Of a stretch of DNA of 64,000 bases, positions 1-64,000 are shown one piece after another. A program made the translations under genes and the position numbers. Origin of the DNA: Polycladomyces abyssicola (GTDB taxonomy: Bacteria > Bacillota > Bacilli > Thermoactinomycetales > JIR-001). The stretch lies in contig NZ_AP024601.1 of the NCBI RefSeq assembly GCF_018326425.1, positions 1,724,001 through 1,788,000 on the forward strand. The letters are read 5' to 3'. Under the pieces are notes generated by a model. That model searched no databases. It saw only the letters and a list, made by a program, of their open reading frames with translations, and was not told the DNA's origin. The first letter of the stretch is position 1. Every line of letters begins with the position of its first letter.

Positions 1-1257
1 AATCGTTTCACGAACATGATCCAAACCGCAAATCCAGGCTACCGTCCGTTCCAATCCGAGACCGAATCCCGAATGCGGGACGGTGCCGTATTTGCGAAGA
101 TCCATGTACCATTGGTACGCCTCACGTGGCAATTTGTGTTCTTGGAATCGCTGTTCCAGCAGTTGGGGATCGTCGATCCGCTGACTGCCTCCGATGATTT
201 CCCCATATCCTTCCGGTGCGATCAAGTCCGCTCCCAGCACTACTTCCGGCCGGTTGGGATCAGGTTTCATGTAAAACGCTTTGATCTCCGTGGGATAGTG
301 GGTGATGAACACCGGTCGATCGAAACTCTCGGCGATTTTGGTTTCATGGGGCGCTCCGAAATCTTCGCCCCACTCAAACTCAAATCCTTCTTTATTTAAC
401 AATTCCACCGCTTCATCGTAAGTAATCCTCGGGAACGGCGGTTTCACTCTTTCCAAAGGCGCGATGTCGCGACCGATGGTTTCCAATTCCTGCCGACAAT
501 GGTTTAGAACGTGCTGAACCACGTGGGAAACCAACTCCTCCTGGATCTTCATGTTCCCTTCGTGGTCAACGAACGCCATTTCCGGTTCGATCATCCAAAA
601 CTCAATCAGGTGGCGCCGTGTTTTGGATTTTTCCGCGCGGAATGTTGGGCCGAATGAATACACCCGTCCCAGCGCCATCGCGGCCGCTTCCATGTACAGC
701 TGTCCACTCTGCGTCAAATAGGCATCTTCATCGAAATATTTGGTGTGGAACAGCGTGGTCGTACCTTCGCAGGAAGACGGTGTCAGGATTGGCGGATCTA
801 CCAGTGTAAATCCGTTGCGGTTCAGATAGTCCTGAATCGCACGGATGATTTCCGCACGAATCCGCAGAATCGCTTGTTGCCGCGGAGAGCGAATCCACAG
901 ATGGCGATGGTCCATCAGGAATTCGACTCCGTGTTCCTTCAGGGCGATCGGATACTCATCCGCCACCTGGATGATCTCGATGTCGGTCACATCCAACTCG
1001 TATCCGCTGGGAGCCCGGTCGTCTTGGCGAACCGTCCCCCGCACGTACAAGGAACTCTCCTGTGTCAACCGGTTCGCATTCTCCCACACTTCCGGGGAGA
1101 CTTGGCTTTTTACCAAAACGCCTTGAATAAAACCGGAACCGTCACGAATCTGCAGAAACTGAATTTTACCGCTGGACCGCTTATTATAAAGCCATCCGCC
1201 CAACTTCACTTCTTTTCCGACATGGGCGGCGATATCCCGAATCATGGTTAACACCAT
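1..1257 (-). CDS. asnS: Asparaginyl-tRNA synthetase, 3' end cut by the window
   Basis: Class II aminoacyl-tRNA synthetase that charges tRNA-Asn with asparagine. The 419 codons in the window cover nearly the whole enzyme (usual length about 430); only roughly a dozen C-terminal residues lie outside. The N-terminal OB-fold anticodon domain is visible ([17 protein letters not shown] near residues 16-35), followed by class II motif 2 ([16 protein letters not shown]) and motif 3 (GFGLGLERT) at the very left edge. I chose the ATG at 1257 because GGAGG lies 7 bases upstream; a second in-frame ATG 12 bases later has no site of its own. A sigma-A promoter stands just upstream, so the gene starts its own transcript. 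Confidence 0.95.
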
Positions 1258-1290
1258 TCGCCAACCTCCATCATTTCATCGACTTTGTTC

Positions 1291-1320
1291 ATTATACAAC
1301 CATCAAATCGGGACAGTCAA
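1291..1320 (-). promoter_or_regulatory. Sigma-A type promoter of asnS
   Basis: Read on the minus strand: TTGACT (1315-1320), an 18-base spacer, then TATAAT (1291-1296). The asnS start codon lies about 35 bases downstream, leaving a short leader with no room for a T-box. Confidence 0.7.
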
Positions 1321-1625
1321 TGAAAGCGAATGCGGACGGATTGAATCAAGAAGACAATCTGTAACCCTCGATTTTCTTGCCGTCGTGACGGCTAGCGTGA
1401 GTGAGTCGAATCTTGTGGTTTGTGAAGCAAACTTGTTTATGATATTTAATTTGTAAAAAACCACTGCGCACATTTCGCAACGAAAAAAAGATCTACAGAA
1501 AAGGGTGAAAAAACTGTGGAAGACGGCCCAGAACTTAGTGATGGTTCAGATGAACAGCTCTCCGGGGTAAAACACCCGAGGGCGAAGGACACAACCCTCT
1601 ACCGTAAGGCCTCTGAACTGAGTAC
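1321..1625. other. Intergenic stretch, no gene recognised
   Basis: No convincing reading frame with a ribosome site. A short palindrome GCCGTC-GT-GACGGC lies near 1379-1392. The stretch around 1520-1620 is GC-richer and contains short inverted pieces, but I could not match it to a known RNA family. Confidence 0.4.
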
Positions 1626-1775
1626 CTAAATCGGGATAAGAAAAATGATTTCTCCGAAAAAAAAGAGGGATTCCAATCTCCCCTCTTTCAGAAAACGGAT
1701 CGGGGTCTCCTGGTTTTCCGGTTTGAGGGAACGGGTGCTAAGATAAGGACGGGCCTGTCGCTTATCCCAGCTCAT
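1626..1775 (-). pseudogene. N-terminal fragment of a molybdopterin-dependent (sulfite oxidase-like) oxidoreductase
   Basis: A 49-codon frame begins with ATG at 1775, preceded by GGAGAGGAG. Its first 30 residues (RPYLSTRSLKPENQETPIRF) resemble, from memory, the N-terminus of YuiH/sulfite-oxidase-like molybdopterin enzymes, whose cofactor domain should follow. Instead the frame runs into a terminator-like hairpin and stops. What remains is far too short to be an enzyme (family length is well over 150 residues). A short genuine peptide gene cannot be excluded, but a deletion remnant is the simpler reading. Confidence 0.4.
1657..1686 (-). terminator. Intrinsic terminator (minus strand)
   Basis: On the minus strand GAGGG (1681-1685) pairs with CCCTC (1665-1669) and is followed by eight T residues. 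It lies inside the 3' part of the oxidoreductase fragment, which supports that the fragment was joined to foreign sequence. Confidence 0.55.
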
Positions 1776-1836
1776 TGGAAACACTCCTCTCCGTTTCGCC
1801 TCTTGGTTACCTTATTACTATGACCTGTGAACCATT

Positions 1837-1857
1837 AAAAACGAACGTTTTTGAGAC
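1837..1857. repeat. Near-palindromic repeat, left copy
   Basis: AAAAACGAACGTTTTT followed by GAGAC. The same 21 bases with one change recur exactly 800 bases to the right (2637-2657). The two copies bracket the broken DUF2935 gene. Confidence 0.6.
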
Positions 1858-2057
1858 TCATAAGGTCTACTGTAGTCAGACATAATGTCGAACCAAAAGA
1901 ATATACCCAGCAATAAAAAAGCTGGGCAAAATCCACAATGTGGTGTCTATCCCTAAAAAAAGACCTGGTATCGCTTCAACGCTTTAATGGTATATAACAA
2001 ACGATCGGAGCAAATTCTCGCACTCACTGCGAAGCCATTCGTTGGCTGTGACGAAAG

Positions 2058-2483
2058 TTATTGTTGGTATAAAATAGTTTGTGCGATACCGATGAAGTAT
2101 TCGGATTCGCGGATAATATGGTTAATAACGGCTTTAGCTGTTAAATTGTCTTTAAGCGCTTCACTTTGATCCCTAATTGTCCTGCACATCTTGATAAATT
2201 GTTCACTTTGATCGAGACAAAATTTCACTAACTGTAACACGTCTTGATAAACCGCAGGGTGTGACAACATAACCAGTACGGACCACCGTCTGAATGAACC
2301 TTACTACACACTGATGTGTTTCATTTATCACCTTCTCCCATTCTTTTAGCCCCTTGACATATTGTGCTTCCAAGTTTTTTACTAGCTCTCGAATAACGAC
2401 AGTTGTTCTTCTTCTTGATGCTTCCAAAATTCAGCCTCATCCAAGATACGTAATGGCATTTGATTCCCATAATAATATTGCAT
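2058..2483 (-). pseudogene. DUF2935-family protein, frameshifted
   Basis: Three overlapping frames together give one helical protein. It opens at ATG 2483 with MQYYYGNQMPLRILDEAEFW, shifts frame near 2420 into TVVIRELVKNLEAQYVKGL, and shifts again near 2270 into YQDVLQLVKFCLDQSEQF, ending at 2058 with ESEYFIGIAQTILYQQ. This order and wording fit DUF2935 proteins of spore-formers, whose function is not known to me. At least two single-base changes break it, so it should not give a full protein. It has its own AAGGAA site before the ATG and is AT-richer than the core genes in this window. Confidence 0.7.
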
Positions 2484-2631
2484 TTCCTTACCTGGGCCCC
2501 ATTCGATATTTGCCCATTAAACTAATTGTATTTACAAAGATAGACAAATATGAATTGGAAGGTCGCTATAAGTATGGGAGCGGTGGAGGCTTCGAGACGT
2601 CATAATTGGGGAAAAGGGGCTTCGTCGAAAG

Positions 2632-2657
2632 GTCTCAAAAACGATCGTTTTTGAGAC
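2632..2657. repeat. Perfect 26-base palindrome, right copy of the repeat
   Basis: Arms GTCTCAAAAACGA and TCGTTTTTGAGAC are exact reverse complements. Its right 21 bases match 1837-1857 except for one central base. It could be an operator, a transposon-end remnant or a hairpin; the sequence alone does not decide. Confidence 0.7.
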
Positions 2658-2765
2658 GAGAAAAAATCACTCTTATGCAGAGTGGCTTCCTCAAAGCAGA
2701 CCAGGGGTTATGGGGGTATACTTTTGAAAAGGGATCAGAGTTTCATTTCATCTCAAAAGCTGATG

Positions 2766-2796
2766 TTGTCACACTGTTGATCTGTTAACTTATAAT
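2766..2796 (+). promoter_or_regulatory. Candidate sigma-A promoter
   Basis: TTGTCA (2766-2771) and a perfect TATAAT (2791-2796), with a longish 19-base spacer. The start point would fall near 2803, almost on the GTG of the next gene, which would make that message leaderless. Confidence 0.4.
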
Positions 2797-2801
2797 CGGG
2801 G

Positions 2802-3035
2802 GTGGCACGCAGGTTGGATCAAGAACGATGGCATTGGGGGATACTGCGACTCTGGCTGAAATGGCGGTGGATGGCGGGTCCTCTGCTATACATTGCCATG
2901 GGTTCGGGTGTATTGCTTTATCCGGTTCCGGTTGGACCACGATGGTCGGGAGTATTTTTGGCTGGTTACTTTATCATCAGAGGCTTTTCCGTCCTTATGG
3001 TGAACCTGTGGAAAGAGTTGCAGGGGAAACTATGA
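2802..3035 (+). CDS. Small membrane protein of unknown function
   Basis: A 77-residue protein, basic and tryptophan-rich at the N-terminus (RLWLKWRW, about residues 16-23), then one or two hydrophobic segments (PLLYIAMGSGVLLYPV near 27-42 and VFLAGYFIIRGFSVLMV near 51-67). I do not recognise the family. The GTG start has only a weak G-rich site in front and sits close to a TATAAT box, so leaderless translation is possible; an internal ATG at codon 24 is the alternative. The gene runs opposite to most of the window and ends before a two-way terminator it shares with the broken surface protein gene. Confidence 0.5.
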   Translation: MARRLDQERWHWGILRLWLKWRWMAGPLLYIAMGSGVLLYPVPVGPRWSGVFLAGYFIIRGFSVLMVNLWKELQGKL

Positions 3036-3176
3036 CGCTGTACGGCGTCCGATTGGTAGACGTTGGCCACCACGTTGCACAGTGACTCTAACAGTTTTTC
3101 GTTTTACAATGTCCGCTAATCATCATTTGCGGACGTATACTGTCTAGTGATTTTCATCCTTCATATGATTAGTATT

Positions 3177-3215
3177 AAAAAAGAGCCGTCGGTTCATTCC
3201 CGTTCGGCTCTTTTT
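3177..3215. terminator. Two-way intrinsic terminator
   Basis: AGAGCCG (3182-3188) pairs with CGGCTCT (3205-3211), with A residues on the left and T residues on the right, so it can end transcripts from either side. Confidence 0.8.
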
Positions 3216-3227
3216 CGTTTGCCGCGA

Positions 3228-3887
3228 TCAGTCGGTGCGGCGAACTTTCAGCAGAGCCAGACCGACAGCTAAGAGCGCAAGACCGGCCATGGTACCGGTC
3301 GGGTAGGTGGTAGCCGTTTTCGGCAGTTTACCATCTTGACCGGAATTGCCGCCATGGTTGTTTCACTGGCGGATTCCCCGGACGGCTGGCTGGACGCCTG
3401 GGTGGTTCCACCGCTATTGCCATTGTTGCTTCCGTTGTTGTTGCCGTTGTTGTTTCCGCCATTGTTGCCGCCGTTGTCATTGCCACCTTTACCGTTGTTA
3501 TCAGCTTTGACTTCGAAGTGGGTCCAGCCAGCGAGAGATACGTACTCACCATCCACCTCTCCATAAAAATGTCCCGTGTCCCACATACACGCCCGGTTTC
3601 AGGTCAAACATGTGAGCGAAAGGGTGTCCTTCCACATTGTCCATTTTCACTTCTACAAAACCCTTGAAATCTCTCGGATAACGCACGTCGATGTGCCAAG
3701 AACCTTTGGCGTGTTTGGCGTACTCAATCATCCCACTGATTTCGTGCTTTCCACTTTTCTCCTCATGATTCACTTTCAGACCAGGAACTGTGACGTTCAC
3801 CGTTTTCTCAGCCAATACTTCCTTACCATCTGCCATACCAGCAAACCGGATACTAATGGTGTGTTGACCTGCGGAACCCACCATGAT
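3228..3887 (-). pseudogene. Cell-wall anchored surface protein, 5' truncated and frameshifted
   Basis: Reading from 3884 down: a beta-rich domain (HTISIRFAGMADGKEVLAEK onward), a linker of Gly/Asn repeats (GGNNGGNNNGNNNGSNNG), then a sorting signal LPKTA, a hydrophobic helix (MAGLALLAVGLALL) and a basic tail KVRRTD. This is the layout of a sortase substrate with an LPxTA-type motif. An extra base in the run of five T residues at 3565-3569 and a missing base near 3335-3352 put the middle in a different frame from both ends, and the two errors cancel. The signal peptide and start are missing: the coding sequence begins abruptly where the NUDIX remnant ends. Confidence 0.65.
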
Positions 3888-4169
3888 CTATTGAACGGGG
3901 GATTCCGTCGCTGATCCGGGCCTGGTAGGTGCGCAGGCGGATGATGGCATGGGAAGCGAAGTTAGTAGTGTCTTCGACCAATTGATGCACCAAAATTGTG
4001 CATCCGATTTCTTCCTTGATTTCCCGGATGAGCGCTTCTTCTGCCGATTCGCCCGGCTTGATTTTTCCACCGGGAAACCCCCACAAAAGTGGAGCGGACA
4101 TCGCCGGGCGCAGAGAATTTTCCCTTGCCCGTTTAAAATGACGGCGCCGACGACTTCAATTTGTTTCAT
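3888..4169 (-). pseudogene. NUDIX hydrolase (MutT-like), frameshifted and 3' truncated
   Basis: ATG 4169 follows AGGAG and begins MKQIEVVGAVILNGQGKILC, typical of MutT/8-oxo-dGTPase-like proteins. After CARR the frame changes and continues with WGFPGGKIKPGESAEEALIR and EIKEEIGC, a good NUDIX box (GX5EX7REUXEEXGU). The product then stops matching after ARISDGIP and runs into surface-protein sequence, so the last third of the enzyme is gone. A frameshift near 4100 plus truncation make it non-functional. Confidence 0.7.
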
Positions 4170-4222
4170 GGATTAATTCTCCTGTTCAGCTGTTTTTCTT
4201 TCTTTATTTTGTCGGGATCTTT

Positions 4223-5044
4223 CTAGCCTTTGAGCGATCCGGCCAATAATCCCCGGATGAAATATTTTCCTAGAAAAATGTAGACGATTAAAGTCGGGAG
4301 TGCTGCCAGCAATGCACCGGCCATCTGGATATTCCACTGGATGATCTGGCTGCCCGACAAGTTTTGCAAGGCGACCATGATCGGTTGTTGCGAGGTGTTG
4401 GTGATGGTGACAGCAAACAAAAATTCATTCCAAATCTGGGTGAATTGCCAGATGCCTACGACGACAAACCCCGGAATCGACAGGGGCAGGATGATCCGCT
4501 GATAGATGCCCCAAATGCCATTGCCGTCGATTTTGGCTGCTTCGATCATTTCCGTCGGAATGTTGGCGTAGAAATTGCGGAAAATTAGGGTGGTGATCGG
4601 AATTCCGTAAACGACGTGTACGAGAATCAGTCCGGGAATGGTATTGTAAAGCTGGATTTTTTGCAAAAACTGGATGAGTGGGATCAAGATGCTCTGGTAT
4701 GGTATGAACATGCCAAACAAAATCAAGGTGAAAAGGATATTGGAGCCGGGAAAGCGCCATTTGGAAAGGATATAGCCGTTCAGTGAACCCAAAACCGCGG
4801 AAAGGATGGTGGCCGGAATGACCAGATAAAAACTGTTTAGGATGTTGGGAGACAGTTTCTCAAAGGCGATCTGGTAACTTTCCAAATCCACGTGGCTGGG
4901 AAGCTTCCACATCCCGGATAAAGTAGCTTCATTGATCGGCTTGATACTGGTAATAACCATAATATAGATGGGCGTGAGGAAAAGCAGGGCCAGAATGATG
5001 AGGATTGCATAAAGGATGATTTGACCTGTGCGGGAGAGGGTCAT
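4223..5044 (-). CDS. Sugar ABC transporter permease, MalG type
   Basis: Inner-membrane permease of 273 residues with about six hydrophobic helices, one half of the channel of a CUT1-family sugar importer. The loop that docks the ATPase is clear: EAAKIDGNGIWGIYQRIILP (about residues 167-186). The start ATG at 5044 has AAGGAGG seven bases upstream and overlaps the stop of the partner permease by 4 bases, so the two are made together. No ATPase gene is present nearby; such systems commonly borrow a shared MsmX/UgpC-type ATPase encoded elsewhere. It is the last gene of the three-gene transporter operon. Confidence 0.9.
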   Translation of the reverse strand: MTLSRTGQIILYAILIILALLFLTPIYIMVITSIKPINEATLSGMWKLPSHVDLESYQIAFEKLSPNILNSFYLVIPATILSAVLGSLNGYILSKWRFPGSNILFTLILFGMFIPYQSILIPLIQFLQKIQLYNTIPGLILVHVVYGIPITTLIFRNFYANIPTEMIEAAKIDGNGIWGIYQRIILPLSIPGFVVVGIWQFTQIWNEFLFAVTITNTSQQPIMVALQNLSGSQIIQWNIQMAGALLAALPTLIVYIFLGKYFIRGLLAGSLKG

Positions 5045-6012
5045 GCGGTTTCCTCCTTTCTGAAGGTAAAGATCAGATAGGGAACGATCAGGAGAGAAAC
5101 AAGTAGCAACATGATGATGGCAATGCTAGCCCCTTGTGCATAATGGCTCCCTTTAAACGTTGTTTCCACCATGTAAAGGCCCGGCATGTCGGTGACGAAA
5201 GCGGCACCGGGTCCGGTCATCGCGTAAATCAGGTCAAAAATTTTGAGTGAAATGTGGCCCAAGATGACGACGGCGCTAAACGTAATCGGTTTGAGTTGCG
5301 GCAATAGGATATAGCGGAAGGTTTGCCATTCAGTGGCCCCGTCCACCCGCGCCGCTTCTTTTAATTCATCTGGGATGGAGCGGAGGCCGGACAGATACAT
5401 GGCCATGGTGAAGCCGGATAACTGCCAAACCGCTGCGATCACAACGGCGATCAATGCCATTGGGACCCCGAACTGGATTTGTCCAATATGTAGAGGGAGG
5501 ACCACTCTGGTCTGGACATACCAAAGTGGCGGATCGGTGATTCCGATTTTTTTCAAAATCAAGTTGATGCCGGTGCTCGGATTAAAGATCCACTGCCAAA
5601 CAACGCCGGTCACGATGAACGATAAAGCCATCGGGAAAATGAAAATGTTGCGAAACAGACCTTCCCATTTGATTTTTTGATCCAACAAAACAGCGAGAAA
5701 CAGCCCCAATCCAATACAAAGGAGAGTGAACAAAACGGTAAAGATGATCGTGTTTCGCAGGTCTGACTGAAAACGGAAGTCGTTGAACAGGAACCGGTAG
5801 TTGCCCAGGCCGCTAAAGGTGAGATCTTGGACAAAGGTGTTCCATTTGCTCAGAGAAATGTAGCCGGTCCAACCGATAAAACCGTAGACAAAAATGGCGA
5901 TGGCTAGGATCGAGGGCAAAAGAAACAGGAAGGCGATCCACTTTTCGCGATTTCGTCCGCTTCTTTTTTTCGGGTGGGTTTGGGGTGTCGTGAATGGAGA
6001 TGCTTGAGCCAT
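5041..6012 (-). CDS. Sugar ABC transporter permease, MalF type
   Basis: Permease of 323 residues, partner of the MalG-type protein. It has a cytoplasmic N-terminus rich in Lys/Arg, then about six membrane helices and the EAA docking loop EAARVDGATEWQTFRYILLP. I start it at ATG 6012, eight bases after AAGGAGG; an upstream in-frame start at 6030 would put the ribosome site inside the gene. It lies 66 bases after the binding-protein gene and overlaps the next permease by an ATGA, which is tight operon packing. Confidence 0.9.
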   Translation of the reverse strand: MAQASPFTTPQTHPKKRSGRNREKWIAFLFLLPSILAIAIFVYGFIGWTGYISLSKWNTFVQDLTFSGLGNYRFLFNDFRFQSDLRNTIIFTVLFTLLCIGLGLFLAVLLDQKIKWEGLFRNIFIFPMALSFIVTGVVWQWIFNPSTGINLILKKIGITDPPLWYVQTRVVLPLHIGQIQFGVPMALIAVVIAAVWQLSGFTMAMYLSGLRSIPDELKEAARVDGATEWQTFRYILLPQLKPITFSAVVILGHISLKIFDLIYAMTGPGAAFVTDMPGLYMVETTFKGSHYAQGASIAIIMLLLVSLLIVPYLIFTFRKEETA

Positions 6013-6078
6013 GACAAGTTCCTCCTTCAAGAAAAATCAGGCAGCAGGAAACCTGCCACCTGAATCGGAATTTCATGG

Positions 6079-7383
6079 TTATTTCACTCCCAGGTTGGCC
6101 GTGGCATCTTGCTTCATCATTTGAATGGCGAGATCGATGTTCCCTTGCGTGACAAAGGTGTTGATCAATTGGTTGAATTGAGTGACAAATCCTTCCGGAG
6201 CGGCAGAGCCATGTGCCAAACTTGGAACCAATTTGGAGTTTTTGAAATCCTTCATGGTTTGTTGACCATAGACATCATATTTTTTCGGATCGGCATCCAA
6301 CCGGGCCGGGATGGAGCCTTTGAGCGGGTTGAATGCATCTTGCCCTTCCACCGAGCCGAGCACGGCCAAGAACTTTTTGGTTGCCTCGGGGTGTTTAATC
6401 CCTTTGGGTAAGCCGAAGGTGTCAGTGATGATGACAAAGGTGCCGTTCGTGCCCGGGAAGGGAGCCCAGCCAAAATCTTGCTTTGGCTTCAGTTTCAGAT
6501 CATTGGTCAAATATCCTTTGGCCCAATCCCCCATGACGTTCATGGCGGCCTCTCCTTTTCCGACCAATTGAACGCCATCTTGCCAGTTACGCGCGGCATG
6601 GTCCTGGTTCACGTAAGTCAACATTTTTTTGAAGGTGGCAAGCGCTTGTTTGATGCGTGGGTCTTCAAAGGAAAGTTGGCCATTCCATAATTTATCGTAG
6701 TCGTTGGGACCCAAGGTACCAAGGAGAATATTTTCAAAGAGTTGGGTAGCGGTCCAAGGTTCCTTGTCTCCCAGTGCCAAAGGAGTGATCCCTTTCGCTT
6801 TCAAGGTATCCGCCACTTTGAAAAATTCATCAAATGTGGTGGGGGGTTTTAAACCATATTGGTCAAAGATTTTTTTGTTGTACCACAACACATTGCCGCG
6901 ATGGATGTCCACTGGGACGGAATAGATGTTGCCGCCTTTGCTGACAAGGTTGATTAGGGCAGGGGGAAATTTGTCTGTCCAGCCTTGTTGTTTGTAAAAA
7001 TCGTTTAAGGGTTCCATTTTTCCGGCCGCGACCCAACTGTCATTCAGTTCGGCTCCCCCGTGCACTTGGAAGGTATCCGGAGGATCGTTTCCTTGCATTC
7101 TCGTGGCCAACACCGTTTTGGCGTTGGTACCGGCGCCGCCGGCCACGGCAGCGTTAATGACTTCAATGTCGGGATTTTTTTCTTTAAAAAGCTTGATCAA
7201 TGCTTTCAGTCCGTCTTCTTCTCCGGCACCCGTCCACCAACTGAAGATTTCGACCTGGTTTACCTTTTGGGCATCCGACTTGGGAGCGGTTGCTGTTTGT
7301 TGATTGCAAGCCACCATGACGAAGACCAAGGGCGCCAGAAACAGAAACGAACGAAACGAACGAAGCGAACCAAAGCGTTTCAA
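6079..7383 (-). CDS. Glucose/mannose-type solute-binding lipoprotein
   Basis: A 434-residue extracellular binding protein that feeds sugar to the two permeases. The signal peptide ends in a lipobox (FVMVAC, Cys 26), so the mature protein is anchored to the membrane outer face. The mature sequence (EIFSWWTGAGEEDGLKALIK; GGAGTNAKTVLATRM; NDPPDTFQVHGGAEL) closely recalls the Thermus glucose/mannose-binding protein family, which is why I favour glucose/mannose over maltose; that assignment is from memory of the family. The start is TTG at 7383 with AGGTGGGGAG five bases before it. Confidence 0.88.
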   Translation of the reverse strand: MKRFGSLRSFRSFLFLAPLVFVMVACNQQTATAPKSDAQKVNQVEIFSWWTGAGEEDGLKALIKLFKEKNPDIEVINAAVAGGAGTNAKTVLATRMQGNDPPDTFQVHGGAELNDSWVAAGKMEPLNDFYKQQGWTDKFPPALINLVSKGGNIYSVPVDIHRGNVLWYNKKIFDQYGLKPPTTFDEFFKVADTLKAKGITPLALGDKEPWTATQLFENILLGTLGPNDYDKLWNGQLSFEDPRIKQALATFKKMLTYVNQDHAARNWQDGVQLVGKGEAAMNVMGDWAKGYLTNDLKLKPKQDFGWAPFPGTNGTFVIITDTFGLPKGIKHPEATKKFLAVLGSVEGQDAFNPLKGSIPARLDADPKKYDVYGQQTMKDFKNSKLVPSLAHGSAAPEGFVTQFNQLINTFVTQGNIDLAIQMMKQDATANLGVK

Positions 7384-7639
7384 TAAAACTCCCCACCTTT
7401 TTAGATTAGTATTTTCAGGAAAATAAAGGTTAGAAAGTTGGGAAATAGGTTTATATTCTTAGTATATATTATAGATTGTATTATTGAAAAGATATAACAG
7501 AATGACCTTTTGTATATCAGCTATTCTGATCAAAAGATCGTAGCCTCCAGGGTCTCCAGCTTCCTAAGCAATTGTTTTCCTCTCTTCTAGAGAAGCAAAG
7601 CCAGTTTTTTGACGTTTTGAACCACGGCAGTAATCCTAT

Positions 7640-8173
7640 CTATTCTATTATTCTCATGATTGGGTCTTGGTCGTGAAAGGCGATACATATCGGGATTTTG
7701 CTTTTTACTTTTCGTGAAGCCTTTGCAAAAACAACTACTGTTCTAGCGACCAAATAAAGAGTAATACCCACTGCCTTTTCCGTTTTATCAAAACCATTTT
7801 CGGAATAGATATGAGCAAATTCAACTATATCTGGACCTTTTAATTCCTCTACCCAATCGCAAGCCCAATCATCGTCCTGCTCTAATAACGGATGATAATT
7901 CGTGCAGATAAAAAAATGACTACTCCACTCGTTGTCTAAGTCATATTCATAATAGATGGCTTTCGCCGAATAATCATGAGCTAATTTTATTGATTTAGTA
8001 AGCCCTATCTCCAAAAGTTGTTGAAGCTTATCCAGATTTATCTTTTCAATTTTTTTAGCTTCTTCTGCACCAGCTAACTGGGAACATAAAGAGTAATACT
8101 TTTGTTCAATTTGTAATAAATCGTCATAAAGCAATTCATTTTGCATTCGCTCAAGATAATCATAAATATTCAC
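7640..8173 (-). CDS. Hypothetical protein, 177 residues
   Basis: Acidic, AT-rich gene with no signal peptide or membrane helix. The N-terminus looks helical (MNIYDYLERMQNELLYDDLL); the middle has aromatic and acidic runs (YYEYDLDNEWSSHFFICTNY, LLEQDDDWACDWVEELKGPD). I do not recognise the family; the size and composition recall immunity-type proteins but there is no toxin gene beside it. Start is GTG at 8173 with GGGGT about ten bases upstream. Base composition differs from the GC-richer core genes, suggesting acquisition by transfer. Confidence 0.6.
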   Translation of the reverse strand: MNIYDYLERMQNELLYDDLLQIEQKYYSLCSQLAGAEEAKKIEKINLDKLQQLLEIGLTKSIKLAHDYSAKAIYYEYDLDNEWSSHFFICTNYHPLLEQDDDWACDWVEELKGPDIVEFAHIYSENGFDKTEKAVGITLYLVARTVVVFAKASRKVKSKIPICIAFHDQDPIMRIIE

Positions 8174-8262
8174 AAGATATACCCCATTTAATTAACCTGT
8201 TTCATTAAAGATATCGATCCATCTTCTATATACTTACAGATACAAAGCTTTGTCAATAATCT

Positions 8263-8550
8263 CTAGAAAAGAGTGGCTTTTTGTGTATCAGTTTTCATGG
8301 TGTGACTATTTTTGTTCAGATACCGGTAAAGTGTCGCCTTGAACACCTGAAGCGTTTCACAAATTTCTTGGATGGAAAGATTGGAGTCTTCATAAGAGAG
8401 ATTGAGCCATTTTCACTTTCCGTTCATCCATCACCCGTGGCCGTCCGCCCAATTTCCCTCTTGCACGAGCCGCAGCCAAGCCAGCCTGCGTTCTCTCCCG
8501 GATAATCTCCCGTTCAAGCTCGGCAACCCCGTCTGGCAAATCCTCCCGCA
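8263..8550 (-). pseudogene. Serine recombinase/resolvase, C-terminal remnant
   Basis: The minus strand encodes AELEREIIRERTQAGLAAAR, then GKLGGRPRVMDERKVKMA, and after a frame change near 8395 YEDSNLSIQEICETLQVFK and ATLYRYLNK. This is the E-helix and DNA-binding helix-turn-helix end of a resolvase/invertase (TnpR/Hin type). The catalytic N-terminal domain with its serine is absent, and a frameshift splits what remains. It marks a former mobile element. Confidence 0.75.
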
Positions 8551-9075
8551 TATGGTTAACGGTATCCAGATCCTCTAAGCATGTACTCTAACAACTGCGG
8601 TGTAAACCCCATTGGCTGATTTAAAGTTGGCCTGTTAGCCAATTCACTTTGCGCTAATTCAATCAATCTCATCAACACGACAAAGGAACTTAAAGAGGTC
8701 GCCTACGGGTGTCTGATATTCGAAAGTTATAAGATAACCTGTAGTGAAACACAACGAGTGGACATCTGCAGATGGTGCAAAATCCGGTCGGTAATCGCTT
8801 GATGGATCGGTCAGGGGGATGAATGTAAATAATAAAGCCCCCTAACTTTTGTGCATGTTCTATAAGTGCCACATACGCTTAGAACCACAAGAAACCAGCT
8901 TATACAGTTGTACTTCGTAAGGTCCACAATGTTGTATGGTTTGATCTAAGATTCAGTTTTCTCATGAATGGAGGAGGTAATCATATTGGGATGGATTTAG
9001 ATCCAAAAGCGAAATATGGGGCCACTCTGGAAAAAAGTGGCTTCATAGGGGATCAAAACGAAATGGAGTGTCTCG
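8551..9075. other. Degenerate intergenic region
   Basis: No intact gene. Minus-strand fragments such as LAQSELANRPTLNQPMGF (around 8590-8680) and LIEHAQKLGGF (near 8840) look like pieces of former genes, but I cannot name them. A 33-codon plus-strand frame begins near 8991 behind GGAGGAGG; it ends at the phosphatase start and contains a small GCCACT/AGTGGC hairpin. Confidence 0.35.
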
Positions 9076-9913
9076 ATGCCGTCTGTTGAAACGGTATGGA
9101 TACAGGGTCAGGGCTTCTGCAATGAAAATCGGCTCATAATAGATCAGTCGCTCGGTTTGTACGGTGTGGCGGACGGAGACACCAGTCTGGACCGTTTCAG
9201 GGATGAGAACGGTCTTACGGGCGGGGCGATCGTAGCGAAAACAGTGGCTGAACATTTTCTAAACCTGGATCGGAAACTGACCTGTTCCAGGCTACGCTGC
9301 AAGCCAATGAACGGCTTCGGCAGGTGATGCACGATCAAGGGATTGATCTGCAAAAGACCGAAGCGCTATGGGCCGCGGCACATGCCGTGGTCCAAATCGG
9401 AGAACACCACATCGAGTGGGTGCAAAGCGGCGACTGCATGATTTATGCCCTCTACAGGGACCAAACCGGGCGGACGGTGACACGGGATTCGGTGGATGAT
9501 CATGACCGCCAAGTGATTGAACTGTGGAAGGAGCACCATTTTAGTCGGACCAACGGAAAATTGCCTGAAGAAGTCCGTGAGAAAATCCGCTTAAACCGGC
9601 GGATGGCCAACAAACCGGGCGGATACAGCTGCATTAACGGAGATCCTGCGCTGATGGACCACCTCGAGTGGTAGGTTGGCACGCAGCAATCTTGCCACCC
9701 TTCTGCTAGTATCGGACGGGTTTTACTTCGGTTTTGCAGACATCTTGATGACAGAGGATTTCGTCCTTGCAATCGCCCGGGAAGGACTGAACGCATATGC
9801 CGAAAGGCTGTTCCAGTTTGGAATTCAGAGGATCCGGACTGTAAACGAGTCCCCAGACTCAAACATCGGACGACAAAGCCGGCATCCTGATCCGTTTAAG
9901 TCAAGTGAGATGA
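9076..9913 (+). pseudogene. PP2C-like serine/threonine phosphatase, multiply frameshifted
   Basis: Successive frames give LGLYGVADGD (a PP2C-type metal-binding start), GGAIVAKTVAEHFLNLD, then after a shift near 9272 LFQATLQANERLRQ and HAVVQIGEHHIEWVQSGDCM, YSCINGDPALMDHLEW; after a stop/shift at 9672, LLLVSDGFYFGF and AIAREGLNAYAERL; after another, EDPDCKRVPRLK; and finally DDKAGILIRL. The order fits a single PP2C-family phosphatase of about 270 residues, broken by at least four changes. The ATG at 9076 is preceded by GGAG. It is therefore a dead gene unless the sequence has several errors. Confidence 0.65.
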
Positions 9914-10264
9914 TGTATTAATGAAAAGGCTGGGCGGCCTTTAGTCTTGGGTGTTCGGGTATTTCTTCATGATGTCCTCACCCTGCCGCGATTTCTTAGT
10001 GCAAGAGGGCCGATGAAAACAAAATTGACGCAACCTATTAAATAGGTCAGGGGTACAGCCCTATCTTTTTCTTTATTTTTTGGTGACAGTGACCCCACAA
10101 AAAGCCACTGAAACCTACGAAGGAGTACTTCATAGACTCAATGGCTTTTTGCTTGATCTTACAACCGTTTACGATTAAGGTCATTTACAGGTACGCCGGG
10201 GTGTTTATTCTCAAAGGCAGACTTACCTACTAAACATCATCTTTTTATAAAATTTTATTTTTCC
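9914..10264. other. Intergenic stretch without a gene
   Basis: Apart from the hairpin at 10098-10151, nothing gene-like is seen on either strand. A 14-base piece (CACAAAAAGCCACT, 10096-10109) is the reverse complement of 8272-8285. Confidence 0.4.
10098..10151 (+). terminator. Hairpin with U-tract, possible terminator
   Basis: AAAAAGCCA (10099-10107) pairs with TGGCTTTTT (10142-10150) across a 34-base loop. The long loop makes it weaker than a typical terminator. It lies downstream of the broken phosphatase. Confidence 0.4.
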
Positions 10265-10644
10265 CTAAAACAGTTTTAATCCGTTCGTTTTTTCTATCTG
10301 ACTCAAGTATTCAAAGAAACCAATACGATTTTCCCAGGGGTCAGTAAAAGTACCCCATTTAACAGGAACTTCTTCTCTTGAATATATTTCAAAGCTCTCG
10401 ACATTTAATTCTTTTTTATCCTATCCCGCTCGGCTTCTATATCCGTAACACCTAAACGGATTGGTCCACTACCTTCTGTTGGTACTCCTTCAGCCACTTG
10501 TAACCAACACCCAGAAATAAGCTCCCACTCTGCAAATCCTTCGTGTGGTATGAAATCAGGTTTTTTATTAAGTAATGTTTGATACCACTTTTGACCTTCT
10601 TTTATGTCCGTAACACGAACTTGAACAGTCATTTCATAAATCAA
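10265..10644 (-). pseudogene. VOC/glyoxalase-superfamily protein with one frameshift
   Basis: The first 79 codons (MIYEMTVQVRVTDIKEGQKW, then IRLGVTDIEAERDRIKK) form the first half of a small VOC-fold metalloprotein. The frame breaks in a run of A residues near 10415-10420 and continues in another frame with ELNVESFEIYSREEVPVKWG, TFTDPWENRIGFFEYL, ending at 10265. Restoring one base would give a normal 125-residue protein, so either a recent mutation or a sequencing error in the homopolymer is possible. Confidence 0.65.
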
Positions 10645-10725
10645 TAGATACCCCCCTCAGCGCCCATACGCGAAGAGTCAATCGTCATCGCTTTTGGTTG
10701 ACGTACCCCTTTAGATCACAACCGT

Positions 10726-11046
10726 TTAATAACAGCAGACTTCTAACCGATTGGCATCAAGATCGTAGAAACCGAAGAAGCGTACATTACCTGCTTCCTG
10801 GATTGGTTCTACCTCTACTTGTTGTTCCCCCAAATATTGATGAGCTTGTTCGATCTCATTCGTATATAGGATTGGGTAAGTGCTCGACCACTCTTTTCCC
10901 ACTTTGTTTTCTTGATCAGAAAGCTCATGTAAGGTAAGAGACGTACCAGCAAGATCTAATACGACATACTTTTCATTTTCATCAAAAGTGGAGGTAAGCC
11001 CCAATTTCTCTTGATACCATTGTTGTGCTTTTCGATAATCATTCAC
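10726..11046 (-). CDS. VOC/glyoxalase-superfamily protein, uncertain 5' end
   Basis: A 106-residue reading frame with the usual VOC pattern: YRKAQQWYQEKLGLTSTFDE, a central strand-loop-strand, and a C-terminal FFGFYDLDANRLEVCCY containing the DPDGN-like turn. The substrate cannot be told; relatives include glyoxalases and drug-binding resistance proteins. The frame stays open upstream through FVILRVNDY, where the first beta strand of the fold should be, but there is no ATG or ribosome site; the GTG at 11046 would lose that strand. The 5' end has probably been lost or replaced. Confidence 0.5.
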   Translation of the reverse strand: MNDYRKAQQWYQEKLGLTSTFDENEKYVVLDLAGTSLTLHELSDQENKVGKEWSSTYPILYTNEIEQAHQYLGEQQVEVEPIQEAGNVRFFGFYDLDANRLEVCCY

Positions 11047-11657
11047 CCTTAAAATGACGAAATCAGCAGAGATTTCGGGAGAAGCGAAAAAAGGTCCTAC
11101 AAGCCTTCGTGAAGTCTCCCCTCACCTTTGTTCCCAATGTACGACTAACCGATCCGCGCTTTCCTAGCCCTCCATTCGGAACACTGGGCGATCTCCATCA
11201 GTCTCTTCCTACCGGGAGGCTCTCCTTTCGCCTTAATAATCTCCCGGGCCACCTCCAACGGATCTGGAGAGTTCTCCACCTTGATGCTCTCCTCCACCTT
11301 GGTGGCATAGAATTATTTGGACAAACTCAGCTGAAGGAAGTGTCATCGACGTGGCAGCCAAACCTGACGATATGCAAAAAATCAGCAAGATGATGAGAGA
11401 CGGTACCACGCTGTCAGCAAGTTAGCTACAGCAAAAAACGGCAAGCCCGTCTTTCGACGGTTGCCGATCCTGGGAGTACCCACGACGTACATAATGAAAC
11501 TGATCGCGAGTGACAACGTACATCATCACATCATCGAAAATGAAGTCACCCGCCCTGTCGCATTACCAACCTAAGCGGATGACTCCGTGTAACGTCTGGG
11601 ATCACGCCTAATCATCTTATTTACAGAGCCAGATGTAGGCTATATGCAACAAGAAGG
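11047..11657. other. Intergenic region with small coding remnants
   Basis: Minus strand 11145-11318 reads NSPDPLEVAREIIKAKGEPP then GRKRLMEIAQCSEWRARKA, which resembles a helix-turn-helix piece without a start. Plus strand 11330-11425 reads SAEGSVIDVAAKPDDMQKIS before a stop. Neither has a start or ribosome site, so both look like leftovers. The terminator at 11433-11466 ends transcripts from the right. 11467-11657 shows nothing further. Confidence 0.35.
11433..11466 (-). terminator. Strong intrinsic terminator
   Basis: CGGCAA (11439-11444) pairs with TTGCCG (11461-11466), and CCGTC with GACGG inside it; on the minus strand six T residues follow. It can end the aldo/keto reductase transcript, about 190 bases after that stop codon. 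Confidence 0.75.
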
Positions 11658-12569
11658 TTACTCGTTTACAATTTCCAGCGCTTTCTGTATCAGATCGTCG
11701 GAAATCTCCTGTTCCAACAGATCGATGTTTTGCTGGATCCGTTCCGGCTGTTTGGTACCAACCAAAACGGAGTTAATCCCCGGATTCCGGTACAGGAATT
11801 GAAGCGCCAGGGCAGTTAATTTGTCACCGTCCCCTCCGACTAGTTCCAAAAGGGCGAGCACTTTTTTCTTGTGCGTAAACTCTTCATTCAGATGCGGCAA
11901 CACTCGTGAGGATAGCAATCCAGCAGCGAGCCCAGAACGAATAAATACGCCGATTCCTTTTTCAAGGCAAAGGGCGATGTTTTTTTCATTTGTTTGATCT
12001 AGCAGGTTATATCCCAATTGCATCACGTCAAATTCTCCCGATTCGATCAAGAGGGTGGCCAATTCCCCATCGATCGAAGCGCCAAGGTAGCGGATTTTCC
12101 CTTCCTTTTGCGCATCTTTCATTGCGGCCAGCGTTTCCCCTTCTTCGATTACTTGTTCCGAATTAGGCCCAAAGTGGATTTGCATGATGTCGATCACATC
12201 CGTTTGCAGCCGCTTTAAGCTGCGATCGATCGATTCTTTAACCGCTCGGTAAGAAAAATCGTAATACGTATCCGGTTCATTGCTGTGTTCTCCACATTTG
12301 GTGGCAAGAATGAATTCATGGCGACGGGAGGACAAAAATTTGCCGATTCGCTCTTCACTACGATGGTAAGCACTGGCCGTATCGATGAGATTGATCCCCA
12401 AGTCCAGAACGGTATGAAGCACTTTTCCCGCTTGTTTTTCATCAGGCCTTTGCCTTTCCCGGCCGTCCCCCAGTCCCCAGTCTCGCCCGATTTCCAAAGC
12501 GCCGAAGCCTAAGAAGGTAACCGATGTGCCCATCCGCGGAATTTCTCTTTTTTCCAATGCTTTCTTCAT
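11658..12569 (-). CDS. Aldo/keto reductase
   Basis: NAD(P)H-dependent oxidoreductase of 303 residues with a TIM-barrel fold. The catalytic tetrad is present: Asp and Tyr in NLIDTASAYHRSEERIG (about residues 60-76), Lys in FILATKCG, and His in DIMQIHFGP. The C-terminal cofactor segment NSVLVGTKQPERIQQNI fits the family. ATG 12569 has GGAGGGGG seven bases upstream. The substrate is unknown; no neighbouring gene gives a hint. It is the first healthy gene to the right of the degraded zone. Confidence 0.88.
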   Translation of the reverse strand: MKKALEKREIPRMGTSVTFLGFGALEIGRDWGLGDGRERQRPDEKQAGKVLHTVLDLGINLIDTASAYHRSEERIGKFLSSRRHEFILATKCGEHSNEPDTYYDFSYRAVKESIDRSLKRLQTDVIDIMQIHFGPNSEQVIEEGETLAAMKDAQKEGKIRYLGASIDGELATLLIESGEFDVMQLGYNLLDQTNEKNIALCLEKGIGVFIRSGLAAGLLSSRVLPHLNEEFTHKKKVLALLELVGGDGDKLTALALQFLYRNPGINSVLVGTKQPERIQQNIDLLEQEISDDLIQKALEIVNE

Positions 12570-12689
12570 ATTTTCCCCCTCCAGACTCCCATTTGATGAA
12601 AATGGCAGGGTGAAACAGAGTGAACGGTATAAATGTAGCGAAATGCCAAACTTCTGACAATAAGGTGGGGAAAATTGAGAAAATTTAAT

Positions 12690-12935
12690 CTATCGCTTTA
12701 TGCTGGTAACAATGAGACCGAAGAGAACGAATAAACTGCAATCAAGAGATTTCCATAGAACAATGGGTGCTATTGGAACGAAGAGGATGCCAAAAAAGCT
12801 GGATATAAGATGAAAAAAACCATCCAGGTTGTGAGAGCCTGGCCGGGTTTCTTTGTATGTATAAACGGAAGCGTAAGGCGAAAACAGAGGAAATACACCG
12901 ATCAGTAAGTACCAATCTCCGTCGGGATCAGACAA
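12690..12935 (-). CDS. Possible small membrane protein
   Basis: An 81-residue frame with two or three hydrophobic stretches (WYLLIGVFPLFSPYASVY near 8-25; LISSFFGILFVPIAPIVLW near 43-61; LFVLFGLIVTSI at the end). The TTG start lies two bases after the thioesterase stop, and the AGGAGGG that would serve it is 13 bases away inside that gene's end, so translation would be coupled. No family is recognised. The match of start and operon position is weak, so it may be spurious. Confidence 0.35.
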   Translation of the reverse strand: MSDPDGDWYLLIGVFPLFSPYASVYTYKETRPGSHNLDGFFHLISSFFGILFVPIAPIVLWKSLDCSLFVLFGLIVTSIKR

Positions 12936-12938
12936 ATC

Positions 12939-13406
12939 CTAATGTAAACCCTCCTGCCTCTTTCTTCGCTCGACCCGCAGTTGCCGGCGTTGCACAGCGG
13001 ATTGGTGAAGACGCTTTTCTTTGTCCGTTTCCGGTATAACGGATGGCACTGCCACGGGTTTTCCTTCTTTGTCGATCGCCACCATGGTGACAAAAGAAGT
13101 GGTGGTCAGGTTCTTCTCTCCGGTCCGATTCTCGGGAACGACTTCCGCATATACTTCCATCGAGGCGTTTCCCGTCCAGGTTACAAACGCTTCCACTGTC
13201 AAAATGTCACCCAAACGCGCCGTATTTAAGAAATCCACCGAGTCGATCGACGCAGTCACTACCAGTTGTTTGCAATGTCTCATCGCTGCAATGGCGGCCA
13301 CTTCATCGATCAACGCCAATACCTGTCTCCCGAAAATGGTACCATAGGAATTGGTATCACTGGGCAGAACCAACAGCGTTTTCACCGTTCTCGATGCGCT
13401 CGCCAC
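12939..13406 (-). CDS. Acyl-CoA thioesterase, hotdog fold (YkhA type)
   Basis: A 155-residue hotdog-fold enzyme that would hydrolyse acyl-CoA to free CoA and acid in the cytoplasm. Family marks are TNSYGTIFGRQVLALIDEVA (the conserved N...G...G...D active-site helix, about residues 18-37), VTASIDSVDFLNTARLGDIL and TTSFVTMVAIDKEGKPV. The C-terminus is basic (RRQLRVERRKRQ). The GTG at 13406 is used because an in-frame stop stands directly before it. The small membrane frame follows at once. Confidence 0.88.
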   Translation of the reverse strand: MASASRTVKTLLVLPSDTNSYGTIFGRQVLALIDEVAAIAAMRHCKQLVVTASIDSVDFLNTARLGDILTVEAFVTWTGNASMEVYAEVVPENRTGEKNLTTTSFVTMVAIDKEGKPVAVPSVIPETDKEKRLHQSAVQRRQLRVERRKRQEGLH

Positions 13407-13472
13407 TCATCGCAAGTCATCTCCCTCACCCCAAGTATTCCAACCCTCCTGCCGCTTCATTCAATCCGTCCT

Positions 13473-14300
13473 TTATTGCCCCAGCGCCACGGGTTGTTTC
13501 ATCTTCTTCCTGGATGCAGAAGAGAGGGGAATACACATCGGGTGACCAGTCACGGGATCGGCAATCACTCTAGCCTGAATACCGAAGACGGATTCAAGGG
13601 TTTCCGGGGTGATCACGGATGACGGTGTACCCTGTGCCACCACTTTGCCGTCTCGAAGAGCGATGAGCTGATGGGCATAGCGGGCCGCTTGGTTGATATC
13701 ATGTAAAACCATCACCACGGTGATTCCTTCCGTTTCGTTCAACCGTTTCAGAAGATCCAGCACTTCGATCTGATAGGCCAAATCAAGATACGTTGTCGGT
13801 TCGTCCAACAGCAACAGCGGTGTTTTTTGCGCGAGTGCCATGGCGATCCACGCCCGTTGCCGCTGACCGCCGGATAGAGAGGAAAGGGGACGGTCAGCCC
13901 ATTCCGACACACCCGTCATCTCCATCGCCCATTGGACGATTTGACGGTCTTCCTTGCGCTTACCTCCCCAAACTGACTGGTGCGGAAATCGTCCGTGCCA
14001 CACCAGCTCCTCCACCGTCAACCCTTCGGGAGATTGGGGATGTTGCGGTAAAATGGCCAGACGTCGGGATACTTCCCGTGTCGGCATCGCATGGATCGAT
14101 TGGCCATTGATATAGACAGCTCCTCCATGCGGTTGGATGAGCCGTGCCATCGCCTTGAGCAGGGTCGATTTGCCGGAGCCGTTACGGCCGATCAGCGCCG
14201 TGATGTAACCGATGGGGATATCGATGTTGAGTGCTTCAATAATCCGTTTTTTTCCGTACGCCAACGACAGATCCCGGGCACCAAAATGCGTTTCGTTCAT
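13473..14300 (-). CDS. Iron-siderophore type ABC transporter ATPase (FecE/FhuC-like)
   Basis: A 275-residue ATP-binding subunit with Walker A GRNGSGKST (about residues 38-46), signature LSGGQRQRAWIAMALAQ and Walker B LLLLDEPTTYLD, followed by the H-loop VLHDINQAARY. Closest in style to siderophore/haem importers. I start it at ATG 14300, eight bases after GGAGGG; the frame stays open to 14444 but that extension is not protein-like. A Fur-type box about 130 bases upstream supports iron control. No permease or binding protein is adjacent, so it must serve partners encoded elsewhere. Confidence 0.88.
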   Translation of the reverse strand: MNETHFGARDLSLAYGKKRIIEALNIDIPIGYITALIGRNGSGKSTLLKAMARLIQPHGGAVYINGQSIHAMPTREVSRRLAILPQHPQSPEGLTVEELVWHGRFPHQSVWGGKRKEDRQIVQWAMEMTGVSEWADRPLSSLSGGQRQRAWIAMALAQKTPLLLLDEPTTYLDLAYQIEVLDLLKRLNETEGITVVMVLHDINQAARYAHQLIALRDGKVVAQGTPSSVITPETLESVFGIQARVIADPVTGHPMCIPLSSASRKKMKQPVALGQ

Positions 14301-14428
14301 ATTTACACCCTCCTCGATCAGGGAATCCTCATATCCCCGCCATGCGAGATTGTGCAGGAGGAAACGCCCAATACGCTGAACACCTTCAGCGGATTGCGCG
14401 TCAACCCCCGCACCTATCATGATGAATT

Positions 14429-14443
14429 TGAAAATCATTATCA
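14429..14443 (-). promoter_or_regulatory. Fur-type iron box
   Basis: TGATAATGATTTTCA on the minus strand fits the 7-1-7 Fur pattern TGATAAT-N-ATTATCA with one mismatch. It lies upstream of the FecE-like ATPase gene, where low iron would relieve repression. Confidence 0.65.
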
Positions 14444-14514
14444 TTAAATGGTCACACTTTTAATCCTAATCGAACTCCTTCCCGATGTCCAGTTATTTTC
14501 GGGAGAATCTCATC

Positions 14515-14556
14515 AAAAAAAGACACCTCCTGCTTACTGCAGGGGGTGTCTTTTTT
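14515..14556. terminator. glnA terminator
   Basis: AGACACC (14521-14527) pairs with GGTGTCT (14545-14551), with CCTGC/GCAGG inside, flanked by A and T runs. It ends the glnRA transcript eight bases after the glnA stop and can work in both directions. Confidence 0.85.
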
Positions 14557-14562
14557 GTCGGA

Positions 14563-15900
14563 TTAGTACAGGGTCAGGTATTGTTCCCGCTCCCAAGGAT
14601 GAACTTGCGTGCGGAACATATCCCACTCGATCTCTTTGGCTTCGATGAAGTGGGCCAGCGCATGTTCGCCGAGCGCTTCGCAGATAACCGGGTCTTTTTT
14701 CAGCTCTTCCAACGCTTCTTTCAGCGTGGCCGGCAAGGACTGGATGCCTGCTTCCCGACGCTCTTCATCATCCATGACGTAGATGTTGCGGTCGGTTTGC
14801 GGCGGCAGCGGCAGCTTGTTTTTGATGCCGTCCAAACCTGCTTTGAGCATCACGGCCAAAGCCAGATACGGGTTGGCGGACGGGTCCGGGTTGCGCACTT
14901 CGATCCGGGTGCTCAAACCGCGGGATGCCGGTACGCGCACCAACGGACTGCGGTTTTTCGGAGACCAAGCCACGTAGCAAGGAGCTTCATACCCCGGCAC
15001 CAACCGTTTGTAGGAGTTGACCAACGGGTTGGTGATCGCCGCAAAGGCGCGGGCATGTTTCAAGATACCAGCCAAGAAATGACGTGCGGTTTCGCTCAGA
15101 CCCAGCTCGTCGTTTTCATCGTAAAAGGCGTTTTCATTGCCCCGGAACAGGGATTGGTGGCAGTGCATACCGGAACCGTTCACACCGAACAGCGGTTTCG
15201 GCATGAAGGTTGCGTGCAGACCGTAACGGCGGGCGATGTTTTTCACCACCAGCTTGAAGATCTGGATATTGTCGGCCGCACGCACCGCGTTGGCATATTT
15301 GAAGTCGATTTCATGCTGACCGGGCGCCACTTCATGGTGGGAAGCTTCCACTTCGAAGCCCATCTTATCCAGTGTCACGACGATGTCACGACGGCAGTTT
15401 TCGCCCAGATCCAGGGGTGCCAAGTCAAAGTAGCCGCCGTTGTCGTTCAAGTCCATCGTCGGTTCGCCTTTTTCGTTGGTTTTGAAGAGGAAGAACTCCG
15501 GTTCCGGACCGACGTTGAACGAAGTGAAGCCCATTTCTTCGGCTTCTTTCAGCACTTTTTTCAGGATGCCGCGCGGGTCTCCCGGGAACGGATTGCCATC
15601 CGGCAGATAAACATCACAAATGAGTCCGGCCACTTTCCCTTCAGACCCCGAGCTCCATGGATAAATCACCCACGTGTCCAAATCCGGATACAGATACATA
15701 TCGGATTCTTCAATCCGCACAAATCCTTCGATCGAAGAACCGTCGAACATCATTTTGTTGTCCAGTGCCTTTTCCAGCTGGCTGCGCGGGATTTCCACGT
15801 TTTTGATCGTGCCCAACAGATCCGTAAACTGAAGGCGGATGTACTGGACGTTGTTCTCTTCTACAGACTTCAGAATATCTTCACGTGTGAATCGAGGCAT
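14563..15900 (-). CDS. glnA: Glutamine synthetase, type I
   Basis: ATP-dependent synthesis of glutamine from glutamate and ammonia; forms a cytoplasmic dodecamer. The 445 residues match the short Gram-positive (I-alpha) class, which lacks the adenylylation tyrosine insert. Visible marks: [11 protein letters not shown] near 50, [10 protein letters not shown], the metal-site region [32 protein letters not shown], the ATP-site [13 protein letters not shown] and the R-x-E site of [20 protein letters not shown] 15900 has AAGGAG nine bases upstream; the frame is open further but without a ribosome site. It is second in the operon with glnR, 53 bases downstream of it. Confidence 0.97.
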
Positions 15901-15953
15901 AGAGAACGCTCCTTTGTTGATGTGTTTATGGTAAGCCATATGGCTTGTTGGTA

Positions 15954-16343
15954 TCAGTGGAAAAACCGGGAAAGTTCTCCTTGGATCAAATGCGCTTGAC
16001 CCGGACGCAACTCAGTCAGTTGCCGTTTCAACAATTTACGCAATTCGGCATCAGTGATGTCGTGACGACGTTTCTCTTTGGAAGGCTGTGTCGATTCCGC
16101 CGTCTGTTTCAACAGCACTTCCTTGACGCCGGCTACGTTTACGCCTTTTTCCATCAAGCTTTTGATTTGCAACAAGCGATCAACGTCATTGAAGGAAAAC
16201 AGGCGTTGATTTCCTTTTGTCCGAGCAGGTCGGATCAAACCCTGTTGCTCGTAGTAGCGCACCTGCCGCGGAGTGAGTTCCGTCAATTTCGTCACGATGC
16301 CCATGGGAAACAGAGGCATGTTCCTACGGATCTCATCTCGCAT
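15954..16343 (-). CDS. glnR: Nitrogen regulator GlnR (MerR family)
   Basis: A 129-residue repressor that, in relatives, binds TGTNA-N7-TNACA sites when feedback-inhibited glutamine synthetase stabilises it. The MerR helix-turn-helix is clear ([20 protein letters not shown], about residues 13-32, then [20 protein letters not shown]). The basic C-terminal tail ([19 protein letters not shown]) is where GlnR contacts GlnA. ATG 16343 has GGAGG eight bases upstream; the longer open frame to 16406 would run into the promoter. It begins the glnRA operon. Confidence 0.95.
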
Positions 16344-16377
16344 GTGGGCGCCTCCTCTCTTGCATGACTTTACTGCT

Positions 16378-16406
16378 ATTGTATTAATGTCAATTTCATT
16401 TGTCAA
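16378..16406 (-). promoter_or_regulatory. glnRA sigma-A promoter
   Basis: Minus strand TTGACA (16401-16406), exactly 17 bases, TACAAT (16378-16383). The glnR start is about 35 bases downstream. Confidence 0.85.
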
Positions 16407-16410
16407 TGGG

Positions 16411-16427
16411 TGTTAGAAAAAATGACA
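16411..16427 (-). promoter_or_regulatory. GlnR binding box
   Basis: TGTTAGAAAAAATGACA (plus strand) matches TGTNA-N7-TNACA exactly and lies directly upstream of the -35 box of glnR, the position expected for autoregulation. A second half-matching pair of TGTCA elements spans 16388-16405 over the -35. Confidence 0.8.
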
Positions 16428-16633
16428 TAAAATCAACTGATCCTTTTTTGTCCGGAGCGTTCTCCTGCCTTGTGATCCCACATTATCACATGCCGATCCC
16501 CGAATGGAAGGGGGATGGAGAACCCCTCGCTTGATCAAAAGCCAAAATTGATTTAACATGTTATATTGTGTGCAATATTTTTTTGCCCACGGTAAAAATA
16601 GAGGATCATGTCGACAAACGGGAGGGAGAGAAT

Positions 16634-17905
16634 GTGGCAAAACGGAAACTGGGGCTCGCGTGGCAAATCTTGATCGGATTAATCTTGGGTATAACGGTAG
16701 GCGCTGTTTTTTATGGAAACCCTGCCGTCGAACAATATCTGAAGCCGATCGGTGACATCTTCATTCGGTTGATCAAAATGATCGTGATCCCGATCGTCAT
16801 CTCCAGCCTGGTCGTTGGCGTCGCCGGTGTCGGGGACATGAAAAAATTAGGAAAATTAGGCGGAAAAACACTTTTGTATTTCGAAATCATCACCACAATC
16901 GCGCTGATTATTGGGCTGTTTGCTGCAAATGTATTCCAACCCGGTGCAGGCGTGGATATGAAATCGCTGCATAAGGAAGACATCCAAAAATATGTAACCA
17001 CCACCAAGGAAGTGGAAGATCACGGGTTTGTCGATACCTTCGTTAACATCGTACCGGAAAACCTGTTTACCTCCCTGGCGGAAGGCCACATGTTGTCCAT
17101 CATTTTCTTTTCCGTGTTGTTCGGATTGGGTGTGGCAGCCATCGGAGACAAGGGAAAACCGGTATTGAAGTTCTTCCAAGGAACTGCTGAAGCGATGTTC
17201 TACGTGACCAATCAGGTGATGAAATTTGCGCCGTTCGGCGTATTTGCCCTGATCGGGGTTACCGTTTCCAAATTCGGCGTGGATTCGTTGGTGCCGCTGA
17301 GCAAATTGGTGTTGCTCGTGTACGCATCGATGATTTTCTTCGTTTTGGTCGTACTGGGCGTGACGGCCAAAATCGCCGGCACGAGCATTTTCCGGATCAT
17401 CCGTATTCTGAAGGATGAGCTGATCTTGGCCTATTCCACCGCCAGCTCGGAAACGGTACTGCCGAAGCTGATGGAGAAAATGGAGAAATTCGGTTGTCCG
17501 AAGGCCATCACATCCTTCGTCATCCCGACCGGATATTCATTCAACTTGGACGGCTCCACACTGTATCAGGCGATTGCCGCCATCTTCATCGCCCAGATGT
17601 ACGGCATTCACCTGTCGTTGAGTGAACAAATCACCTTGCTCCTGACCTTGATGGTCACCTCCAAAGGGATCGCAGGCGTACCGGGCGTCTCGTTCGTCGT
17701 CCTCTTGGCTACGTTGGGTGCGATGGGATTGCCGGTGGAAGGGCTGGCCTTCATCGCTGGTGTCGACCGACTGATGGATATGGCCCGGACGGCAGTCAAC
17801 GTCTGCGGCAATTCGCTGGCGGCCGTTGTGATGTCCAAATGGGAGAAACAGTACGATGAAAAACAAGCGGAAGCATATTGGGAGGAAGTAAAACAAGCGG
17901 CGTGA
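16634..17905 (+). CDS. gltP: Dicarboxylate/amino acid:cation symporter (glutamate transporter)
   Basis: A 423-residue membrane carrier of the DAACS family that takes up glutamate/aspartate with H+ or Na+. Typical marks are IKMIVIPIVISSLVVGVAGV (about residues 47-66), the substrate hairpin YSTASSETVLPKLMEKM, the helix motif GYSFNLDGSTLYQ and DRLMDMARTAVNVCGNSLA. The GTG at 16634 is in frame and seven bases after GGGAGG; the longer frame from 16568 lacks a ribosome site. It is divergent from glnR, which links uptake of glutamate with its use by GlnA, though I see no GlnR box close to its own start. H+ versus Na+ coupling cannot be told. Confidence 0.92.
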   Translation: MAKRKLGLAWQILIGLILGITVGAVFYGNPAVEQYLKPIGDIFIRLIKMIVIPIVISSLVVGVAGVGDMKKLGKLGGKTLLYFEIITTIALIIGLFAANVFQPGAGVDMKSLHKEDIQKYVTTTKEVEDHGFVDTFVNIVPENLFTSLAEGHMLSIIFFSVLFGLGVAAIGDKGKPVLKFFQGTAEAMFYVTNQVMKFAPFGVFALIGVTVSKFGVDSLVPLSKLVLLVYASMIFFVLVVLGVTAKIAGTSIFRIIRILKDELILAYSTASSETVLPKLMEKMEKFGCPKAITSFVIPTGYSFNLDGSTLYQAIAAIFIAQMYGIHLSLSEQITLLLTLMVTSKGIAGVPGVSFVVLLATLGAMGLPVEGLAFIAGVDRLMDMARTAVNVCGNSLAAVVMSKWEKQYDEKQAEAYWEEVKQAA

Positions 17906-17991
17906 ACGACTGGCCAGCTCAATTGACGAGCATCTCGATTCACCTTGAGCCTGTCTATACAATGTTCTTCCCAATTGGAGCGTTCAGAGAC

Positions 17992-18039
17992 AAAAGCCGT
18001 TACCAGCTGGACGTAATCCGGCTCGGTAACGGCCTTTTT
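17992..18039. terminator. Two-way terminator between the symporter and the LacI gene
   Basis: AAAAGCCGTTACC (17992-18004) pairs with GGTAACGGCCTTTTT (18025-18039) over a 20-base loop. It serves the converging gltP and LacI-family genes. Confidence 0.85.
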
Positions 18040-18048
18040 GATGGCGCT

Positions 18049-19026
18049 TCATACCGTTCCTCGCTCGATCAACCGGTAGGGAAGTTCGACGCGCTCGGGT
18101 TCCGATGGTTCTTTCTCGATTCTGGACAGTAACAAGCGAAAAGCGTGTTCCCCCATCCGGCGTCCGGGGTGTTCGATCGTGGTCAAATCTAATACTTGTG
18201 CGATCGGATGGTTATCAAATCCCATCACCGCCAAATCTCCCGGAATCCGCCATCCCCGACGGCGAGCCTCCATGATGATCCCCGCGGCCACCTGATCGCA
18301 TGAAACCAACAATGCCGAAGGGCGTTCCTCCATTTCGGACAAATCATGGACAACCCGTACCCCGTCTTCGATCGTCAAACACTGCTCAAACATCCACTCC
18401 CGGCGGGGAACCTCCCCGATTTGTTCCAACGCGTCGTGAAAGGCCCGTTTTCGGTTTCGGCTGTTGAAGCTATGTCCGCGCCCGATACAGTAACCGATGC
18501 GACGGTGCCCTTTCTCAATCAGATACCGCATCCCCGTCATAAAACCGCCGTAATGATCAATGTATACCGATGAGATGGCTCTATTGCCCGTATCTTCACA
18601 AGCCACGATCGGCCCGTGAACCGCAAATGGTTCGATGCGATCCCAATCGACGGCTTTGGAACAGATGATGACACCGTCCATCTGCTTCATTTTGAGTGAT
18701 TCCAGCAGCCCGATTTCCTCATCGGGATCATAGTTGGTTTGACACACGATCAAGCGGTGGTTCGCCTTCAGCGCTTCACTTGCAATCCCTTCCAAGATCG
18801 CCCCGAAGTAGGGATGGTTGACAAACGGGAGAATCACACCAACTGTTTGGGTCTTCCCCGTTTTGAGATGGATGGCGTGAATGTTTTGTTTATAGTTCAA
18901 CTCCCGGACAGCTTTCATCACGGCTTTTCGCTTTTCCTCGCTCACATATGGCCGGTTGTTCAATACGCGCGATACCGTCGCTACAGACACCCCGGCCATT
19001 TCAGCGATCTGTTTGATGTTGGCCAT
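18049..19026 (-). CDS. LacI-family transcriptional regulator
   Basis: A 325-residue DNA-binding protein. The N-terminal LacI helix-turn-helix and hinge are textbook (IKQIAEMAGVSVATVSRVLN, residues 4-23; NYKQNIHAIHLKTGKTQTVG). A periplasmic-binding-protein-like ligand domain follows (VGVILPFVNHPYFGAILEGI; MGFDNHPIAQVLDLTTIEH). The ligand is probably a sugar, but no sugar gene is beside it; the sugar importer at 4.2-7.4 kb is a possible target only by speculation. ATG 19026 has GGGGAG eight bases upstream. Confidence 0.9.
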   Translation of the reverse strand: MANIKQIAEMAGVSVATVSRVLNNRPYVSEEKRKAVMKAVRELNYKQNIHAIHLKTGKTQTVGVILPFVNHPYFGAILEGIASEALKANHRLIVCQTNYDPDEEIGLLESLKMKQMDGVIICSKAVDWDRIEPFAVHGPIVACEDTGNRAISSVYIDHYGGFMTGMRYLIEKGHRRIGYCIGRGHSFNSRNRKRAFHDALEQIGEVPRREWMFEQCLTIEDGVRVVHDLSEMEERPSALLVSCDQVAAGIIMEARRRGWRIPGDLAVMGFDNHPIAQVLDLTTIEHPGRRMGEHAFRLLLSRIEKEPSEPERVELPYRLIERGTV

Positions 19027-19063
19027 GTTTCCACACTCCCCGGAAGTACGTCTTACATCCTCC

Positions 19064-19564
19064 TCATAACACCAAGATCAGGAACCAGACGATCATCACC
19101 ACCATGATCAAACCTTTAAAGAAGATGCCGCTGATCATCCCCACCCATGTGCCAAATCCGGCGCGTACCGCTTGGCCAAACGGCTTGCGTTGCAAAAGTT
19201 CGACCAGCACCACCGCCACAAACGGGCCGATAATCAATCCGATCAGCCCCAGTGGACCAAGCAGAATGGGAAACACAATCGTTCCGATGATCGCCGCCCA
19301 AGTAGCCCATTTGGACGCTCCGTATTTACGAGCGGCAATCCCTCCCGCGATATAATCGATCAACATACTGAAGGCGGTGAGGAGAATGACACCTGTCCAA
19401 AACGGCCAACCCAGGACATGGGGATCAATCAGAAAATGATACAGGACAAACCCGGCCAACACCGCCAAGGTCTCCGGCAAGACCGAGATGAACAGTCCAA
19501 CGAAGCCGACCAGAAAACAAGCGACAACCAACACCCACACCAACACGTATCCCACTGTTTCCAT
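19064..19564 (-). CDS. DUF456 membrane protein
   Basis: A 166-residue, very hydrophobic protein with about five membrane helices and the glycine-rich internal pattern of DUF456 (ARKYGASKWATWAAIIGTIV; LLGPLGLIGLIIGPFVAVVL). Function is unknown. The ATG at 19564 is chosen because GGAGG is six bases upstream; another in-frame ATG at 19585 would put that site inside the gene. It begins right after the ynbB stop (19566) and probably shares its transcript. Confidence 0.8.
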   Translation of the reverse strand: METVGYVLVWVLVVACFLVGFVGLFISVLPETLAVLAGFVLYHFLIDPHVLGWPFWTGVILLTAFSMLIDYIAGGIAARKYGASKWATWAAIIGTIVFPILLGPLGLIGLIIGPFVAVVLVELLQRKPFGQAVRAGFGTWVGMISGIFFKGLIMVVMIVWFLILVL

Positions 19565-19565
19565 G

Positions 19566-20831
19566 TTATCCTCCATTCCTGACATCCAATATGTGATCCA
19601 AGGCCGTCAATATTCCGATTTTCACATGCGCATACGTCAACCCGCCCTGCATGAATCCCACATAGGGCGGACGGAGCGGCCCGTCAGCGGACAACTCGAT
19701 ACTCGCCCCCTGAACAAACGTGCCCGCAGCCATGATCACAGGATCATCATAACCGGGCATAGGTGCCGGCTCGGGTCGCAAATGGGCATCAATCGGGGAC
19801 GCCGCTTGGATGCCCCGGCAAAACGCGATCAACGCCTCCGGGTTGCCGAACCGGATCTGCTGGATGATGTCCGTCCTTGGTGAATCCCATCCGGGGTCTG
19901 TCGAAAAACCCGCCTCCTCCAGTACGGCCGCCGCGAATACCGCTCCTTTCAATGCTTCCCCCACCACGTGCGGCGCCAAAAACAACCCCTGGAAGTAATC
20001 GCGCAAATACCCGTGTGTGGCACCGCCTTCCGCACGAATACCAGGTGCCACCAGTCTGGCGGCGGCACGTTCCACCCATACTTTTTTTCCGGCGATGTAA
20101 CCGCCTGACTTGGCCAGACCGCCACCCGGGTTTTTGATGAGTGACCCGGCAATCAAATCCGCCCCGACATGCGTCGGCTCCATTGTTTCCACAAACTCGC
20201 CGTAACAGTTGTCCACAAAAATCACGGCATCGGGGACAAGGGACCGGACCAACCGAACCATCTCGGCAATTTGCCCCACGGTAAATGAGGGGCGATCCGT
20301 ATATCCGCGAGATCGTTGGATACCGATCATACGTGTCCGCTCGTTGATCGCCCGCCGTACACCTTCCGTATCCACTTCGCCGTCCGGTAACAGCGGTACA
20401 AAACGGTAACGGATGTCGTAGTCGGCCAACGAACCGGAACCGTCCCGTTCCGTGCCGATCACCTGATGCAGCGTATCGTACGGTTCGCCGGTGATGTACA
20501 ACAATTCATCACCCGGCCGGAGCACACCAAACAGGCATGCGGCAATCGCATGCGTGCCAGAAACGATATGCGGGCGGACGAGTGCCGCCTCCGCTCCGAA
20601 CACCTTGGCAAAGATCGATTCCAGTGCGGTACGCCCCAGATCGTCGTAACCGTATCCGGTGGAATCGTGCAAATGATGTTCGGCGATCCCTTCCTCACGG
20701 AAAGCAGTCAAAACACGCCATTGGTTTTCTTCCACCACGCGTTCAATTTCCGAGAGACGCCGCGCGATTTTCTTCTCTGCGCGACGTGCCCAGTTTTGGA
20801 TGATCTCTGCATGCTTCAAATACTTGTCCAC
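19566..20831 (-). CDS. ynbB: PLP-dependent methionine gamma-lyase-like protein (YnbB, 'aluminium resistance' family)
   Basis: A 421-residue fold-type I PLP enzyme. The lysine that would bind PLP is in GSLIKNPGGGLAKSGGYIAG (about residues 230-250), after VIFVDNCYGEFVETMEPTHV with the Asp that contacts the cofactor. The substrate-binding end includes AAGTFVQGASIELSADGPLR. The physiological reaction is not established; family members are annotated both as aluminium resistance and as Cys/Met lyases. It follows hflX by 15 bases, as in B. subtilis ynbA-ynbB. GTG 20831 has only a weak ribosome site, consistent with coupling to hflX. Confidence 0.9.
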   Translation of the reverse strand: MDKYLKHAEIIQNWARRAEKKIARRLSEIERVVEENQWRVLTAFREEGIAEHHLHDSTGYGYDDLGRTALESIFAKVFGAEAALVRPHIVSGTHAIAACLFGVLRPGDELLYITGEPYDTLHQVIGTERDGSGSLADYDIRYRFVPLLPDGEVDTEGVRRAINERTRMIGIQRSRGYTDRPSFTVGQIAEMVRLVRSLVPDAVIFVDNCYGEFVETMEPTHVGADLIAGSLIKNPGGGLAKSGGYIAGKKVWVERAAARLVAPGIRAEGGATHGYLRDYFQGLFLAPHVVGEALKGAVFAAAVLEEAGFSTDPGWDSPRTDIIQQIRFGNPEALIAFCRGIQAASPIDAHLRPEPAPMPGYDDPVIMAAGTFVQGASIELSADGPLRPPYVGFMQGGLTYAHVKIGILTALDHILDVRNGG

Positions 20832-20846
20832 TCTACCACACCACTT

Positions 20847-22082
20847 CTACATTGACAGAATATGAATTTGAGACCGTAAATCAGAGGGAAGTCGCTCAAA
20901 GTGCCGCTTGGGCATGCGAAAGGAAATCCTGAGGCACGAACCGTCCATTTCCGTTTCGTGTACTTGTGCCCGCCTGTGAAGCAAAGCCAGCCAATCTCCT
21001 TTCTCCGCAGGGATCTCCGCCCGCCCGATGATGGCCGTCTCATGCAACCTTTCATCGATGGCATGCACCAAGCGTTCCAAGTCTCTGTCGGAAAATGCGC
21101 TGATGGTGATTGCATCCCGACCAGGTGCCAACAATGGCACTTCCGTCACCTGGTCCGCTTTGTTGAACACCAACAACACCGGCAGGTGAGACGCCCCCAA
21201 CTCCTCCAGGACCGCTTCTACCACCTCAATTTGATCCTGTGCTTCCGGGTGACTCATATCCACTACATGCAACAGCAAATCAGCCTCTTTCACCTGCTCC
21301 AATGTGGAGCGAAATGCCGCTATCAATTGGTGCGGCAGATGCCGGATAAAACCGACCGTGTCCGTCAGCAGCACCGTCTCCCCCGAAGGCAAAGACAACG
21401 CCCGGGAAGTCGGGTCCAACGTGGCAAACAGACGGTCTTCAGCCAACACGTCCGAATCGGTCAGCCGGTTAAGCAACGTGGATTTCCCCGCATTGGTATA
21501 CCCGACAAGCGCAACCTGCAGAATTTCGTTTTTTCGGCGTCGGGTCTGGTGCAACGCCCGGTGTTTTTTCACCTGTTCCAATTCGCGCCGGATGTCCCGT
21601 ATGCGTCGCCGGATGTGGCGCCGGTCTGTTTCCAGTTGGGTCTCCCCCGGACCTCGCGTGCCGATCCCGCCTCCCAAACGGGACAGTTCCCTGCCCCGCC
21701 CCGAAAGACGCGGCAGCAAGTATTGCAGTTGTGCCAGTTCCACCTGCAGACGCCCTTCTTTTGTCTGGGCTCGCATGGCGAATATATCGAGAATCAGCTG
21801 GGTGCGGTCAATCACCTTGCAGGGGATCAACCGTTCCAGGTTGTGCAATTGCGCCGGCGTCAATTCCCGGTCGAATACGACCAGATCGACCGCTTGCTGC
21901 TCCGCTTCCCGCGCAATCTCTTCGGCTTTCCCGCGCCCGATGAACCAGGCCGGATCGATCTTGTCCCGAAATTGGACAAAAGTGGCCACTACTTCTGCGC
22001 GGGCCGTATCGGCCAAACGGGACAACTCCTCCAGAGAGGAGCGGACCTCCCATTCGTCCCGTTTGGACCCGCAACCAACCAA
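20847..22082 (-). CDS. hflX: Ribosome-associated GTPase HflX
   Basis: A GTPase that splits or rescues ribosomes under stress. N-terminal HflX domain (KIDPAWFIGRGKAEEIAREA, FDRELTPAQLHNLERLI), the glycine-rich linker RLGGGIGTRGPGETQLETDR, then the G domain: G1 GYTNAGKSTLLN, G3 DTVGFIRHLP, G4 NKAD. The start is doubtful: TTG 22082 is the only standard start after an in-frame stop, but it has no ribosome site, and protein-like sequence (SKEKAI) continues a little upstream where only ATC/ATA codons could serve. About 411 residues, usual for the family. Confidence 0.92.
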   Translation of the reverse strand: MVGCGSKRDEWEVRSSLEELSRLADTARAEVVATFVQFRDKIDPAWFIGRGKAEEIAREAEQQAVDLVVFDRELTPAQLHNLERLIPCKVIDRTQLILDIFAMRAQTKEGRLQVELAQLQYLLPRLSGRGRELSRLGGGIGTRGPGETQLETDRRHIRRRIRDIRRELEQVKKHRALHQTRRRKNEILQVALVGYTNAGKSTLLNRLTDSDVLAEDRLFATLDPTSRALSLPSGETVLLTDTVGFIRHLPHQLIAAFRSTLEQVKEADLLLHVVDMSHPEAQDQIEVVEAVLEELGASHLPVLLVFNKADQVTEVPLLAPGRDAITISAFSDRDLERLVHAIDERLHETAIIGRAEIPAEKGDWLALLHRRAQVHETEMDGSCLRISFRMPKRHFERLPSDLRSQIHILSM

Positions 22083-22163
22083 TATGGCTTTTTCTTTTGA
22101 TACGACCGTTCCGATCGTCGCTCATCCTCTCTCCAGCTTGCTTTCAGCAATGTCGTAACCATG

Positions 22164-23138
22164 TTAAGTATACCACGAAAAAGCGGGGGAAGATGTTTGC
22201 GTAAACTGGAGATCCTCCGCACGGATGGACATCAGATCATCCCGGGTGGGATAGCGTGTGTTCAACAGGCGAACCGCCTGCAATCGGACCGCTTGCTCCA
22301 CCAGATTGCGAACATAGCGGGCATTGCCGAACGGGTGCGCCGAACGGTCGATCTCCTTAAGCAAATGACGTCGCAACTTTTCTTTGGCGGGATTGGAAAG
22401 CCGGTATTGCCGCTGTCGAACCATTCGGTCCGCGATGTCAATCAGCTCATCGATGGTGAAATCGGGGAAATCCAAATGAATCGGGAATCGGGACGGCAAA
22501 CCGGGGTTGGAATGGAGGAACCGGTCCATCTCATTTGAATAACCGGCTAAAATGAGAACAAATTCGTTCTTGTGATCCTCCATCGCTTTCACCAGCGTAT
22601 CGATCGCCTCTTTGCCGAAATCTTTTTCCCCTCCGCGCGCCAGAGAATATGCCTCGTCGATGAATAAAATCCCTCCCAGCGCTTGCTTGACGTGCTCCCG
22701 CGTTTTTTGTGCCGTGTGACCGATATACTCCCCCACCAAATCCGCCCGTTCCACTTCAATTAAATGCCCTTTGGCCAATACACCCATTTCCTTGAACAGT
22801 TGGCTCATGATACGGGCCACGGTGGTCTTTCCGGTCCCGGGATTGCCGGTAAAAATCATGTGCAACACTTGTTGTTCCGCCGACAATCCCGCCGCCATCC
22901 GACGACGTCCCACTTCCAGCCACGCGTAGATCTCATGGATGAATGCTTTGACCCGCTTGAGGCCTACCAGTCGATCCAAATCATCGAGGCACCGACGCAG
23001 GGGAAGATGTTCCGGTTGATCGATCGTATCCGCAATCCCATCAGTGACGGTTGCCGCTGACGATCCTTCCCGATCCGAGTCATAGTCCAGTACCACCTGA
23101 ATCCGGTTGGTTTCTCTTGTGATGACCCGCCTGCTCAT
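22164..23138 (-). CDS. spoVK: Stage V sporulation protein K, AAA ATPase
   Basis: A 324-residue AAA+ ATPase needed for spore maturation in B. subtilis. Walker A FTGNPGTGKTTVARIM (about residues 95-110), Walker B GGILFIDEAYSLARGGEKDF, sensor and arginine-finger regions LILAGYSNEMDRFLHSNPGL and PSRFPIHLDFPDF are all present, as in CbxX/CfxQ-type ATPases. Start ATG 23138 has AGAGGTGA six bases upstream; a GTG nine bases earlier overlaps that site. It lies between hfq and hflX, the same neighbourhood as in Bacillus. Confidence 0.93.
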   Translation of the reverse strand: MSRRVITRETNRIQVVLDYDSDREGSSAATVTDGIADTIDQPEHLPLRRCLDDLDRLVGLKRVKAFIHEIYAWLEVGRRRMAAGLSAEQQVLHMIFTGNPGTGKTTVARIMSQLFKEMGVLAKGHLIEVERADLVGEYIGHTAQKTREHVKQALGGILFIDEAYSLARGGEKDFGKEAIDTLVKAMEDHKNEFVLILAGYSNEMDRFLHSNPGLPSRFPIHLDFPDFTIDELIDIADRMVRQRQYRLSNPAKEKLRRHLLKEIDRSAHPFGNARYVRNLVEQAVRLQAVRLLNTRYPTRDDLMSIRAEDLQFTQTSSPAFSWYT

Positions 23139-23205
23139 GTTTGTCACCTCTTATGGTCGATTCGGCTCCATATAATACGCAAGAGCCCAGTATTTGGTGA
23201 AGGAC

Positions 23206-23246
23206 AAAAAAGAAACAACCAAGCGGGGTACCCGCTCGGTTGTTTC
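23206..23246 (-). terminator. Terminator after hfq
   Basis: GAAACAACC (23212-23220) pairs with GGTTGTTTC (23238-23246) with GCGGG/CCCGC inside; T residues follow on the minus strand. It closes the mutS-mutL-miaA-hfq transcript. Confidence 0.85.
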
Positions 23247-23260
23247 GGTCGGAGGTGGTA

Positions 23261-23512
23261 TTATGCTTCTTTCCCAGCCTCTTCGGCTTGCTGTTGTTGC
23301 AAAGAGACCGGACGTGCCGGTGTAAAGGTGGAAATCGCGTGTTTATACACCATTTGTTGTTTTCCATCGCTGTCAATCACGATTGTGAAATTATCGAAGC
23401 CCCGTACGACTCCGCGAAGCTGGAAACCGTTTATGAGATAGATGGTAACAGGGACCGCTTCTTTGCGGATTTGGTTGAGAAACGTATCTTGAATGTTGAT
23501 GGATTGTTTCAA
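23261..23512 (-). CDS. hfq: RNA chaperone Hfq
   Basis: An 83-residue Sm-like protein that forms hexameric rings and binds small RNAs and A-rich RNA. Sm1 ([20 protein letters not shown]) and Sm2 (VYKHAISTF) motifs are clear, and the N-terminus [18 protein letters not shown] contains the conserved Q residue of the proximal RNA site. The C-terminus is Gln-rich and short. TTG 23512 is the start, eight bases after AGGAGGT. It directly follows miaA, as in most bacteria. Confidence 0.96.
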
Positions 23513-23551
23513 AGTCCGTACCTCCTATGTACGTTTTGGCATTAGTTTACT

Positions 23552-24487
23552 CTATTCGCTGTAACCAGGGAACTTTCCTGCTACAACCTGATGAATTTCT
23601 TCCGTGAAGCCCGGGCGGGTCACGTCGAACCAATGGATTTCCTTCAAACGCCGGAACCAGGAGAGTTGTCGTTTGGCAAACTTGCGCGTCCCCCGCTTGA
23701 TTGCCTCGACCGCCTCCTCCAGTGTCCAATATCCGTCGAGATACTGCTGAATTTCTTTGTAACCCAACGCCTGCATGGAGGTCAGGTTACCCCGGTAACC
23801 GAGCGCCCGCAACCGTTTTACCTCTTCCACCAAACCATCGGCCATCATTTGATCCACGCGTCGGTTGATGCGCTCATACAACTGCTCCCGTGGCATCGTC
23901 AGGCCAATCCACAATGTATTGTACAGGGAACCTTCCTGCTTTTGCAAATGGGAAAATGGAACCCCTTTGGCATGAAATACCTCCAACGCACGGATGATGC
24001 GGCGTCTGTCATTGGGATGCAATCGGCTCGCCGTTTCCGGGTCCACCTTCGCCAATCGCCGGTGCAGGGCTTCGTTGCCCTGTTCATCCGCCAAACGATG
24101 CATCTCCTCTCGAAAGGCCGGGTCTTCCTTTACACCGGGCAGCTGATACCCATGCGTGACGGATTGCACATACAATCCCGTCCCTCCGACCAACATCGGC
24201 AGGTTACCACGTGACTGGATCTCATGGATCTTCTCTTTCACCATCCGCTGGAATTGATCCACGGAAAACGGATAGTCCGGATCGACGATATCGATCATGT
24301 GATGAGGGACACGCGCCCGTTCAGCCGGCGTCGCCTTGGCGGTACCGATGTCCATGTACCGGTACACCTGCATCGAATCTCCGGAGATGATCTCTCCGCG
24401 AAACGATTCGGCCAGCTGCAGGCTAAGCGCTGTTTTACCCACCGCCGTCGGCCCCACGATGACGAGCAAATCCTCCTTTTCTTTCAT
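23552..24487 (-). CDS. miaA: tRNA dimethylallyltransferase
   Basis: Adds a dimethylallyl group to A37 of tRNAs reading UNN codons; its product is the substrate of MiaB, also encoded in this window. The P-loop GPTAVGKTALSLQLAE (residues 12-27), GDSMQVYRYMDIGTAKATPA, the HHMIDIVDPD motif and VGGTGLYVQSV are all present; length 311 is usual. ATG 24487 overlaps the methyltransferase stop by four bases, so it is translated as part of the mutS-mutL operon. Confidence 0.96.
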   Translation of the reverse strand: MKEKEDLLVIVGPTAVGKTALSLQLAESFRGEIISGDSMQVYRYMDIGTAKATPAERARVPHHMIDIVDPDYPFSVDQFQRMVKEKIHEIQSRGNLPMLVGGTGLYVQSVTHGYQLPGVKEDPAFREEMHRLADEQGNEALHRRLAKVDPETASRLHPNDRRRIIRALEVFHAKGVPFSHLQKQEGSLYNTLWIGLTMPREQLYERINRRVDQMMADGLVEEVKRLRALGYRGNLTSMQALGYKEIQQYLDGYWTLEEAVEAIKRGTRKFAKRQLSWFRRLKEIHWFDVTRPGFTEEIHQVVAGKFPGYSE

Positions 24488-25263
24488 TCCCTCCCTCCTT
24501 CAACCCGGATCACGCCCAGTGCGAAACGAGCGGATTGTTTCACGATTTCAAAGCCCAATCGTTCAAACTCGCCGCTTTGTGGCCGCTCTTTCAGCACGAC
24601 CGTCTTGCGGGCCACCCGAACCGCGTGACGTACCGTCTCCGGGTCCAGCGGGTCCATATTGGCCAACAGACGGAGCGGCTGAACCCCGCTGGATGCGCGT
24701 ACCGTTTCACGAAACATGGGATCAAAAAGAATGATATCGTAGGAGCGATCCGCACATTGCGGCAAAAACTTCCGATAATCGGTACAAATCACTTCAATGG
24801 AACGCATCGCCTTTTTCAATTCCTCATTTTTCGCCGGATATGTCTTCAGGCCGTGGGCCACCAGTTCGGCGATGACCGGCTGGCTTTCCAAGCCGGTCAC
24901 GGTTTGCCCGGTGACAAAGGCGGAGACGACGGCGTCCGCCCCCATCCCCAAGGTGCAATCCAGCACCCGATCTCCGGGTTGCATCCCGCTGACAGTTACC
25001 AACGGGTCGGAGTTTCCTTGTCGCAGTTGTTTGATCCGCGGGACGGACATATTGGGGTGAAAAAAGAACTGCCGCCCTTCGCGATCTTCCCAGTGCCATC
25101 CCTCCCGCGTCACCACCACTGCCGAATCGGCGCCGTTTCGCTCCATCAACTCCACCAGAGGAAAACGCTCCCGGTCAACATAGGGCATACCCAGCCGACG
25201 GGCCAGATGACGCGCCTCCTCCCTTTGTCCGGCATGCGGATGAAAAGACGTGGTCACCAGCAT
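24484..25263 (-). CDS. Class I SAM-dependent methyltransferase, RsmJ-like
   Basis: A 259-residue Rossmann-fold methyltransferase. Motif I is VLDCTLGMGADAVVSAFVTG (about residues 98-117) and the catalytic-type motif is IILFDPMFRETVRASSGVQP, resembling the DPMYP region of RsmJ-like rRNA methyltransferases. The N-terminal 90 residues (AGQREEARHLARRLGMPYVD; FFHPNMSVPRI) fit that subgroup. The target (rRNA or other) is an inference. It begins just after the mutL stop and overlaps miaA by ATGA. Confidence 0.8.
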   Translation of the reverse strand: MLVTTSFHPHAGQREEARHLARRLGMPYVDRERFPLVELMERNGADSAVVVTREGWHWEDREGRQFFFHPNMSVPRIKQLRQGNSDPLVTVSGMQPGDRVLDCTLGMGADAVVSAFVTGQTVTGLESQPVIAELVAHGLKTYPAKNEELKKAMRSIEVICTDYRKFLPQCADRSYDIILFDPMFRETVRASSGVQPLRLLANMDPLDPETVRHAVRVARKTVVLKERPQSGEFERLGFEIVKQSARFALGVIRVEGGRE

Positions 25264-25264
25264 C

Positions 25265-27130
25265 TCACATCACCCGCTTAAACATCTTTTCGATTTCATA
25301 GGTGGAAAAATGCACAAGAATCGGTCGGCCATGCGGACAGGTGAACGGATTGTCGCATGCCCCCAACTCCTCGAGCAAGTGTTCCATCTCCTCCCGACGC
25401 AGGTGGCGGTTGGCCTTGATCGCCGCTTTGCACGCCATCAGCTTGGCACTGGCGTCCCGGAGGCGAACCGTATCCACTCGACCGTGTTCCTTGAGCCAAT
25501 CCACGATCTCACGGATGATCGACTCCTCCTGTCCTTCTGGAAACCAACGCGGATGGGAACGTACGAGAAACGTGGTTCCTCCGAAAGGTTCCACTTCCAA
25601 TCCGAGCGCGCGTAAATCGTCCAGCTTGCTTCGGATCGTTTCCGCCTCGGACAGCGTACATTCCACCGTCATCGGCACCAACAGGGGCTGTTGTTCGGGA
25701 TCGGTTTCTTTCATGCGGCGAAGAAAGCGCTCATAGTAAATCCGTTCATGCGCCGCATGTTGATCGATCAGATAGAAACCGTCTTCCGACTGCGCCACAA
25801 TATAGGTGCCGTGCACTTGCGTCAATGGTTCCATCATCGGAAAACGGGATTTCTCCTCCGGCTCCTGCACAGGGACAGGCGACTTCTGTGGTGTTTCCTG
25901 TGATGGGATCGGATCCGGGGCTGTCGCTTGCTCAGGCAAAACGTGGGAAACGGGTTCCGTCTTCTCCTGCCGGACGGAAGACGGTTCGTATACCCGGTCT
26001 TCCCTCACCGGGCGCGACAATGACGGATACCCTTCCGATTCGGACCGTCCAGCGGGGCGGTCAAAGGACAACCGTTCCTGCACTACTTGTGTTTTTTTCA
26101 CCGTCGGTCCATTCGGTTTCTTCTCCACTTTGGGGACAAGTACCTGCCGGTGCAATGCCTGGTGAACCGACTGCACGATCAGGTCGTACAGCGTTTTTTC
26201 CTTGCTGATGCGTACTTCCAGCTTGGCGGGATGTACATTGACATCCACCAGTTTGGGATCCGTCTCCACGCACAGCACACCGATCGGATAACGCCCTACC
26301 GGCAACAGCGTGTCATACGCTTGTAATACCGCCTGTACCAATGGAACACTGCGGATATAGCGTCCGTTCAGAATGATGGACAAATATGAGCGATTGGACC
26401 GGGTCACCTCGGGACGGGCCACCAACCCCGTCAGGCGGAAATCCGGATCTTCCGCTTCGAGCGGCACCATGTGGGATGCCACTTGCTTGCCATACAAGGC
26501 ATGGATGACGTGTATCAGTTTCCCGTCACCGGGTGTCCGGAACAATTCGCGTTGGTTATGGCGAAGCGAAAATGCCCGATTCGGATGTGCCAACGCCAAC
26601 CGGCCAATCACATCGGCTACGTGACTAACCTCAGTGTTGACGGTTTTCAGGTATTTCAAACGAGCCGGCGTATTGTAAAACAGATCTTCCACCCACACAT
26701 CCGTTCCACGGGAACGGGACGTTTCCTCAATCGAGACCGTTTCGCCCCCTTCCAGCTTGAGCCGGATGGCGGGTTGGTCCGACCCATCCTGGGTGGTCAG
26801 TGTCAGTCGGGATACGGAGGCAATACTGGGCAGTGCCTCTCCGCGAAAACCCAATGTGCGGATGGCAAACAGATCCCGCTCTCGGCGAATCTTGCTTGTG
26901 GCATGCCGGGCGAAAGCCAGTTGCGCGTCCTCCCGGTCCATACCGCAACCGTTGTCGGAAACGCGGATCGAGCGGATACCACCTTCCTCCAACTGAACCG
27001 CGATCCGATCCGCATCCGCATCGATGGCGTTTTCCACCAACTCTTTCACCACGGAAGCCGGCCGCTCCACCACTTCTCCCGCTGCGATCTGGTTGGCCAA
27101 ATGATCGTCCAAAATGCGGATTTTTCCCAT
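25265..27130 (-). CDS. mutL: DNA mismatch repair protein MutL
   Basis: A 621-residue GHKL ATPase that links MutS to strand excision. N-terminal ATP motifs: VVKELVENAIDADADRI, DNGCGM and GFRGEALPSIASVSRLTL. After a variable linker (about 340-430, Pro/Glu-rich) comes the C-terminal endonuclease domain with LIDQHAAHERIYYERF and TCPHGRPILVHFS, the metal-binding motifs of nicking MutL proteins found in bacteria without MutH. ATG 27130 is 12 bases after the mutS stop. Confidence 0.97.
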   Translation of the reverse strand: MGKIRILDDHLANQIAAGEVVERPASVVKELVENAIDADADRIAVQLEEGGIRSIRVSDNGCGMDREDAQLAFARHATSKIRRERDLFAIRTLGFRGEALPSIASVSRLTLTTQDGSDQPAIRLKLEGGETVSIEETSRSRGTDVWVEDLFYNTPARLKYLKTVNTEVSHVADVIGRLALAHPNRAFSLRHNQRELFRTPGDGKLIHVIHALYGKQVASHMVPLEAEDPDFRLTGLVARPEVTRSNRSYLSIILNGRYIRSVPLVQAVLQAYDTLLPVGRYPIGVLCVETDPKLVDVNVHPAKLEVRISKEKTLYDLIVQSVHQALHRQVLVPKVEKKPNGPTVKKTQVVQERLSFDRPAGRSESEGYPSLSRPVREDRVYEPSSVRQEKTEPVSHVLPEQATAPDPIPSQETPQKSPVPVQEPEEKSRFPMMEPLTQVHGTYIVAQSEDGFYLIDQHAAHERIYYERFLRRMKETDPEQQPLLVPMTVECTLSEAETIRSKLDDLRALGLEVEPFGGTTFLVRSHPRWFPEGQEESIIREIVDWLKEHGRVDTVRLRDASAKLMACKAAIKANRHLRREEMEHLLEELGACDNPFTCPHGRPILVHFSTYEIEKMFKRVM

Positions 27131-27142
27131 CCTCGGCCCTCC

Positions 27143-29767
27143 CTAAACCCGACTGGATTTCAGTCGTTGTTGCAGACGGTGAATCAACTGCATCGCATCC
27201 AAGGGGGTGGAGCCCATCAGATCCCACTCGGCAAGCTCCTTCAGCACTTCCCGCTCCGTTTCTCCCAAGGCCGGTTCGGGGGCCTTTTCCGTTTGCGCCT
27301 CCGGTTCGGGCACCGCAGGAAACAACTCTAACTGCTGAACCGCGGCGGCTGTTTCCGCCTGTCCTTCCAGCTCGTCCAAAATCACTTTGGCCCGTTGGAT
27401 CACTTCCTTCGGTAATCCGGCCAACTCAGCCACCTGGATCCCGTAACTGCGGTCAGCACGTCCCGGTTCGATCCGGTGGAGGAAGACCACTTTTCCGTCC
27501 TTTTCCACGCATCGGGCGTGCACATTCACCACCCGGGGAAGCGTTTCCTCCAACCGGGTCAACTCATGATAGTGCGTGGAGAACAGGGTTTTTGCCCCCA
27601 CATGATCATGAATGTATTCCACGATCGCATGTGCAAGGGACATGCCGTCATATGTAGAGGTACCGCGTCCCACTTCGTCCAGCAGGATCAAACTTTGTTT
27701 TGTCGCCTGGGTCAGCGCCTGACACGTCTCCGCCATCTCCACCATAAACGTGCTCCTGCCCCCGACCAGATCGTCCGCTGCACCAATCCGCGTGAAGATC
27801 CGGTCTACGATGGGGATTTCCGCCCGCTTCGCAGGAACGAAACTGCCGATTTGCGCCATCACCGTGATCAGGGCCACCTGGCGCATATAGGTGCTCTTTC
27901 CGGCCATGTTGGGACCGGTGATCAGCAAGATCTGCCGGTCTTCCGGATTCATCTCCGTATCGTTGGCCACGAACGGCTCTTCCCGGTTGGCCGCTTCCAC
28001 CACCGGGTGCCGCCCCGCTTCGATCCGCAAGCGGCCGTCTGTACGGATGACCGGACGGACATACCGATAACGGTCAGCCACGGCGGCAAGTGACTGCAAC
28101 GCATCCAACCGCGCCACTTGTTCGGCGAGCGTTTGCAGCCGCGGAATTTGCCGGGCCACCTGTTCGCGGACCTCGGTGAACAGCTGGTACTCCAGTTCGA
28201 CCGATTTTTCTTCCGCTTCCAGGATTAGCTGTTCCTTTTCCTTCAGCTCCGGCGTGATGAACCGCTCGGCGTTGGCCAAGGTCTGCTTCCGTACATATCG
28301 ACCTTCCGGCAAATGGCGGAGATTGGCCTTGGTCACCTCGATATAGTAACCAAATACCTTGTTGTAACCCACTTTGAGCGACTTGATGCCCGTCGCTTCC
28401 CGCTCGCGACGCTCCAACTGGGTGATCCAATTCTTCCCTTCCCTTTGCGCCGTCCGCAACCGATCCAAATAGGGATGGTAACCTTCCCGGATCAAGCCGC
28501 CCTCTTTGACCGAAACCGGGGGATCATCCTCAATCGCCTTGGCGATCAGCTCCGCCACATCGGGGCACACATCCATGTGTTCCCCCATCATCCGAAGCGG
28601 TGGGCAATCCATCCGAGCCAACACCTGCTGCAGTGCGGGAAGCGCCTCCAGTGAACGGCGAAGCGCTTGTAAATCCCGGGCATTGGCCGAACCGTACGCG
28701 ATCCGGGCGGCTAACCGCTCCAGATCATACACTTCCTTCAATCGTTCCCGGACTTCCTCCAACAACAACAGATCGTCCAGAAACGCTTGTACCGCATCCT
28801 GCCGTTCCTCGATCGCCTCTTTGTTCACCAAAGGCTTGTCCAACCATTGGCGCAACATCCGACTCCCCATCGCGGTCGCCGTCTGGTCCAACAACCAGAG
28901 CAACGATCCTTGACGCCGACCGTCTTTCAACGTAGCGGTCAGCTCCAGATTGCGCCGGGCCGCTTCGTCCAGAATCATGAACTGACGGGCATCATATCGT
29001 CGAACCCGATTGAGGTGGCGCAGTGATCGTTTCTGCGTATCCTGTAGATAGCGAAGCAGCATGCCGCCCGCCCGGACCAGGAGCGCTGTTGTGAAGACCT
29101 CTTTTGCTGAAGGAAATTGTTGGGCTAATGCCGCCTCCAGTTCACCAGTGGCTCCCAGTTTCTCCTCACTCATCGGGGTGAACAAACATCCCAGCCGCAT
29201 GCTAAGCCGCTTTTGAAAATGACGGTTCCCCGCCAATGCGGGGTCGAGCAGCACTTCCTTGGGGCGGTACGCGCTGGTTTCATCCATCAACCGGTCCAGC
29301 GTCCCTTCCAGCTGGGTCACGTACCATTCGCCGGTCGAAAGATCCCCGGCCGCCAACGCATGCGCACGGCCGTCGGTAGCGAGTGCCACCAAAAAGTTGT
29401 TTTCTTTGTCGGCCAGCATTTTTTCCTCAATGACAGTGCCCGGCGTGATCACTCGAACCACTTCGCGCTTGACCACGCCTTTGGCCGCTTTGGGGTCTTC
29501 CACCTGTTCACAGATAGCGACTTTGTATCCTTTTTCGATCAAACGCTCGATATACGCCTCAGCGGAATGATACGGTACACCGCACATCGGCACCCGTTCT
29601 TTCCCGCCGTCGCGTGAGGTCAGCGTAATTTCCAGCTCCTCGGCTGCTTTTATCGCATCCTCAAAAAACATCTCGTAAAAATCGCCCAAACGGAAAAATA
29701 AAAAGGCATCCGGATACTCTGCCTTAATCGATAAGTACTGTTCCATCATCGGCGTATATTTGGCCAA
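27143..29767 (-). CDS. mutS: DNA mismatch repair protein MutS
   Basis: An 874-residue mismatch sensor. The mismatch-contact Phe-x-Glu is in FFRLGDFYEMFFEDAI (about residues 23-38), the ATPase Walker A is ITGPNMAGKSTYMRQVALIT, Walker B is SLILLDEVGRGTSTYDG and the conserved SLAHAIVEYIHDHVGAKTLF and STHYHELTRLE follow. The start is TTG 29767, nine bases after GGAGGG. It is the first gene of the mutS-mutL-methyltransferase-miaA-hfq operon, with a sigma-A promoter directly upstream. Confidence 0.97.
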   Translation of the reverse strand: MAKYTPMMEQYLSIKAEYPDAFLFFRLGDFYEMFFEDAIKAAEELEITLTSRDGGKERVPMCGVPYHSAEAYIERLIEKGYKVAICEQVEDPKAAKGVVKREVVRVITPGTVIEEKMLADKENNFLVALATDGRAHALAAGDLSTGEWYVTQLEGTLDRLMDETSAYRPKEVLLDPALAGNRHFQKRLSMRLGCLFTPMSEEKLGATGELEAALAQQFPSAKEVFTTALLVRAGGMLLRYLQDTQKRSLRHLNRVRRYDARQFMILDEAARRNLELTATLKDGRRQGSLLWLLDQTATAMGSRMLRQWLDKPLVNKEAIEERQDAVQAFLDDLLLLEEVRERLKEVYDLERLAARIAYGSANARDLQALRRSLEALPALQQVLARMDCPPLRMMGEHMDVCPDVAELIAKAIEDDPPVSVKEGGLIREGYHPYLDRLRTAQREGKNWITQLERREREATGIKSLKVGYNKVFGYYIEVTKANLRHLPEGRYVRKQTLANAERFITPELKEKEQLILEAEEKSVELEYQLFTEVREQVARQIPRLQTLAEQVARLDALQSLAAVADRYRYVRPVIRTDGRLRIEAGRHPVVEAANREEPFVANDTEMNPEDRQILLITGPNMAGKSTYMRQVALITVMAQIGSFVPAKRAEIPIVDRIFTRIGAADDLVGGRSTFMVEMAETCQALTQATKQSLILLDEVGRGTSTYDGMSLAHAIVEYIHDHVGAKTLFSTHYHELTRLEETLPRVVNVHARCVEKDGKVVFLHRIEPGRADRSYGIQVAELAGLPKEVIQRAKVILDELEGQAETAAAVQQLELFPAVPEPEAQTEKAPEPALGETEREVLKELAEWDLMGSTPLDAMQLIHRLQQRLKSSRV

Positions 29768-29814
29768 AACAGGACACCCTCCGAACCGTAAAAGTCGTTT
29801 GTTTCGTACGGTCT

Positions 29815-29843
29815 ATTGTAACACTCCCCAACGGACCGAACAA
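29815..29843 (-). promoter_or_regulatory. mutS sigma-A promoter
   Basis: TTGTTC (29838-29843), a 17-base spacer and TACAAT (29815-29820) on the minus strand, about 50 bases before the mutS start. Confidence 0.7.
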
Positions 29844-29894
29844 CCGTGCCTGTTTCGTCCTGATCAAAAACGTCGGATAACCGGAAACACCTCA

Positions 29895-31298
29895 TCACCT
29901 GGCGGTCTTCCGGGGGCCCCGGTAGGGAGGGATGTTCCAAACCTTGCGAATGTCTTTTTGTTCATCCCATGTTTTTCCAGACATCAGATACTCGTAAAAT
30001 GGATCCAAAAACTTCGCATAACCAGGGTATTCACTTAATCCGCGCAAATCCTCCCACAATGTTTTCACCAGCGGTTGGATGTCGGTTTTGATACCTTGAT
30101 AATACGCCCGTTGCACGGACAATCTTTTGAGCGGTTCTGACTGCAGATAGGGATAGCGGGAAGCAATCAGTTGCGCAGCCGCAATCACCCCTTTGGTCAC
30201 GGTGGGTGAAATCAGCCAACTGGGCAATGTCCGGTATTCGAAACCACCGTGGAATTGATGACGAAAATCTCCCAGATAACCATATTTCGGCCGTCTTTTG
30301 ACACCATTGGGGTCCTCCACCAACACCAACGGCAACGCCAAATAGTTGTCCAACGCTCTGAGCAGTTTGAAATTGAGCACAATGCCGCTGAAATGGATAT
30401 GACCGCCCAACGGATAACCGGCACACGGCAATCCACCGGCCAACCACACGACATTGGCCGTCTTCACTTTTTTGGCAGCCGTAATCAACCCCTGGTAAAT
30501 CCGCACCACCAGTGTGCGCGGCTCGGGTGTGGGTTGTGGACGAATCTCCACCAACGGTTTATTGGCACGATTCTGCCCGTGCCAGATCTCATCGCATCCC
30601 ACCTTGCCGAAACGGGGGAAATATTGAGACGCCAACGCCAGTTGCCCACTGGCATGTTTCATGATAAACTCGGGGTCTGCTCCCAACATGACGGATTCGG
30701 GCTTGACCGCGGTTTCTCCTAATTTTTGGACGTATCTGTAAATCTCGTGAACAAACACATCCTCCATTTGGGTATTTAACCTCGGATCGGGAATCACGTC
30801 CACCACAACCAATTTTCTGCCCGGCAGCGTCCCCACTTTGACGACACCGTAATCCAATCCCAGCGCATACAAGGAACGCACAGCCAATTGCTGAACCTTC
30901 TTGACTTCCCGATTTTTTTCTCCCAAGGGCACGCGTTCGTATGTAACGCGTTGGGGATTTTTTTCCTGCGCCAACCAGACCGAGCTGCCTTTGGATCGAT
31001 ACATCAACGGTGTTTCCGTTTGAAAGACGACCACTATATATTGCCTGAGCAGCCGCATACGGGCAGTGGCGAAGGAGATACCGTGTAACTTCAAAACCCC
31101 TGTTTTGATTTCCCTTTTGCGGATGCGTTCCACTACATTCTCGTCATTCAGTACCAACATCGATTCGGAAAACGCAATCGGTTCATTCGAAAGTTCAAAT
31201 CGAATCGATGGGGAAAGAACCCGTTCTGCGGAAATCGCTTCACTCCGAATCCACTGCTTATCATCACATTGTCTACATGGAAGAGTGAGGGAACTCAT
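29895..31298 (-). CDS. Amidoligase-like protein (phiEco32-type COOH-NH2 ligase family)
   Basis: A 467-residue protein. The C-terminal half carries the marks of the glutamine-synthetase-fold COOH-NH2 ligases: VMLGADPEFIMKHASGQLAL, PLVEIRPQPTPEP and CAGYPLGGHIHFSGIVL, which would place ATP/metal-binding Glu and His residues in the active site. The N-terminal 150 residues (zinc-like CRQC near residue 8, then YRSKGSSVWLAQEK) are not recognised. Such enzymes are predicted to join a carboxylate to an amine, forming peptide-like tags; the substrate is unknown. ATG 31298 follows AAAGGGGAAAGG; the longer frame to 31445 is not protein-like and overlaps cotE. It lies between mutS and cotE, which hints at a spore role. 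Confidence 0.75.
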   Translation of the reverse strand: MSSLTLPCRQCDDKQWIRSEAISAERVLSPSIRFELSNEPIAFSESMLVLNDENVVERIRKREIKTGVLKLHGISFATARMRLLRQYIVVVFQTETPLMYRSKGSSVWLAQEKNPQRVTYERVPLGEKNREVKKVQQLAVRSLYALGLDYGVVKVGTLPGRKLVVVDVIPDPRLNTQMEDVFVHEIYRYVQKLGETAVKPESVMLGADPEFIMKHASGQLALASQYFPRFGKVGCDEIWHGQNRANKPLVEIRPQPTPEPRTLVVRIYQGLITAAKKVKTANVVWLAGGLPCAGYPLGGHIHFSGIVLNFKLLRALDNYLALPLVLVEDPNGVKRRPKYGYLGDFRHQFHGGFEYRTLPSWLISPTVTKGVIAAAQLIASRYPYLQSEPLKRLSVQRAYYQGIKTDIQPLVKTLWEDLRGLSEYPGYAKFLDPFYEYLMSGKTWDEQKDIRKVWNIPPYRGPRKTAR

Positions 31299-31373
31299 CG
31301 CCTTTCCCCTTTCGCTTTTTCCAACTTCGCATACACTGATATGGTATGAAGCACCTGGGTGACAGGTCAGTGG

Positions 31374-31401
31374 AAAAAAACAAAAAAGGGGCAAAAGCCC
31401 C
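31374..31401 (-). terminator. cotE terminator
   Basis: GGGGC (31397-31401 complement) and GCCCC (31388-31392 complement) form a short stem followed by six or more T residues on the minus strand. A second GC hairpin (GAGGGGG/CCCCCTC, about 31411-31433) precedes it. Confidence 0.7.
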
Positions 31402-31441
31402 CTCAACAACAAAGAGGGGGACTTTCCCCCTCCGGATCGGT

Positions 31442-32017
31442 TCAATCCAGATCGTCGATGACCAAATCGGGATCCAAATCGTCAAAGTCCTGCACATCCG
31501 CTTCCAGCGAGGATGGTCCATACTCCTTGTCTTCCAGGTCTTCATAATCGTGGGGATAGCAGGCGACGCAAATTTTGGTCTCCCCCGTCACTTCTACGAG
31601 AAACTCCCGTTCCACCCGTACCAAGACGGAATCTTCGCTGGAAGCGATCGTTGCCTCGATGCAATTGGGAGATTGCGTGGCAACCGCATTCACGCTGATC
31701 GTATCTTCCCGCAGATTACGGTCGTAGAAGTTAAGCGGCACCTGATCGACATACCGAACCGTCTCCTTGGCCACATCCGTTTTGGTATTGCCTTTGGTGG
31801 CATACCAGATGTTAATGTCGTAGTTTCCCATGACCTCGACAACCTCACCCACACGGTGCGCTTCATATGAATGATTGATAATCCAAGCACCCAAAATGTT
31901 GGAGATATTGTCCGGCGGGCGGATGGCGTGCGTTGCCTGGGAGAACTTACGACCCCTGCCGCAGATAGCTTTGGTGATGATTTGGCGATATTGCACGTCT
32001 CTATCTGTTTTTGCCAT
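31442..32017 (-). CDS. cotE: Outer spore coat morphogenetic protein CotE
   Basis: A 191-residue protein that builds the outer spore coat. The family body is clear: YRQIITKAICGRGRKFSQAT, ILGAWIINHSYEAHRVGEVV, VMGNYDINIWYATKGNTKTD, FLVEVTGETKICVACYPHDY, and the acidic C-terminal tail (DVQDFDDLDPDLVIDDLD) that in relatives contacts coat partners. ATG 32017 has GGAGGG seven bases upstream. It probably has its own sporulation promoter, since a terminator separates it from ricA upstream; a CATACACA element about 30 bases before the start is only a weak match to sigma-E/K -10 boxes. Confidence 0.95.
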   Translation of the reverse strand: MAKTDRDVQYRQIITKAICGRGRKFSQATHAIRPPDNISNILGAWIINHSYEAHRVGEVVEVMGNYDINIWYATKGNTKTDVAKETVRYVDQVPLNFYDRNLREDTISVNAVATQSPNCIEATIASSEDSVLVRVEREFLVEVTGETKICVACYPHDYEDLEDKEYGPSSLEADVQDFDDLDPDLVIDDLD

Positions 32018-32080
32018 GTTGCTCCCTCCTCCAAACAATCGTTCAGTACCATGTGTATGCAGGGCAGAAGTCTAGGGTGC

Positions 32081-32109
32081 AAAAAAAAGCCCACGGAAAA
32101 ATCCGTGGG
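32081..32109 (-). terminator. Terminator after ricA
   Basis: CCCACGGA pairs with TCCGTGGG around a short loop (32090-32109), followed on the minus strand by eight T residues. Confidence 0.85.
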
Positions 32110-32119
32110 GAATCGCCGT

Positions 32120-32551
32120 TCAATTGCCTTTACATCCGCATGGGCCTCCGCTACCACAACCACTCCGGGAAACATCTCCGCCCACTTCCACGTCGATTTT
32201 ACGAGAGACCGCATCGGCCAACACTTGCTGAATGGTTTGCAGGAGATCATTCACTTCCACTTGGCTCTGTTGATATTCCCGGACAATCGGCAAATTTTCC
32301 ATCTCTTCCTGCAAGGCTTTCAATTCCTGTTCAAGACGGCGGACATATTCTGTTTTTTGATAGTGCTTGGCATGAACCAACTCTTTTTGTTTTCTTTTGA
32401 TCTCCGCAATTAATCCATTGACACGGGCGCTGTTTTGGATTTGTTTCTCCGCTTGTCGAAACCGGCTGATTTCTTCAGTCTGCTGCAAGCGGCGCCCCAG
32501 CTGGGCCGCCGTTTGCAAAATGGGATGGACATTGTTCAATATGCGATCCAT
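32120..32551 (-). CDS. ricA: RicA (YmcA), subunit of the RNase Y-modulating complex
   Basis: A 143-residue helical protein. In B. subtilis RicA (YmcA) works with RicF (YlbF) and RicT (YaaT) to direct RNase Y processing, competence and sporulation. The helical YlbF/YmcA core is seen (ARVNGLIAEIKRKQKELVHA; ENLPIVREYQQSQVEVNDLL). The C-terminal Cys cluster CGSGGPCGCKGN matches the known use of Cys residues to hold iron-sulfur clusters in that complex. ATG 32551 is two bases after the miaB stop, so the genes are co-translated. Confidence 0.9.
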   Translation of the reverse strand: MDRILNNVHPILQTAAQLGRRLQQTEEISRFRQAEKQIQNSARVNGLIAEIKRKQKELVHAKHYQKTEYVRRLEQELKALQEEMENLPIVREYQQSQVEVNDLLQTIQQVLADAVSRKIDVEVGGDVSRSGCGSGGPCGCKGN

Positions 32552-32552
32552 G

Positions 32553-34031
32553 TCACATCCCCACCTGAGAATAGGCTTCTTCCACCCATACTCCTTTCAG
32601 CGTGTGCGTTTTCGGCTCATCGATCCGAACATGGGCAAATCGGCCGATCAGGTGTTTCGGACCGGTGAAGTTGACCAACTTGTTGGTCCGTGTCCGTCCC
32701 GACAGCACATTGGGATCTTTTTTACTTTCTCCTTCGACCAGCACCTCAACCACTTGGCCGCGGAGTGCTTCGTTTTTCCTGCGGCTGATCTCGTCCTGCA
32801 ACTGGTTGAGCCGCATCAGGCGCTCTTTCTTCACTTCCATCGGCACATCATCTTTCATCTTGGCCGCCGGGGTTCCTTCCCGGGGAGAGTAGATGAACGT
32901 AAACGCCGAATCGAATTCCACTTCACGCACCAGTGACAGCGTTTCTTCGAACTGTTCGTCCGTTTCGCCCGGGAAACCGACGATAATGTCAGTCGTCAAC
33001 GACACATTCGGAATGGCCGCCTTGATTTTGCGAACCAACTCCAGATATTGTTCCCGTGTGTATTTCCGCGCCATCATCTTGAGGATCTCACTGCTGCCTG
33101 ACTGCACCGGCAGATGAATGTGCTCCACCAGGTTGCCGCCTTTGGCCAGCACCTCAATCAGGTGATCATCAAAATCACGCGGATGGCTGGTCGTGAAACG
33201 AACGCGCGGAATGCCGATCTTGCGCACGTCGTCCATCAGGTGGGCGAACGTGTAATGACGATCTTTGAAATCCTTCCCGTACGCGTTGACATTTTGCCCC
33301 AGCAGGGTGACTTCCTGATATCCTTTCCGCGCCAGTTCCCGAATCTCGGCCAATACGTCCTCCGGCCGACGGCTGCGTTCCTTTCCGCGCGTGTAAGGTA
33401 CGATACAATACGTACAGAACTTGTCGCAACCGTACATGATATTGACCCAAGCCTTGAGACCGTCTTCGCGCACCTTGGGCAGGTTTTCGACGATGTCCCC
33501 TTCTTTGGACCAAACTTCCACCACCATCTCCTTGCTGAAGAGCGATTCTTTCAACAAGAAGGGCAGGCGGTGAATATTGTGCGTCCCGAAGATCAGGTCC
33601 ACATAGGGATGCTGGCGCAAAATGCGGTTGACGACACCTTCTTCCTGGGACATGCATCCGCACATGCCCAATACCAGGTCGGGATTTTCCATCTTCAGCG
33701 GTTTCAGCCGGCCGATCTCGCCGAAGACTTTGTCCTCCGCATTTTCGCGGATGGCACAGGTATTGAGCAAAATGACGGAAGCCTGTTCTTCCGACTCCGT
33801 GGGACGATATCCCATCATTTCCAGGATACCCGCGATCGTCTCGCTGTCATGCACGTTCATTTGACAGCCGTAAGTGCGAATCAGATAATATTTTCCTTCG
33901 CCGATACGGCGCATATCTTCCGGTATCTCACCAAACTGAAGCACTTCCACGTCCTGCTTGCCGCGTTTCTTCGCCGCCTTCAGATCCGGCGGAACGAAGT
34001 AACGCTCCCAATCCTTCACTTTTTGGGTCAT
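32553..34031 (-). CDS. miaB: tRNA methylthiotransferase MiaB
   Basis: Radical-SAM enzyme of 492 residues that adds a methylthio group to the i6A37 made by MiaA. The N-terminal MTTase domain has [33 protein letters not shown] and [11 protein letters not shown] (cluster-binding Cys residues); the radical-SAM motif is [20 protein letters not shown] (CxxxCxxC). A C-terminal TRAM domain begins near residue 410. The N-terminal 60 residues are an extension common in Bacillus MiaB. ATG 34031 follows AAAGGTG. It heads miaB-ricA. Confidence 0.96.
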
Positions 34032-34137
34032 GATTTATTCAACACCTTTCTACAGGTGGAAATGACATACCTTTGCAATTTATTAATTATACCCGAACCG
34101 GCAAACCCCTGCAATGCAGGGAGAAATGTGGCAAAAG

Positions 34138-34157
34138 AAAAACGCCCTGAAGGGGCG
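34138..34157 (-). terminator. Terminator of the lipid-kinase operon
   Basis: CGCCC and GGGCG (34143-34157) form a stem followed on the minus strand by five T residues. Confidence 0.65.
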
Positions 34158-34313
34158 GAAGATCGTTGACTTACTCGTCGAATAACGGCCACATTCTTAG
34201 TGTAGCGGCTATTAATTCCGTCGAGTGCGGAGTGGGAGGAAGCCAGCAACGAAAAACTGGACAATCGCAAATGGGGATGAATACCGTCACAAACGTGAAG
34301 CCGTCGAACGCGC

Positions 34314-35195
34314 CTACAGTACTTGCAACGACCGCGGCAACACAGTTACCGTAATCGGGGTTTGGCCGATGACCTCACCGTCTGCGTGAACCAGGAGCGG
34401 TGTTTCAGAGGATACCGTGAACTGCCTGGCGCGTTGAATCTCAATAAACGGATGATCCACATGGGTTCCCCGATATACTGAGGGGAACAGACGCAAAAAG
34501 TTGCGACGAGAGATATCCCTTACGCAACAGATGTCCAACTGACCGTCGTCATCTTTCGCACCCGGACAAATCTGCATTCCTCCCGCATAGTTGGGAATAT
34601 GGGTCGCCGCAATCAACCATACCCGATCCAGATCGTACAAAATGCCGTCCATCGTGACTTGTACATTTACAGGATGAAATCGCGACCATTCTCTCAACAC
34701 ACCGCCCGCATAGACAAACTTTCCGAGGCGTTTCCAGCGCGATTCATTTACGCGTTTGGCCACCGCGGCATCAAAACCGATCCCCATGAAACCGATCATG
34801 AAACGCTCCCCGATCCGCGCCGTGTCCACCGCACGGCTCTTACCGCGCAATACGCGATCCCACGCTTTCAGTGGATCGAGGGGAATGCGATGGGCGACGG
34901 CAAAGTCATTTCCCGAACCGGCCGGAAGATAGCCGAGCGGGACATTCGTACCTACCAATGCGTTGCCCACCTCGTGAACCGTTCCGTCGCCGCCGATGGC
35001 CACCACCGCTTTTACTTGAGGAGAATCCACCGCTTGACGGGACAGCTCGGTCGCGTGACCACGCCCGGTGGTAAAGTATACTCGATACGGGAGCCCCGCC
35101 TGCTTCAGCAACGGGCGTACACGTTCCCATACTTTCCTTCCTTTCCCGTTGCCCGAGACGGGGTTGACGATCATGATGTACACGTCAGGATTCAC
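34314..35195 (-). CDS. Diacylglycerol/lipid kinase family protein
   Basis: A 293-residue DAGK-catalytic-domain protein (YegS/DgkB type). The nucleotide-binding GGDGTVHEVGNALVGTNVPL (about residues 68-87) and LPAGSGNDFAVAHRIPLDP are diagnostic, and the C-terminal beta domain holds GGMQICPGAKDDDGQLDICC and LLVHADGEV. Probable role: phosphorylation of diacylglycerol or a related lipid for recycling into phospholipid. The GTG start overlaps the SDR stop by four bases (GTGA), so it belongs to the aldolase-SDR-kinase operon. The true lipid substrate is unknown. Confidence 0.88.
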   Translation of the reverse strand: MNPDVYIMIVNPVSGNGKGRKVWERVRPLLKQAGLPYRVYFTTGRGHATELSRQAVDSPQVKAVVAIGGDGTVHEVGNALVGTNVPLGYLPAGSGNDFAVAHRIPLDPLKAWDRVLRGKSRAVDTARIGERFMIGFMGIGFDAAVAKRVNESRWKRLGKFVYAGGVLREWSRFHPVNVQVTMDGILYDLDRVWLIAATHIPNYAGGMQICPGAKDDDGQLDICCVRDISRRNFLRLFPSVYRGTHVDHPFIEIQRARQFTVSSETPLLVHADGEVIGQTPITVTVLPRSLQVL

Positions 35196-36001
35196 TCCTT
35201 CCCGGTGAGGGGGGAGACGGCGGATGCGGACTTTTGTCTCAGAAGCGTATTGTACAAGTGCCCCGTCACGCGTACGGCCATCCGAGGGAACCAGCGACGC
35301 AGACGGATGGCCATGCCCAGCGTCCAGGGGATTACTTTGATTCCGGGACGATCAATCAACCGAAGCGCATGCTCGGCCACCACGGATGGCGGCAACGTCC
35401 GGCGGGCAATCGGGGACGGAAAATACCGGAACGGAGACACGCCTCGGAAAAACGGCGTATCCACCGGTCCCGGACAAAGTACACCCACTTGAATCCGCGG
35501 CGCAAATTCCATTTGAAGCGATTCCGAAAAACCGAGCAGTGCAAACTTGGAGGCACAATATCCTGCCAGATTGGGAGCACCCGTCAAGCCTGCGATGGAA
35601 GCGATGTTGACGATACGACCTGACCCCCTTTGCAACATGTGCGGCAGGAAAGCCAAGCTCATATGAACCGCTCCCAGATAGTTGGCCTCCATCATACCGG
35701 CGTACTCTTCGATGGGTACCTCCAAAGCACCACCGAAGCGCCCGTAACCCGCGTTGTTGATCAAGACGTCTAATCGGCCGTAACGATTGATGACATCCTC
35801 GACGAGTTGCTCTACGTGATGCCGCTTCGTCACATCGCAAACCATCGCTTCCCCGCCCGGCACCTCCTGTGCCAACGTTTGCAATGACGCTTCATTTCTG
35901 CCCACCAACAGGGGTCGATCACCCCGTGCCGCCAATCGGTGGACGATCTCTCGTCCGATGCCGCCGGTGGCGCCCGTGACCAACACGATTCGCCCGTTCA
36001 T
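35192..36001 (-). CDS. Short-chain dehydrogenase/reductase
   Basis: A 269-residue classical SDR: NAD(P) motif LVTGATGGIGREIVHRLAAR (residues 6-25), NNAGYGRFGGAL, catalytic Ser in IVNIASIAGLTGAPNL, and YCASKFALLGFSESL with the Tyr and Lys. The tail carries a hydrophobic/basic segment (LGMAIRLRRWFPRMAVRVTG) that may bind the membrane, as in lipid-modifying SDRs. I use ATG 36001 because AGGAGG is eight bases upstream; ATG 36007 would be too close. Located between a class II aldolase and a lipid kinase. Confidence 0.87.
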   Translation of the reverse strand: MNGRIVLVTGATGGIGREIVHRLAARGDRPLLVGRNEASLQTLAQEVPGGEAMVCDVTKRHHVEQLVEDVINRYGRLDVLINNAGYGRFGGALEVPIEEYAGMMEANYLGAVHMSLAFLPHMLQRGSGRIVNIASIAGLTGAPNLAGYCASKFALLGFSESLQMEFAPRIQVGVLCPGPVDTPFFRGVSPFRYFPSPIARRTLPPSVVAEHALRLIDRPGIKVIPWTLGMAIRLRRWFPRMAVRVTGHLYNTLLRQKSASAVSPLTGKE

Positions 36002-36014
36002 GCTCATCTCCTCC

Positions 36015-37103
36015 TCACGACATCGGCACCTGTGGAATGATCTTACCGTCGATCCGTTCGAAAATGTCTTCCAAATCCCTTCCTGTGATCGTTAACCCGT
36101 GATTCTTCAGACCCACTACCGCCCGGGAAGGATCATCTGCACGACGGATGTGTTCCGCCACCGCCTCGGCCAGCTCCAGCGTTCCACAGGGATAGTTGAT
36201 TTCGGTAGAGGGAACACCGTCCATCCATGCATGAATGTGCACGATCGCTCCGACTTGAGGATGTTCCGTATAAATCATCCAATGTTCGATCGCATCAACG
36301 GATGCCCGACGCGGTTTCACATGAGGCGGCACGCTAATTTCCATGGCCTGGTTTTTGTCATCATACCCTTTGATGAGCAGGATATCTTCTCCCACTCTCT
36401 CCAGATTCGCCTTATTGACCCCACTGGCGCTCATCCAGAAGCGGTTTTGATCCTTCCGCGCGCTGAGGTTGCCGTAGCTGAGACCGCCGATGCCGTACAA
36501 ACGCTTGATGTGCCGCAGCTCACGAGGAGACACCAGTTCTTCGAGCGGAAACGGTGTGGGAAGCAGGTTCATGCCGTCCAACCATTTTCCGGCCCGATTG
36601 ATCCCTTTCGTCAGCTGGTCACCCTGCCACAACGCTTCCGGCAAATCCGGATCAAACCGGTTGTCAATTACCAACTTGGCCGTCGCCAGCGGCCGCAATC
36701 GTTCAAACACGCGTTGGTAAAATCGTTCTTCGTTATCTTCCGCTCTTACGAGATAACATCCTTGTTCCAACGTGATGAAATACGTTTGTGGTATTACACT
36801 GGAGGCATCCAAGTAAATCATCATGTTGCCCAGTGAGCGGACCAATATCGGGTAGCCTGCTTTGAGAATGTCGGATGCCGGTTGGTCGTTCTCCACCACC
36901 GTCACCACGAAGGTGCCCTTTCCTTCCCGGTGAAAATGACGCGGCTGGAGCGGGTCAACGAAGTTGAACACCAATTGCACATCCGACCGTGGTTCTACAA
37001 TATATGCATAGCCATTAGCTGTCATCACGCGGCGAAGTCCATCCGCAAACCGTTCCAATGAGGGGGTTTTTCGCCAATCTCCCACCATGCAAAATGCCTT
37101 CAT
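36015..37103 (-). CDS. Class II aldolase/adducin-domain protein with an unrecognised N-terminal half
   Basis: A 362-residue protein. The C-terminal part (about 185-355) is a class II aldolase/adducin domain: YGIGGLSYGNLSARKDQNRF, metal-binding His pair in VGAIVHIHAWMDGVPSTEIN, and RAVVGLKNHGLTITGRDLED with the third His. The N-terminal 180 residues (TANGYAYIVEPRSDVQLVFN; FVVTVVENDQPASDILKAGY) are not recognised and make the protein much longer than usual fuculose-type aldolases (about 220). Substrate is unknown. ATG 37103 has AGAGGTG eight bases upstream. It begins a three-gene operon. Confidence 0.75.
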   Translation of the reverse strand: MKAFCMVGDWRKTPSLERFADGLRRVMTANGYAYIVEPRSDVQLVFNFVDPLQPRHFHREGKGTFVVTVVENDQPASDILKAGYPILVRSLGNMMIYLDASSVIPQTYFITLEQGCYLVRAEDNEERFYQRVFERLRPLATAKLVIDNRFDPDLPEALWQGDQLTKGINRAGKWLDGMNLLPTPFPLEELVSPRELRHIKRLYGIGGLSYGNLSARKDQNRFWMSASGVNKANLERVGEDILLIKGYDDKNQAMEISVPPHVKPRRASVDAIEHWMIYTEHPQVGAIVHIHAWMDGVPSTEINYPCGTLELAEAVAEHIRRADDPSRAVVGLKNHGLTITGRDLEDIFERIDGKIIPQVPMS

Positions 37104-37168
37104 GTTCTCACACCTCTATATGGTATTTTCTGTTATCGTTTCCAACCAGGGGTATTTTCATGAGTTCA

Positions 37169-37206
37169 AAAACAAAAGCGCCTTCCGTGAATCAATCGGA
37201 AGGCGC
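37169..37206 (-). terminator. Terminator of the tdh-kbl operon
   Basis: GCGCCTTCC (37178-37186) pairs with GGAAGGCGC (37198-37206); on the minus strand a T-rich tract follows. Confidence 0.75.
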
Positions 37207-37257
37207 TAAAGTGCTTGACAACTCAGGATGCAGGCAAATCGGACCCACGGGTGGCCG

Positions 37258-38433
37258 TTAGATAATCCCCAGTTTTTTGCCCGCTTTTTCAAATGCATGC
37301 AACGCTTGTTCCAGATCTTCTTTGGTATGTTGTGCGGTCACGATCGTCCGAACACGTGCCTCACCTTTGGGGACAGTCGGATAGGCAATGCCTTGAGCAT
37401 ATACGCCCTCTTCGAATAACGCGTCAGACAACGCCATCGCTTTCGCCCCTTCACCGACGATGACCGGTGTGATCGGTGTCTTGCTCTTGCCAGTGTTAAA
37501 TCCGAGCGATTCCAACCCTTGTTTGAAGAAACGGGTGTTGTCCCACAGTCTGTCGATCAATTCCGGTTCTTCCAGCAGGACATCCAACGCTGCCTGACAT
37601 GCCGCGGTGACAGCCGGCGGGTGGGAGGTGCTGAACAGGAACGGGCGTGCCCGGTGAATGAGGTAGTCGCGCAATACTTTCGGACCGGCCACATAACCGC
37701 CCAACACCCCGATCGCTTTGGACAGCGTTCCCACTTGAATATGAACCCGTCCGTGCAGACCGAAATGATCCACCGTGCCGCGACCGTTTTTACCCAACAC
37801 ACCGCTGGCGTGTGCATCGTCCACCATGACCAGCGCATCATACTTTTCGGCCAGCTCAACGATGTCCGGGAGCGGTGCGATATCGCCATCCATGCTGAAT
37901 ACCCCGTCGGTAACAATCAGCCGTTTACGGGCCGATTGCGTTTCCTTCAGCGCCGCTTCCAGATCATCCAAGTCAGCGTGACGATAAATCCTACGCTGCG
38001 CCTTGGTCAGACGAATGCCGTCGATGATGCTGGCATGGTTGAGCGCATCACTGATGACCACGTCTTCTTCGGTCAGGATGGACGAAATCACCCCGACGTT
38101 GGCCGTGAAGCCGGATTGGAACACCAATGCCGCTTCCGTGTGTTTGAATTCAGCCAGTCGCTTCTCAAAGTCTTCGTGCATGGAAAATGTGCCGGCGATG
38201 GTCCGAACCGAACCGGTCCCCGCACCAAAGCGTTCCACTCCTTCGAGTGCCGCCTGTTTCAAACGGGGGTGCGTGGTCAGACCGAGATAGTTGTTGGAAG
38301 AGAGCTGAATCACTTCTTTTCCGCGGATGATCACCCTGGAACCCTGATCCGATTCCAGCTCCGTCAGCGGACGAAATACCCCTTCTTCCTTCCATTTCGC
38401 AATTTCCTGCTCCAGGTGTTCAAACCCTTTCAC
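37258..38433 (-). CDS. kbl: Glycine C-acetyltransferase (2-amino-3-ketobutyrate CoA ligase)
   Basis: PLP enzyme of 391 residues that cleaves 2-amino-3-ketobutyrate with CoA into glycine and acetyl-CoA, the second step of threonine breakdown. Alpha-oxoamine synthase features: [40 protein letters not shown], the cofactor Asp-His in [12 protein letters not shown] and the PLP lysine in [18 protein letters not shown] (about residue 240). It follows tdh after 42 bases, giving the complete two-step pathway. Alternative names for close paralogs (BioF, HemA) are less likely because of this neighbour. Confidence 0.95.
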
Positions 38434-38475
38434 GAAGTCTCCTCCTCGAATTGATGATCTTCATGACCCCTGAGC

Positions 38476-39516
38476 TTAAGGCAACAAAATCACTTTGCCG
38501 GATTTGCCGCTCATCATCAGTTCAAATGCTTGTTCGAATTCTTCCAGCGGGAACTTGTGGGTAATCAACGGCTCCAGGATCACTTGTTCGGACTCGAGCA
38601 ATCCTGCCGTTTGCTCCCATGTTTCAAACATTTTCCGGCCGGTAATGCCATGGACCTGAATCCCTTTGAACACGATATCGTTGGTGATGTCCAATTCCAC
38701 CGGTCGCGTCGGGAGACCCAACATCGAGATCCGGCCGCCCATGGTCAACATTTTGAGTCCCTGTTGAATGGCGACGGGATGACCCGACATTTCCAATACG
38801 ACGTCCACTCCTTGATCCCCTGTCAGCGACAACACTTTTTTGACAGGGTCTTCATTTTGTGAATGTACAATGTGGGTCGCTCCCATTTGCACAGCCATAT
38901 CCAAACGGTATTCGTTCACGTCCAGTGCCAGCACTTTGGCCGCTCCACTCGCCCGGGCCACCGAAACGGCCATCAAACCGATCGGACCGCAACCGATTAC
39001 CGCCACCGTCTTACCGGCAATCGGCCCAGAAAGCACGGTGTGTACGGCGTTGCCCATCGGCTCCATCAATGTGGCCACTTCAAACGGCAGGCTTTTGCTG
39101 TTTTTCCACAAGTTTTTTGCCGGCATCACCACATATTCTGCAAAGCAACCCTGCCGGTCCACACCGATAATCTGTGTGTTTTGGCAGACGTGATATTCAC
39201 CCCGCCGACACTGCGGACATTCGTAACACACGATATGGGTTTCCGCCGATACGTGATCCCCTACCTGAAAGGAAGTCACCTGATCACCGACGGCCACCAC
39301 TTCTCCCGAAAACTCGTGACCGAATACATACGGCGGTTTCACTCGGCTTTTGGCCCAATCGTCGTAAACATAGATATGAACATCGGTTCCGCAAAGGCTC
39401 GTCGCTTTGACGCGGATCAGTACCTCATCGGGACCGTAATCCGGAATGGGCACCTCCCGCAACTCCGCGCCGAATCCGGCATGATGTTTCACCAAGGCGC
39501 GCATTGTTCCGCCCAC
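38476..39516 (-). CDS. tdh: L-threonine 3-dehydrogenase
   Basis: Zinc-dependent medium-chain dehydrogenase of 346 residues that oxidises threonine to 2-amino-3-ketobutyrate with NAD+. Catalytic zinc ligands lie in SLCGTDVHIYVYD and FGHEFSGEVVAVGD; the structural zinc loop is CYECPQCRRGEYHVC; the NAD motif is AVIGCGPIGLMAVSVARASG. The GTG at 39516 is chosen because AAGGAG is eight bases upstream; ATG 39504, four codons later, is the alternative. First gene of tdh-kbl. Confidence 0.95.
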   Translation of the reverse strand: MGGTMRALVKHHAGFGAELREVPIPDYGPDEVLIRVKATSLCGTDVHIYVYDDWAKSRVKPPYVFGHEFSGEVVAVGDQVTSFQVGDHVSAETHIVCYECPQCRRGEYHVCQNTQIIGVDRQGCFAEYVVMPAKNLWKNSKSLPFEVATLMEPMGNAVHTVLSGPIAGKTVAVIGCGPIGLMAVSVARASGAAKVLALDVNEYRLDMAVQMGATHIVHSQNEDPVKKVLSLTGDQGVDVVLEMSGHPVAIQQGLKMLTMGGRISMLGLPTRPVELDITNDIVFKGIQVHGITGRKMFETWEQTAGLLESEQVILEPLITHKFPLEEFEQAFELMMSGKSGKVILLP

Positions 39517-39626
39517 AATGGACACTCCTTCCCCGTCCTGAAATAACTGTGATATCATGATTTCACAACGATTATACCACCATTACACAAAACTCGGGAA
39601 GGGAAAATGTCCATTTAAGGCGGACA

Positions 39627-40367
39627 TTATCCCAACCGAATAGAAAGGCCGATCCCAGCTACGTACAGTGTACCCGAAAAATGCGGCCGCGCTTCATGCT
39701 CCACCTCCGCCGAGGTGTACTCCGGAAACAAATGCGTCAAGAGTAACCTTTTGGCGCCGATTTGTTCGGCCGCCACCGCTGCTTGCTCCGCCGAAAGGTG
39801 TCCGGTCGGATGTGAAGGGGCATTTCGTTTCAAATAGGTTGCTTCGCACACAAACAGATCGGGAGACCGTACCATCCGTCTCCAATCCGTTCGCGGGCCG
39901 GCATCCGCACCGTACAGAATCCGACTTCTCCCGTTGTCGGTCAACACTGCATAACAGGGAATGGGATGATCCGTCGGATGAAACGACAAATGCAAACTCC
40001 CCACAAACGTTTCCCGATGTTCCTCGATGGGACGCCAATCGATTGCATCATGATACGTCAGGAGCCGGGCCCATTTTTCCGGGGCTGCCGGTGCATACAC
40101 GGTGAGCGGCCTCGTGCGGTGCCCCATTTGCCTCGCCAATCGGACCGCATACTGAAGCACGAAAAAGTCGGCGATGTGGTCATGATGCAAATGAGACAAC
40201 ACGACCGCATCCAGTTCATACGGACGGCAATACCGATCCAGCTGGGACAATACACCGCTTCCGCAATCGATTAAAATGCGCCTGTCCTCTGATTCCAGCA
40301 AGTATCCAGGTGTTGCTCCCCCTGCTCCCGGATAGGGAGATTGGTAACCTAATACCGTCCACCGCAC
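39627..40367 (-). CDS. MBL-fold metallo-hydrolase (YhfI-like)
   Basis: A 246-residue metallo-beta-lactamase-fold protein. The metal motif is VVLSHLHHDHIADFF (HxHxDH), with further ligands in SFHPTDHPIPCY, LYGADAG and LLLTHLFPEYT. This pattern is close to RNase Z-like and YhfI proteins of Bacillus; the substrate is not known. The GTG at 40367 gives the usual start of the fold (MRWTVLGYQSPYPGAGGATP) and lies behind AAAGGA; the frame is open up to 40430 but without family resemblance. Confidence 0.82.
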   Translation of the reverse strand: MRWTVLGYQSPYPGAGGATPGYLLESEDRRILIDCGSGVLSQLDRYCRPYELDAVVLSHLHHDHIADFFVLQYAVRLARQMGHRTRPLTVYAPAAPEKWARLLTYHDAIDWRPIEEHRETFVGSLHLSFHPTDHPIPCYAVLTDNGRSRILYGADAGPRTDWRRMVRSPDLFVCEATYLKRNAPSHPTGHLSAEQAAVAAEQIGAKRLLLTHLFPEYTSAEVEHEARPHFSGTLYVAGIGLSIRLG

Positions 40368-40489
40368 ACTCTCACATCCTTTTTTGAACGTGGGGAAGTC
40401 TTGAAGAAAAGGTTCCCACAATACTCGCATTTTCAGACGCGCTCAAGCACATCTTTTCACCGATCTTTGCATGATACTCATGATTGCCG

Positions 40490-40521
40490 AAAAAAGCCGC
40501 TTTCCCAATGGAAAGCGGCTT
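40490..40521 (-). terminator. Terminator of the kor operon
   Basis: GCCGCTTTCC (40496-40505) pairs with GGAAAGCGGC (40510-40519) with a four-base loop, followed on the minus strand by six T residues. Confidence 0.88.
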
Positions 40522-40532
40522 AAATCAGGTTC

Positions 40533-41399
40533 TTAAGCGAACTCAGCGACCAACTTGTCGAATTGCTCCTGAGTGATTTTCAGATCTTGCTTGCACAACG
40601 CTGTTTCACGGAAGCCCGGAATCAGATCCTCATACGATTTACGCTCCTTGTTCTGATAAATGATCCCGGTTACCAGTCCGTTGTGCTCCATCAGCTTTTG
40701 CATGGCTGCCTGCCGGTCCGACGGATCGTATGATTCATCTTTATCCAAGTTCACCAGATGTTCTTTGAACCAGTCGTAGGTGTTCACCTTGTTGTAAGTG
40801 ACGCACGGGCTGTAAACGTTGATGAGGGAGAAGCCTTTGTGCTTGATCCCTTCTTCGATGATGTGCGTCAACTGTTTCAGGTCGCTGGACACCGCCTGCG
40901 CCACAAAGCCGGCTCCTGCGGTGAGAGCCATTTCCATCGGTGCGAGCGGTGCTTCAATCGAGCCTTTCGGCGTGCTCTTCGTTTTGAAGCCCATCTCACT
41001 TCGCGGAGATGTTTGGCCTTTGGTCAAACCGTACACTTGGTTATCCATCACAATGTATGTGATATCGACATTGCGCCGGATGGCGTGAATGGTATGCCCC
41101 ATCCCGATCGCGAATCCATCCCCGTCACCGCCGGCAGCCACCACTGTCAGCTCACGGTTGGCCAGTTTGAGCCCTTGCGCGATCGGCAAGGCACGTCCGT
41201 GAATGCCATGGAAACCGTAAGCGTTAACATATCCCGAAATCCGTCCGGAACAACCGATTCCAGACACGATGGCCACGTCTTCCGGTTCCAGCCCCAAATT
41301 GGCAAATGCACGCTGCATGGCAGCCAACACGGAGAAGTCTCCGCAACCCGGGCACCAGTTCGGCTTCACTTTGTTGCGGAAGTCTTTAAATGTGGCCAT
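40533..41399 (-). CDS. korB: 2-oxoacid:ferredoxin oxidoreductase, beta subunit
   Basis: A 288-residue thiamine-diphosphate subunit that, with the alpha subunit, oxidatively decarboxylates a 2-oxoacid (commonly 2-oxoglutarate) to the acyl-CoA and reduced ferredoxin. PNWCPGCGDFSVLAAMQRAF marks the N-terminus and AAGGDGDGFAIGMGHTIHAI with VMDNQVYGLTKGQTSPRSEM is the ThDP/Mg motif (GDG...N). ATG 41399 lies inside the end of korA (14-base overlap), so the two are translated as a pair. 2-oxoglutarate as substrate is inferred from Bacillus relatives. Confidence 0.92.
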   Translation of the reverse strand: MATFKDFRNKVKPNWCPGCGDFSVLAAMQRAFANLGLEPEDVAIVSGIGCSGRISGYVNAYGFHGIHGRALPIAQGLKLANRELTVVAAGGDGDGFAIGMGHTIHAIRRNVDITYIVMDNQVYGLTKGQTSPRSEMGFKTKSTPKGSIEAPLAPMEMALTAGAGFVAQAVSSDLKQLTHIIEEGIKHKGFSLINVYSPCVTYNKVNTYDWFKEHLVNLDKDESYDPSDRQAAMQKLMEHNGLVTGIIYQNKERKSYEDLIPGFRETALCKQDLKITQEQFDKLVAEFA

Positions 41400-43146
41400 G
41401 GACCATCAGCTCCTTGCATTGATTGTAAATTTCCGAGGGCAGGAACGGATTGCCGTCGTATTTGCCGAAATGGATGATTTTCTCGGCCATGCCGACGTAC
41501 AGTTTCAACAGCGAAGCCAGTTGTCCGGTCGCGTTGTTTTCCACCACGACGATTTTTTTCGCCCGCTCCATATACGGCCGGACAATATCGGACGGGAACG
41601 GCAGTACTTGGCGAATATGAACGTGGTTCACCTTGATGCCGTCTTCTTCAAGCCGCTCCATCGCCTCATGGATGGTGCCGCGGGTGGAGCACAAACCGAC
41701 AAGCAACAGATCCGGTTCCTCATGCGGCGCGTCGGCAATGATCGGATTTTCGAACTCGATACCGTTTGCCAGCTTTTTGAGCCGTTTTTCCATCATTTTC
41801 TTGCGGTTGACTGGGTTTTCCGACGGACGACCCGTTTCGTCGTGTTCCACACCGGTCACGTGATGCAAACCATGTTTTGTACCCGGCAGCACCCGCGGAG
41901 AAACGCCGCTTTCTGTGAATTGATAGCGCTTGAACAACTGCGAGTCTTCCAGAGCGGGTAATTCCGCATCCAACGGCAACAGTTGTCCACGGTCGATTTG
42001 AATTCGGTTGTAATCCAGCGGTTCCACGGTTTGCTTCCCGAGCGCGAGAGCCAAGTCGGCCAAGATGATGACCGGGCATTGATATTTTTCCGCCAGGTTG
42101 AATGCCTGAATCGTATCATAGAAGCATTCTTCCGCCGTGCTCGGTGCAATCACGATTTTCGGGATTTCCCCGTGCGTGCTGTAGAGCATTGCCAAAATGT
42201 CACTTTGCTCCTGTTTGGTCGGCAACCCGGTGCTGGGACCCCCGCGTTGCGTGTTCACAATCACGGCAGGGGTTTCGGTCATACCCGCCAAACCGATCGC
42301 TTCAGTCATAAGGGACAAGCCTGGGCCTGCAGAAGCCGTCATCGCACGCACGCCGCCGTAATTCGCACCGATCACCATGGAAATGGCAGCGATTTCATCT
42401 TCGGTTTGCACAACCGTCCCGCCGAATTCCGGCAGTTTTTTGATAAGATATTCCATGATTTCAGACGATGGAGTAATCGGATAAGCCGCCATGATCCGGC
42501 AACCGGCAGCAATGGCGCCCAACGCGATCGCATCGTTGCCGATCATGTATAAACGTTTTTTACCGTCCGATTTTTCCAATTGCAGTTCCGGCAGAGGCCC
42601 TCCCGTCTGCTCTATGATAAATCGGGCTCCCCGTTCGATCGCGTCCATGTTTTTATCCACGACCGTCTGGCCTTTTCGGGAAAACCTCTCTTCGATGACA
42701 CTTTTGAACGCGTTCACCGGCAATCCCAGAAGCGCACTGGAAGCACCCACGGCCACCATGTTTTTCATCTGGGCTAAGCCCACTTCTTCTGCGATTTTAG
42801 TAAACGGAACAGTAAACAGCCGCGCAGTTACCCCTTCCGGGATTTGCGGATTAAACTTGGCGTCTGCTAAAATCACGCCGCCTTCATGCAACTCGTACGC
42901 GTTCAGATCAATCGTTTCCTGATCAAAAGCGACCAAAATATCCAGCTCGTCGGAAATGGCGCGGATCGGGCGGATACTGATACGAATCTTGGTATTGGAG
43001 TGCCCTCCCTTGATCCGAGAAGAAAAGTGACGATATCCGTACAGGTAATAGCCCAACCGATTCAACGCGGTGGCAAATATCTCACCTGTACTGTCAATCC
43101 CTTCTCCTTGTTGTCCGCCCACCTTCCACGAAAGCTGCTTGACCAT
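41386..43146 (-). CDS. korA: 2-oxoacid:ferredoxin oxidoreductase, fused gamma-alpha subunit
   Basis: A 586-residue subunit. The N-terminal gamma domain (WKVGGQQGEGIDSTGEIFAT; FSSRIKGGHSNTKIRISIRP) is fused to the alpha domain (LGAIAAGCRIMAAYPITPSS; ASAGPGLSLMTEAIGLAGMT; QRGGPSTGLPTKQEQSDILA), as in the two-subunit KorAB type. C-terminal transketolase-like domain: LLLVGLCSTRGTIHEAMERL. ATG 43146 is chosen for AAAGGAGATGA just upstream; the extra 36 codons to 43254 are not protein-like. Confidence 0.92.
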   Translation of the reverse strand: MVKQLSWKVGGQQGEGIDSTGEIFATALNRLGYYLYGYRHFSSRIKGGHSNTKIRISIRPIRAISDELDILVAFDQETIDLNAYELHEGGVILADAKFNPQIPEGVTARLFTVPFTKIAEEVGLAQMKNMVAVGASSALLGLPVNAFKSVIEERFSRKGQTVVDKNMDAIERGARFIIEQTGGPLPELQLEKSDGKKRLYMIGNDAIALGAIAAGCRIMAAYPITPSSEIMEYLIKKLPEFGGTVVQTEDEIAAISMVIGANYGGVRAMTASAGPGLSLMTEAIGLAGMTETPAVIVNTQRGGPSTGLPTKQEQSDILAMLYSTHGEIPKIVIAPSTAEECFYDTIQAFNLAEKYQCPVIILADLALALGKQTVEPLDYNRIQIDRGQLLPLDAELPALEDSQLFKRYQFTESGVSPRVLPGTKHGLHHVTGVEHDETGRPSENPVNRKKMMEKRLKKLANGIEFENPIIADAPHEEPDLLLVGLCSTRGTIHEAMERLEEDGIKVNHVHIRQVLPFPSDIVRPYMERAKKIVVVENNATGQLASLLKLYVGMAEKIIHFGKYDGNPFLPSEIYNQCKELMVHGHI

Positions 43147-43390
43147 GAACTCATCTCCTTTAGATGCCCTGCGACTATCTGAAAAACAAAAAATGGTGAA
43201 AGATACCGTACCTTTGTCCTTGTGTAAATTGAAAGGACGGTAACGGTTCATCACTAATCAATTCTATTCCCTTGTATAATAAAAAGCAACTGCTCATCCG
43301 ACGAATTCCCCTCTTATCCGACGTTTTTTGGGTGGATTTACCCTCTTATGCATCTCGTCAGATGATTTTCTGGCAATTATTCATAACCAC

Positions 43391-44338
43391 TCATTTTCTC
43401 AGGTATGTCCGATAAAATGTCAGCCAATTTTCACCGGTCCACTTTCGCACCCATTCCTTTGGATACCTTGTCATTAGTTTTTCCGCAAAATGGGCAAAGT
43501 CATCAGCATGGGCCAAATCAGGAATTTTCTCCTCTGTCCCGTCAAAGTCAGATCCGAAGGCGATCGACCCTGCTCCGCCCAAATGACAGATATGATCAAT
43601 ATGCCGGAACAAATGATCCCATCGTGCCTCCTTCTCCTGAAGGTGAACGAATTTGGGTACGAATGTGATGCCGATCAAACCACCACGCTCGATCAATGCC
43701 CGAATTTGATCATCTCCCAAATTACGCGGATGCGGACAAACGGCATAGCAATTGGAATGGGACGCGACTACGGGTACATCCGTGTACTCCATCACGTCCC
43801 AAAATCCTCTGACCGATAAATGGGATACATCTACAATCATTCCCAATCGGGCCATTTCTTTCATCAACTGTTGACCGAACCGGGTTAACCCCCCTCCGCG
43901 TGGCTCTTCGATCCCATCTGCCGCTTCGTTGGCATGGTTCCAGGTCAAACCCACCTGCCGAACACCCAAACGATACAGCGTACGCAGATAGGTAAGCTCT
44001 CCCTGCAGGGCATCCACTCCTTCCAACAATAAAAATGCCCCCAGTTTTCCTTCCCGAAGTTGATCCAAATGGGAACTTTCCGTGATGACAAATGTACGAG
44101 CGCTGTCGTCCACGATGCGCTCATAGAACAGATCCACCTGCCGGAGAGCCACATCCCACGCGTGATGACGTGGCACCTCTTTTGGTACCCAAATGGCGAA
44201 CACTTGCATCAACAGGCGCGAGCGCTGAGCGGAACAGAATGTGACATCCAAAGAAGAATCGGGGGCGTAAAAGGAAAGATTGCCCCCGGATTTCCACATT
44301 TTATATAACACATCGCAATGCCCATCGATCCAAAACAT
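43391..44338 (-). CDS. Membrane-dipeptidase family (renal type) dipeptidase
   Basis: A 315-residue zinc peptidase of the M19 family that cleaves dipeptides. Metal ligands: WIDGHCDVLYKMWKSGG (HxD), LLEGVDAL (bridging Glu, near 115), IVDVSHLSVRGFWDVME and VVASHSNCYAVCPHPRNLGD (His), and IAFGSDFDG (Asp). ATG 44338 is eight bases after GAGGGG. It lies between spoVS and korA, the usual place in Bacillus-like genomes; a role in spore or D-amino-acid dipeptide turnover is only a guess. Confidence 0.9.
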   Translation of the reverse strand: MFWIDGHCDVLYKMWKSGGNLSFYAPDSSLDVTFCSAQRSRLLMQVFAIWVPKEVPRHHAWDVALRQVDLFYERIVDDSARTFVITESSHLDQLREGKLGAFLLLEGVDALQGELTYLRTLYRLGVRQVGLTWNHANEAADGIEEPRGGGLTRFGQQLMKEMARLGMIVDVSHLSVRGFWDVMEYTDVPVVASHSNCYAVCPHPRNLGDDQIRALIERGGLIGITFVPKFVHLQEKEARWDHLFRHIDHICHLGGAGSIAFGSDFDGTEEKIPDLAHADDFAHFAEKLMTRYPKEWVRKWTGENWLTFYRTYLRK

Positions 44339-44356
44339 GGTAATTCCCCTCTTCAA

Positions 44357-44390
44357 AAGAAAAACCTGTCTATACGAGATAAACAGGTTT
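44357..44390 (-). terminator. spoVS terminator
   Basis: AAACCTGT (44362-44369) pairs with ACAGGTTT (44383-44390); T residues follow on the minus strand. Confidence 0.7.
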
Positions 44391-44413
44391 CTTTCACTTA
44401 TGTGGATCCCGTG

Positions 44414-44674
44414 TCAACGGGGTTCTACGATCAACTTAATCGCTGTTCGCTCTTCCCCATCGATGATAATGTCCGTAAATGCGGGAATGCAGATCAGATC
44501 GATTCCGCTCGGTGCCACAAACCCTCGTGCAATTGCTACCGCTTTCACAGCTTGATTGAGTGCACCGGCACCAATCGCCTGAATTTCGGCCGCCCCGCGT
44601 TCACGCAGGACCCCCGCAAGTGCACCAGCGACAGAGTTCGGACTGGACTTTGCTGAAACTTTTAATACTTCCAT
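44414..44674 (-). CDS. spoVS: Stage V sporulation protein S
   Basis: An 86-residue, very strongly conserved Alba-like protein needed for engulfment-to-late sporulation steps in B. subtilis. Recognised by MEVLKVSAKSSPNSVAGALA, AAEIQAIGAGALNQAVKAVA, IARGFVAPSGIDLICIPAFT and the end GEERTAIKLIVEPR. ATG 44674 is preceded by GAGGAGGT; the longer frame to 44800 overlaps its own promoter and is not real. A sigma-H type promoter lies about 45 bases upstream. Confidence 0.97.
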   Translation of the reverse strand: MEVLKVSAKSSPNSVAGALAGVLRERGAAEIQAIGAGALNQAVKAVAIARGFVAPSGIDLICIPAFTDIIIDGEERTAIKLIVEPR

Positions 44675-44717
44675 GTTCGGTACCTCCTCGATGGTTTGAG
44701 TGAGTCCATTGCTATAT

Positions 44718-44746
44718 ATATTCGCCAGTTCTAAAGAAATTCCTCC
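44718..44746 (-). promoter_or_regulatory. Sigma-H type promoter of spoVS
   Basis: On the minus strand GGAGGAATT (-35) , an 11-base spacer and GGCGAATAT (-10), fitting RnAGGAwWW-N11/12-RnnGAATww. It agrees with the known sigma-H dependence of spoVS in B. subtilis. Confidence 0.7.
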
Positions 44747-44792
44747 TAGCCCAAATAAAGATTCAAAAAATTGAAAACCTAAATTTGGTTGC

Positions 44793-45590
44793 TTATCCAT
44801 CTAGCAAAGGTTGGTCATCATCGATGCGGACACGCCGGATTTTGCGCGCTTTTCCGTTGGTGCGGTCCAGATCGATGACGACGGCATTCACCTGCATCCC
44901 GCCTGTTTTTTCCACTTCCAGTCGCACGGGCAATTGCGTAAGGAACTTTTTCAACACCAAGTCACGGGACATGCCCAGAACTCCGTCATACGCCCCAGTC
45001 ATGCCCACATCGCTCAAATAGGCTGTTCCTCCTGGCAGAATGCGTTCATCCGCCGTCTGCACATGTGTGTGCGTACCGATCACCGCCGACACCCGCCCAT
45101 CTAGATACCATCCCATCGCTTGTTTCTCCGAGGTGGTTTCTGCGTGGAAATCGACGACAATATGCGTTTTCCCGCTAAGATTGGCGAGCAGTGCGTCGGC
45201 GGTACGGAATGGACATTCCACAGGAGGCATGAAAGTCCGGCCCATCAAGTTGATGACGGTCAGCGATTCTTTGCCGACGGGAATGACGGTATACCCTTGA
45301 CCCGGTGTACCTTCCGGATAATTTGCCGGACGAACCAATCTCGGTTCCTCGTCGATGAAATCGAAAATCTCCCTTCGATCCCAGGCGTGATTGCCCAACG
45401 TGATGCAATCGACCCCTTGTTTCAACAGCGAACGGACAATCTCGCGGGTGATGCCCCGTCCTCCCGCCGCGTTTTCGCCGTTGGCCACGGTCACATCCGG
45501 TTTGTACGCCCGCTTCAACCGGTTCAGATGGGTTTGAATCGCTGTTCTTCCCAATGAGCCAACAATGTCGCCGATCATCAACACACGCAT
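44793..45590 (-). CDS. ymdB: 2',3'-cyclic phosphodiesterase YmdB
   Basis: A 265-residue calcineurin-like phosphoesterase that controls biofilm/motility choice and interacts with RNase Y in B. subtilis. Metal ligands: MIGDIVGSLGR (Asp 8), VANGENAAGGRGIT (Glu/Asn), LGNHAWDR (Asn-His), VVDFHAETTSEKQAMGWYL and VIGTHTHVQTADERIL. ATG 45590 is seven bases after GGAGG; the frame open to 45626 runs through the hairpin between the two genes. It lies just downstream of rny, as in Bacillus. Confidence 0.95.
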   Translation of the reverse strand: MRVLMIGDIVGSLGRTAIQTHLNRLKRAYKPDVTVANGENAAGGRGITREIVRSLLKQGVDCITLGNHAWDRREIFDFIDEEPRLVRPANYPEGTPGQGYTVIPVGKESLTVINLMGRTFMPPVECPFRTADALLANLSGKTHIVVDFHAETTSEKQAMGWYLDGRVSAVIGTHTHVQTADERILPGGTAYLSDVGMTGAYDGVLGMSRDLVLKKFLTQLPVRLEVEKTGGMQVNAVVIDLDRTNGKARKIRRVRIDDDQPLLDG

Positions 45591-45638
45591 GTTCCTGCCT
45601 CCGTATAGAAAAAAAGAAAGCGGCAAAAAATGCCACTT

Positions 45639-47198
45639 TTATTTTGCATACTCCACGGCCCGTGTTTCCCGAATCACCGTTACTTTTATATGTCCCGGAT
45701 AATCCAACCGGTTTTCGATCTCTTTGGTTATTTGACGGGCCAACACAACCGCCTCCGCATCCGATACCTCTTCCGGTCGAACGATGATGCGCACTTCCCG
45801 TCCAGCTTGAATCGCATACGATTTTTCCACCCCATCAAACGAATCGCAGATTTCCTCCAGCTTCTCCAACCGTTTGATGTAGGCTTCAAGCGTCTCGCGT
45901 CGGGCACCGGGACGTGCTGCAGACAAAGCATCCGCCGCTCCGACCAACACCGCAATCACGCTGGTCGCCTCGACGTCGCCGTGATGGGAAGCGATGCCGT
46001 TGATCACTGCGGGGTGTTCATTATACTTTTTAGCCAATTCGATCCCTATTTCGACATGCGATCCTTCCACTTCGTGATCGATCGCCTTCCCGATATCGTG
46101 TAACAGTCCCGCCCGTTTGGCGAGGACGACGTCTTCTCCCAATTCAGCGGCCAAAAGGCCTGCCAAATGAGCCACTTCCATTGAATGTTTCAGCACATTT
46201 TGGCCATAGCTGGTCCGAAACTTCAACCGACCCAGTATTTTGATCAAATCCGGGTGCAACCCGTGAACGCCCGTTTCAAAAGTCGCTTGCTCACCGTATT
46301 CCCGAATGCGCTCATCCACTTCACGTCGGGCTTTTTCTACCATTTCCTCAATGCGGGCCGGATGAATCCGGCCGTCGGCGACCAGTTTCTCCAGTGCCAC
46401 TCTCGCCACTTCGCGCCGAATCGGATCGAACCCGGACAATATAACCGCTTCAGGAGTATCGTCAATGATCAGATCGATCCCCGTCAACGTTTCCAAGGTA
46501 CGGATGTTACGGCCTTCACGTCCGATAATCCGGCCCTTCATTTCGTCATTGGGCAGTGTGACCACCGAGACGGTCGACTCGGCCACGTGATCAGCGGCAC
46601 AACGCTGGATCGCCAGTGAAATGATGTTACGTGCCCGCTTTTCCGCCTCTTCTTTTGCCTGCTGTTCCATCTCTTTGATCATTTGGGCGGTTTCGTGACG
46701 CATCTCGTTTTCCACGCGCTGGAAGATGATTTGCTTCGCTTCCTCGGTGGTCAAACCGGAAATGCGCTCCAATTCTTGGAGTTGTTTTTGGTAGAGCGTT
46801 TCGGTTTCCCGATGGCGTTCCTCGATTTCCTGCTCTTTCTTACCGATAGCTTCCTCGCGCTTTTCCAGCGCTTCCTGTTTGCGATCGAGCGTCTCTTCCT
46901 TCTGCATGAGACGCCGCTCGAAACGTTGCAGTTCATTCCGCTGTTCGCGAATTTCGCGTTCCGCTTCCGTTCGCATCCGGTGGACTTCATCTCGCGCTTC
47001 CACCAGTTTTTCGCGTTTGATTGCTTCTGCCTCTTTGCGAGCTGTTTCGAGTATATGATCGGCCTCTTTTTCCGCGCTGCCAATTCGGGCTTCGGCCGTT
47101 GATTTGCGTAGCCAGTAACCAATCCCGGTACCGATCAACAACGCAAAAAGGAACAGCAACAACAAGCCTGCCACGTCTAGGTCGAGCATCTTTCGCAA
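45639..47198 (-). CDS. rny: Ribonuclease Y
   Basis: Membrane-bound endoribonuclease that initiates mRNA decay. It has one N-terminal membrane helix ([20 protein letters not shown], about residues 9-28), a long charged coiled coil (about 30-200), a KH domain with [20 protein letters not shown] and an HD domain with the metal motif [12 protein letters not shown], and ends TRAVEYAK. Length 519 is usual. The annotated start TTG 47198 is four bases after AGGAGGTG; ATG 47189 is the alternative but further from the site than normal. It works with YmdB and with RicA, both in this window. Confidence 0.96.
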
Positions 47199-47489
47199 TC
47201 CACCTCCTTCTGTTCCCGCCTACAAAACAAGACCGATGGACTTCGGTCTTCCAGCGACATTCGTTCGGCTCAGCAAGAGGTCAAACGGATTGCGCGGCGT
47301 CTGTGACGCCTGTTTCGGTTTCGACTCAACCGGGCGGATCGGATTCCAGCTAAAAGCCACATTCCATCATTTTCTTTTCAGAGAAAAGCCGTTACATCTT
47401 TGTTGCTGTTTAGATTGAGAAAATCCTCTCATTCGGGAGAAAATCGAAGAAAGGATTTAAAAAACAAAGATGCATATCAATTGTATTAT
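47199..47489 (-). other. Long structured 5' leader of rny
   Basis: The rny promoter at 47480-47509 gives a leader of about 275 bases without a gene. It holds CATCTTTGTT (47395-47404) and AACAAAGATG (47463-47472), perfect inverted repeats enclosing smaller AAATCC/GGATTT pairs, and near the start codon an AAGACCGA/TCGGTCTT hairpin (47229-47250) followed by T-rich sequence. It could be an attenuator or a self-cleavage site for RNase Y; no known riboswitch was recognised. Confidence 0.5.
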
Positions 47490-47509
47490 TTAGCCTGTAC
47501 CATTGTCAA
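47480..47509 (-). promoter_or_regulatory. rny sigma-A promoter
   Basis: TTGACA (47504-47509), 18 bases, TACAAT (47480-47485) on the minus strand. It overlaps the last codons of the upstream Rad50-like C-half gene, so rny is transcribed apart from the repair operon as well as possibly with it. Confidence 0.75.
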
Positions 47510-48167
47510 GGCGGGAAATGGGAATTACTTCCGTTTTTCCGGATTGGAGGCGGACATGGAAGGCTTGGTCTGCTCCTTCAATTAAATGGGGATTATGCGT
47601 GACCAAAATGATCTGCCGATCAAACATTTCACCTGCAGACTTCAAAAACTCCACCATCGGCATCACATATTCGGCACTTACATGCTTGCCGGGTTCATCC
47701 AGAATCAGCGGTCCATCCAATCGCGGCCTGAACGTTTCAATCATGGCTACGCGCAATGCCAGGGAAGTGATGTCCACCACGCCGCCGCCACGGGCGTCTT
47801 GAGGTTTGGTGCGGATGGTACGGCCCTCCCATTCGGTGACAACATAAAATTCGGCAGTCGGTTTTCCTCCGTGTTCGGACAACTCGATTTCAAAGCGGAA
47901 AGCGGAACCGAACACATATTGCAACGCATTGGTGACCAGACTCTCCATCTGTTGCTTGGCCTGTTCACGTGCATATTCAGAAGAGGTTTGCAACAAAACG
48001 CGCACCTTGTCGAACAGATCCAGTTGCTTTTTCAACTCTTCCAAACGGGCATGCGCCTGTTGACGGAGCCGATCCAGCTCCTCCCGCTTGGCTTCGCGTT
48101 TCAACCACTCGGAGCGCGCGGATGCGATGGCCTCCCGCAAACACGCCAACTTCTCAGAACGAGTCAT
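47490..48167 (-). CDS. Rad50/SbcC-like ATPase, C-terminal half encoded as a separate protein
   Basis: A 225-residue protein: an N-terminal coiled coil (about 1-65, Arg/Lys/Glu-rich) followed by the C-terminal ATPase lobe of an SMC/Rad50-type ABC ATPase. The signature region is DARGGGVVDITSLALRVAMI (degenerate: GGG in place of SGGE), Walker B is GPLILDEPGKHVS with the catalytic Glu, and the switch His is in ILVTHNPHLIEGADQ. Alone it lacks Walker A, which is found in the other half (48381-49868). ATG 48167 overlaps the stop of the coiled-coil gene by ATGA, so stoichiometric production is likely. Last gene of the recA operon. Confidence 0.8.
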   Translation of the reverse strand: MTRSEKLACLREAIASARSEWLKREAKREELDRLRQQAHARLEELKKQLDLFDKVRVLLQTSSEYAREQAKQQMESLVTNALQYVFGSAFRFEIELSEHGGKPTAEFYVVTEWEGRTIRTKPQDARGGGVVDITSLALRVAMIETFRPRLDGPLILDEPGKHVSAEYVMPMVEFLKSAGEMFDRQIILVTHNPHLIEGADQAFHVRLQSGKTEVIPISRLDNGTG

Positions 48168-48415
48168 GATCCTTGAATCAGCTCCTGGGGCAGTTTCTCC
48201 CATGCTTCCTGCAAGTGGCGCTCAATCTCCTCTTCCAAACGGGCAATCTCTTCTTCCAAACGGGATGGTTCCACTCCCAGTTCCTGCAATTCCTGTAGGA
48301 TTTCCTCCTCCTGCTTCTCCAGTTGCTCCAAGCGGGCTTCCGCTTTATAGCGAAGATCTTTCGCTTTTTCCAAGGCGGTTTTAATCTCTTTGATTTTCTC
48401 TTCCAACTGCTGCAT
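48164..48415 (-). CDS. Small coiled-coil protein between the two Rad50-like halves
   Basis: An 83-residue protein that is almost all heptad-type coiled coil (MQQLEEKIKEIKTALEKAKD; EEEIARLEEEIERHLQE), with one Gly/Pro break at about residue 47 (LGVEPS) that could form a hairpin. It starts at ATG 48415, inside the end of the N-half gene (35-base overlap), and ends in an ATGA overlap with the C-half gene. It looks like a third piece of a split Rad50 arm or a linker subunit. No family is recognised. Confidence 0.65.
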   Translation of the reverse strand: MQQLEEKIKEIKTALEKAKDLRYKAEARLEQLEKQEEEILQELQELGVEPSRLEEEIARLEEEIERHLQEAWEKLPQELIQGS

Positions 48416-49868
48416 GGGAAACTCCTCCTCGTACTTCGGCCAAAATGTGTTGAAGCACGGAACCGTCGACGGGGGAACCACATGTCGGACAGCGGCCAAG
48501 CTGTTGAAACAAACGCAGCATTTGCGAGGTGTTGGCTTCGATCATCTCGGCATTGGCCTTCAGGTACTTCCGCCCATCCTCCAGCCGTTTGCGGCAATCG
48601 CCGAGCCGTTGTGCAGACTGCGTCAGGGCACACCACCGCCCATACGCTTCCTCGGCGGCAGACACCGCCCGCATCGCTTCAGCCAAGGTGCGTGTCCGTT
48701 CTAATGTCCGAACCATGCGCTCGCGATCCTGGCGAAGCCGGTGCAGACGCGGCTTCAGGCGCAACATGCGATCACGAATCGCCCGTTTGGCATCCAGCTG
48801 GGAGACGACTGTGGCCACCATATCGACACCATCGGTCAACCGAAGACGTTGCTGATATCGCGCTTGTTCGTTTTTACAGGCATTGTACAACGCGTGCAAT
48901 CGTCTCAAGGTGTGCAGATGAACTCGTTGGTGTTCCAAATTGTTGAGGGCTTCCGCTGCCTCCCCCAGCTTCTCGGTCATCGTGAGCGTACGGCGGCATG
49001 CCTGCTGCTCCCGTTGTCCTTTTTGATACTCCTCCAGACGGCGTCGCAACCATACCAGACGTTGACCGTCCGCCTGCAGGGAAGAGATTTTCGCCTCTGC
49101 CTCCGGCAACTGTCGCAACCGTTGGAGGATGCTTCGCTGGGTCGCGATTTGCTCCCGGCAATCCCGCCATTTTTGCAGCAGGATCCTGAGGCGGGACAGA
49201 CGCTCCTCCTTTTTCACTGCCGCTTGGAAATGCGCTTCCGACTCCTCCAATTCCCGTCCCAGTCGGGGAAGGTCTTCGTACGGCTTCAAAGCTTCCGCCA
49301 GGCGGGTCGCTTCCTGCTCCACGTGTTTGATCTCGGTAGCCAGCGATTGCCGGTCCCGCATCGTATCCCGCAAGGCGATGTCCATAATGTGGGCACCGCT
49401 GATCCGTCCGATGGATTTGGCGCGTATACTGCCTGTCTCAGCCAACAAAAACGGGCTTTCCAATTGGCTGCCGAATTGGGCGGACAGTTCCCAGTCCTTG
49501 TCCAATCGGACCGGATGCATGTTGTGTGCATCCAGTACCTCTTGCGGTACACCGCTCCCGAATCCTTCAAATACCTGTTCCTGTCCGTCCGGGGTCCGGA
49601 TAATGTAACGGTTGACGGAAGCGGAACGTTCCCGGGCGATTTCCGTTCCGTCGGACATCGTCAGAACGACACGGCATTTGTCCGCTCCGATCCGAATATA
49701 ATCCGTCCCTCGCGGCTGATTGAACAACACCCAGCGCAACGCGCGCAAGATGGCGCTTTTGCCGCTGTCCGACGGACCGATCAGCACATTGAGCCCATCG
49801 GCAAATTGAATCTCCGTCCGTTCGTGCGACTGGAAATTTTCGATGTAGAGACGCTTCAGCCGCTTCAA
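48381..49868 (-). CDS. Rad50/SbcC-like ATPase, N-terminal half with zinc-hook motif
   Basis: A 495-residue protein. The N-terminal lobe has IENFQSHERTEIQFADGLNV, Walker A GPSDSGKSAI (residues 31-40) and the Q-loop region SPFLLAETGSIRAKSIGRIS, followed by about 280 residues of coiled coil. Near the end sits RCPTCGSPV (Cys 460 and 463), the Cys-x-x-Cys of a Rad50 zinc hook, after which the protein stops. Signature and Walker B motifs are absent and supplied by the gene at 47490. ATG 49868 overlaps the nuclease stop by ATGA. Wording of the Q-loop recalls phage gp46-like ATPases, so a phage origin is possible. Confidence 0.82.
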   Translation of the reverse strand: MKRLKRLYIENFQSHERTEIQFADGLNVLIGPSDSGKSAILRALRWVLFNQPRGTDYIRIGADKCRVVLTMSDGTEIARERSASVNRYIIRTPDGQEQVFEGFGSGVPQEVLDAHNMHPVRLDKDWELSAQFGSQLESPFLLAETGSIRAKSIGRISGAHIMDIALRDTMRDRQSLATEIKHVEQEATRLAEALKPYEDLPRLGRELEESEAHFQAAVKKEERLSRLRILLQKWRDCREQIATQRSILQRLRQLPEAEAKISSLQADGQRLVWLRRRLEEYQKGQREQQACRRTLTMTEKLGEAAEALNNLEHQRVHLHTLRRLHALYNACKNEQARYQQRLRLTDGVDMVATVVSQLDAKRAIRDRMLRLKPRLHRLRQDRERMVRTLERTRTLAEAMRAVSAAEEAYGRWCALTQSAQRLGDCRKRLEDGRKYLKANAEMIEANTSQMLRLFQQLGRCPTCGSPVDGSVLQHILAEVRGGVSHAAVGRENQRD

Positions 49869-50857
49869 CGCTCCCGTCCCCCTTCCGTCCCCAACCGTTC
49901 CTGCACGATGGCGATGCGCCGCATCGCCTCATATTTGACATCCGGTTCAATTCCTTCCAACCGGGCGATTTCCTCAATGATGTCGATCGCATCGATCCCC
50001 TGAAATTCGCCGGTGGCACGTACCTGACGAACAAAGGCGGCCAATTTCTCCTCCCGGTAGGCGGCTTGTTCCAGATAGGAACGGTCCAGCACATCCGTTC
50101 CCTTTGCCGCACATTGCAAGGCGATAAGTTCCACCTGCACCGATTCGGCAAACGTGAGCAAAGCGACTTGTGGTTGCCGCCGCATCTCCGAAGGATGGTT
50201 GTTGATGCGAGCCAAGGCGCCAGGATTGACAATGTACCGTCCCTCCCGACGCTGAACAGGGAACCCGGCATGGTAATGCCCGGTAAGCAGGACATCCACC
50301 GAGTCAAACCACAGATGATCCAATAATGTATGCGGCACGCCTTCGGGCAGGTGGCGATCCACCGCCATGCCGTGTACCATATGTACGCAAAAATCGGCAC
50401 CCGTTACGTTGCTCACCGCATAATCCAATCCAGGATCCCGTTTGTCCAACTCGTGGTGAAACGGTTGACCGCTGAGCTGGACGGTCACGCCGCCTCTTTC
50501 CAACTTGACCGTTTCCCCCGGTCGAAGCAGGCGGATGACACCGAATGCATCCAACAGCCCAAGCATCGATCGATCGACCGTATCCGGGTTATGCCCGTAA
50601 ATGTCGTGATTACCAGCGATCGTATACAGCGGCACCTTCAATCGACGCAACAGGGAGGCAAATTCACGAACGACCGCCGGGGATAGATCGGGACGATCAA
50701 AAAAGTCGCCGCCGTGTAAGACCGCATCCACTTGGCGGTCATGCGCCAGCTGGATCACCTCTTCCAGCTTGCGACGCATGGCTGTCGGAAAGTCGTCCGT
50801 GCGGCTGCGGGGTGACGTTCCCCTGATATGCGTGTCGGTCAAATACAACAGCCGCAT
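49865..50857 (-). CDS. Mre11/SbcD-like nuclease (calcineurin-like phosphoesterase)
   Basis: A 330-residue DNA-repair type phosphoesterase and the likely nuclease partner of the split Rad50-like ATPase. All five metal motifs are visible: YLTDTHIRG (residues 6-14), LHGGDFFDRPD, YTIAGNHDIYGHN, CVHMVHGMAVD and VLLTGHYHAG. The C-terminal 90 residues (AAFVRQVRATGEFQGIDAID; MRRIAIVQERLG) probably bind the ATPase coiled coil. It begins 16 bases after the recX stop and overlaps the ATPase N-half by four bases. Confidence 0.87.
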   Translation of the reverse strand: MRLLYLTDTHIRGTSPRSRTDDFPTAMRRKLEEVIQLAHDRQVDAVLHGGDFFDRPDLSPAVVREFASLLRRLKVPLYTIAGNHDIYGHNPDTVDRSMLGLLDAFGVIRLLRPGETVKLERGGVTVQLSGQPFHHELDKRDPGLDYAVSNVTGADFCVHMVHGMAVDRHLPEGVPHTLLDHLWFDSVDVLLTGHYHAGFPVQRREGRYIVNPGALARINNHPSEMRRQPQVALLTFAESVQVELIALQCAAKGTDVLDRSYLEQAAYREEKLAAFVRQVRATGEFQGIDAIDIIEEIARLEGIEPDVKYEAMRRIAIVQERLGTEGGRER

Positions 50858-50873
50858 CCGATCTCATCCCCTC

Positions 50874-51524
50874 TCATTGTGAATCCCGATGACGTTCGCG
50901 ATAGTGTTGCAGGATGGAGCAGACGAGCGATTGCGGAAAACCCCGGCGCAACAAATAATGGCCCAACCGTCGTTCCACGGTCGGCCACGGATACCGGCGC
51001 AGCCGTTCATATCGTTTTTCCGCCAGCGATCTCGCCAACTCCTGATCCGCTTCTTCGGGAACCTCCGCCAACACCTCGTTGATGATGTCGGCGGCAATCC
51101 CCTTTTGCTCCAATTCTTTTCGCAACAGCAAACGGCCACGACCATTTCCGCGTCGTTGTTCCACCCAGGCGGCTGCAAACCGGCGGTCGTCGATATAACC
51201 GTAACGGTTGAGCTTGTCCATCGCCGCCCGCACATGCGGGGCAGCAAACCCCTTTCCGACGAGATAACGCTCCACTTCCCAAGCCGTTCGCGGTTTGTAT
51301 TGCAAATACTTGAGCGCGGCCTGCCACACTTTGTTGCGTTCTTCCTCTTCCAAAACGGCATCGATCTCAACCGGGTCCACCCGACGCCCCTTGGTCAACC
51401 GCATTTTGACCAAAACGTCCTCATGTACGGAAACCGGCTCGCAACCCTCGATGAACACACGGTATCGGGCCGTTGTTCCCGGTTGCCGCTCAATCCGAAT
51501 GATGGTGCCCGGCTCCTGGTTCAT
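50874..51524 (-). CDS. recX: Regulatory protein RecX
   Basis: A 216-residue, helical modulator of RecA filaments. Repeating three-helix units are seen: ALKYLQYKPRTAWEVERYLV, MDKLNRYGYIDDRRFAAAWV and RRYPWPTVERRLGHYLLRRG. The N-terminal 70 residues (YRVFIEGCEPVSVHEDVLVK) form the extra domain typical of Firmicute RecX. It follows recA after 40 bases in the same direction, so both would rise in an SOS response. In B. subtilis recX is not beside recA, so this is a different arrangement. Confidence 0.9.
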   Translation of the reverse strand: MNQEPGTIIRIERQPGTTARYRVFIEGCEPVSVHEDVLVKMRLTKGRRVDPVEIDAVLEEEERNKVWQAALKYLQYKPRTAWEVERYLVGKGFAAPHVRAAMDKLNRYGYIDDRRFAAAWVEQRRGNGRGRLLLRKELEQKGIAADIINEVLAEVPEEADQELARSLAEKRYERLRRYPWPTVERRLGHYLLRRGFPQSLVCSILQHYRERHRDSQ

Positions 51525-51564
51525 GACTTTTCCCGCCTTTGTATAAGGTCAGACCAAGACACGG

Positions 51565-52617
51565 TCAGGCTTCGAGCTCCAGTTGCTCGGCTTTTTCTCC
51601 GGACTCTTGGGCCGCTTCGGATTTTTTCGGTTCAGCCAAGCCGTAGTGGGCACGGATACTGGCTTCGATCCTGGCGCACAACTCCGCGTTTTCTTTGAGG
51701 AACTGTTTCGCGTTTTCACGGCCCTGTCCCAGACGCTCACCCTCAAATGAATACCAAGCGCCGCTCTTGCTGATGATGTCCAACTCGGTGGCGATGTCCA
51801 GAATGCTGCCCTCTTTGGAGATGCCTTCACCGTACATGATGTCCACGTCGGCTTGCTTGAACGGCGGAGCCACTTTGTTTTTCACCACTTTGATCTTGGT
51901 GCGGCTGCCCACCATCTCGTTTCCTTGCTTGATCGTCTCCGCACGACGCACTTCCAGGCGGATGCTGGAGTAGAATTTCAATGCCCGACCGCCGGGAGTG
52001 GTTTCCGGGTTACCGAACATGACCCCCACTTTTTCCCGAATTTGGTTGATGAAAATCGCGATCGTCTTGGATTTGCTGATCGCGCCGGACAGCTTCCGCA
52101 GCGCTTGCGACATCAGGCGGGCTTGTAAGCCGACATGGGAATCCCCCATCTCTCCTTCAATTTCCGCTTTGGGAACCAATGCGGCCACCGAGTCGATGAC
52201 GATGATATCGATCGCCCCGCTGCGCACCAGTGCCTCGGCGATCTCCAATGCCTGCTCTCCCGTGTCTGGCTGGGACAGCAACAACTCATCGATGTTGACA
52301 CCCAGCTTTTGGGCGTACACCGGGTCCAGTGCATGCTCCGCGTCGATGAATGCGGCTTGCCCCCCGACACGCTGTACTTCGGCGATCGCATGGAGTGCCA
52401 CGGTCGTTTTCCCCGAAGACTCCGGCCCGTATACCTCAATGATCCGGCCGCGGGGATATCCGCCCACTCCCAGCGCAATATCCAACGCAATCGATCCGCT
52501 GGAAATCGTTTCTACCTGGGTCGCGGCCGCTTCTCCCATCCGCATGATCGAGCCTTTACCAAACTGCTTTTCGATCTGTCTCAATGCCATTTCCAACGCT
52601 TGACGACGGTCGGACAT
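51565..52617 (-). CDS. recA: Recombinase RecA
   Basis: A 350-residue ATPase that forms filaments on single-stranded DNA, drives homologous recombination and triggers LexA self-cleavage. Walker [18 protein letters not shown] (about residues 64-80), [20 protein letters not shown], Walker [15 protein letters not shown], loop L1 [20 protein letters not shown] and loop L2 [20 protein letters not shown] are all present. ATG 52617 has AAGGAGTGA eight bases upstream. A sigma-A promoter and a LexA-type box lie just upstream. First gene of recA-recX-Mre11-Rad50. Confidence 0.98.
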
Positions 52618-52657
52618 GTATCGTATCACTCCTTGTCTCGTTTCGCCTCGTATCCTC

Positions 52658-52686
52658 ATCATACATTGTTTTGGATTCTTTGCCAA
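52658..52686 (-). promoter_or_regulatory. recA sigma-A promoter
   Basis: TTGGCA (52681-52686), 17 bases, TATGAT (52658-52663) on the minus strand; the recA start is about 40 bases downstream. Confidence 0.8.
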
Positions 52687-52695
52687 GAGATTTTA

Positions 52696-52709
52696 CGAAC
52701 ATTTATTCG
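52696..52709 (-). promoter_or_regulatory. LexA (DinR) box upstream of recA
   Basis: CGAACATTTATTCG fits the Bacillus SOS box CGAAC-N4-GTTCG with one mismatch. It ends ten bases before the -35 box, near enough for LexA to block polymerase. Confidence 0.65.
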
Positions 52710-52791
52710 CCACTTTCGACCAGGTTTGATGCATACACTGTCGTGGTACAGTAATGGAAGAAACAACTACAACGATCGGGAGTGATCATCA

Positions 52792-53103
52792 TTGGATAAA
52801 GAACGGATGAAAGAGGAGATCATGGAACGCCTGGGAGAAGTCGAGGACCCGGAACTGGGCATCGACATCGTCAACCTGGGCCTCGTATACGGTGTGGATA
52901 TCGATGATGACGGCAATGTCAAAATCACGATGACGCTGACCGCCATGGGTTGTCCGTTGGCCGGCACGATCAACAGCCAGGTGACGGAGGCGGTCAAAAA
53001 AGTGGACGGTGTCCGGGACGTGGAGGTCAACATCGTGTGGAATCCACCATGGACAAAAGATCGCATGTCCCGGTACGCCAAAATCGCACTGGGTATCCAG
53101 TAA
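52792..53103 (+). CDS. MIP18/DUF59 iron-sulfur assembly factor (SufT/PaaD-like)
   Basis: A 103-residue single-domain protein of the MIP18 family, thought to help mature iron-sulfur proteins. Marks: VEDPELGIDIVNLGLVYGVD (residues 17-36), ITMTLTAMGCPLAGTINSQV with the conserved Cys, and VNIVWNPPWTKDRMS. The start is TTG 52792, seven bases after GGAGTGA. It runs opposite to recA and to the helicase and is followed by its own terminator. It is not part of a visible suf cluster. Confidence 0.88.
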   Translation: MDKERMKEEIMERLGEVEDPELGIDIVNLGLVYGVDIDDDGNVKITMTLTAMGCPLAGTINSQVTEAVKKVDGVRDVEVNIVWNPPWTKDRMSRYAKIALGIQ

Positions 53104-53106
53104 CAA

Positions 53107-53136
53107 AAACCCCGTCCGCAGAGACGGGGTTTTTGT
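53107..53136 (+). terminator. Terminator after the SufT-like gene
   Basis: CCCCGTC and GACGGGG with a six-base loop, then TTTTTG. It can also serve the helicase gene ending on the other strand. Confidence 0.88.
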
Positions 53137-53145
53137 TTTTCGGGG

Positions 53146-54729
53146 TTATGAACGGTTACGAGGGCGGGCCGGTTCCAGATTGACTCGTGCGCCGTTGATT
53201 TTGGACTGACGTAACGCCTCAAACACGAACGGCGCCGCTTCTTCCGGCACTTCCACAAAGGAGAAGCGATCGTAGATATTGATCCGCCCCACGTCCTTAC
53301 TGGAAATACCCGCATATTCCGAGATCACTTTGACTAGTTCATGCGGACGGATGTTGACGTTTTTGCCCACGTTGATGAAAAATCGCACCATCCCCGGTGA
53401 CGCACCCGTTTCACCGAAGTCGTAGGCCGCATCGTTGCCGGTAGCGAAGCGGTCAGCAAATGCCAGCTGCAAAGCGGCCACAGCGATTGTCTCCGGGGAG
53501 TGCCGCGTTTCCAGCTTGCGGTACAGCTCCTCAAACAACGAACGGTCGTCTTCGGATTCGATCACCGCCTCCACCTCGGCCATCCAGGCTCGTTGCTGTT
53601 TTTGCGCCACTTCTTCTAAGGTGGGCAGTTCGCGAGATTCCAGCTGCCGACCGATCTCCTCTTCGATGGCGCGCAACTGCTTCATCTCCCGCGGCGTGAC
53701 GAGCGTCAGCGCCATACCGGTCCTGCCCGCACGGCCCGTCCGGCCGATGCGGTGAACGTAACTTTCTACGTCCTGCGGGATGTCGTAGTTGATCACGTGG
53801 GAAACACTGCCGACGTCGATCCCGCGTGCAGCGACATCAGTAGCCACCAGCAGCTCAATCTCCCCTTTGCGGAAAGCGCTCATCACCCGGTCACGCTGGG
53901 ATTGAGCCAGGTCGCCGTGAAGGCCTCCGGCCATATAGCCCCTGGCCTGCAGATTTTCTGCCAGTTCATCGACGTTCTTTTTGGTACGGCAGAATATAAT
54001 GGCCAGATCCACATCCTCACTGTCCAGAATCCGGCACAACGCGTCCAGCTTCGCGCTTTCCAGCACACGATAGTAGGCTTGCTCAATCGCCGGCACTGTT
54101 ACTTCGCCCCGATTGACGGTGATATAGCGAGGCTTACGCATATATTTTTGCGACAAGCTGCGAATGCCAGGCGGCATGGTGGCGGAGAAAAGAAGCAACT
54201 GCCGGTGCTGCGGTAAAAATTCCATCACCGCTTCAATGTCATCAATAAAGCCCATATCCAGCATTTCGTCCGCTTCATCCAACACCATGATTTCGACGTG
54301 TTCCAAGCTCAGCGTGCCGCGTCGCAAATGATCCAACACCCGTCCCGGTGTTCCGATCACAACGTGAACGCCTTGCTGCAGCGCTTTGATCTGCCGTCCG
54401 ATCGGTTGTCCCCCATAAATGGGCAGCGTGCGAACCCGTTTCGGTCGGCCGATTTTCCTCAATTCCTCAGACACTTGTATAGCCAGCTCGCGGGTGGGCG
54501 CCAAAATCAGACTTTGCACCACTCGACGTCGCGAGTCGATCCGCTCCAATACGGGAATCCCGAACGCTGCCGTCTTTCCCGTTCCCGTCTGCGCTTGTCC
54601 GATCACATCTTCTCCCCGCAAAACAGCCGGGATACAAGCGGCTTGAATTGGAGAGGGCTCTTCAAATCCCATTTCACGGATCCCCTTGAGAATGGCGGGA
54701 TCCAAATCAAATCGTTCAAATGACTTCAT
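53146..54729 (-). CDS. DEAD-box RNA helicase with DbpA-type RNA-binding domain
   Basis: A 527-residue ATP-dependent RNA helicase. Q motif EPSPIQAACIP, motif I GQAQTGTGKT, Ia PTRELAIQ, motif II MVLDEADEML, III FSATMPP, and in lobe two TKKNVDELAENLQ, VATDVAARGIDVG and YVHRIGRTGRAGR. The C-terminal 75 residues (VRFFINVGKNVNIRPHELVK; NIYDRFSFVEVPEEAAPFVF) form a DbpA-like RNA-recognition domain, suggesting work on 23S rRNA or a cold-shock helicase role (CshA/DeaD/DbpA group). ATG 54729 overlaps cinA by ATGA, so it is coupled to pgsA-cinA rather than to recA. Confidence 0.93.
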   Translation of the reverse strand: MKSFERFDLDPAILKGIREMGFEEPSPIQAACIPAVLRGEDVIGQAQTGTGKTAAFGIPVLERIDSRRRVVQSLILAPTRELAIQVSEELRKIGRPKRVRTLPIYGGQPIGRQIKALQQGVHVVIGTPGRVLDHLRRGTLSLEHVEIMVLDEADEMLDMGFIDDIEAVMEFLPQHRQLLLFSATMPPGIRSLSQKYMRKPRYITVNRGEVTVPAIEQAYYRVLESAKLDALCRILDSEDVDLAIIFCRTKKNVDELAENLQARGYMAGGLHGDLAQSQRDRVMSAFRKGEIELLVATDVAARGIDVGSVSHVINYDIPQDVESYVHRIGRTGRAGRTGMALTLVTPREMKQLRAIEEEIGRQLESRELPTLEEVAQKQQRAWMAEVEAVIESEDDRSLFEELYRKLETRHSPETIAVAALQLAFADRFATGNDAAYDFGETGASPGMVRFFINVGKNVNIRPHELVKVISEYAGISSKDVGRINIYDRFSFVEVPEEAAPFVFEALRQSKINGARVNLEPARPRNRS

Positions 54730-55979
54730 GTTGTCAATTCACCTTTCTTTATTCGTTCCTGAAGGAGAAACAGCATTTGCTTGGCAGCACGAACTCGAAT
54801 ATCCTCCCGGGATCCGCGGAACGTAAACCGGTAAGCGCGGACAGGACGTCCTCTCTCCGCAAGACCAACATAGACCAGACCAACCGGTTTCCCCTCGGCG
54901 GGTGACGGGCCGGCGACACCCGTTACACTCAATCCCCAATCAGCGTCCATCCGTTGTGCAGCCTGCTCTGCCAATGTGCAAGCCGTTTCCATACTGATCG
55001 CCCCGTGAACGTCGATAATATTCCGCGGTACCTGCAACAGCCATTCTTTCGCTTCGTTAGTATAGCAGACCACACCGCCTTTGAACACTTCACTTGCCCC
55101 CGGAACTGATGTGATCATCTGTGCCACCAGTCCGCCCGTACAACTTTCCGCCAGTGCCAGCGTCTGACCGCGGTCGCGCAACTGATTTACTGTCACCTGC
55201 TCAAGCGTTTCGTCCCGCTCGCTGTAACAATACGCTCCCACTCTTTCCAATATCGCCTGTCGGACGGGCGCGATCCGTTCCTCCGCTTCCTGTACATTCG
55301 ACGCTTTAGCGGTGAGGCGAATAGTAACTTCCCCTCGTTTCGCATAAGGGGCAATGGTCGGGTTGTTCTGCCTGTCGATCAGATCCTTGATCCGTTCTTC
55401 CAAGTAAGACTCCCCGATGCCAAAAAACCGGAGCACCTGCGAGTGGATCACCTCTTTTTCAGGCAACAAAGAGATCAAAAACGGTTTCACCTGCTTTTCA
55501 AACATCGGAATCAACTCATGCGGCGGCCCCGGCAACATCACATATGTAACTCCTTCATGTGTAACGGCCAACCCGGGCGCAGTTCCGCGATCATTGGGGA
55601 AAACCGTGCCTTGCGGAAAAACGAGCGCTTGTTTGTAGTTGCCGGATGGTACAGGCATCCCTCTTTGGCGAAACAGGTCTTCAATCCACCGTCTGGTAGG
55701 CGGGTGTTCCACCAATTCAATCCCCAACACTTCCGCCACCGTTTCCTTGGTGAGGTCGTCTTCGGTCGGACCCAATCCACCCGTCAAGATCACGAGGTCC
55801 GAACGCTCACGCGCAGTCCGGATCACCTCTTTCAACCGGTCACGATTATCTCCCACGGTAATATGGTAATAAACGCCGATCCCCAGTTCCGAACACTCTC
55901 GAGACAAAAACGAGGCATGGGTATTAAGGGTATGTCCTAGTAACAGCTCCGTTCCCACTGCGATGATTTCGGCGCGCAA
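54726..55979 (-). CDS. cinA: CinA, competence/damage-inducible protein
   Basis: A 417-residue two-domain enzyme: N-terminal MoaB-like/nicotinamide-nucleotide domain (IIAVGTELLLGHTLNTHASF; LVILTGGLGPTEDDLTKETV) and C-terminal deamidase-like domain (LALAESCTGGLVAQMITSVP; LSVTGVAGPSPAEGKPVGLV). Relatives act on damaged NAD pieces and are linked to competence. The start is TTG 55979 behind GAGGAG. It follows pgsA by 23 bases. In Bacillus cinA is next to recA; here a helicase and the SufT-like gene stand between. Confidence 0.95.
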   Translation of the reverse strand: MRAEIIAVGTELLLGHTLNTHASFLSRECSELGIGVYYHITVGDNRDRLKEVIRTARERSDLVILTGGLGPTEDDLTKETVAEVLGIELVEHPPTRRWIEDLFRQRGMPVPSGNYKQALVFPQGTVFPNDRGTAPGLAVTHEGVTYVMLPGPPHELIPMFEKQVKPFLISLLPEKEVIHSQVLRFFGIGESYLEERIKDLIDRQNNPTIAPYAKRGEVTIRLTAKASNVQEAEERIAPVRQAILERVGAYCYSERDETLEQVTVNQLRDRGQTLALAESCTGGLVAQMITSVPGASEVFKGGVVCYTNEAKEWLLQVPRNIIDVHGAISMETACTLAEQAAQRMDADWGLSVTGVAGPSPAEGKPVGLVYVGLAERGRPVRAYRFTFRGSREDIRVRAAKQMLFLLQERIKKGELTT

Positions 55980-56002
55980 TACTCCTCTTCCTTTCTCTTT
56001 TG

Positions 56003-56587
56003 TCAGCGGCTTTTGGAGAAGCGAATCACCTGATAGTTTTTGGAGAAATAATCAATCCCCGACAACAGGGTGATGATCACCGCCACCCATGTAATAATCT
56101 CATCAAAAGGGAACGCAATGGTGGAAAATGGGAAATTGTTGACGATCAATACCACGATCGCAATAATCTGTACGATAGTTTTCAATTTCCCCAGCACACT
56201 GGCCGCAATAACCTGGCCTTCCGCCGCCGCCACCATCCGAAGCCCTGTTACGGCAAATTCCCGACTGATGATGACAATCGCGATCCATGCCTCTAAACGC
56301 TGCATTTCCACCAAGGAAATCAAAGCCGCGGAAATCAGCAGTTTATCCGCCAATGGATCCAAGAATTTCCCCAAATTGGTCACCAGTTTCTTTTTTCGTG
56401 CGATATATCCATCCAAGCCGTCGGTGATCGCCGCCAAGATAAAAATGACGGCTGCAATGATTTCACTAATCGTGATCTCCCCGCCGCCGAATCGAATCAC
56501 GCCCAAATTCAGCCGGACCAATAAGAAAATCATTACAACCGGAACCAGAAATATCCGCGCCAGGGTAATTTTATTTGCCAAATTCAC
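56003..56587 (-). CDS. pgsA: CDP-diacylglycerol-glycerol-3-phosphate 3-phosphatidyltransferase
   Basis: A 194-residue integral membrane enzyme that makes phosphatidylglycerophosphate, the precursor of phosphatidylglycerol. The CDP-alcohol transferase motif (DG-x2-AR-x8-G-x3-D-x3-D) is present as ITDGLDGYIARKKKLVTNLG followed by KFLDPLADKLL (about residues 53-82). About six membrane helices. GTG 56587 has GGGAGG nine bases upstream. A small gene and a sigma-A promoter lie upstream. Confidence 0.95.
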   Translation of the reverse strand: MNLANKITLARIFLVPVVMIFLLVRLNLGVIRFGGGEITISEIIAAVIFILAAITDGLDGYIARKKKLVTNLGKFLDPLADKLLISAALISLVEMQRLEAWIAIVIISREFAVTGLRMVAAAEGQVIAASVLGKLKTIVQIIAIVVLIVNNFPFSTIAFPFDEIITWVAVIITLLSGIDYFSKNYQVIRFSKSR

Positions 56588-56629
56588 GTCAGCGAACCTC
56601 CCCCGCGAGATCTAGGTCGCAAATACGGG

Positions 56630-56761
56630 TTAATTGAGGAAATAGATTCCTTTGTATGCAGTATCGCCGATCTCCGGGAAATCCAACGTCACATTTGTTC
56701 GCGCACGGGAACAATTGCGGATAAACCGAAGTGGGATCACCGGTTCCGACGATTCCGCCAT
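56630..56761 (-). CDS. Possible 43-residue protein upstream of pgsA
   Basis: A 44-codon frame opens at ATG 56761, nine bases after GGAGGAG, and ends 42 bases before pgsA. The product starts MAESSEPVIPLRFIRNCSRA and ends DTAYKGIYFLN; it has one Cys and no membrane helix. The good ribosome site and the pgsA promoter just upstream argue that it is expressed. I know no family for it. Confidence 0.45.
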   Translation of the reverse strand: MAESSEPVIPLRFIRNCSRARTNVTLDFPEIGDTAYKGIYFLN

Positions 56762-56849
56762 GAAGTGAGCTCCTCCATGATGGTGTCTATTTTAAGAAAA
56801 GCGCGATCGGTTGCCTTGTTCTCCCCAGCGTCTCGTTCATCCTTTCGTA

Positions 56850-56879
56850 AGTATAAACGATCAAATTCGAGCCTGTCAA
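56850..56879 (-). promoter_or_regulatory. pgsA sigma-A promoter overlapping a terminator tail
   Basis: TTGACA (56874-56879), 18 bases, TATACT (56850-56855) on the minus strand. The first TT of the -35 is the end of the T-run of the preceding terminator. Confidence 0.7.
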
Positions 56880-56911
56880 AAAAGAGCAAAAGGGGAAATC
56901 CCCTTTTGCTC
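56878..56911 (-). terminator. Terminator after the fourth RodZ-like gene
   Basis: GAGCAAAAGGGG (56884-56895) pairs with CCCCTTTTGCTC (56900-56911), followed by six T residues on the minus strand. It separates the RodZ-like genes from pgsA. Confidence 0.88.
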
Positions 56912-56921
56912 CGACAGGTAC

Positions 56922-57554
56922 TCATCGAGCAAGCTGAAATTGGTACGTGTGTTCCGTTTTGACACCTTGCGTGTCAACCGTGTAGCCGTTGACATTGATA
57001 TCCACATTTTTGGGGATCCATACTTTGAGGGAAATCCAATTGGGATGTTTCAGCACTTTGGTTTCCCCTTCCTGCAACACCATTTGGGACATGACCGGTT
57101 TGGTGGGGCCTCCGCCTCGTGCGCGGAATTTGGTTGCTTTTTTCGCCTTGATGGTGACGATCACTTCAGAAGCTTTTTCAATTCGATACACATCCCCATA
57201 ATAGTTGGACTCCGATGGTTTCACCAGCTGTACCACGGCCTGAGAACCGCCGGTGTCAGGCCGTTTGACGCTGTCGATGGAATGGGTGGTAAATCCCCGG
57301 GTTGTTGCTTGGCTCCCGTCTTCGCTCTGAAGATACCAGATCATCGTCGGAATTCCCAACAAGATTACACCCAGAATCACCCACACATACCATTTGGACA
57401 TCAACGCTTTCGGCTTCCACTTTTCCGGATTCCACACAAACCTCTTTCTTTTTCGTTTTTGTTCAGCATACCGCTGGGTACGGCTGAGCCTCACCCGTTC
57501 TTCCTGTCGAGACGAATCTTCCACTTTACCCGTCAACTCCCATTGTTTCTTCAT
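56922..57554 (-). CDS. RodZ-like membrane protein without helix-turn-helix (fourth paralog)
   Basis: About 210 residues from ATG 57554. A basic cytoplasmic N-terminus (QRYAEQKRKRKRFVWNPEKW), one membrane helix (WYVWVILGVILLGIPTMIWY, about 55-74) and an outer beta-rich domain like the DUF4115 end of RodZ (VYRIEKASEVIVTIKAKKAT; VWIPKNVDINVNGYTVDT). The helix-turn-helix of RodZ is missing. The start is uncertain: the frame is open to 57704, but a strong promoter places the message start near there, and no clear ribosome site marks 57554; GTG or TTG codons a few residues later are possible. It has its own promoter, unlike its three neighbours. Confidence 0.7.
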   Translation of the reverse strand: MKKQWELTGKVEDSSRQEERVRLSRTQRYAEQKRKRKRFVWNPEKWKPKALMSKWYVWVILGVILLGIPTMIWYLQSEDGSQATTRGFTTHSIDSVKRPDTGGSQAVVQLVKPSESNYYGDVYRIEKASEVIVTIKAKKATKFRARGGGPTKPVMSQMVLQEGETKVLKHPNWISLKVWIPKNVDINVNGYTVDTQGVKTEHTYQFQLAR

Positions 57555-57703
57555 ACTGGCACAACAATACGGTCGAATTGACATCGACACTACATGCCGT
57601 GTGACTAGATCCCACACGGCGAAAGCACCAGAAACACTCCCTTCGGTTGCGAGTGGGCTTCTCGCTTTAGCGAAGGCTTCGTCCAAACCTTGGTAATCTG
57701 TCA
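57555..57703 (-). ncRNA. Structured leader of the fourth RodZ-like gene
   Basis: Between the promoter and the coding region there are about 150 bases with three hairpins on the minus strand: CTTCGC/GCGAGAAG (57658-57677), CACTC/GAGTG (57635-57655) and a perfect eight-base stem GCCGTGTG/CACACGGC (57596-57620). I recognise no known riboswitch. It may be a regulatory leader or simply the remains of the lost coding N-terminus. Confidence 0.4.
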
Positions 57704-57708
57704 CCGTC

Positions 57709-57737
57709 AGTATAACCTACCACCCAAACGCTGTCAA
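57709..57737 (-). promoter_or_regulatory. Sigma-A promoter of the fourth RodZ-like gene
   Basis: TTGACA (57732-57737), 17 bases, TATACT (57709-57714) on the minus strand, directly after the third RodZ-like gene. Confidence 0.8.
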
Positions 57738-57755
57738 AAAACCAGGTATTTATCG

Positions 57756-58820
57756 TTATGTCAATTTTTTCACAATATGAACATAGAAACTGGGATCCAC
57801 TGGCTTTCCGTTCACCAACATCCGGATGTTTTGCGGGAACTGAAATCGCACCCACAATTCGGCGTGAGCTCCCTCGTATTCAAACTCCTCACCGGGATGC
57901 AAAGTCACATCCTTAATCGGTGCTCCGTATTTTTGTTCGGTGATGACCACCCGGGATACATCGATCGCTTGGATCATTAAATGAAGCTGTTTTTGGGATT
58001 GCAGTTCATACTTGTTCGTATCTTCGTCCTCGTTCACGAATGTCAATTTCGCGCTGGGATCCTCTTTGCTCGGATCCGTTTTTCCGGCATTGGACAATGT
58101 TACCTGATTTTTTCCAGCCGCGACTTGTCCGGCTCCCCCGTCTTCCTTGTTGAGGAAGGAATACACGCCACCGGCGGTAATGGAAACCAACAATACACCT
58201 GATAATGCCCACAACCAAATCCTCTGTTTTCCTAACAATCCGTTCTTTTTCCTTGTGCGCGTTACTTTGCGTCGTCCACGCCCTCGAACGGAAACCGGGG
58301 GGTTGGTACGCGACAATGACATCGATTCCGACGGACTGTCCTCTGTCGGTGAAGCCGGTTCTGTTTCTCCGGGATCAGACAGCAATGCAGGTAAACGTTG
58401 AGTGCTATGTACCGACTGTGAATCGTTCTGATAAACTTGGCTGGCAGTTGTGCTAGGTCTATGTACGGAAGTTTGTTCCAGTCTTTCTGTTGCGAAACGG
58501 CCCGTTGTCTGGGACGACGGCTTGTGTTCATCTGGGTTGACCGCGGACATCGATTGCGTCGTCCATTCCAGCAATTTTTCCTGTGTCATTTCATTGGTAC
58601 GGAATTTGCGCAAGATATGTTGGGGTTCCAAACCGACAGCTTCGGCGTATTGACGCAAGTATTTACGTGCGTAGTACGGACTGGGCAATTTGTCGAATTG
58701 GCCGTTTTCAATCGCGATTAAGTAACCCTTCAAGATACGGGTTTTTGCCTGAATATCATCCAAAGTCAAACCGAGCGATTCGCGTGTCTCCTTCAATTGG
58801 CGACCGATATCTGCCGACAC
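57756..58820 (-). CDS. RodZ-like protein (third paralog)
   Basis: A 354-residue bitopic membrane protein. N-terminal HTH_25 domain (IGRQLKETRESLGLTLDDIQ then YLIAIENGQFDKLPSPYYAR, residues 5-52), a long Ser/Thr/Pro-rich and then basic cytoplasmic linker (RGRGRRKVTRTRKKN), one membrane helix (IWLWALSGVLLVSITAGGVY, about 201-220) and an outer DUF4115-like beta domain. RodZ links MreB filaments to the wall machinery. The GTG at 58820 is chosen for the GGAGG nine bases upstream; the frame stays open to 58910. Which of the three is the true RodZ orthologue cannot be told here. Confidence 0.85.
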   Translation of the reverse strand: MSADIGRQLKETRESLGLTLDDIQAKTRILKGYLIAIENGQFDKLPSPYYARKYLRQYAEAVGLEPQHILRKFRTNEMTQEKLLEWTTQSMSAVNPDEHKPSSQTTGRFATERLEQTSVHRPSTTASQVYQNDSQSVHSTQRLPALLSDPGETEPASPTEDSPSESMSLSRTNPPVSVRGRGRRKVTRTRKKNGLLGKQRIWLWALSGVLLVSITAGGVYSFLNKEDGGAGQVAAGKNQVTLSNAGKTDPSKEDPSAKLTFVNEDEDTNKYELQSQKQLHLMIQAIDVSRVVITEQKYGAPIKDVTLHPGEEFEYEGAHAELWVRFQFPQNIRMLVNGKPVDPSFYVHIVKKLT

Positions 58821-58918
58821 CTTCCTCCACCTCCAAAAAACGAACAAATAACTGTTTGCCGTCATCGGTTGTTCATGGCAAAAGACTCTCGGAAACACCG
58901 AGAGCCCCATCGAGATCC

Positions 58919-60115
58919 CTACTCCTTAATCAATTTTATCTCAATCTTTTTCTCATTGGAATAATCGGTATTGACCGGCTGTCCATAAACCGTGATTTTT
59001 ACATTGCGCGGTATGTCCACTGTGATCCACAGATCGTTCGCATAGGAGAAAGTCTGCTGATCCCCGCTTTTCAATTGCCACGATTTGATAGGAGTCCCGA
59101 TCTCCTGATTGCGGATGGTGACTGTGGCATCACCGACGGCAACGATGTTCAGTTGGATCTCCTTGGCATGAACCAGCTCATAATGATCCGGTGCAACCGC
59201 ACTGGTAACCGTGGGGTTGAGTATCGGTTTCTGCTCCGATGTCGCCCCTTCCGCACTGGCACTTGCGGAAGACTTCTGCTTCACGGGCGCAGATTCGTTG
59301 TCCATATACAGGGTGATGCCAAGCGCGATCGCGGCGATCACGAACAATATCGCCCCCGCGATCAAAAACCGGGTATACCACTTGCTGAAAGAAGAACGAT
59401 GAGACGCAGATTGTTTTTTGGATCTGCGCGACAGCCGGGAACCTGTCGTCTCCTCCTCTTCTGGTGGCACTACTGGCATCGGCTTCTCTTCGTTCGCTCC
59501 CGTATCCGGTTCCTCGGACCGGATTCCCAACTCGGCCGGATCAGGCCAGTCAGCTGGAACCTCGATTCGCGGTGCGGAAGCTTGTCCATCCATTCGTACC
59601 CCGACAGAGGCTTCCTCCTCCCACTTCTGAGGCGGGAGGGAAGATTCCAGTTCACCGCTCGTCGATCGAGTTCTGGAATACGTTCCAAATCGCCTGTGAG
59701 AGCCCCGTTGTTCTGCACGTGACAAGGATCGGTGCTTTCCGGTGTTCCCTCTCCTGTCTTTTTGAAGCAACGCCTCTTCCGATGAGGCAGCCGCCTCCGT
59801 ACGGCTGGTGCGACGTCTACGGATACTGCCTGTGCGGGCATCTCGGGTTCTTGTACGTACGTCGGTGTAGTGATTTCCCGCAGTCGTCTTGCCGGTCATG
59901 TACATGCGAATGAGTGCCTGAGGATCCTCCCCAACGCATAGGGCATAGGAACGCAAATAAGAACGGACGTATGGACCCGGCAATGCCTCCAACTGCCCCG
60001 ATTCGATCGCCTGCAAGTATTGCGGTTCGATGCCCGTTATTATCGCGACATCTTCCAAAGTCAACTCTCTGGATTCCCTAGCTCGCTTGAGCCGGCGACC
60101 CGCCTCGGCCGACAT
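58919..60115 (-). CDS. RodZ-like protein (second paralog)
   Basis: A 398-residue protein with the same layout: HTH_25 domain (AGRRLKRARESRELTLEDVA; LQAIESGQLEALPGPYVRSY, residues 5-53), an unusually long charged linker (about 75-245, rich in Arg, Ser and Glu), a membrane helix (FLIAGAILFVIAAIALGITL, about 250-269) and an outer DUF4115-type domain (LWITVDIPRNVKITVYGQPV). ATG 60115 is six bases after GGGAGGTG. It starts 31 bases after its upstream paralog and is in the same operon. Confidence 0.85.
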   Translation of the reverse strand: MSAEAGRRLKRARESRELTLEDVAIITGIEPQYLQAIESGQLEALPGPYVRSYLRSYALCVGEDPQALIRMYMTGKTTAGNHYTDVRTRTRDARTGSIRRRRTSRTEAAASSEEALLQKDRRGNTGKHRSLSRAEQRGSHRRFGTYSRTRSTSGELESSLPPQKWEEEASVGVRMDGQASAPRIEVPADWPDPAELGIRSEEPDTGANEEKPMPVVPPEEEETTGSRLSRRSKKQSASHRSSFSKWYTRFLIAGAILFVIAAIALGITLYMDNESAPVKQKSSASASAEGATSEQKPILNPTVTSAVAPDHYELVHAKEIQLNIVAVGDATVTIRNQEIGTPIKSWQLKSGDQQTFSYANDLWITVDIPRNVKITVYGQPVNTDYSNEKKIEIKLIKE

Positions 60116-60146
60116 CCGGCCCACCTCCCACCCCATGTTTCATTTG

Positions 60147-61289
60147 CTATTTTTTCAATTCAATCCGATAGCTTTTGGGTAGATTCTGTGCAGTCGTGTC
60201 AATATCGACACCGTTGACTTTGATTTCAGCATTGGAAGGAATGGTCAGTCGGAACCATACAAACTTGTCTTTTTCAATGGGCTGGATGTCTCCCGTTCTC
60301 ATGGAAACAACCGCTTCGCGCTGCCCGACATCATTGCCGTAAATCAGCTGGGTTTCGCCTTGGGATGCTTTGATTTCCACCTTGATTTTATCCGCATTTT
60401 TCAATTCGTACAGATCCCCATCGTAGTTTTCTTCACTGGTATCGGTCTGCACCCGGGTCAGCTGCGGCTGAACGGCCTGGTTGGCATTGACCGTACCATT
60501 GCCCTGATCAATCAGTTTGGTGAAGGACGAGCTATTGTTGGACGCCTCTTGGTTGTCGTCCTTCAAAACGAAGGTCAACGCCGCGGCCGAAACCAACAGG
60601 ATCGCTCCAACTGCCGCTACCCGAATCACCCAATTCGGCGCGCCTCCCTTTTTGGGACTGTGATTGGCATTGGTTCCCCGGCGCGAGGGAACGATGCTAC
60701 CCGAATCGGGTTGACCAGCGTCAGTTGTACTGGCTCCCGAATTGGAGGGCAATACGGGGAGGTTGGCCGTTTTCAGCCGTTGGGTATTTTGCGATACGCG
60801 TGGAATTCGGCCGGTGGACTGCAAATCCGCATTAACGGCTTGTTGTGGACCCGTCACTTGCGGATAGCGCCCCGTTTGCTGGAATCGAACGCTTTGGGAC
60901 ACTCCCCTCATCGGAGCTGTGTTGCCCAGTCGGATCCGCTGGGTATGACCCAGCTGATCAGTACGTGGGCGACGGAAACGCCCCGTCTGTTGGCTGACAG
61001 GCCGTGTGCCGATCCGTCCCCGCCGGGCAGTATTCTCCGTCGGATCAGTTACACCTCCACGCACCGTTTGATCGTACAGACCCAACAACTTTTGGGCGTC
61101 CAAACCGAGACTGTTCGCATAGGTACGGATGAACGCCCGGACGTAGATGGGACTCGGTAGCTGATCAAACCGATCCTCCTCCAACGCCCGCAAATACTCT
61201 GCATGAATTTTGGTTTGCTGTTGCACCTCTTGTAAACTCAGACCCATTGCCTCGCGTGCCTGCCGAAAATGCAAGCCGATACCCGACAT
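60147..61289 (-). CDS. rodZ: RodZ-like protein (first paralog)
   Basis: A 380-residue protein: HTH_25 domain (IGLHFRQAREAMGLSLQEVQ; YLRALEEDRFDQLPSPIYVR, residues 4-51), a linker with repeated Thr-Gly-Arg motifs (SQQTGRFRRPRTDQ, RFQQTGRYPQ, LQSTGRIPR), a membrane helix (VIRVAAVGAILLVSAAALTF, 221-240) and an outer DUF4115 domain (VWFRLTIPSNAEIKVNGVDI). ATG 61289 is eight bases after AGGAGGTG. Its position next to ymfK makes it the best positional match to B. subtilis rodZ (ymfM). Confidence 0.87.
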   Translation of the reverse strand: MSGIGLHFRQAREAMGLSLQEVQQQTKIHAEYLRALEEDRFDQLPSPIYVRAFIRTYANSLGLDAQKLLGLYDQTVRGGVTDPTENTARRGRIGTRPVSQQTGRFRRPRTDQLGHTQRIRLGNTAPMRGVSQSVRFQQTGRYPQVTGPQQAVNADLQSTGRIPRVSQNTQRLKTANLPVLPSNSGASTTDAGQPDSGSIVPSRRGTNANHSPKKGGAPNWVIRVAAVGAILLVSAAALTFVLKDDNQEASNNSSSFTKLIDQGNGTVNANQAVQPQLTRVQTDTSEENYDGDLYELKNADKIKVEIKASQGETQLIYGNDVGQREAVVSMRTGDIQPIEKDKFVWFRLTIPSNAEIKVNGVDIDTTAQNLPKSYRIELKK

Positions 61290-61324
61290 GGATCCCGCAC
61301 CTCCTGTCCTGGAACTCACGGTTA

Positions 61325-62089
61325 TCAGAAGCTGCTGTAGTCCGTCTCCAGCACCTTATAGTCGATGACTTCTTCAGGATGGTTGCGCAGCTCGATGATG
61401 TAATCAAAATCATCCAGTGTGAATTCAGTTTCCCGCACGAAAATGTCCGGATGTTCGATCACTTTGGTTGCTGGCATCCGGATAATTTCGCGTACCAACA
61501 TCGCATGGCGCTCGGTGGAGCGCATGGTGGAAACGATGCCGTCGATGATGTACACGTTCTGGGAGGTCATTTCGTCGTGGGCAAGCTGATTGCGGATCGT
61601 TTGTCTCAACAATGTGGAGGAGACAAAAATCCAGCGCTTGTTGGCGCACACACTGGAAGCGACAATGGATTCCGTTTTCCCTACGCGGGGCATGCCACGC
61701 ACGCCGATCAGCTGATGACCTTCCTTTTTGAAAAGTTCAGCCATGAAATCCACCAACAGCCCCAGCTCGTCGCGCGTGAATCGAAACGTGCGCTTGTCCT
61801 CCAGGCAACGATCCAGGTAGCGGCCGTGACGAACCGCCATCCGATCCATCAGGGTGGGGGGGCGAAGCGCCGTTATCGTGATGTTGTCCACTTTGGACAG
61901 AATATGTTCGAGAGCCTGAATCTTCTCCCTGTCTTCTGTCCGAAGCAACATACCCCTGCGCCGGTTTTCCACACCATTAATTGTCAAAATGTTAATGGAA
62001 AGCATCCCCAGCAACGAAGCGATATCTCCCAGCAATCCTGGTCTGTTTTTATGTATTTGATACTCGAGATACCAGTCGTGGTCACTCAT
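61325..62089 (-). CDS. ymfK: DUF3388 protein YmfK
   Basis: A 254-residue cytoplasmic protein. The N-terminal 75 residues look like an ACT ligand-binding domain (QIHKNRPGLLGDIASLLGML), followed by a P-loop-like GVRGMPRVGKTESIVASSVC (about 130-150), although no clear ATPase family follows. Function is unknown. It lies between ymfJ and rodZ as in B. subtilis. ATG 62089 is preceded by an AAGG-type site (AAAGGTG). Confidence 0.88.
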   Translation of the reverse strand: MSDHDWYLEYQIHKNRPGLLGDIASLLGMLSINILTINGVENRRRGMLLRTEDREKIQALEHILSKVDNITITALRPPTLMDRMAVRHGRYLDRCLEDKRTFRFTRDELGLLVDFMAELFKKEGHQLIGVRGMPRVGKTESIVASSVCANKRWIFVSSTLLRQTIRNQLAHDEMTSQNVYIIDGIVSTMRSTERHAMLVREIIRMPATKVIEHPDIFVRETEFTLDDFDYIIELRNHPEEVIDYKVLETDYSSF

Positions 62090-62220
62090 CGCGGCACACC
62101 TTTCATGAAATCTTCACGCATCTGTACACAAACAGATGAGTCTACCAAATTTGTTTAATAGTATATCACATGTTTCACCGTTCGCGTATCCTTTTTAACA
62201 AAGAAATCCTTTTGTAACAT

Positions 62221-62256
62221 AAATGAAACGCCCGATTAAATCTGGGCGTTTCATTT
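62221..62256. terminator. Terminator after ymfJ
   Basis: AAATGAAACGCCC (62221-62233) pairs with GGGCGTTTCATTT (62244-62256). It separates ymfJ from ymfK. Confidence 0.8.
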
Positions 62257-62272
62257 ATTTAAGTCTTTTATT

Positions 62273-62527
62273 TTACTTTTTTCCATCATTCACCATTTTT
62301 ACCATCAATCCGGCAATGGTGCGCTGTTCCTCTTCGTTGGCTACACTCCACAACTCCTTGAGCAATTTCTCCTGCTGATTTTCGGGATTTACCCCTTGGG
62401 CCAAATAATCGCCGATCTGATAAGCCAACTCATTGATTGTTTCCTGGTTCATGCCCATGCCTTCCGCCTGGTTGACACGTTGGGACAGGAAATTTTTCCA
62501 TTCCTGAAAATCACTCAAAATGGACAC
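62273..62527 (-). CDS. ymfJ: DUF3243 protein YmfJ
   Basis: An 84-residue helical protein of unknown function found in spore-formers: FQEWKNFLSQRVNQAEGMGM, INELAYQIGDYLAQGVNPEN, KLLKELWSVANEEEQRTIAG. The GTG at 62527 is eight bases after AAGGAGGG; an upstream in-frame ATG at 62548 would place that site inside the coding region. Neighbours ymfI and ymfK support the call. Confidence 0.88.
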   Translation of the reverse strand: MSILSDFQEWKNFLSQRVNQAEGMGMNQETINELAYQIGDYLAQGVNPENQQEKLLKELWSVANEEEQRTIAGLMVKMVNDGKK

Positions 62528-62663
62528 CGGGATTCCCTCCTTTGTCATCCCTCTCGGGTTTACGCATAATATGAGCGTTCCCGGTGTTTTTTATGCAACA
62601 GTGAATAAGAAGGTGGCGAATGGCGCAGGATAAAATAGGAAAACAAACAGTTGAAATGGGGAT

Positions 62664-63005
62664 GTGATCAACGTGCCAATCGATTTGAAACGACGATTTC
62701 CCCTTTCCCTGCACCTTCAGCCGCACGAAATTCTGCTCCTTTACCCTGCCAAGTTATCTCACGATAGCCGGAATGCCTACAAGACATTGACTCAACGTTA
62801 TGCCATTACCGTCATGTCCTTGGATGAGACTCTCCCCAGGGATATGTGGGCATCTGTACGATTCGTATTGACATTGGAACAATTGTCGGTTGCCGACATT
62901 CCACATATTTCTAGATGCCGCTGTCTTCGTTTGGTGAACGCCGGTCCTGTCGAAGTGGAAGAAACCGTCCGTTATCTGCTGGGACTGCGTCCATTGCCGG
63001 ATTAA
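62664..63005 (+). CDS. Hypothetical protein on the opposite strand
   Basis: A 113-residue frame that runs against its neighbours, between ymfJ and ymfI. The N-terminus is basic (DLKRRFPLSLHLQPHEILLL); the rest is mixed and ends VEETVRYLLGLRPLPD. No family recognised. Two GTG codons (62664 and 62673) could start it; GGGG lies just before. Its stop is only six bases from the ymfI stop on the other strand. Codon use looks protein-like, so I keep it with moderate trust. Confidence 0.55.
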   Translation: MINVPIDLKRRFPLSLHLQPHEILLLYPAKLSHDSRNAYKTLTQRYAITVMSLDETLPRDMWASVRFVLTLEQLSVADIPHISRCRCLRLVNAGPVEVEETVRYLLGLRPLPD

Positions 63006-63011
63006 ATCATA

Positions 63012-63767
63012 TTACGGATACCATCCCCCGTTGACATGCAGAACCTGTCCGGTGAGATAACCGGCTTCCTCCCTGCAAAGAAAAGCGGTCAAAGCAGCGA
63101 CGTCGGCAGGCCGTCCCAAACGCCCCACCGGAATTTCCCCGACCAGGGCCGAACGTTCCTCCTCTGCCAGTTGCGCCCTAAGCATATCTGTCTCAATGGC
63201 GCCGGGGGCCACCGCATTCACCGTGATACCGGAAGGTCCCAACTCTTTGGCCAACGCGCGAGCCATCCCGTTGACCGCGCCTTTGGCGGCCGAGTACAAT
63301 GCTTCCCCCGCACCGCCGGACTCACCCCAAATCGAGGAAAGCAACACGATTCGACCGAAATTTCGAGACAACATGTTGGGCAGACAAGCTTGAATGAGAT
63401 GAATCGCTCCCTTGATATGTGTATCAAACACGGTGGCGTATTGATCATCCGTCACATCCTGAATCAATCCGATCCCGGCCACCCCTGCATTGTGTACCAG
63501 AATCAACGGTGGACCCAATTCGCGTTTGACCCGTCGCACCATCTCCTCCACGTCAGATCGGGAGCGCACATCAGCCCGATACGCATATGCGTATACCCCA
63601 TGGCGCCGACACCGTTCCACGACCTCCTGCGCTTTGGTTTCCTCTGTCCGATAACCGACCGCCACGAATGCACCTTCTTGAGCCAAACGTTCAGCGATGG
63701 CAGCTCCGATCCCCCGACTGGCCCCCGTCACAACAGCCACTCGATCTTTCAACGGCGTTGCGCACAT
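63012..63767 (-). CDS. ymfI: Short-chain dehydrogenase YmfI (FabG-like)
   Basis: A 251-residue SDR oxidoreductase: NAD(P) motif VVTGASRGIGAAIAERLAQE (about residues 11-30), LILVHNAGVAGIGLIQDV, active-site Ser in IVLLSSIWGESGGAGEA, YSAAKGAVNGMARAL with Tyr and Lys, and NAVAPGAIETDML. The sequence is close to 3-oxoacyl-ACP reductases, but the operon position next to the ymfH peptidase is that of ymfI. ATG 63767 is six bases after GGGAGGA. Confidence 0.9.
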   Translation of the reverse strand: MCATPLKDRVAVVTGASRGIGAAIAERLAQEGAFVAVGYRTEETKAQEVVERCRRHGVYAYAYRADVRSRSDVEEMVRRVKRELGPPLILVHNAGVAGIGLIQDVTDDQYATVFDTHIKGAIHLIQACLPNMLSRNFGRIVLLSSIWGESGGAGEALYSAAKGAVNGMARALAKELGPSGITVNAVAPGAIETDMLRAQLAEEERSALVGEIPVGRLGRPADVAALTAFLCREEAGYLTGQVLHVNGGWYP

Positions 63768-63784
63768 CCTACATCCTCCCATGC

Positions 63785-63805
63785 AAAAAGCGCCCGATCG
63801 GGCGC
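63785..63805 (-). terminator. Terminator after ymfH
   Basis: The perfect palindrome GCGCCCGATCGGGCGC (63790-63805) is followed on the minus strand by five T residues. Confidence 0.75.
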
Positions 63806-63827
63806 GTAATCGATGGAGTGAAACGGA

Positions 63828-64000
63828 TTACGACCGAACTATCGATACCGCAAACCGGTCCCAATTGACATGCTCGCGCATCCGTTCATTTACTTCCTCC
63901 GGTGTCAACGATTCCAGAAGCGGAATGAGGCGGAACAAATCCGCGCCGTTAAAACGATACCGGGTGAACTGATTGGCGATCCACTCAGGTGAGTTGAGAT
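63828..64000 (-). CDS. ymfH: M16-family peptidase YmfH, C-terminal end
   Basis: The last 57 or so codons of a protein running in from the right: SPEWIANQFTRYRFNGADLF, RLIPLLESLTPEEVNERMRE and HVNWDRFAVSIVRS before the stop. This is the usual tail of the YmfF/YmfH-type M16 peptidase-like proteins, and ymfI follows as in B. subtilis. The zinc site and the rest of the protein lie outside the window. Confidence 0.75.
   Translation of the reverse strand, partial: LNSPEWIANQFTRYRFNGADLFRLIPLLESLTPEEVNERMREHVNWDRFAVSIVRS

Follow-up and report, generated by a model that had tools for sequence, protein, structure and literature searches.

Beside recA in Polycladomyces abyssicola, within a window of 64,000 nucleotides that is the whole stretch of DNA analysed here, four overlapping genes encode an Mre11-like nuclease and a Rad50-like ATPase divided over three proteins. 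We propose, with a probability of roughly 0.8, that the products form a four-subunit Mre11–Rad50 complex that stands in for SbcCD and whose ATPase head would be assembled in trans. The separate pieces, their motifs, the hook, the rod repeats, the constant linkage and the near-exclusion with SbcC are evident at the level of sequence; the assembly, stoichiometry and activity given below are proposals built on them. Few repair machines are as conserved as Mre11–Rad50, in which Rad50 is generally regarded as one unbroken chain with a coil that closes on itself. Lineages across the phylum Bacillota appear instead to split the head over two proteins and to add a third, helical subunit; the cassette adjoining the recA locus would use four small proteins in place of the two of Mre11–Rad50. 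The arm changes by fixed steps of 47 residues and one branch has dropped it, making the variants of the cassette natural material for testing the roles of coil and hook. The cassette may also explain why many Bacillota are seemingly without SbcCD.

All four genes lie on the minus strand between 50857 and 47490, with coordinates and motifs that agree with the preliminary description: (i) an Mre11/SbcD-like nuclease of 330 residues (P0001, 49865–50857) with motifs DTH, GGDFFD, GNHD, H162 and GHxH; (ii) a Rad50-like N-half of 495 residues with a TTG start (P0002, 48381–49868), comprising the N-lobe, a long helical rod and a zinc hook; (iii) an 83-residue helical subunit (P0003, 48164–48415), recognized by a match to phrog_18563 (2.4e-7) and by its structure model and (iv) a Rad50-like C-half of 225 residues (P0004, 47490–48167) with a short helix, signature, Walker B, D-loop and H-loop. 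The length of the C-half is counted from the ATG at 48167; the mechanical reading frame starts at 48203. The overlaps of 35 bases between the N-half and small-protein genes and of 4 bases (ATGA) between the small-protein and C-half genes are as first described, but the 4-base overlap of the nuclease and N-half genes is TTGA rather than ATGA. On the same strand lie recX (50874–51524) and recA (51565–52686) to one side and rny (45639–47198), then ymdB and spoVS, to the other, giving the locus order recA-[recX]-cassette-rny-ymdB-spoVS.

Searches of Pfam, NCBIfam and the PDB group the nuclease with Mre11/SbcD and assign both halves to Rad50, in all cases short of the curated cut-offs set for the named equivalogs. 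The nuclease scores 38.8 bits against SbcD (TIGR00619; curated cut-off 77.65), and no match to SbcC (TIGR00618) is listed for the cassette proteins in the NCBIfam search. Rad50 and Mre11 are the closest solved relatives by sequence, Rad50 tops the fold matches of the N-half model and the N-half profile matches the solved Rad50 hooks 6zff and 1l8d. A head made from separate N- and C-lobes has a structural counterpart, as the two lobes stand as two chains in solved Rad50 heads such as 1f2t. That the closest solved proteins are Rad50 and Mre11, and that the four genes are found together repeatedly, shows the arrangement not to be a chance one. The profile search of the ATPase pieces that had been called for also leads to phages: each piece is matched near full length by a PHROGs family of its own, phrog_16465 for the N-half (3.9e-70), phrog_18563 for the small protein and phrog_15167 for the C-half (2.5e-67), which implies that the three-piece layout exists in phages.

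The conserved motifs are distributed over the chains. The nuclease carries the Mre11 phosphoesterase motifs I–V, as do members of the Mre11–Rad50/SbcCD family, and the elements of a Rad50-type ABC head are present on the two halves. Walker A (GPSDSGKS, N-half residues 31–38, 49755–49778, minus strand) has G31, G36 and K37 in 145 of 146 homologues, and the Q-loop of the N-half is Q135. The C-half supplies Walker B (LDEP; LILDE at residues 154–158, 47694–47708, minus strand), with the catalytic Glu in 156/157, and the H-loop His191 (47595–47597, minus strand; 156/157). Residues of the nuclease, Walker A, Q-loop, Walker B and H-loop are near-invariant across the 146–157 homologues compared. The coil ends in a zinc hook, CPTC (N-half residues 460–463, 48480–48491, minus strand), within a region that aligns to 6zff and 1l8d. 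The hook cysteines are invariant in alignment A2 and are found in 146/146 rows, a count that is partly by construction, as those rows were preselected for a CxxC; in an unselected listing and in A2 they are likewise kept, barring the truncated L134 and the single-chain forms. At the site of the Rad50 LSGGE signature the C-half instead has ARGGGVVD (residues 125–132, 47772–47795, minus strand), and homologues mostly read (A/S/D)RGGG(V/I)xD, a departure from the LSGGE type of Mre11–Rad50. The GGG had been called degenerate, but G127 (154/157), G129 (154/157) and D132 (153/157) are near-invariant, so the sequence is a trait of the family.

In the mechanism that we favor, the N-half (Walker A and Q-loop) and the C-half (signature, Walker B and H-loop) would combine in trans to form a single ABC ATPase head. 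With ATP, two such heads would clamp shut around DNA and control the Mre11-like nuclease located at their base, and by analogy with the activities of SbcCD (PMC6265447) the nuclease may trim free ends and cut near blocked ends or hairpins. Since the signature lacks the Ser of LSGGE, head closure may differ from that of Rad50. The long rod of 47-residue modules ends in a Rad50-type zinc hook that would join two copies of the N-half, with the 83-residue protein as a probable companion of the rod or hook.

Sets of these four genes are found repeatedly in Bacillota, on chromosomes and plasmids and in phages. A genome scan returned eleven chromosomal loci in named organisms, namely Paludifilum, Thermoactinomyces, Halalkalibacter, Alkalihalophilus, Alkalihalobacillus, Shouchella and Bacillus solitudinis; in all eleven, nuclease, N-half, small protein and C-half follow in succession, flanked by recA and rny. 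The cassette occurs in 40 of the 42 genomes of the order. In the class the C-half score is bimodal, with 50 of 399 genomes above 200 bits and the next best at 44.6, and in the phylum the cassette is present in 66/398 genomes (C-half at E up to 1e-12). Viral contigs gave no hits when scanned with a single sequence, but a scan with an alignment recovered 50 IMG/VR loci with the same split.

Among 156 loci with a C-half, several of which represent the same genome twice, 141 have all four pieces, and the break falls just after the conserved CPxC hook. These results bear out two earlier expectations, that the split is real and not decay and that the pieces travel together, the exceptions being mostly contig ends or single-chain fusions. 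Seven incomplete loci are at or near contig ends (L138, L146, L150 and L187–L190), three are single-chain forms (L184–L186) and three have a divergent small reading frame found by eye (L111, L149 and L151). L142 has the small reading frame but its N-half was not found, and for L106 the nuclease was not found within the 14.7 kb examined. Five loci scored as lacking the small protein (L111, L142, L146, L149 and L151) each have, by eye, a fitting short reading frame before the C-half gene; in some divergent loci (e.g. L026 and L027) plain blastp missed the small protein and a profile search recovered it. A Lacibacter candidate (L020, 24.9 bits) was excluded, and no second Mre11–Rad50 pair was found in the region around L001 (L152).

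Order and fusion vary. Phage vB_BboS-125 and B. velezensis p3 have the order N-half, small protein, C-half, nuclease, and plasmids of Geobacillus, Aneurinibacillus and P. polymyxa, as well as phages, have the nuclease and N-half fused. One family (f102, three genomes: L184, L185 and L186) has Mre11, N-lobe and C-lobe in a single coil-less chain of 684–700 residues, a form that we count as new; no CxxC was found after the lobe, and no small protein was found. In the tree described below the family lies within the chromosomal group lacking recA synteny, which suggests, on this midpoint-rooted tree, that the single chain is a derived fusion. Natural fusions that join the pieces (Mre11 with N-half; Mre11 with N-lobe and C-lobe) argue for the four-subunit reading.

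The rod spans N-half residues 159–457 (about 290 residues; 48498–49394, minus strand) and is built of 47-residue tandem repeats. Profile autocorrelation over 74 sequences of the middle length class peaks at a lag of 47 (0.013), followed by 94 (−0.067); the column-shuffle control reaches at most −0.464 across lags 30 to 80. Distances from Q-loop to hook cluster near 278–281, 321–328 and 371–377, so the rod varies in length by 47-residue steps. Its partners remain constant where their starts are clear, the small protein near 77–90 residues and the C-half near 211–230; we regard this combination as new. The N-half model (mean pLDDT 76.5, pTM 0.37) shows the lobe, a run of helix with breaks near 198, 253, 300 and 345–351, and the hook. 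With three chains, a variable rod and a C-half and small protein of constant size, the cassette does not have the single Rad50/SbcC chain with its antiparallel coil, and because the rod changes in repeats and length and those partners do not, we infer that the arm lacks the matching descending strand of an antiparallel coil like that of Rad50. A rod of this length has no equally long descending partner in the other pieces, which would make a canonical Rad50 coil impossible. The arm might instead be modular, growing or shrinking by 47-residue units and either pairing in parallel with a second N-half or being lined by several copies of the 83-residue protein, in which case its length could change without altering any partner. 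This proposal is tentative, and we hold it at somewhat less than even odds; if true, it would be a new way to build the arms of SMC/Rad50-type proteins.

The 83-residue protein is modeled confidently (pLDDT 91) as two helices, 2–45 and 50–74, joined by a GVxP turn. With the head working as proposed, the protein could also serve as a regulator or as a loader, binding to the head or nuclease and standing outside the rod and hook. Such a role would fit the placement of its gene, which immediately precedes that of the C-half at almost every locus. We nonetheless think this unlikely, given that forms without rod and hook yielded no small protein.

In support of a complex that stands in for SbcCD, the cassette occurs mostly where SbcC is missing, an association that we count as new, uncorrected for kinship. 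In the class, SbcC (TIGR00618 at E up to 1e-20, with only two SbcC candidates scored per genome here and in the phylum scan) is absent from 46/50 cassette genomes versus 64/349 genomes without the cassette, and present in 4/50 versus 285/349 (Fisher p 4e-25, kinship uncorrected). In the phylum it is absent from 64/66 versus 168/332 and present in 2/66 versus 164/332 (Fisher p 1e-14, likewise uncorrected). The six genomes with both have either mobile-type cassettes (L082, L083, L195 and L201) or chromosomal ones (L064 and L092). Within the order, G018 is the only genome with SbcC and an SbcD above its cut-off, and the cassette is absent there; G017 has neither cassette nor SbcCD at the thresholds used. 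The single SbcD-like match in the window's genome is the cassette's own nuclease. Many genomes of the order, the window's not among them, have a second SbcD-like frame of about 380–440 residues, perhaps YhaO-like.

Decay, recent phage capture and a role in defence were set aside on the completeness of homologous loci, the tree grouping and the housekeeping neighbors. The preliminary description had suggested a phage module captured by the chromosome, and phages and prophages do often carry this split, as the PHROGs families and IMG/VR loci attest. The tree places the window copy elsewhere. A quick tree of 122 rows (152 usable rows thinned at 93% identity), midpoint-rooted and without an outgroup, has three blocks: (i) other chromosomal, plasmid and single-chain copies (36 rows); (ii) recA-locus chromosomal copies and (iii) phage and mobile copies (39 rows, support 98). 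The window copy is one of 30 recA-locus rows that cluster together (support 100), away from the phage and mobile copies. In addition, other classes of the phylum contribute sixteen loci with recA and rny beside the cassette, which is near universal in the order. Capture is therefore very unlikely, and the recA-locus form is most simply read as vertically inherited, although a very old entry from a phage could lie beneath it as the tree has no outgroup.

Lamassu LmuB and Gabija GajA have an SMC/Rad50-like ABC head in common with the cassette; they are single chains with defence partners. The N-half matches the PADLOC models for LmuB (1.2e-16) and GajA, which could indicate an anti-phage system of either kind rather than a repair enzyme. 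These matches reflect the shared head, however, and we consider a defence role highly improbable: the identified neighbors recX, recA and rny are housekeeping genes, no defence partners were recognized beside the locus (neighbors partly scanned against PADLOC), nearly every genome of the order has the cassette and phages carry it too. The presence of two halves of a protein in neighboring frames might recall a single rad50 gene broken by frameshift or sequencing error, a chance we put as negligible with the same break, the same small protein and motifs conserved across all pieces at more than 100 loci.

Compared with SbcCD (TIGR00618, TIGR00619), the cassette shares the Mre11-type nuclease, Walker A and B, Q-loop, H-loop, CPxC hook and the adjacency of the genes, but its Rad50 is three chains with RGGG rather than LSGGE, an extra 83-residue subunit and a rod whose 47-residue repeats face no descending arm of equal length. 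PHROGs holds phrog_16465, phrog_18563 and phrog_15167 as separate families (exonuclease, unknown and ATPase), without joining them as a single split Rad50. A record of 218,948 bases (L104), which we take to be Bacillus phage 0305phi8-36, encodes an Mre11–N-half fusion with the small protein and C-half just downstream. Yoshida et al. 2011 (PMC3175470) described Mre11/Rad50 fusions including that of this phage, with one P-loop segment ‘not observed’; L104 has the same fusion and additionally shows the small protein and C-half. The PHROGs families and this 2011 fusion without a C-half make the individual pieces known. This qualifies the earlier statement that no such system had been described, which otherwise holds: in the open literature searched, only the fusion paper surfaced and none on a split SbcC/Rad50 system, so the system, as far as found, is apparently new.

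Three genomes (G470, G507 and G687) have two cassettes each (L193, L194 and L196–L199). In phage vB_BboS-125 (L021) the Mre11 gene, at 6959–7939, lies in an unannotated stretch of NC_048735, and an AP2-domain gene at 5119–5691, possibly a homing endonuclease, sits between the N-half and small-protein genes.
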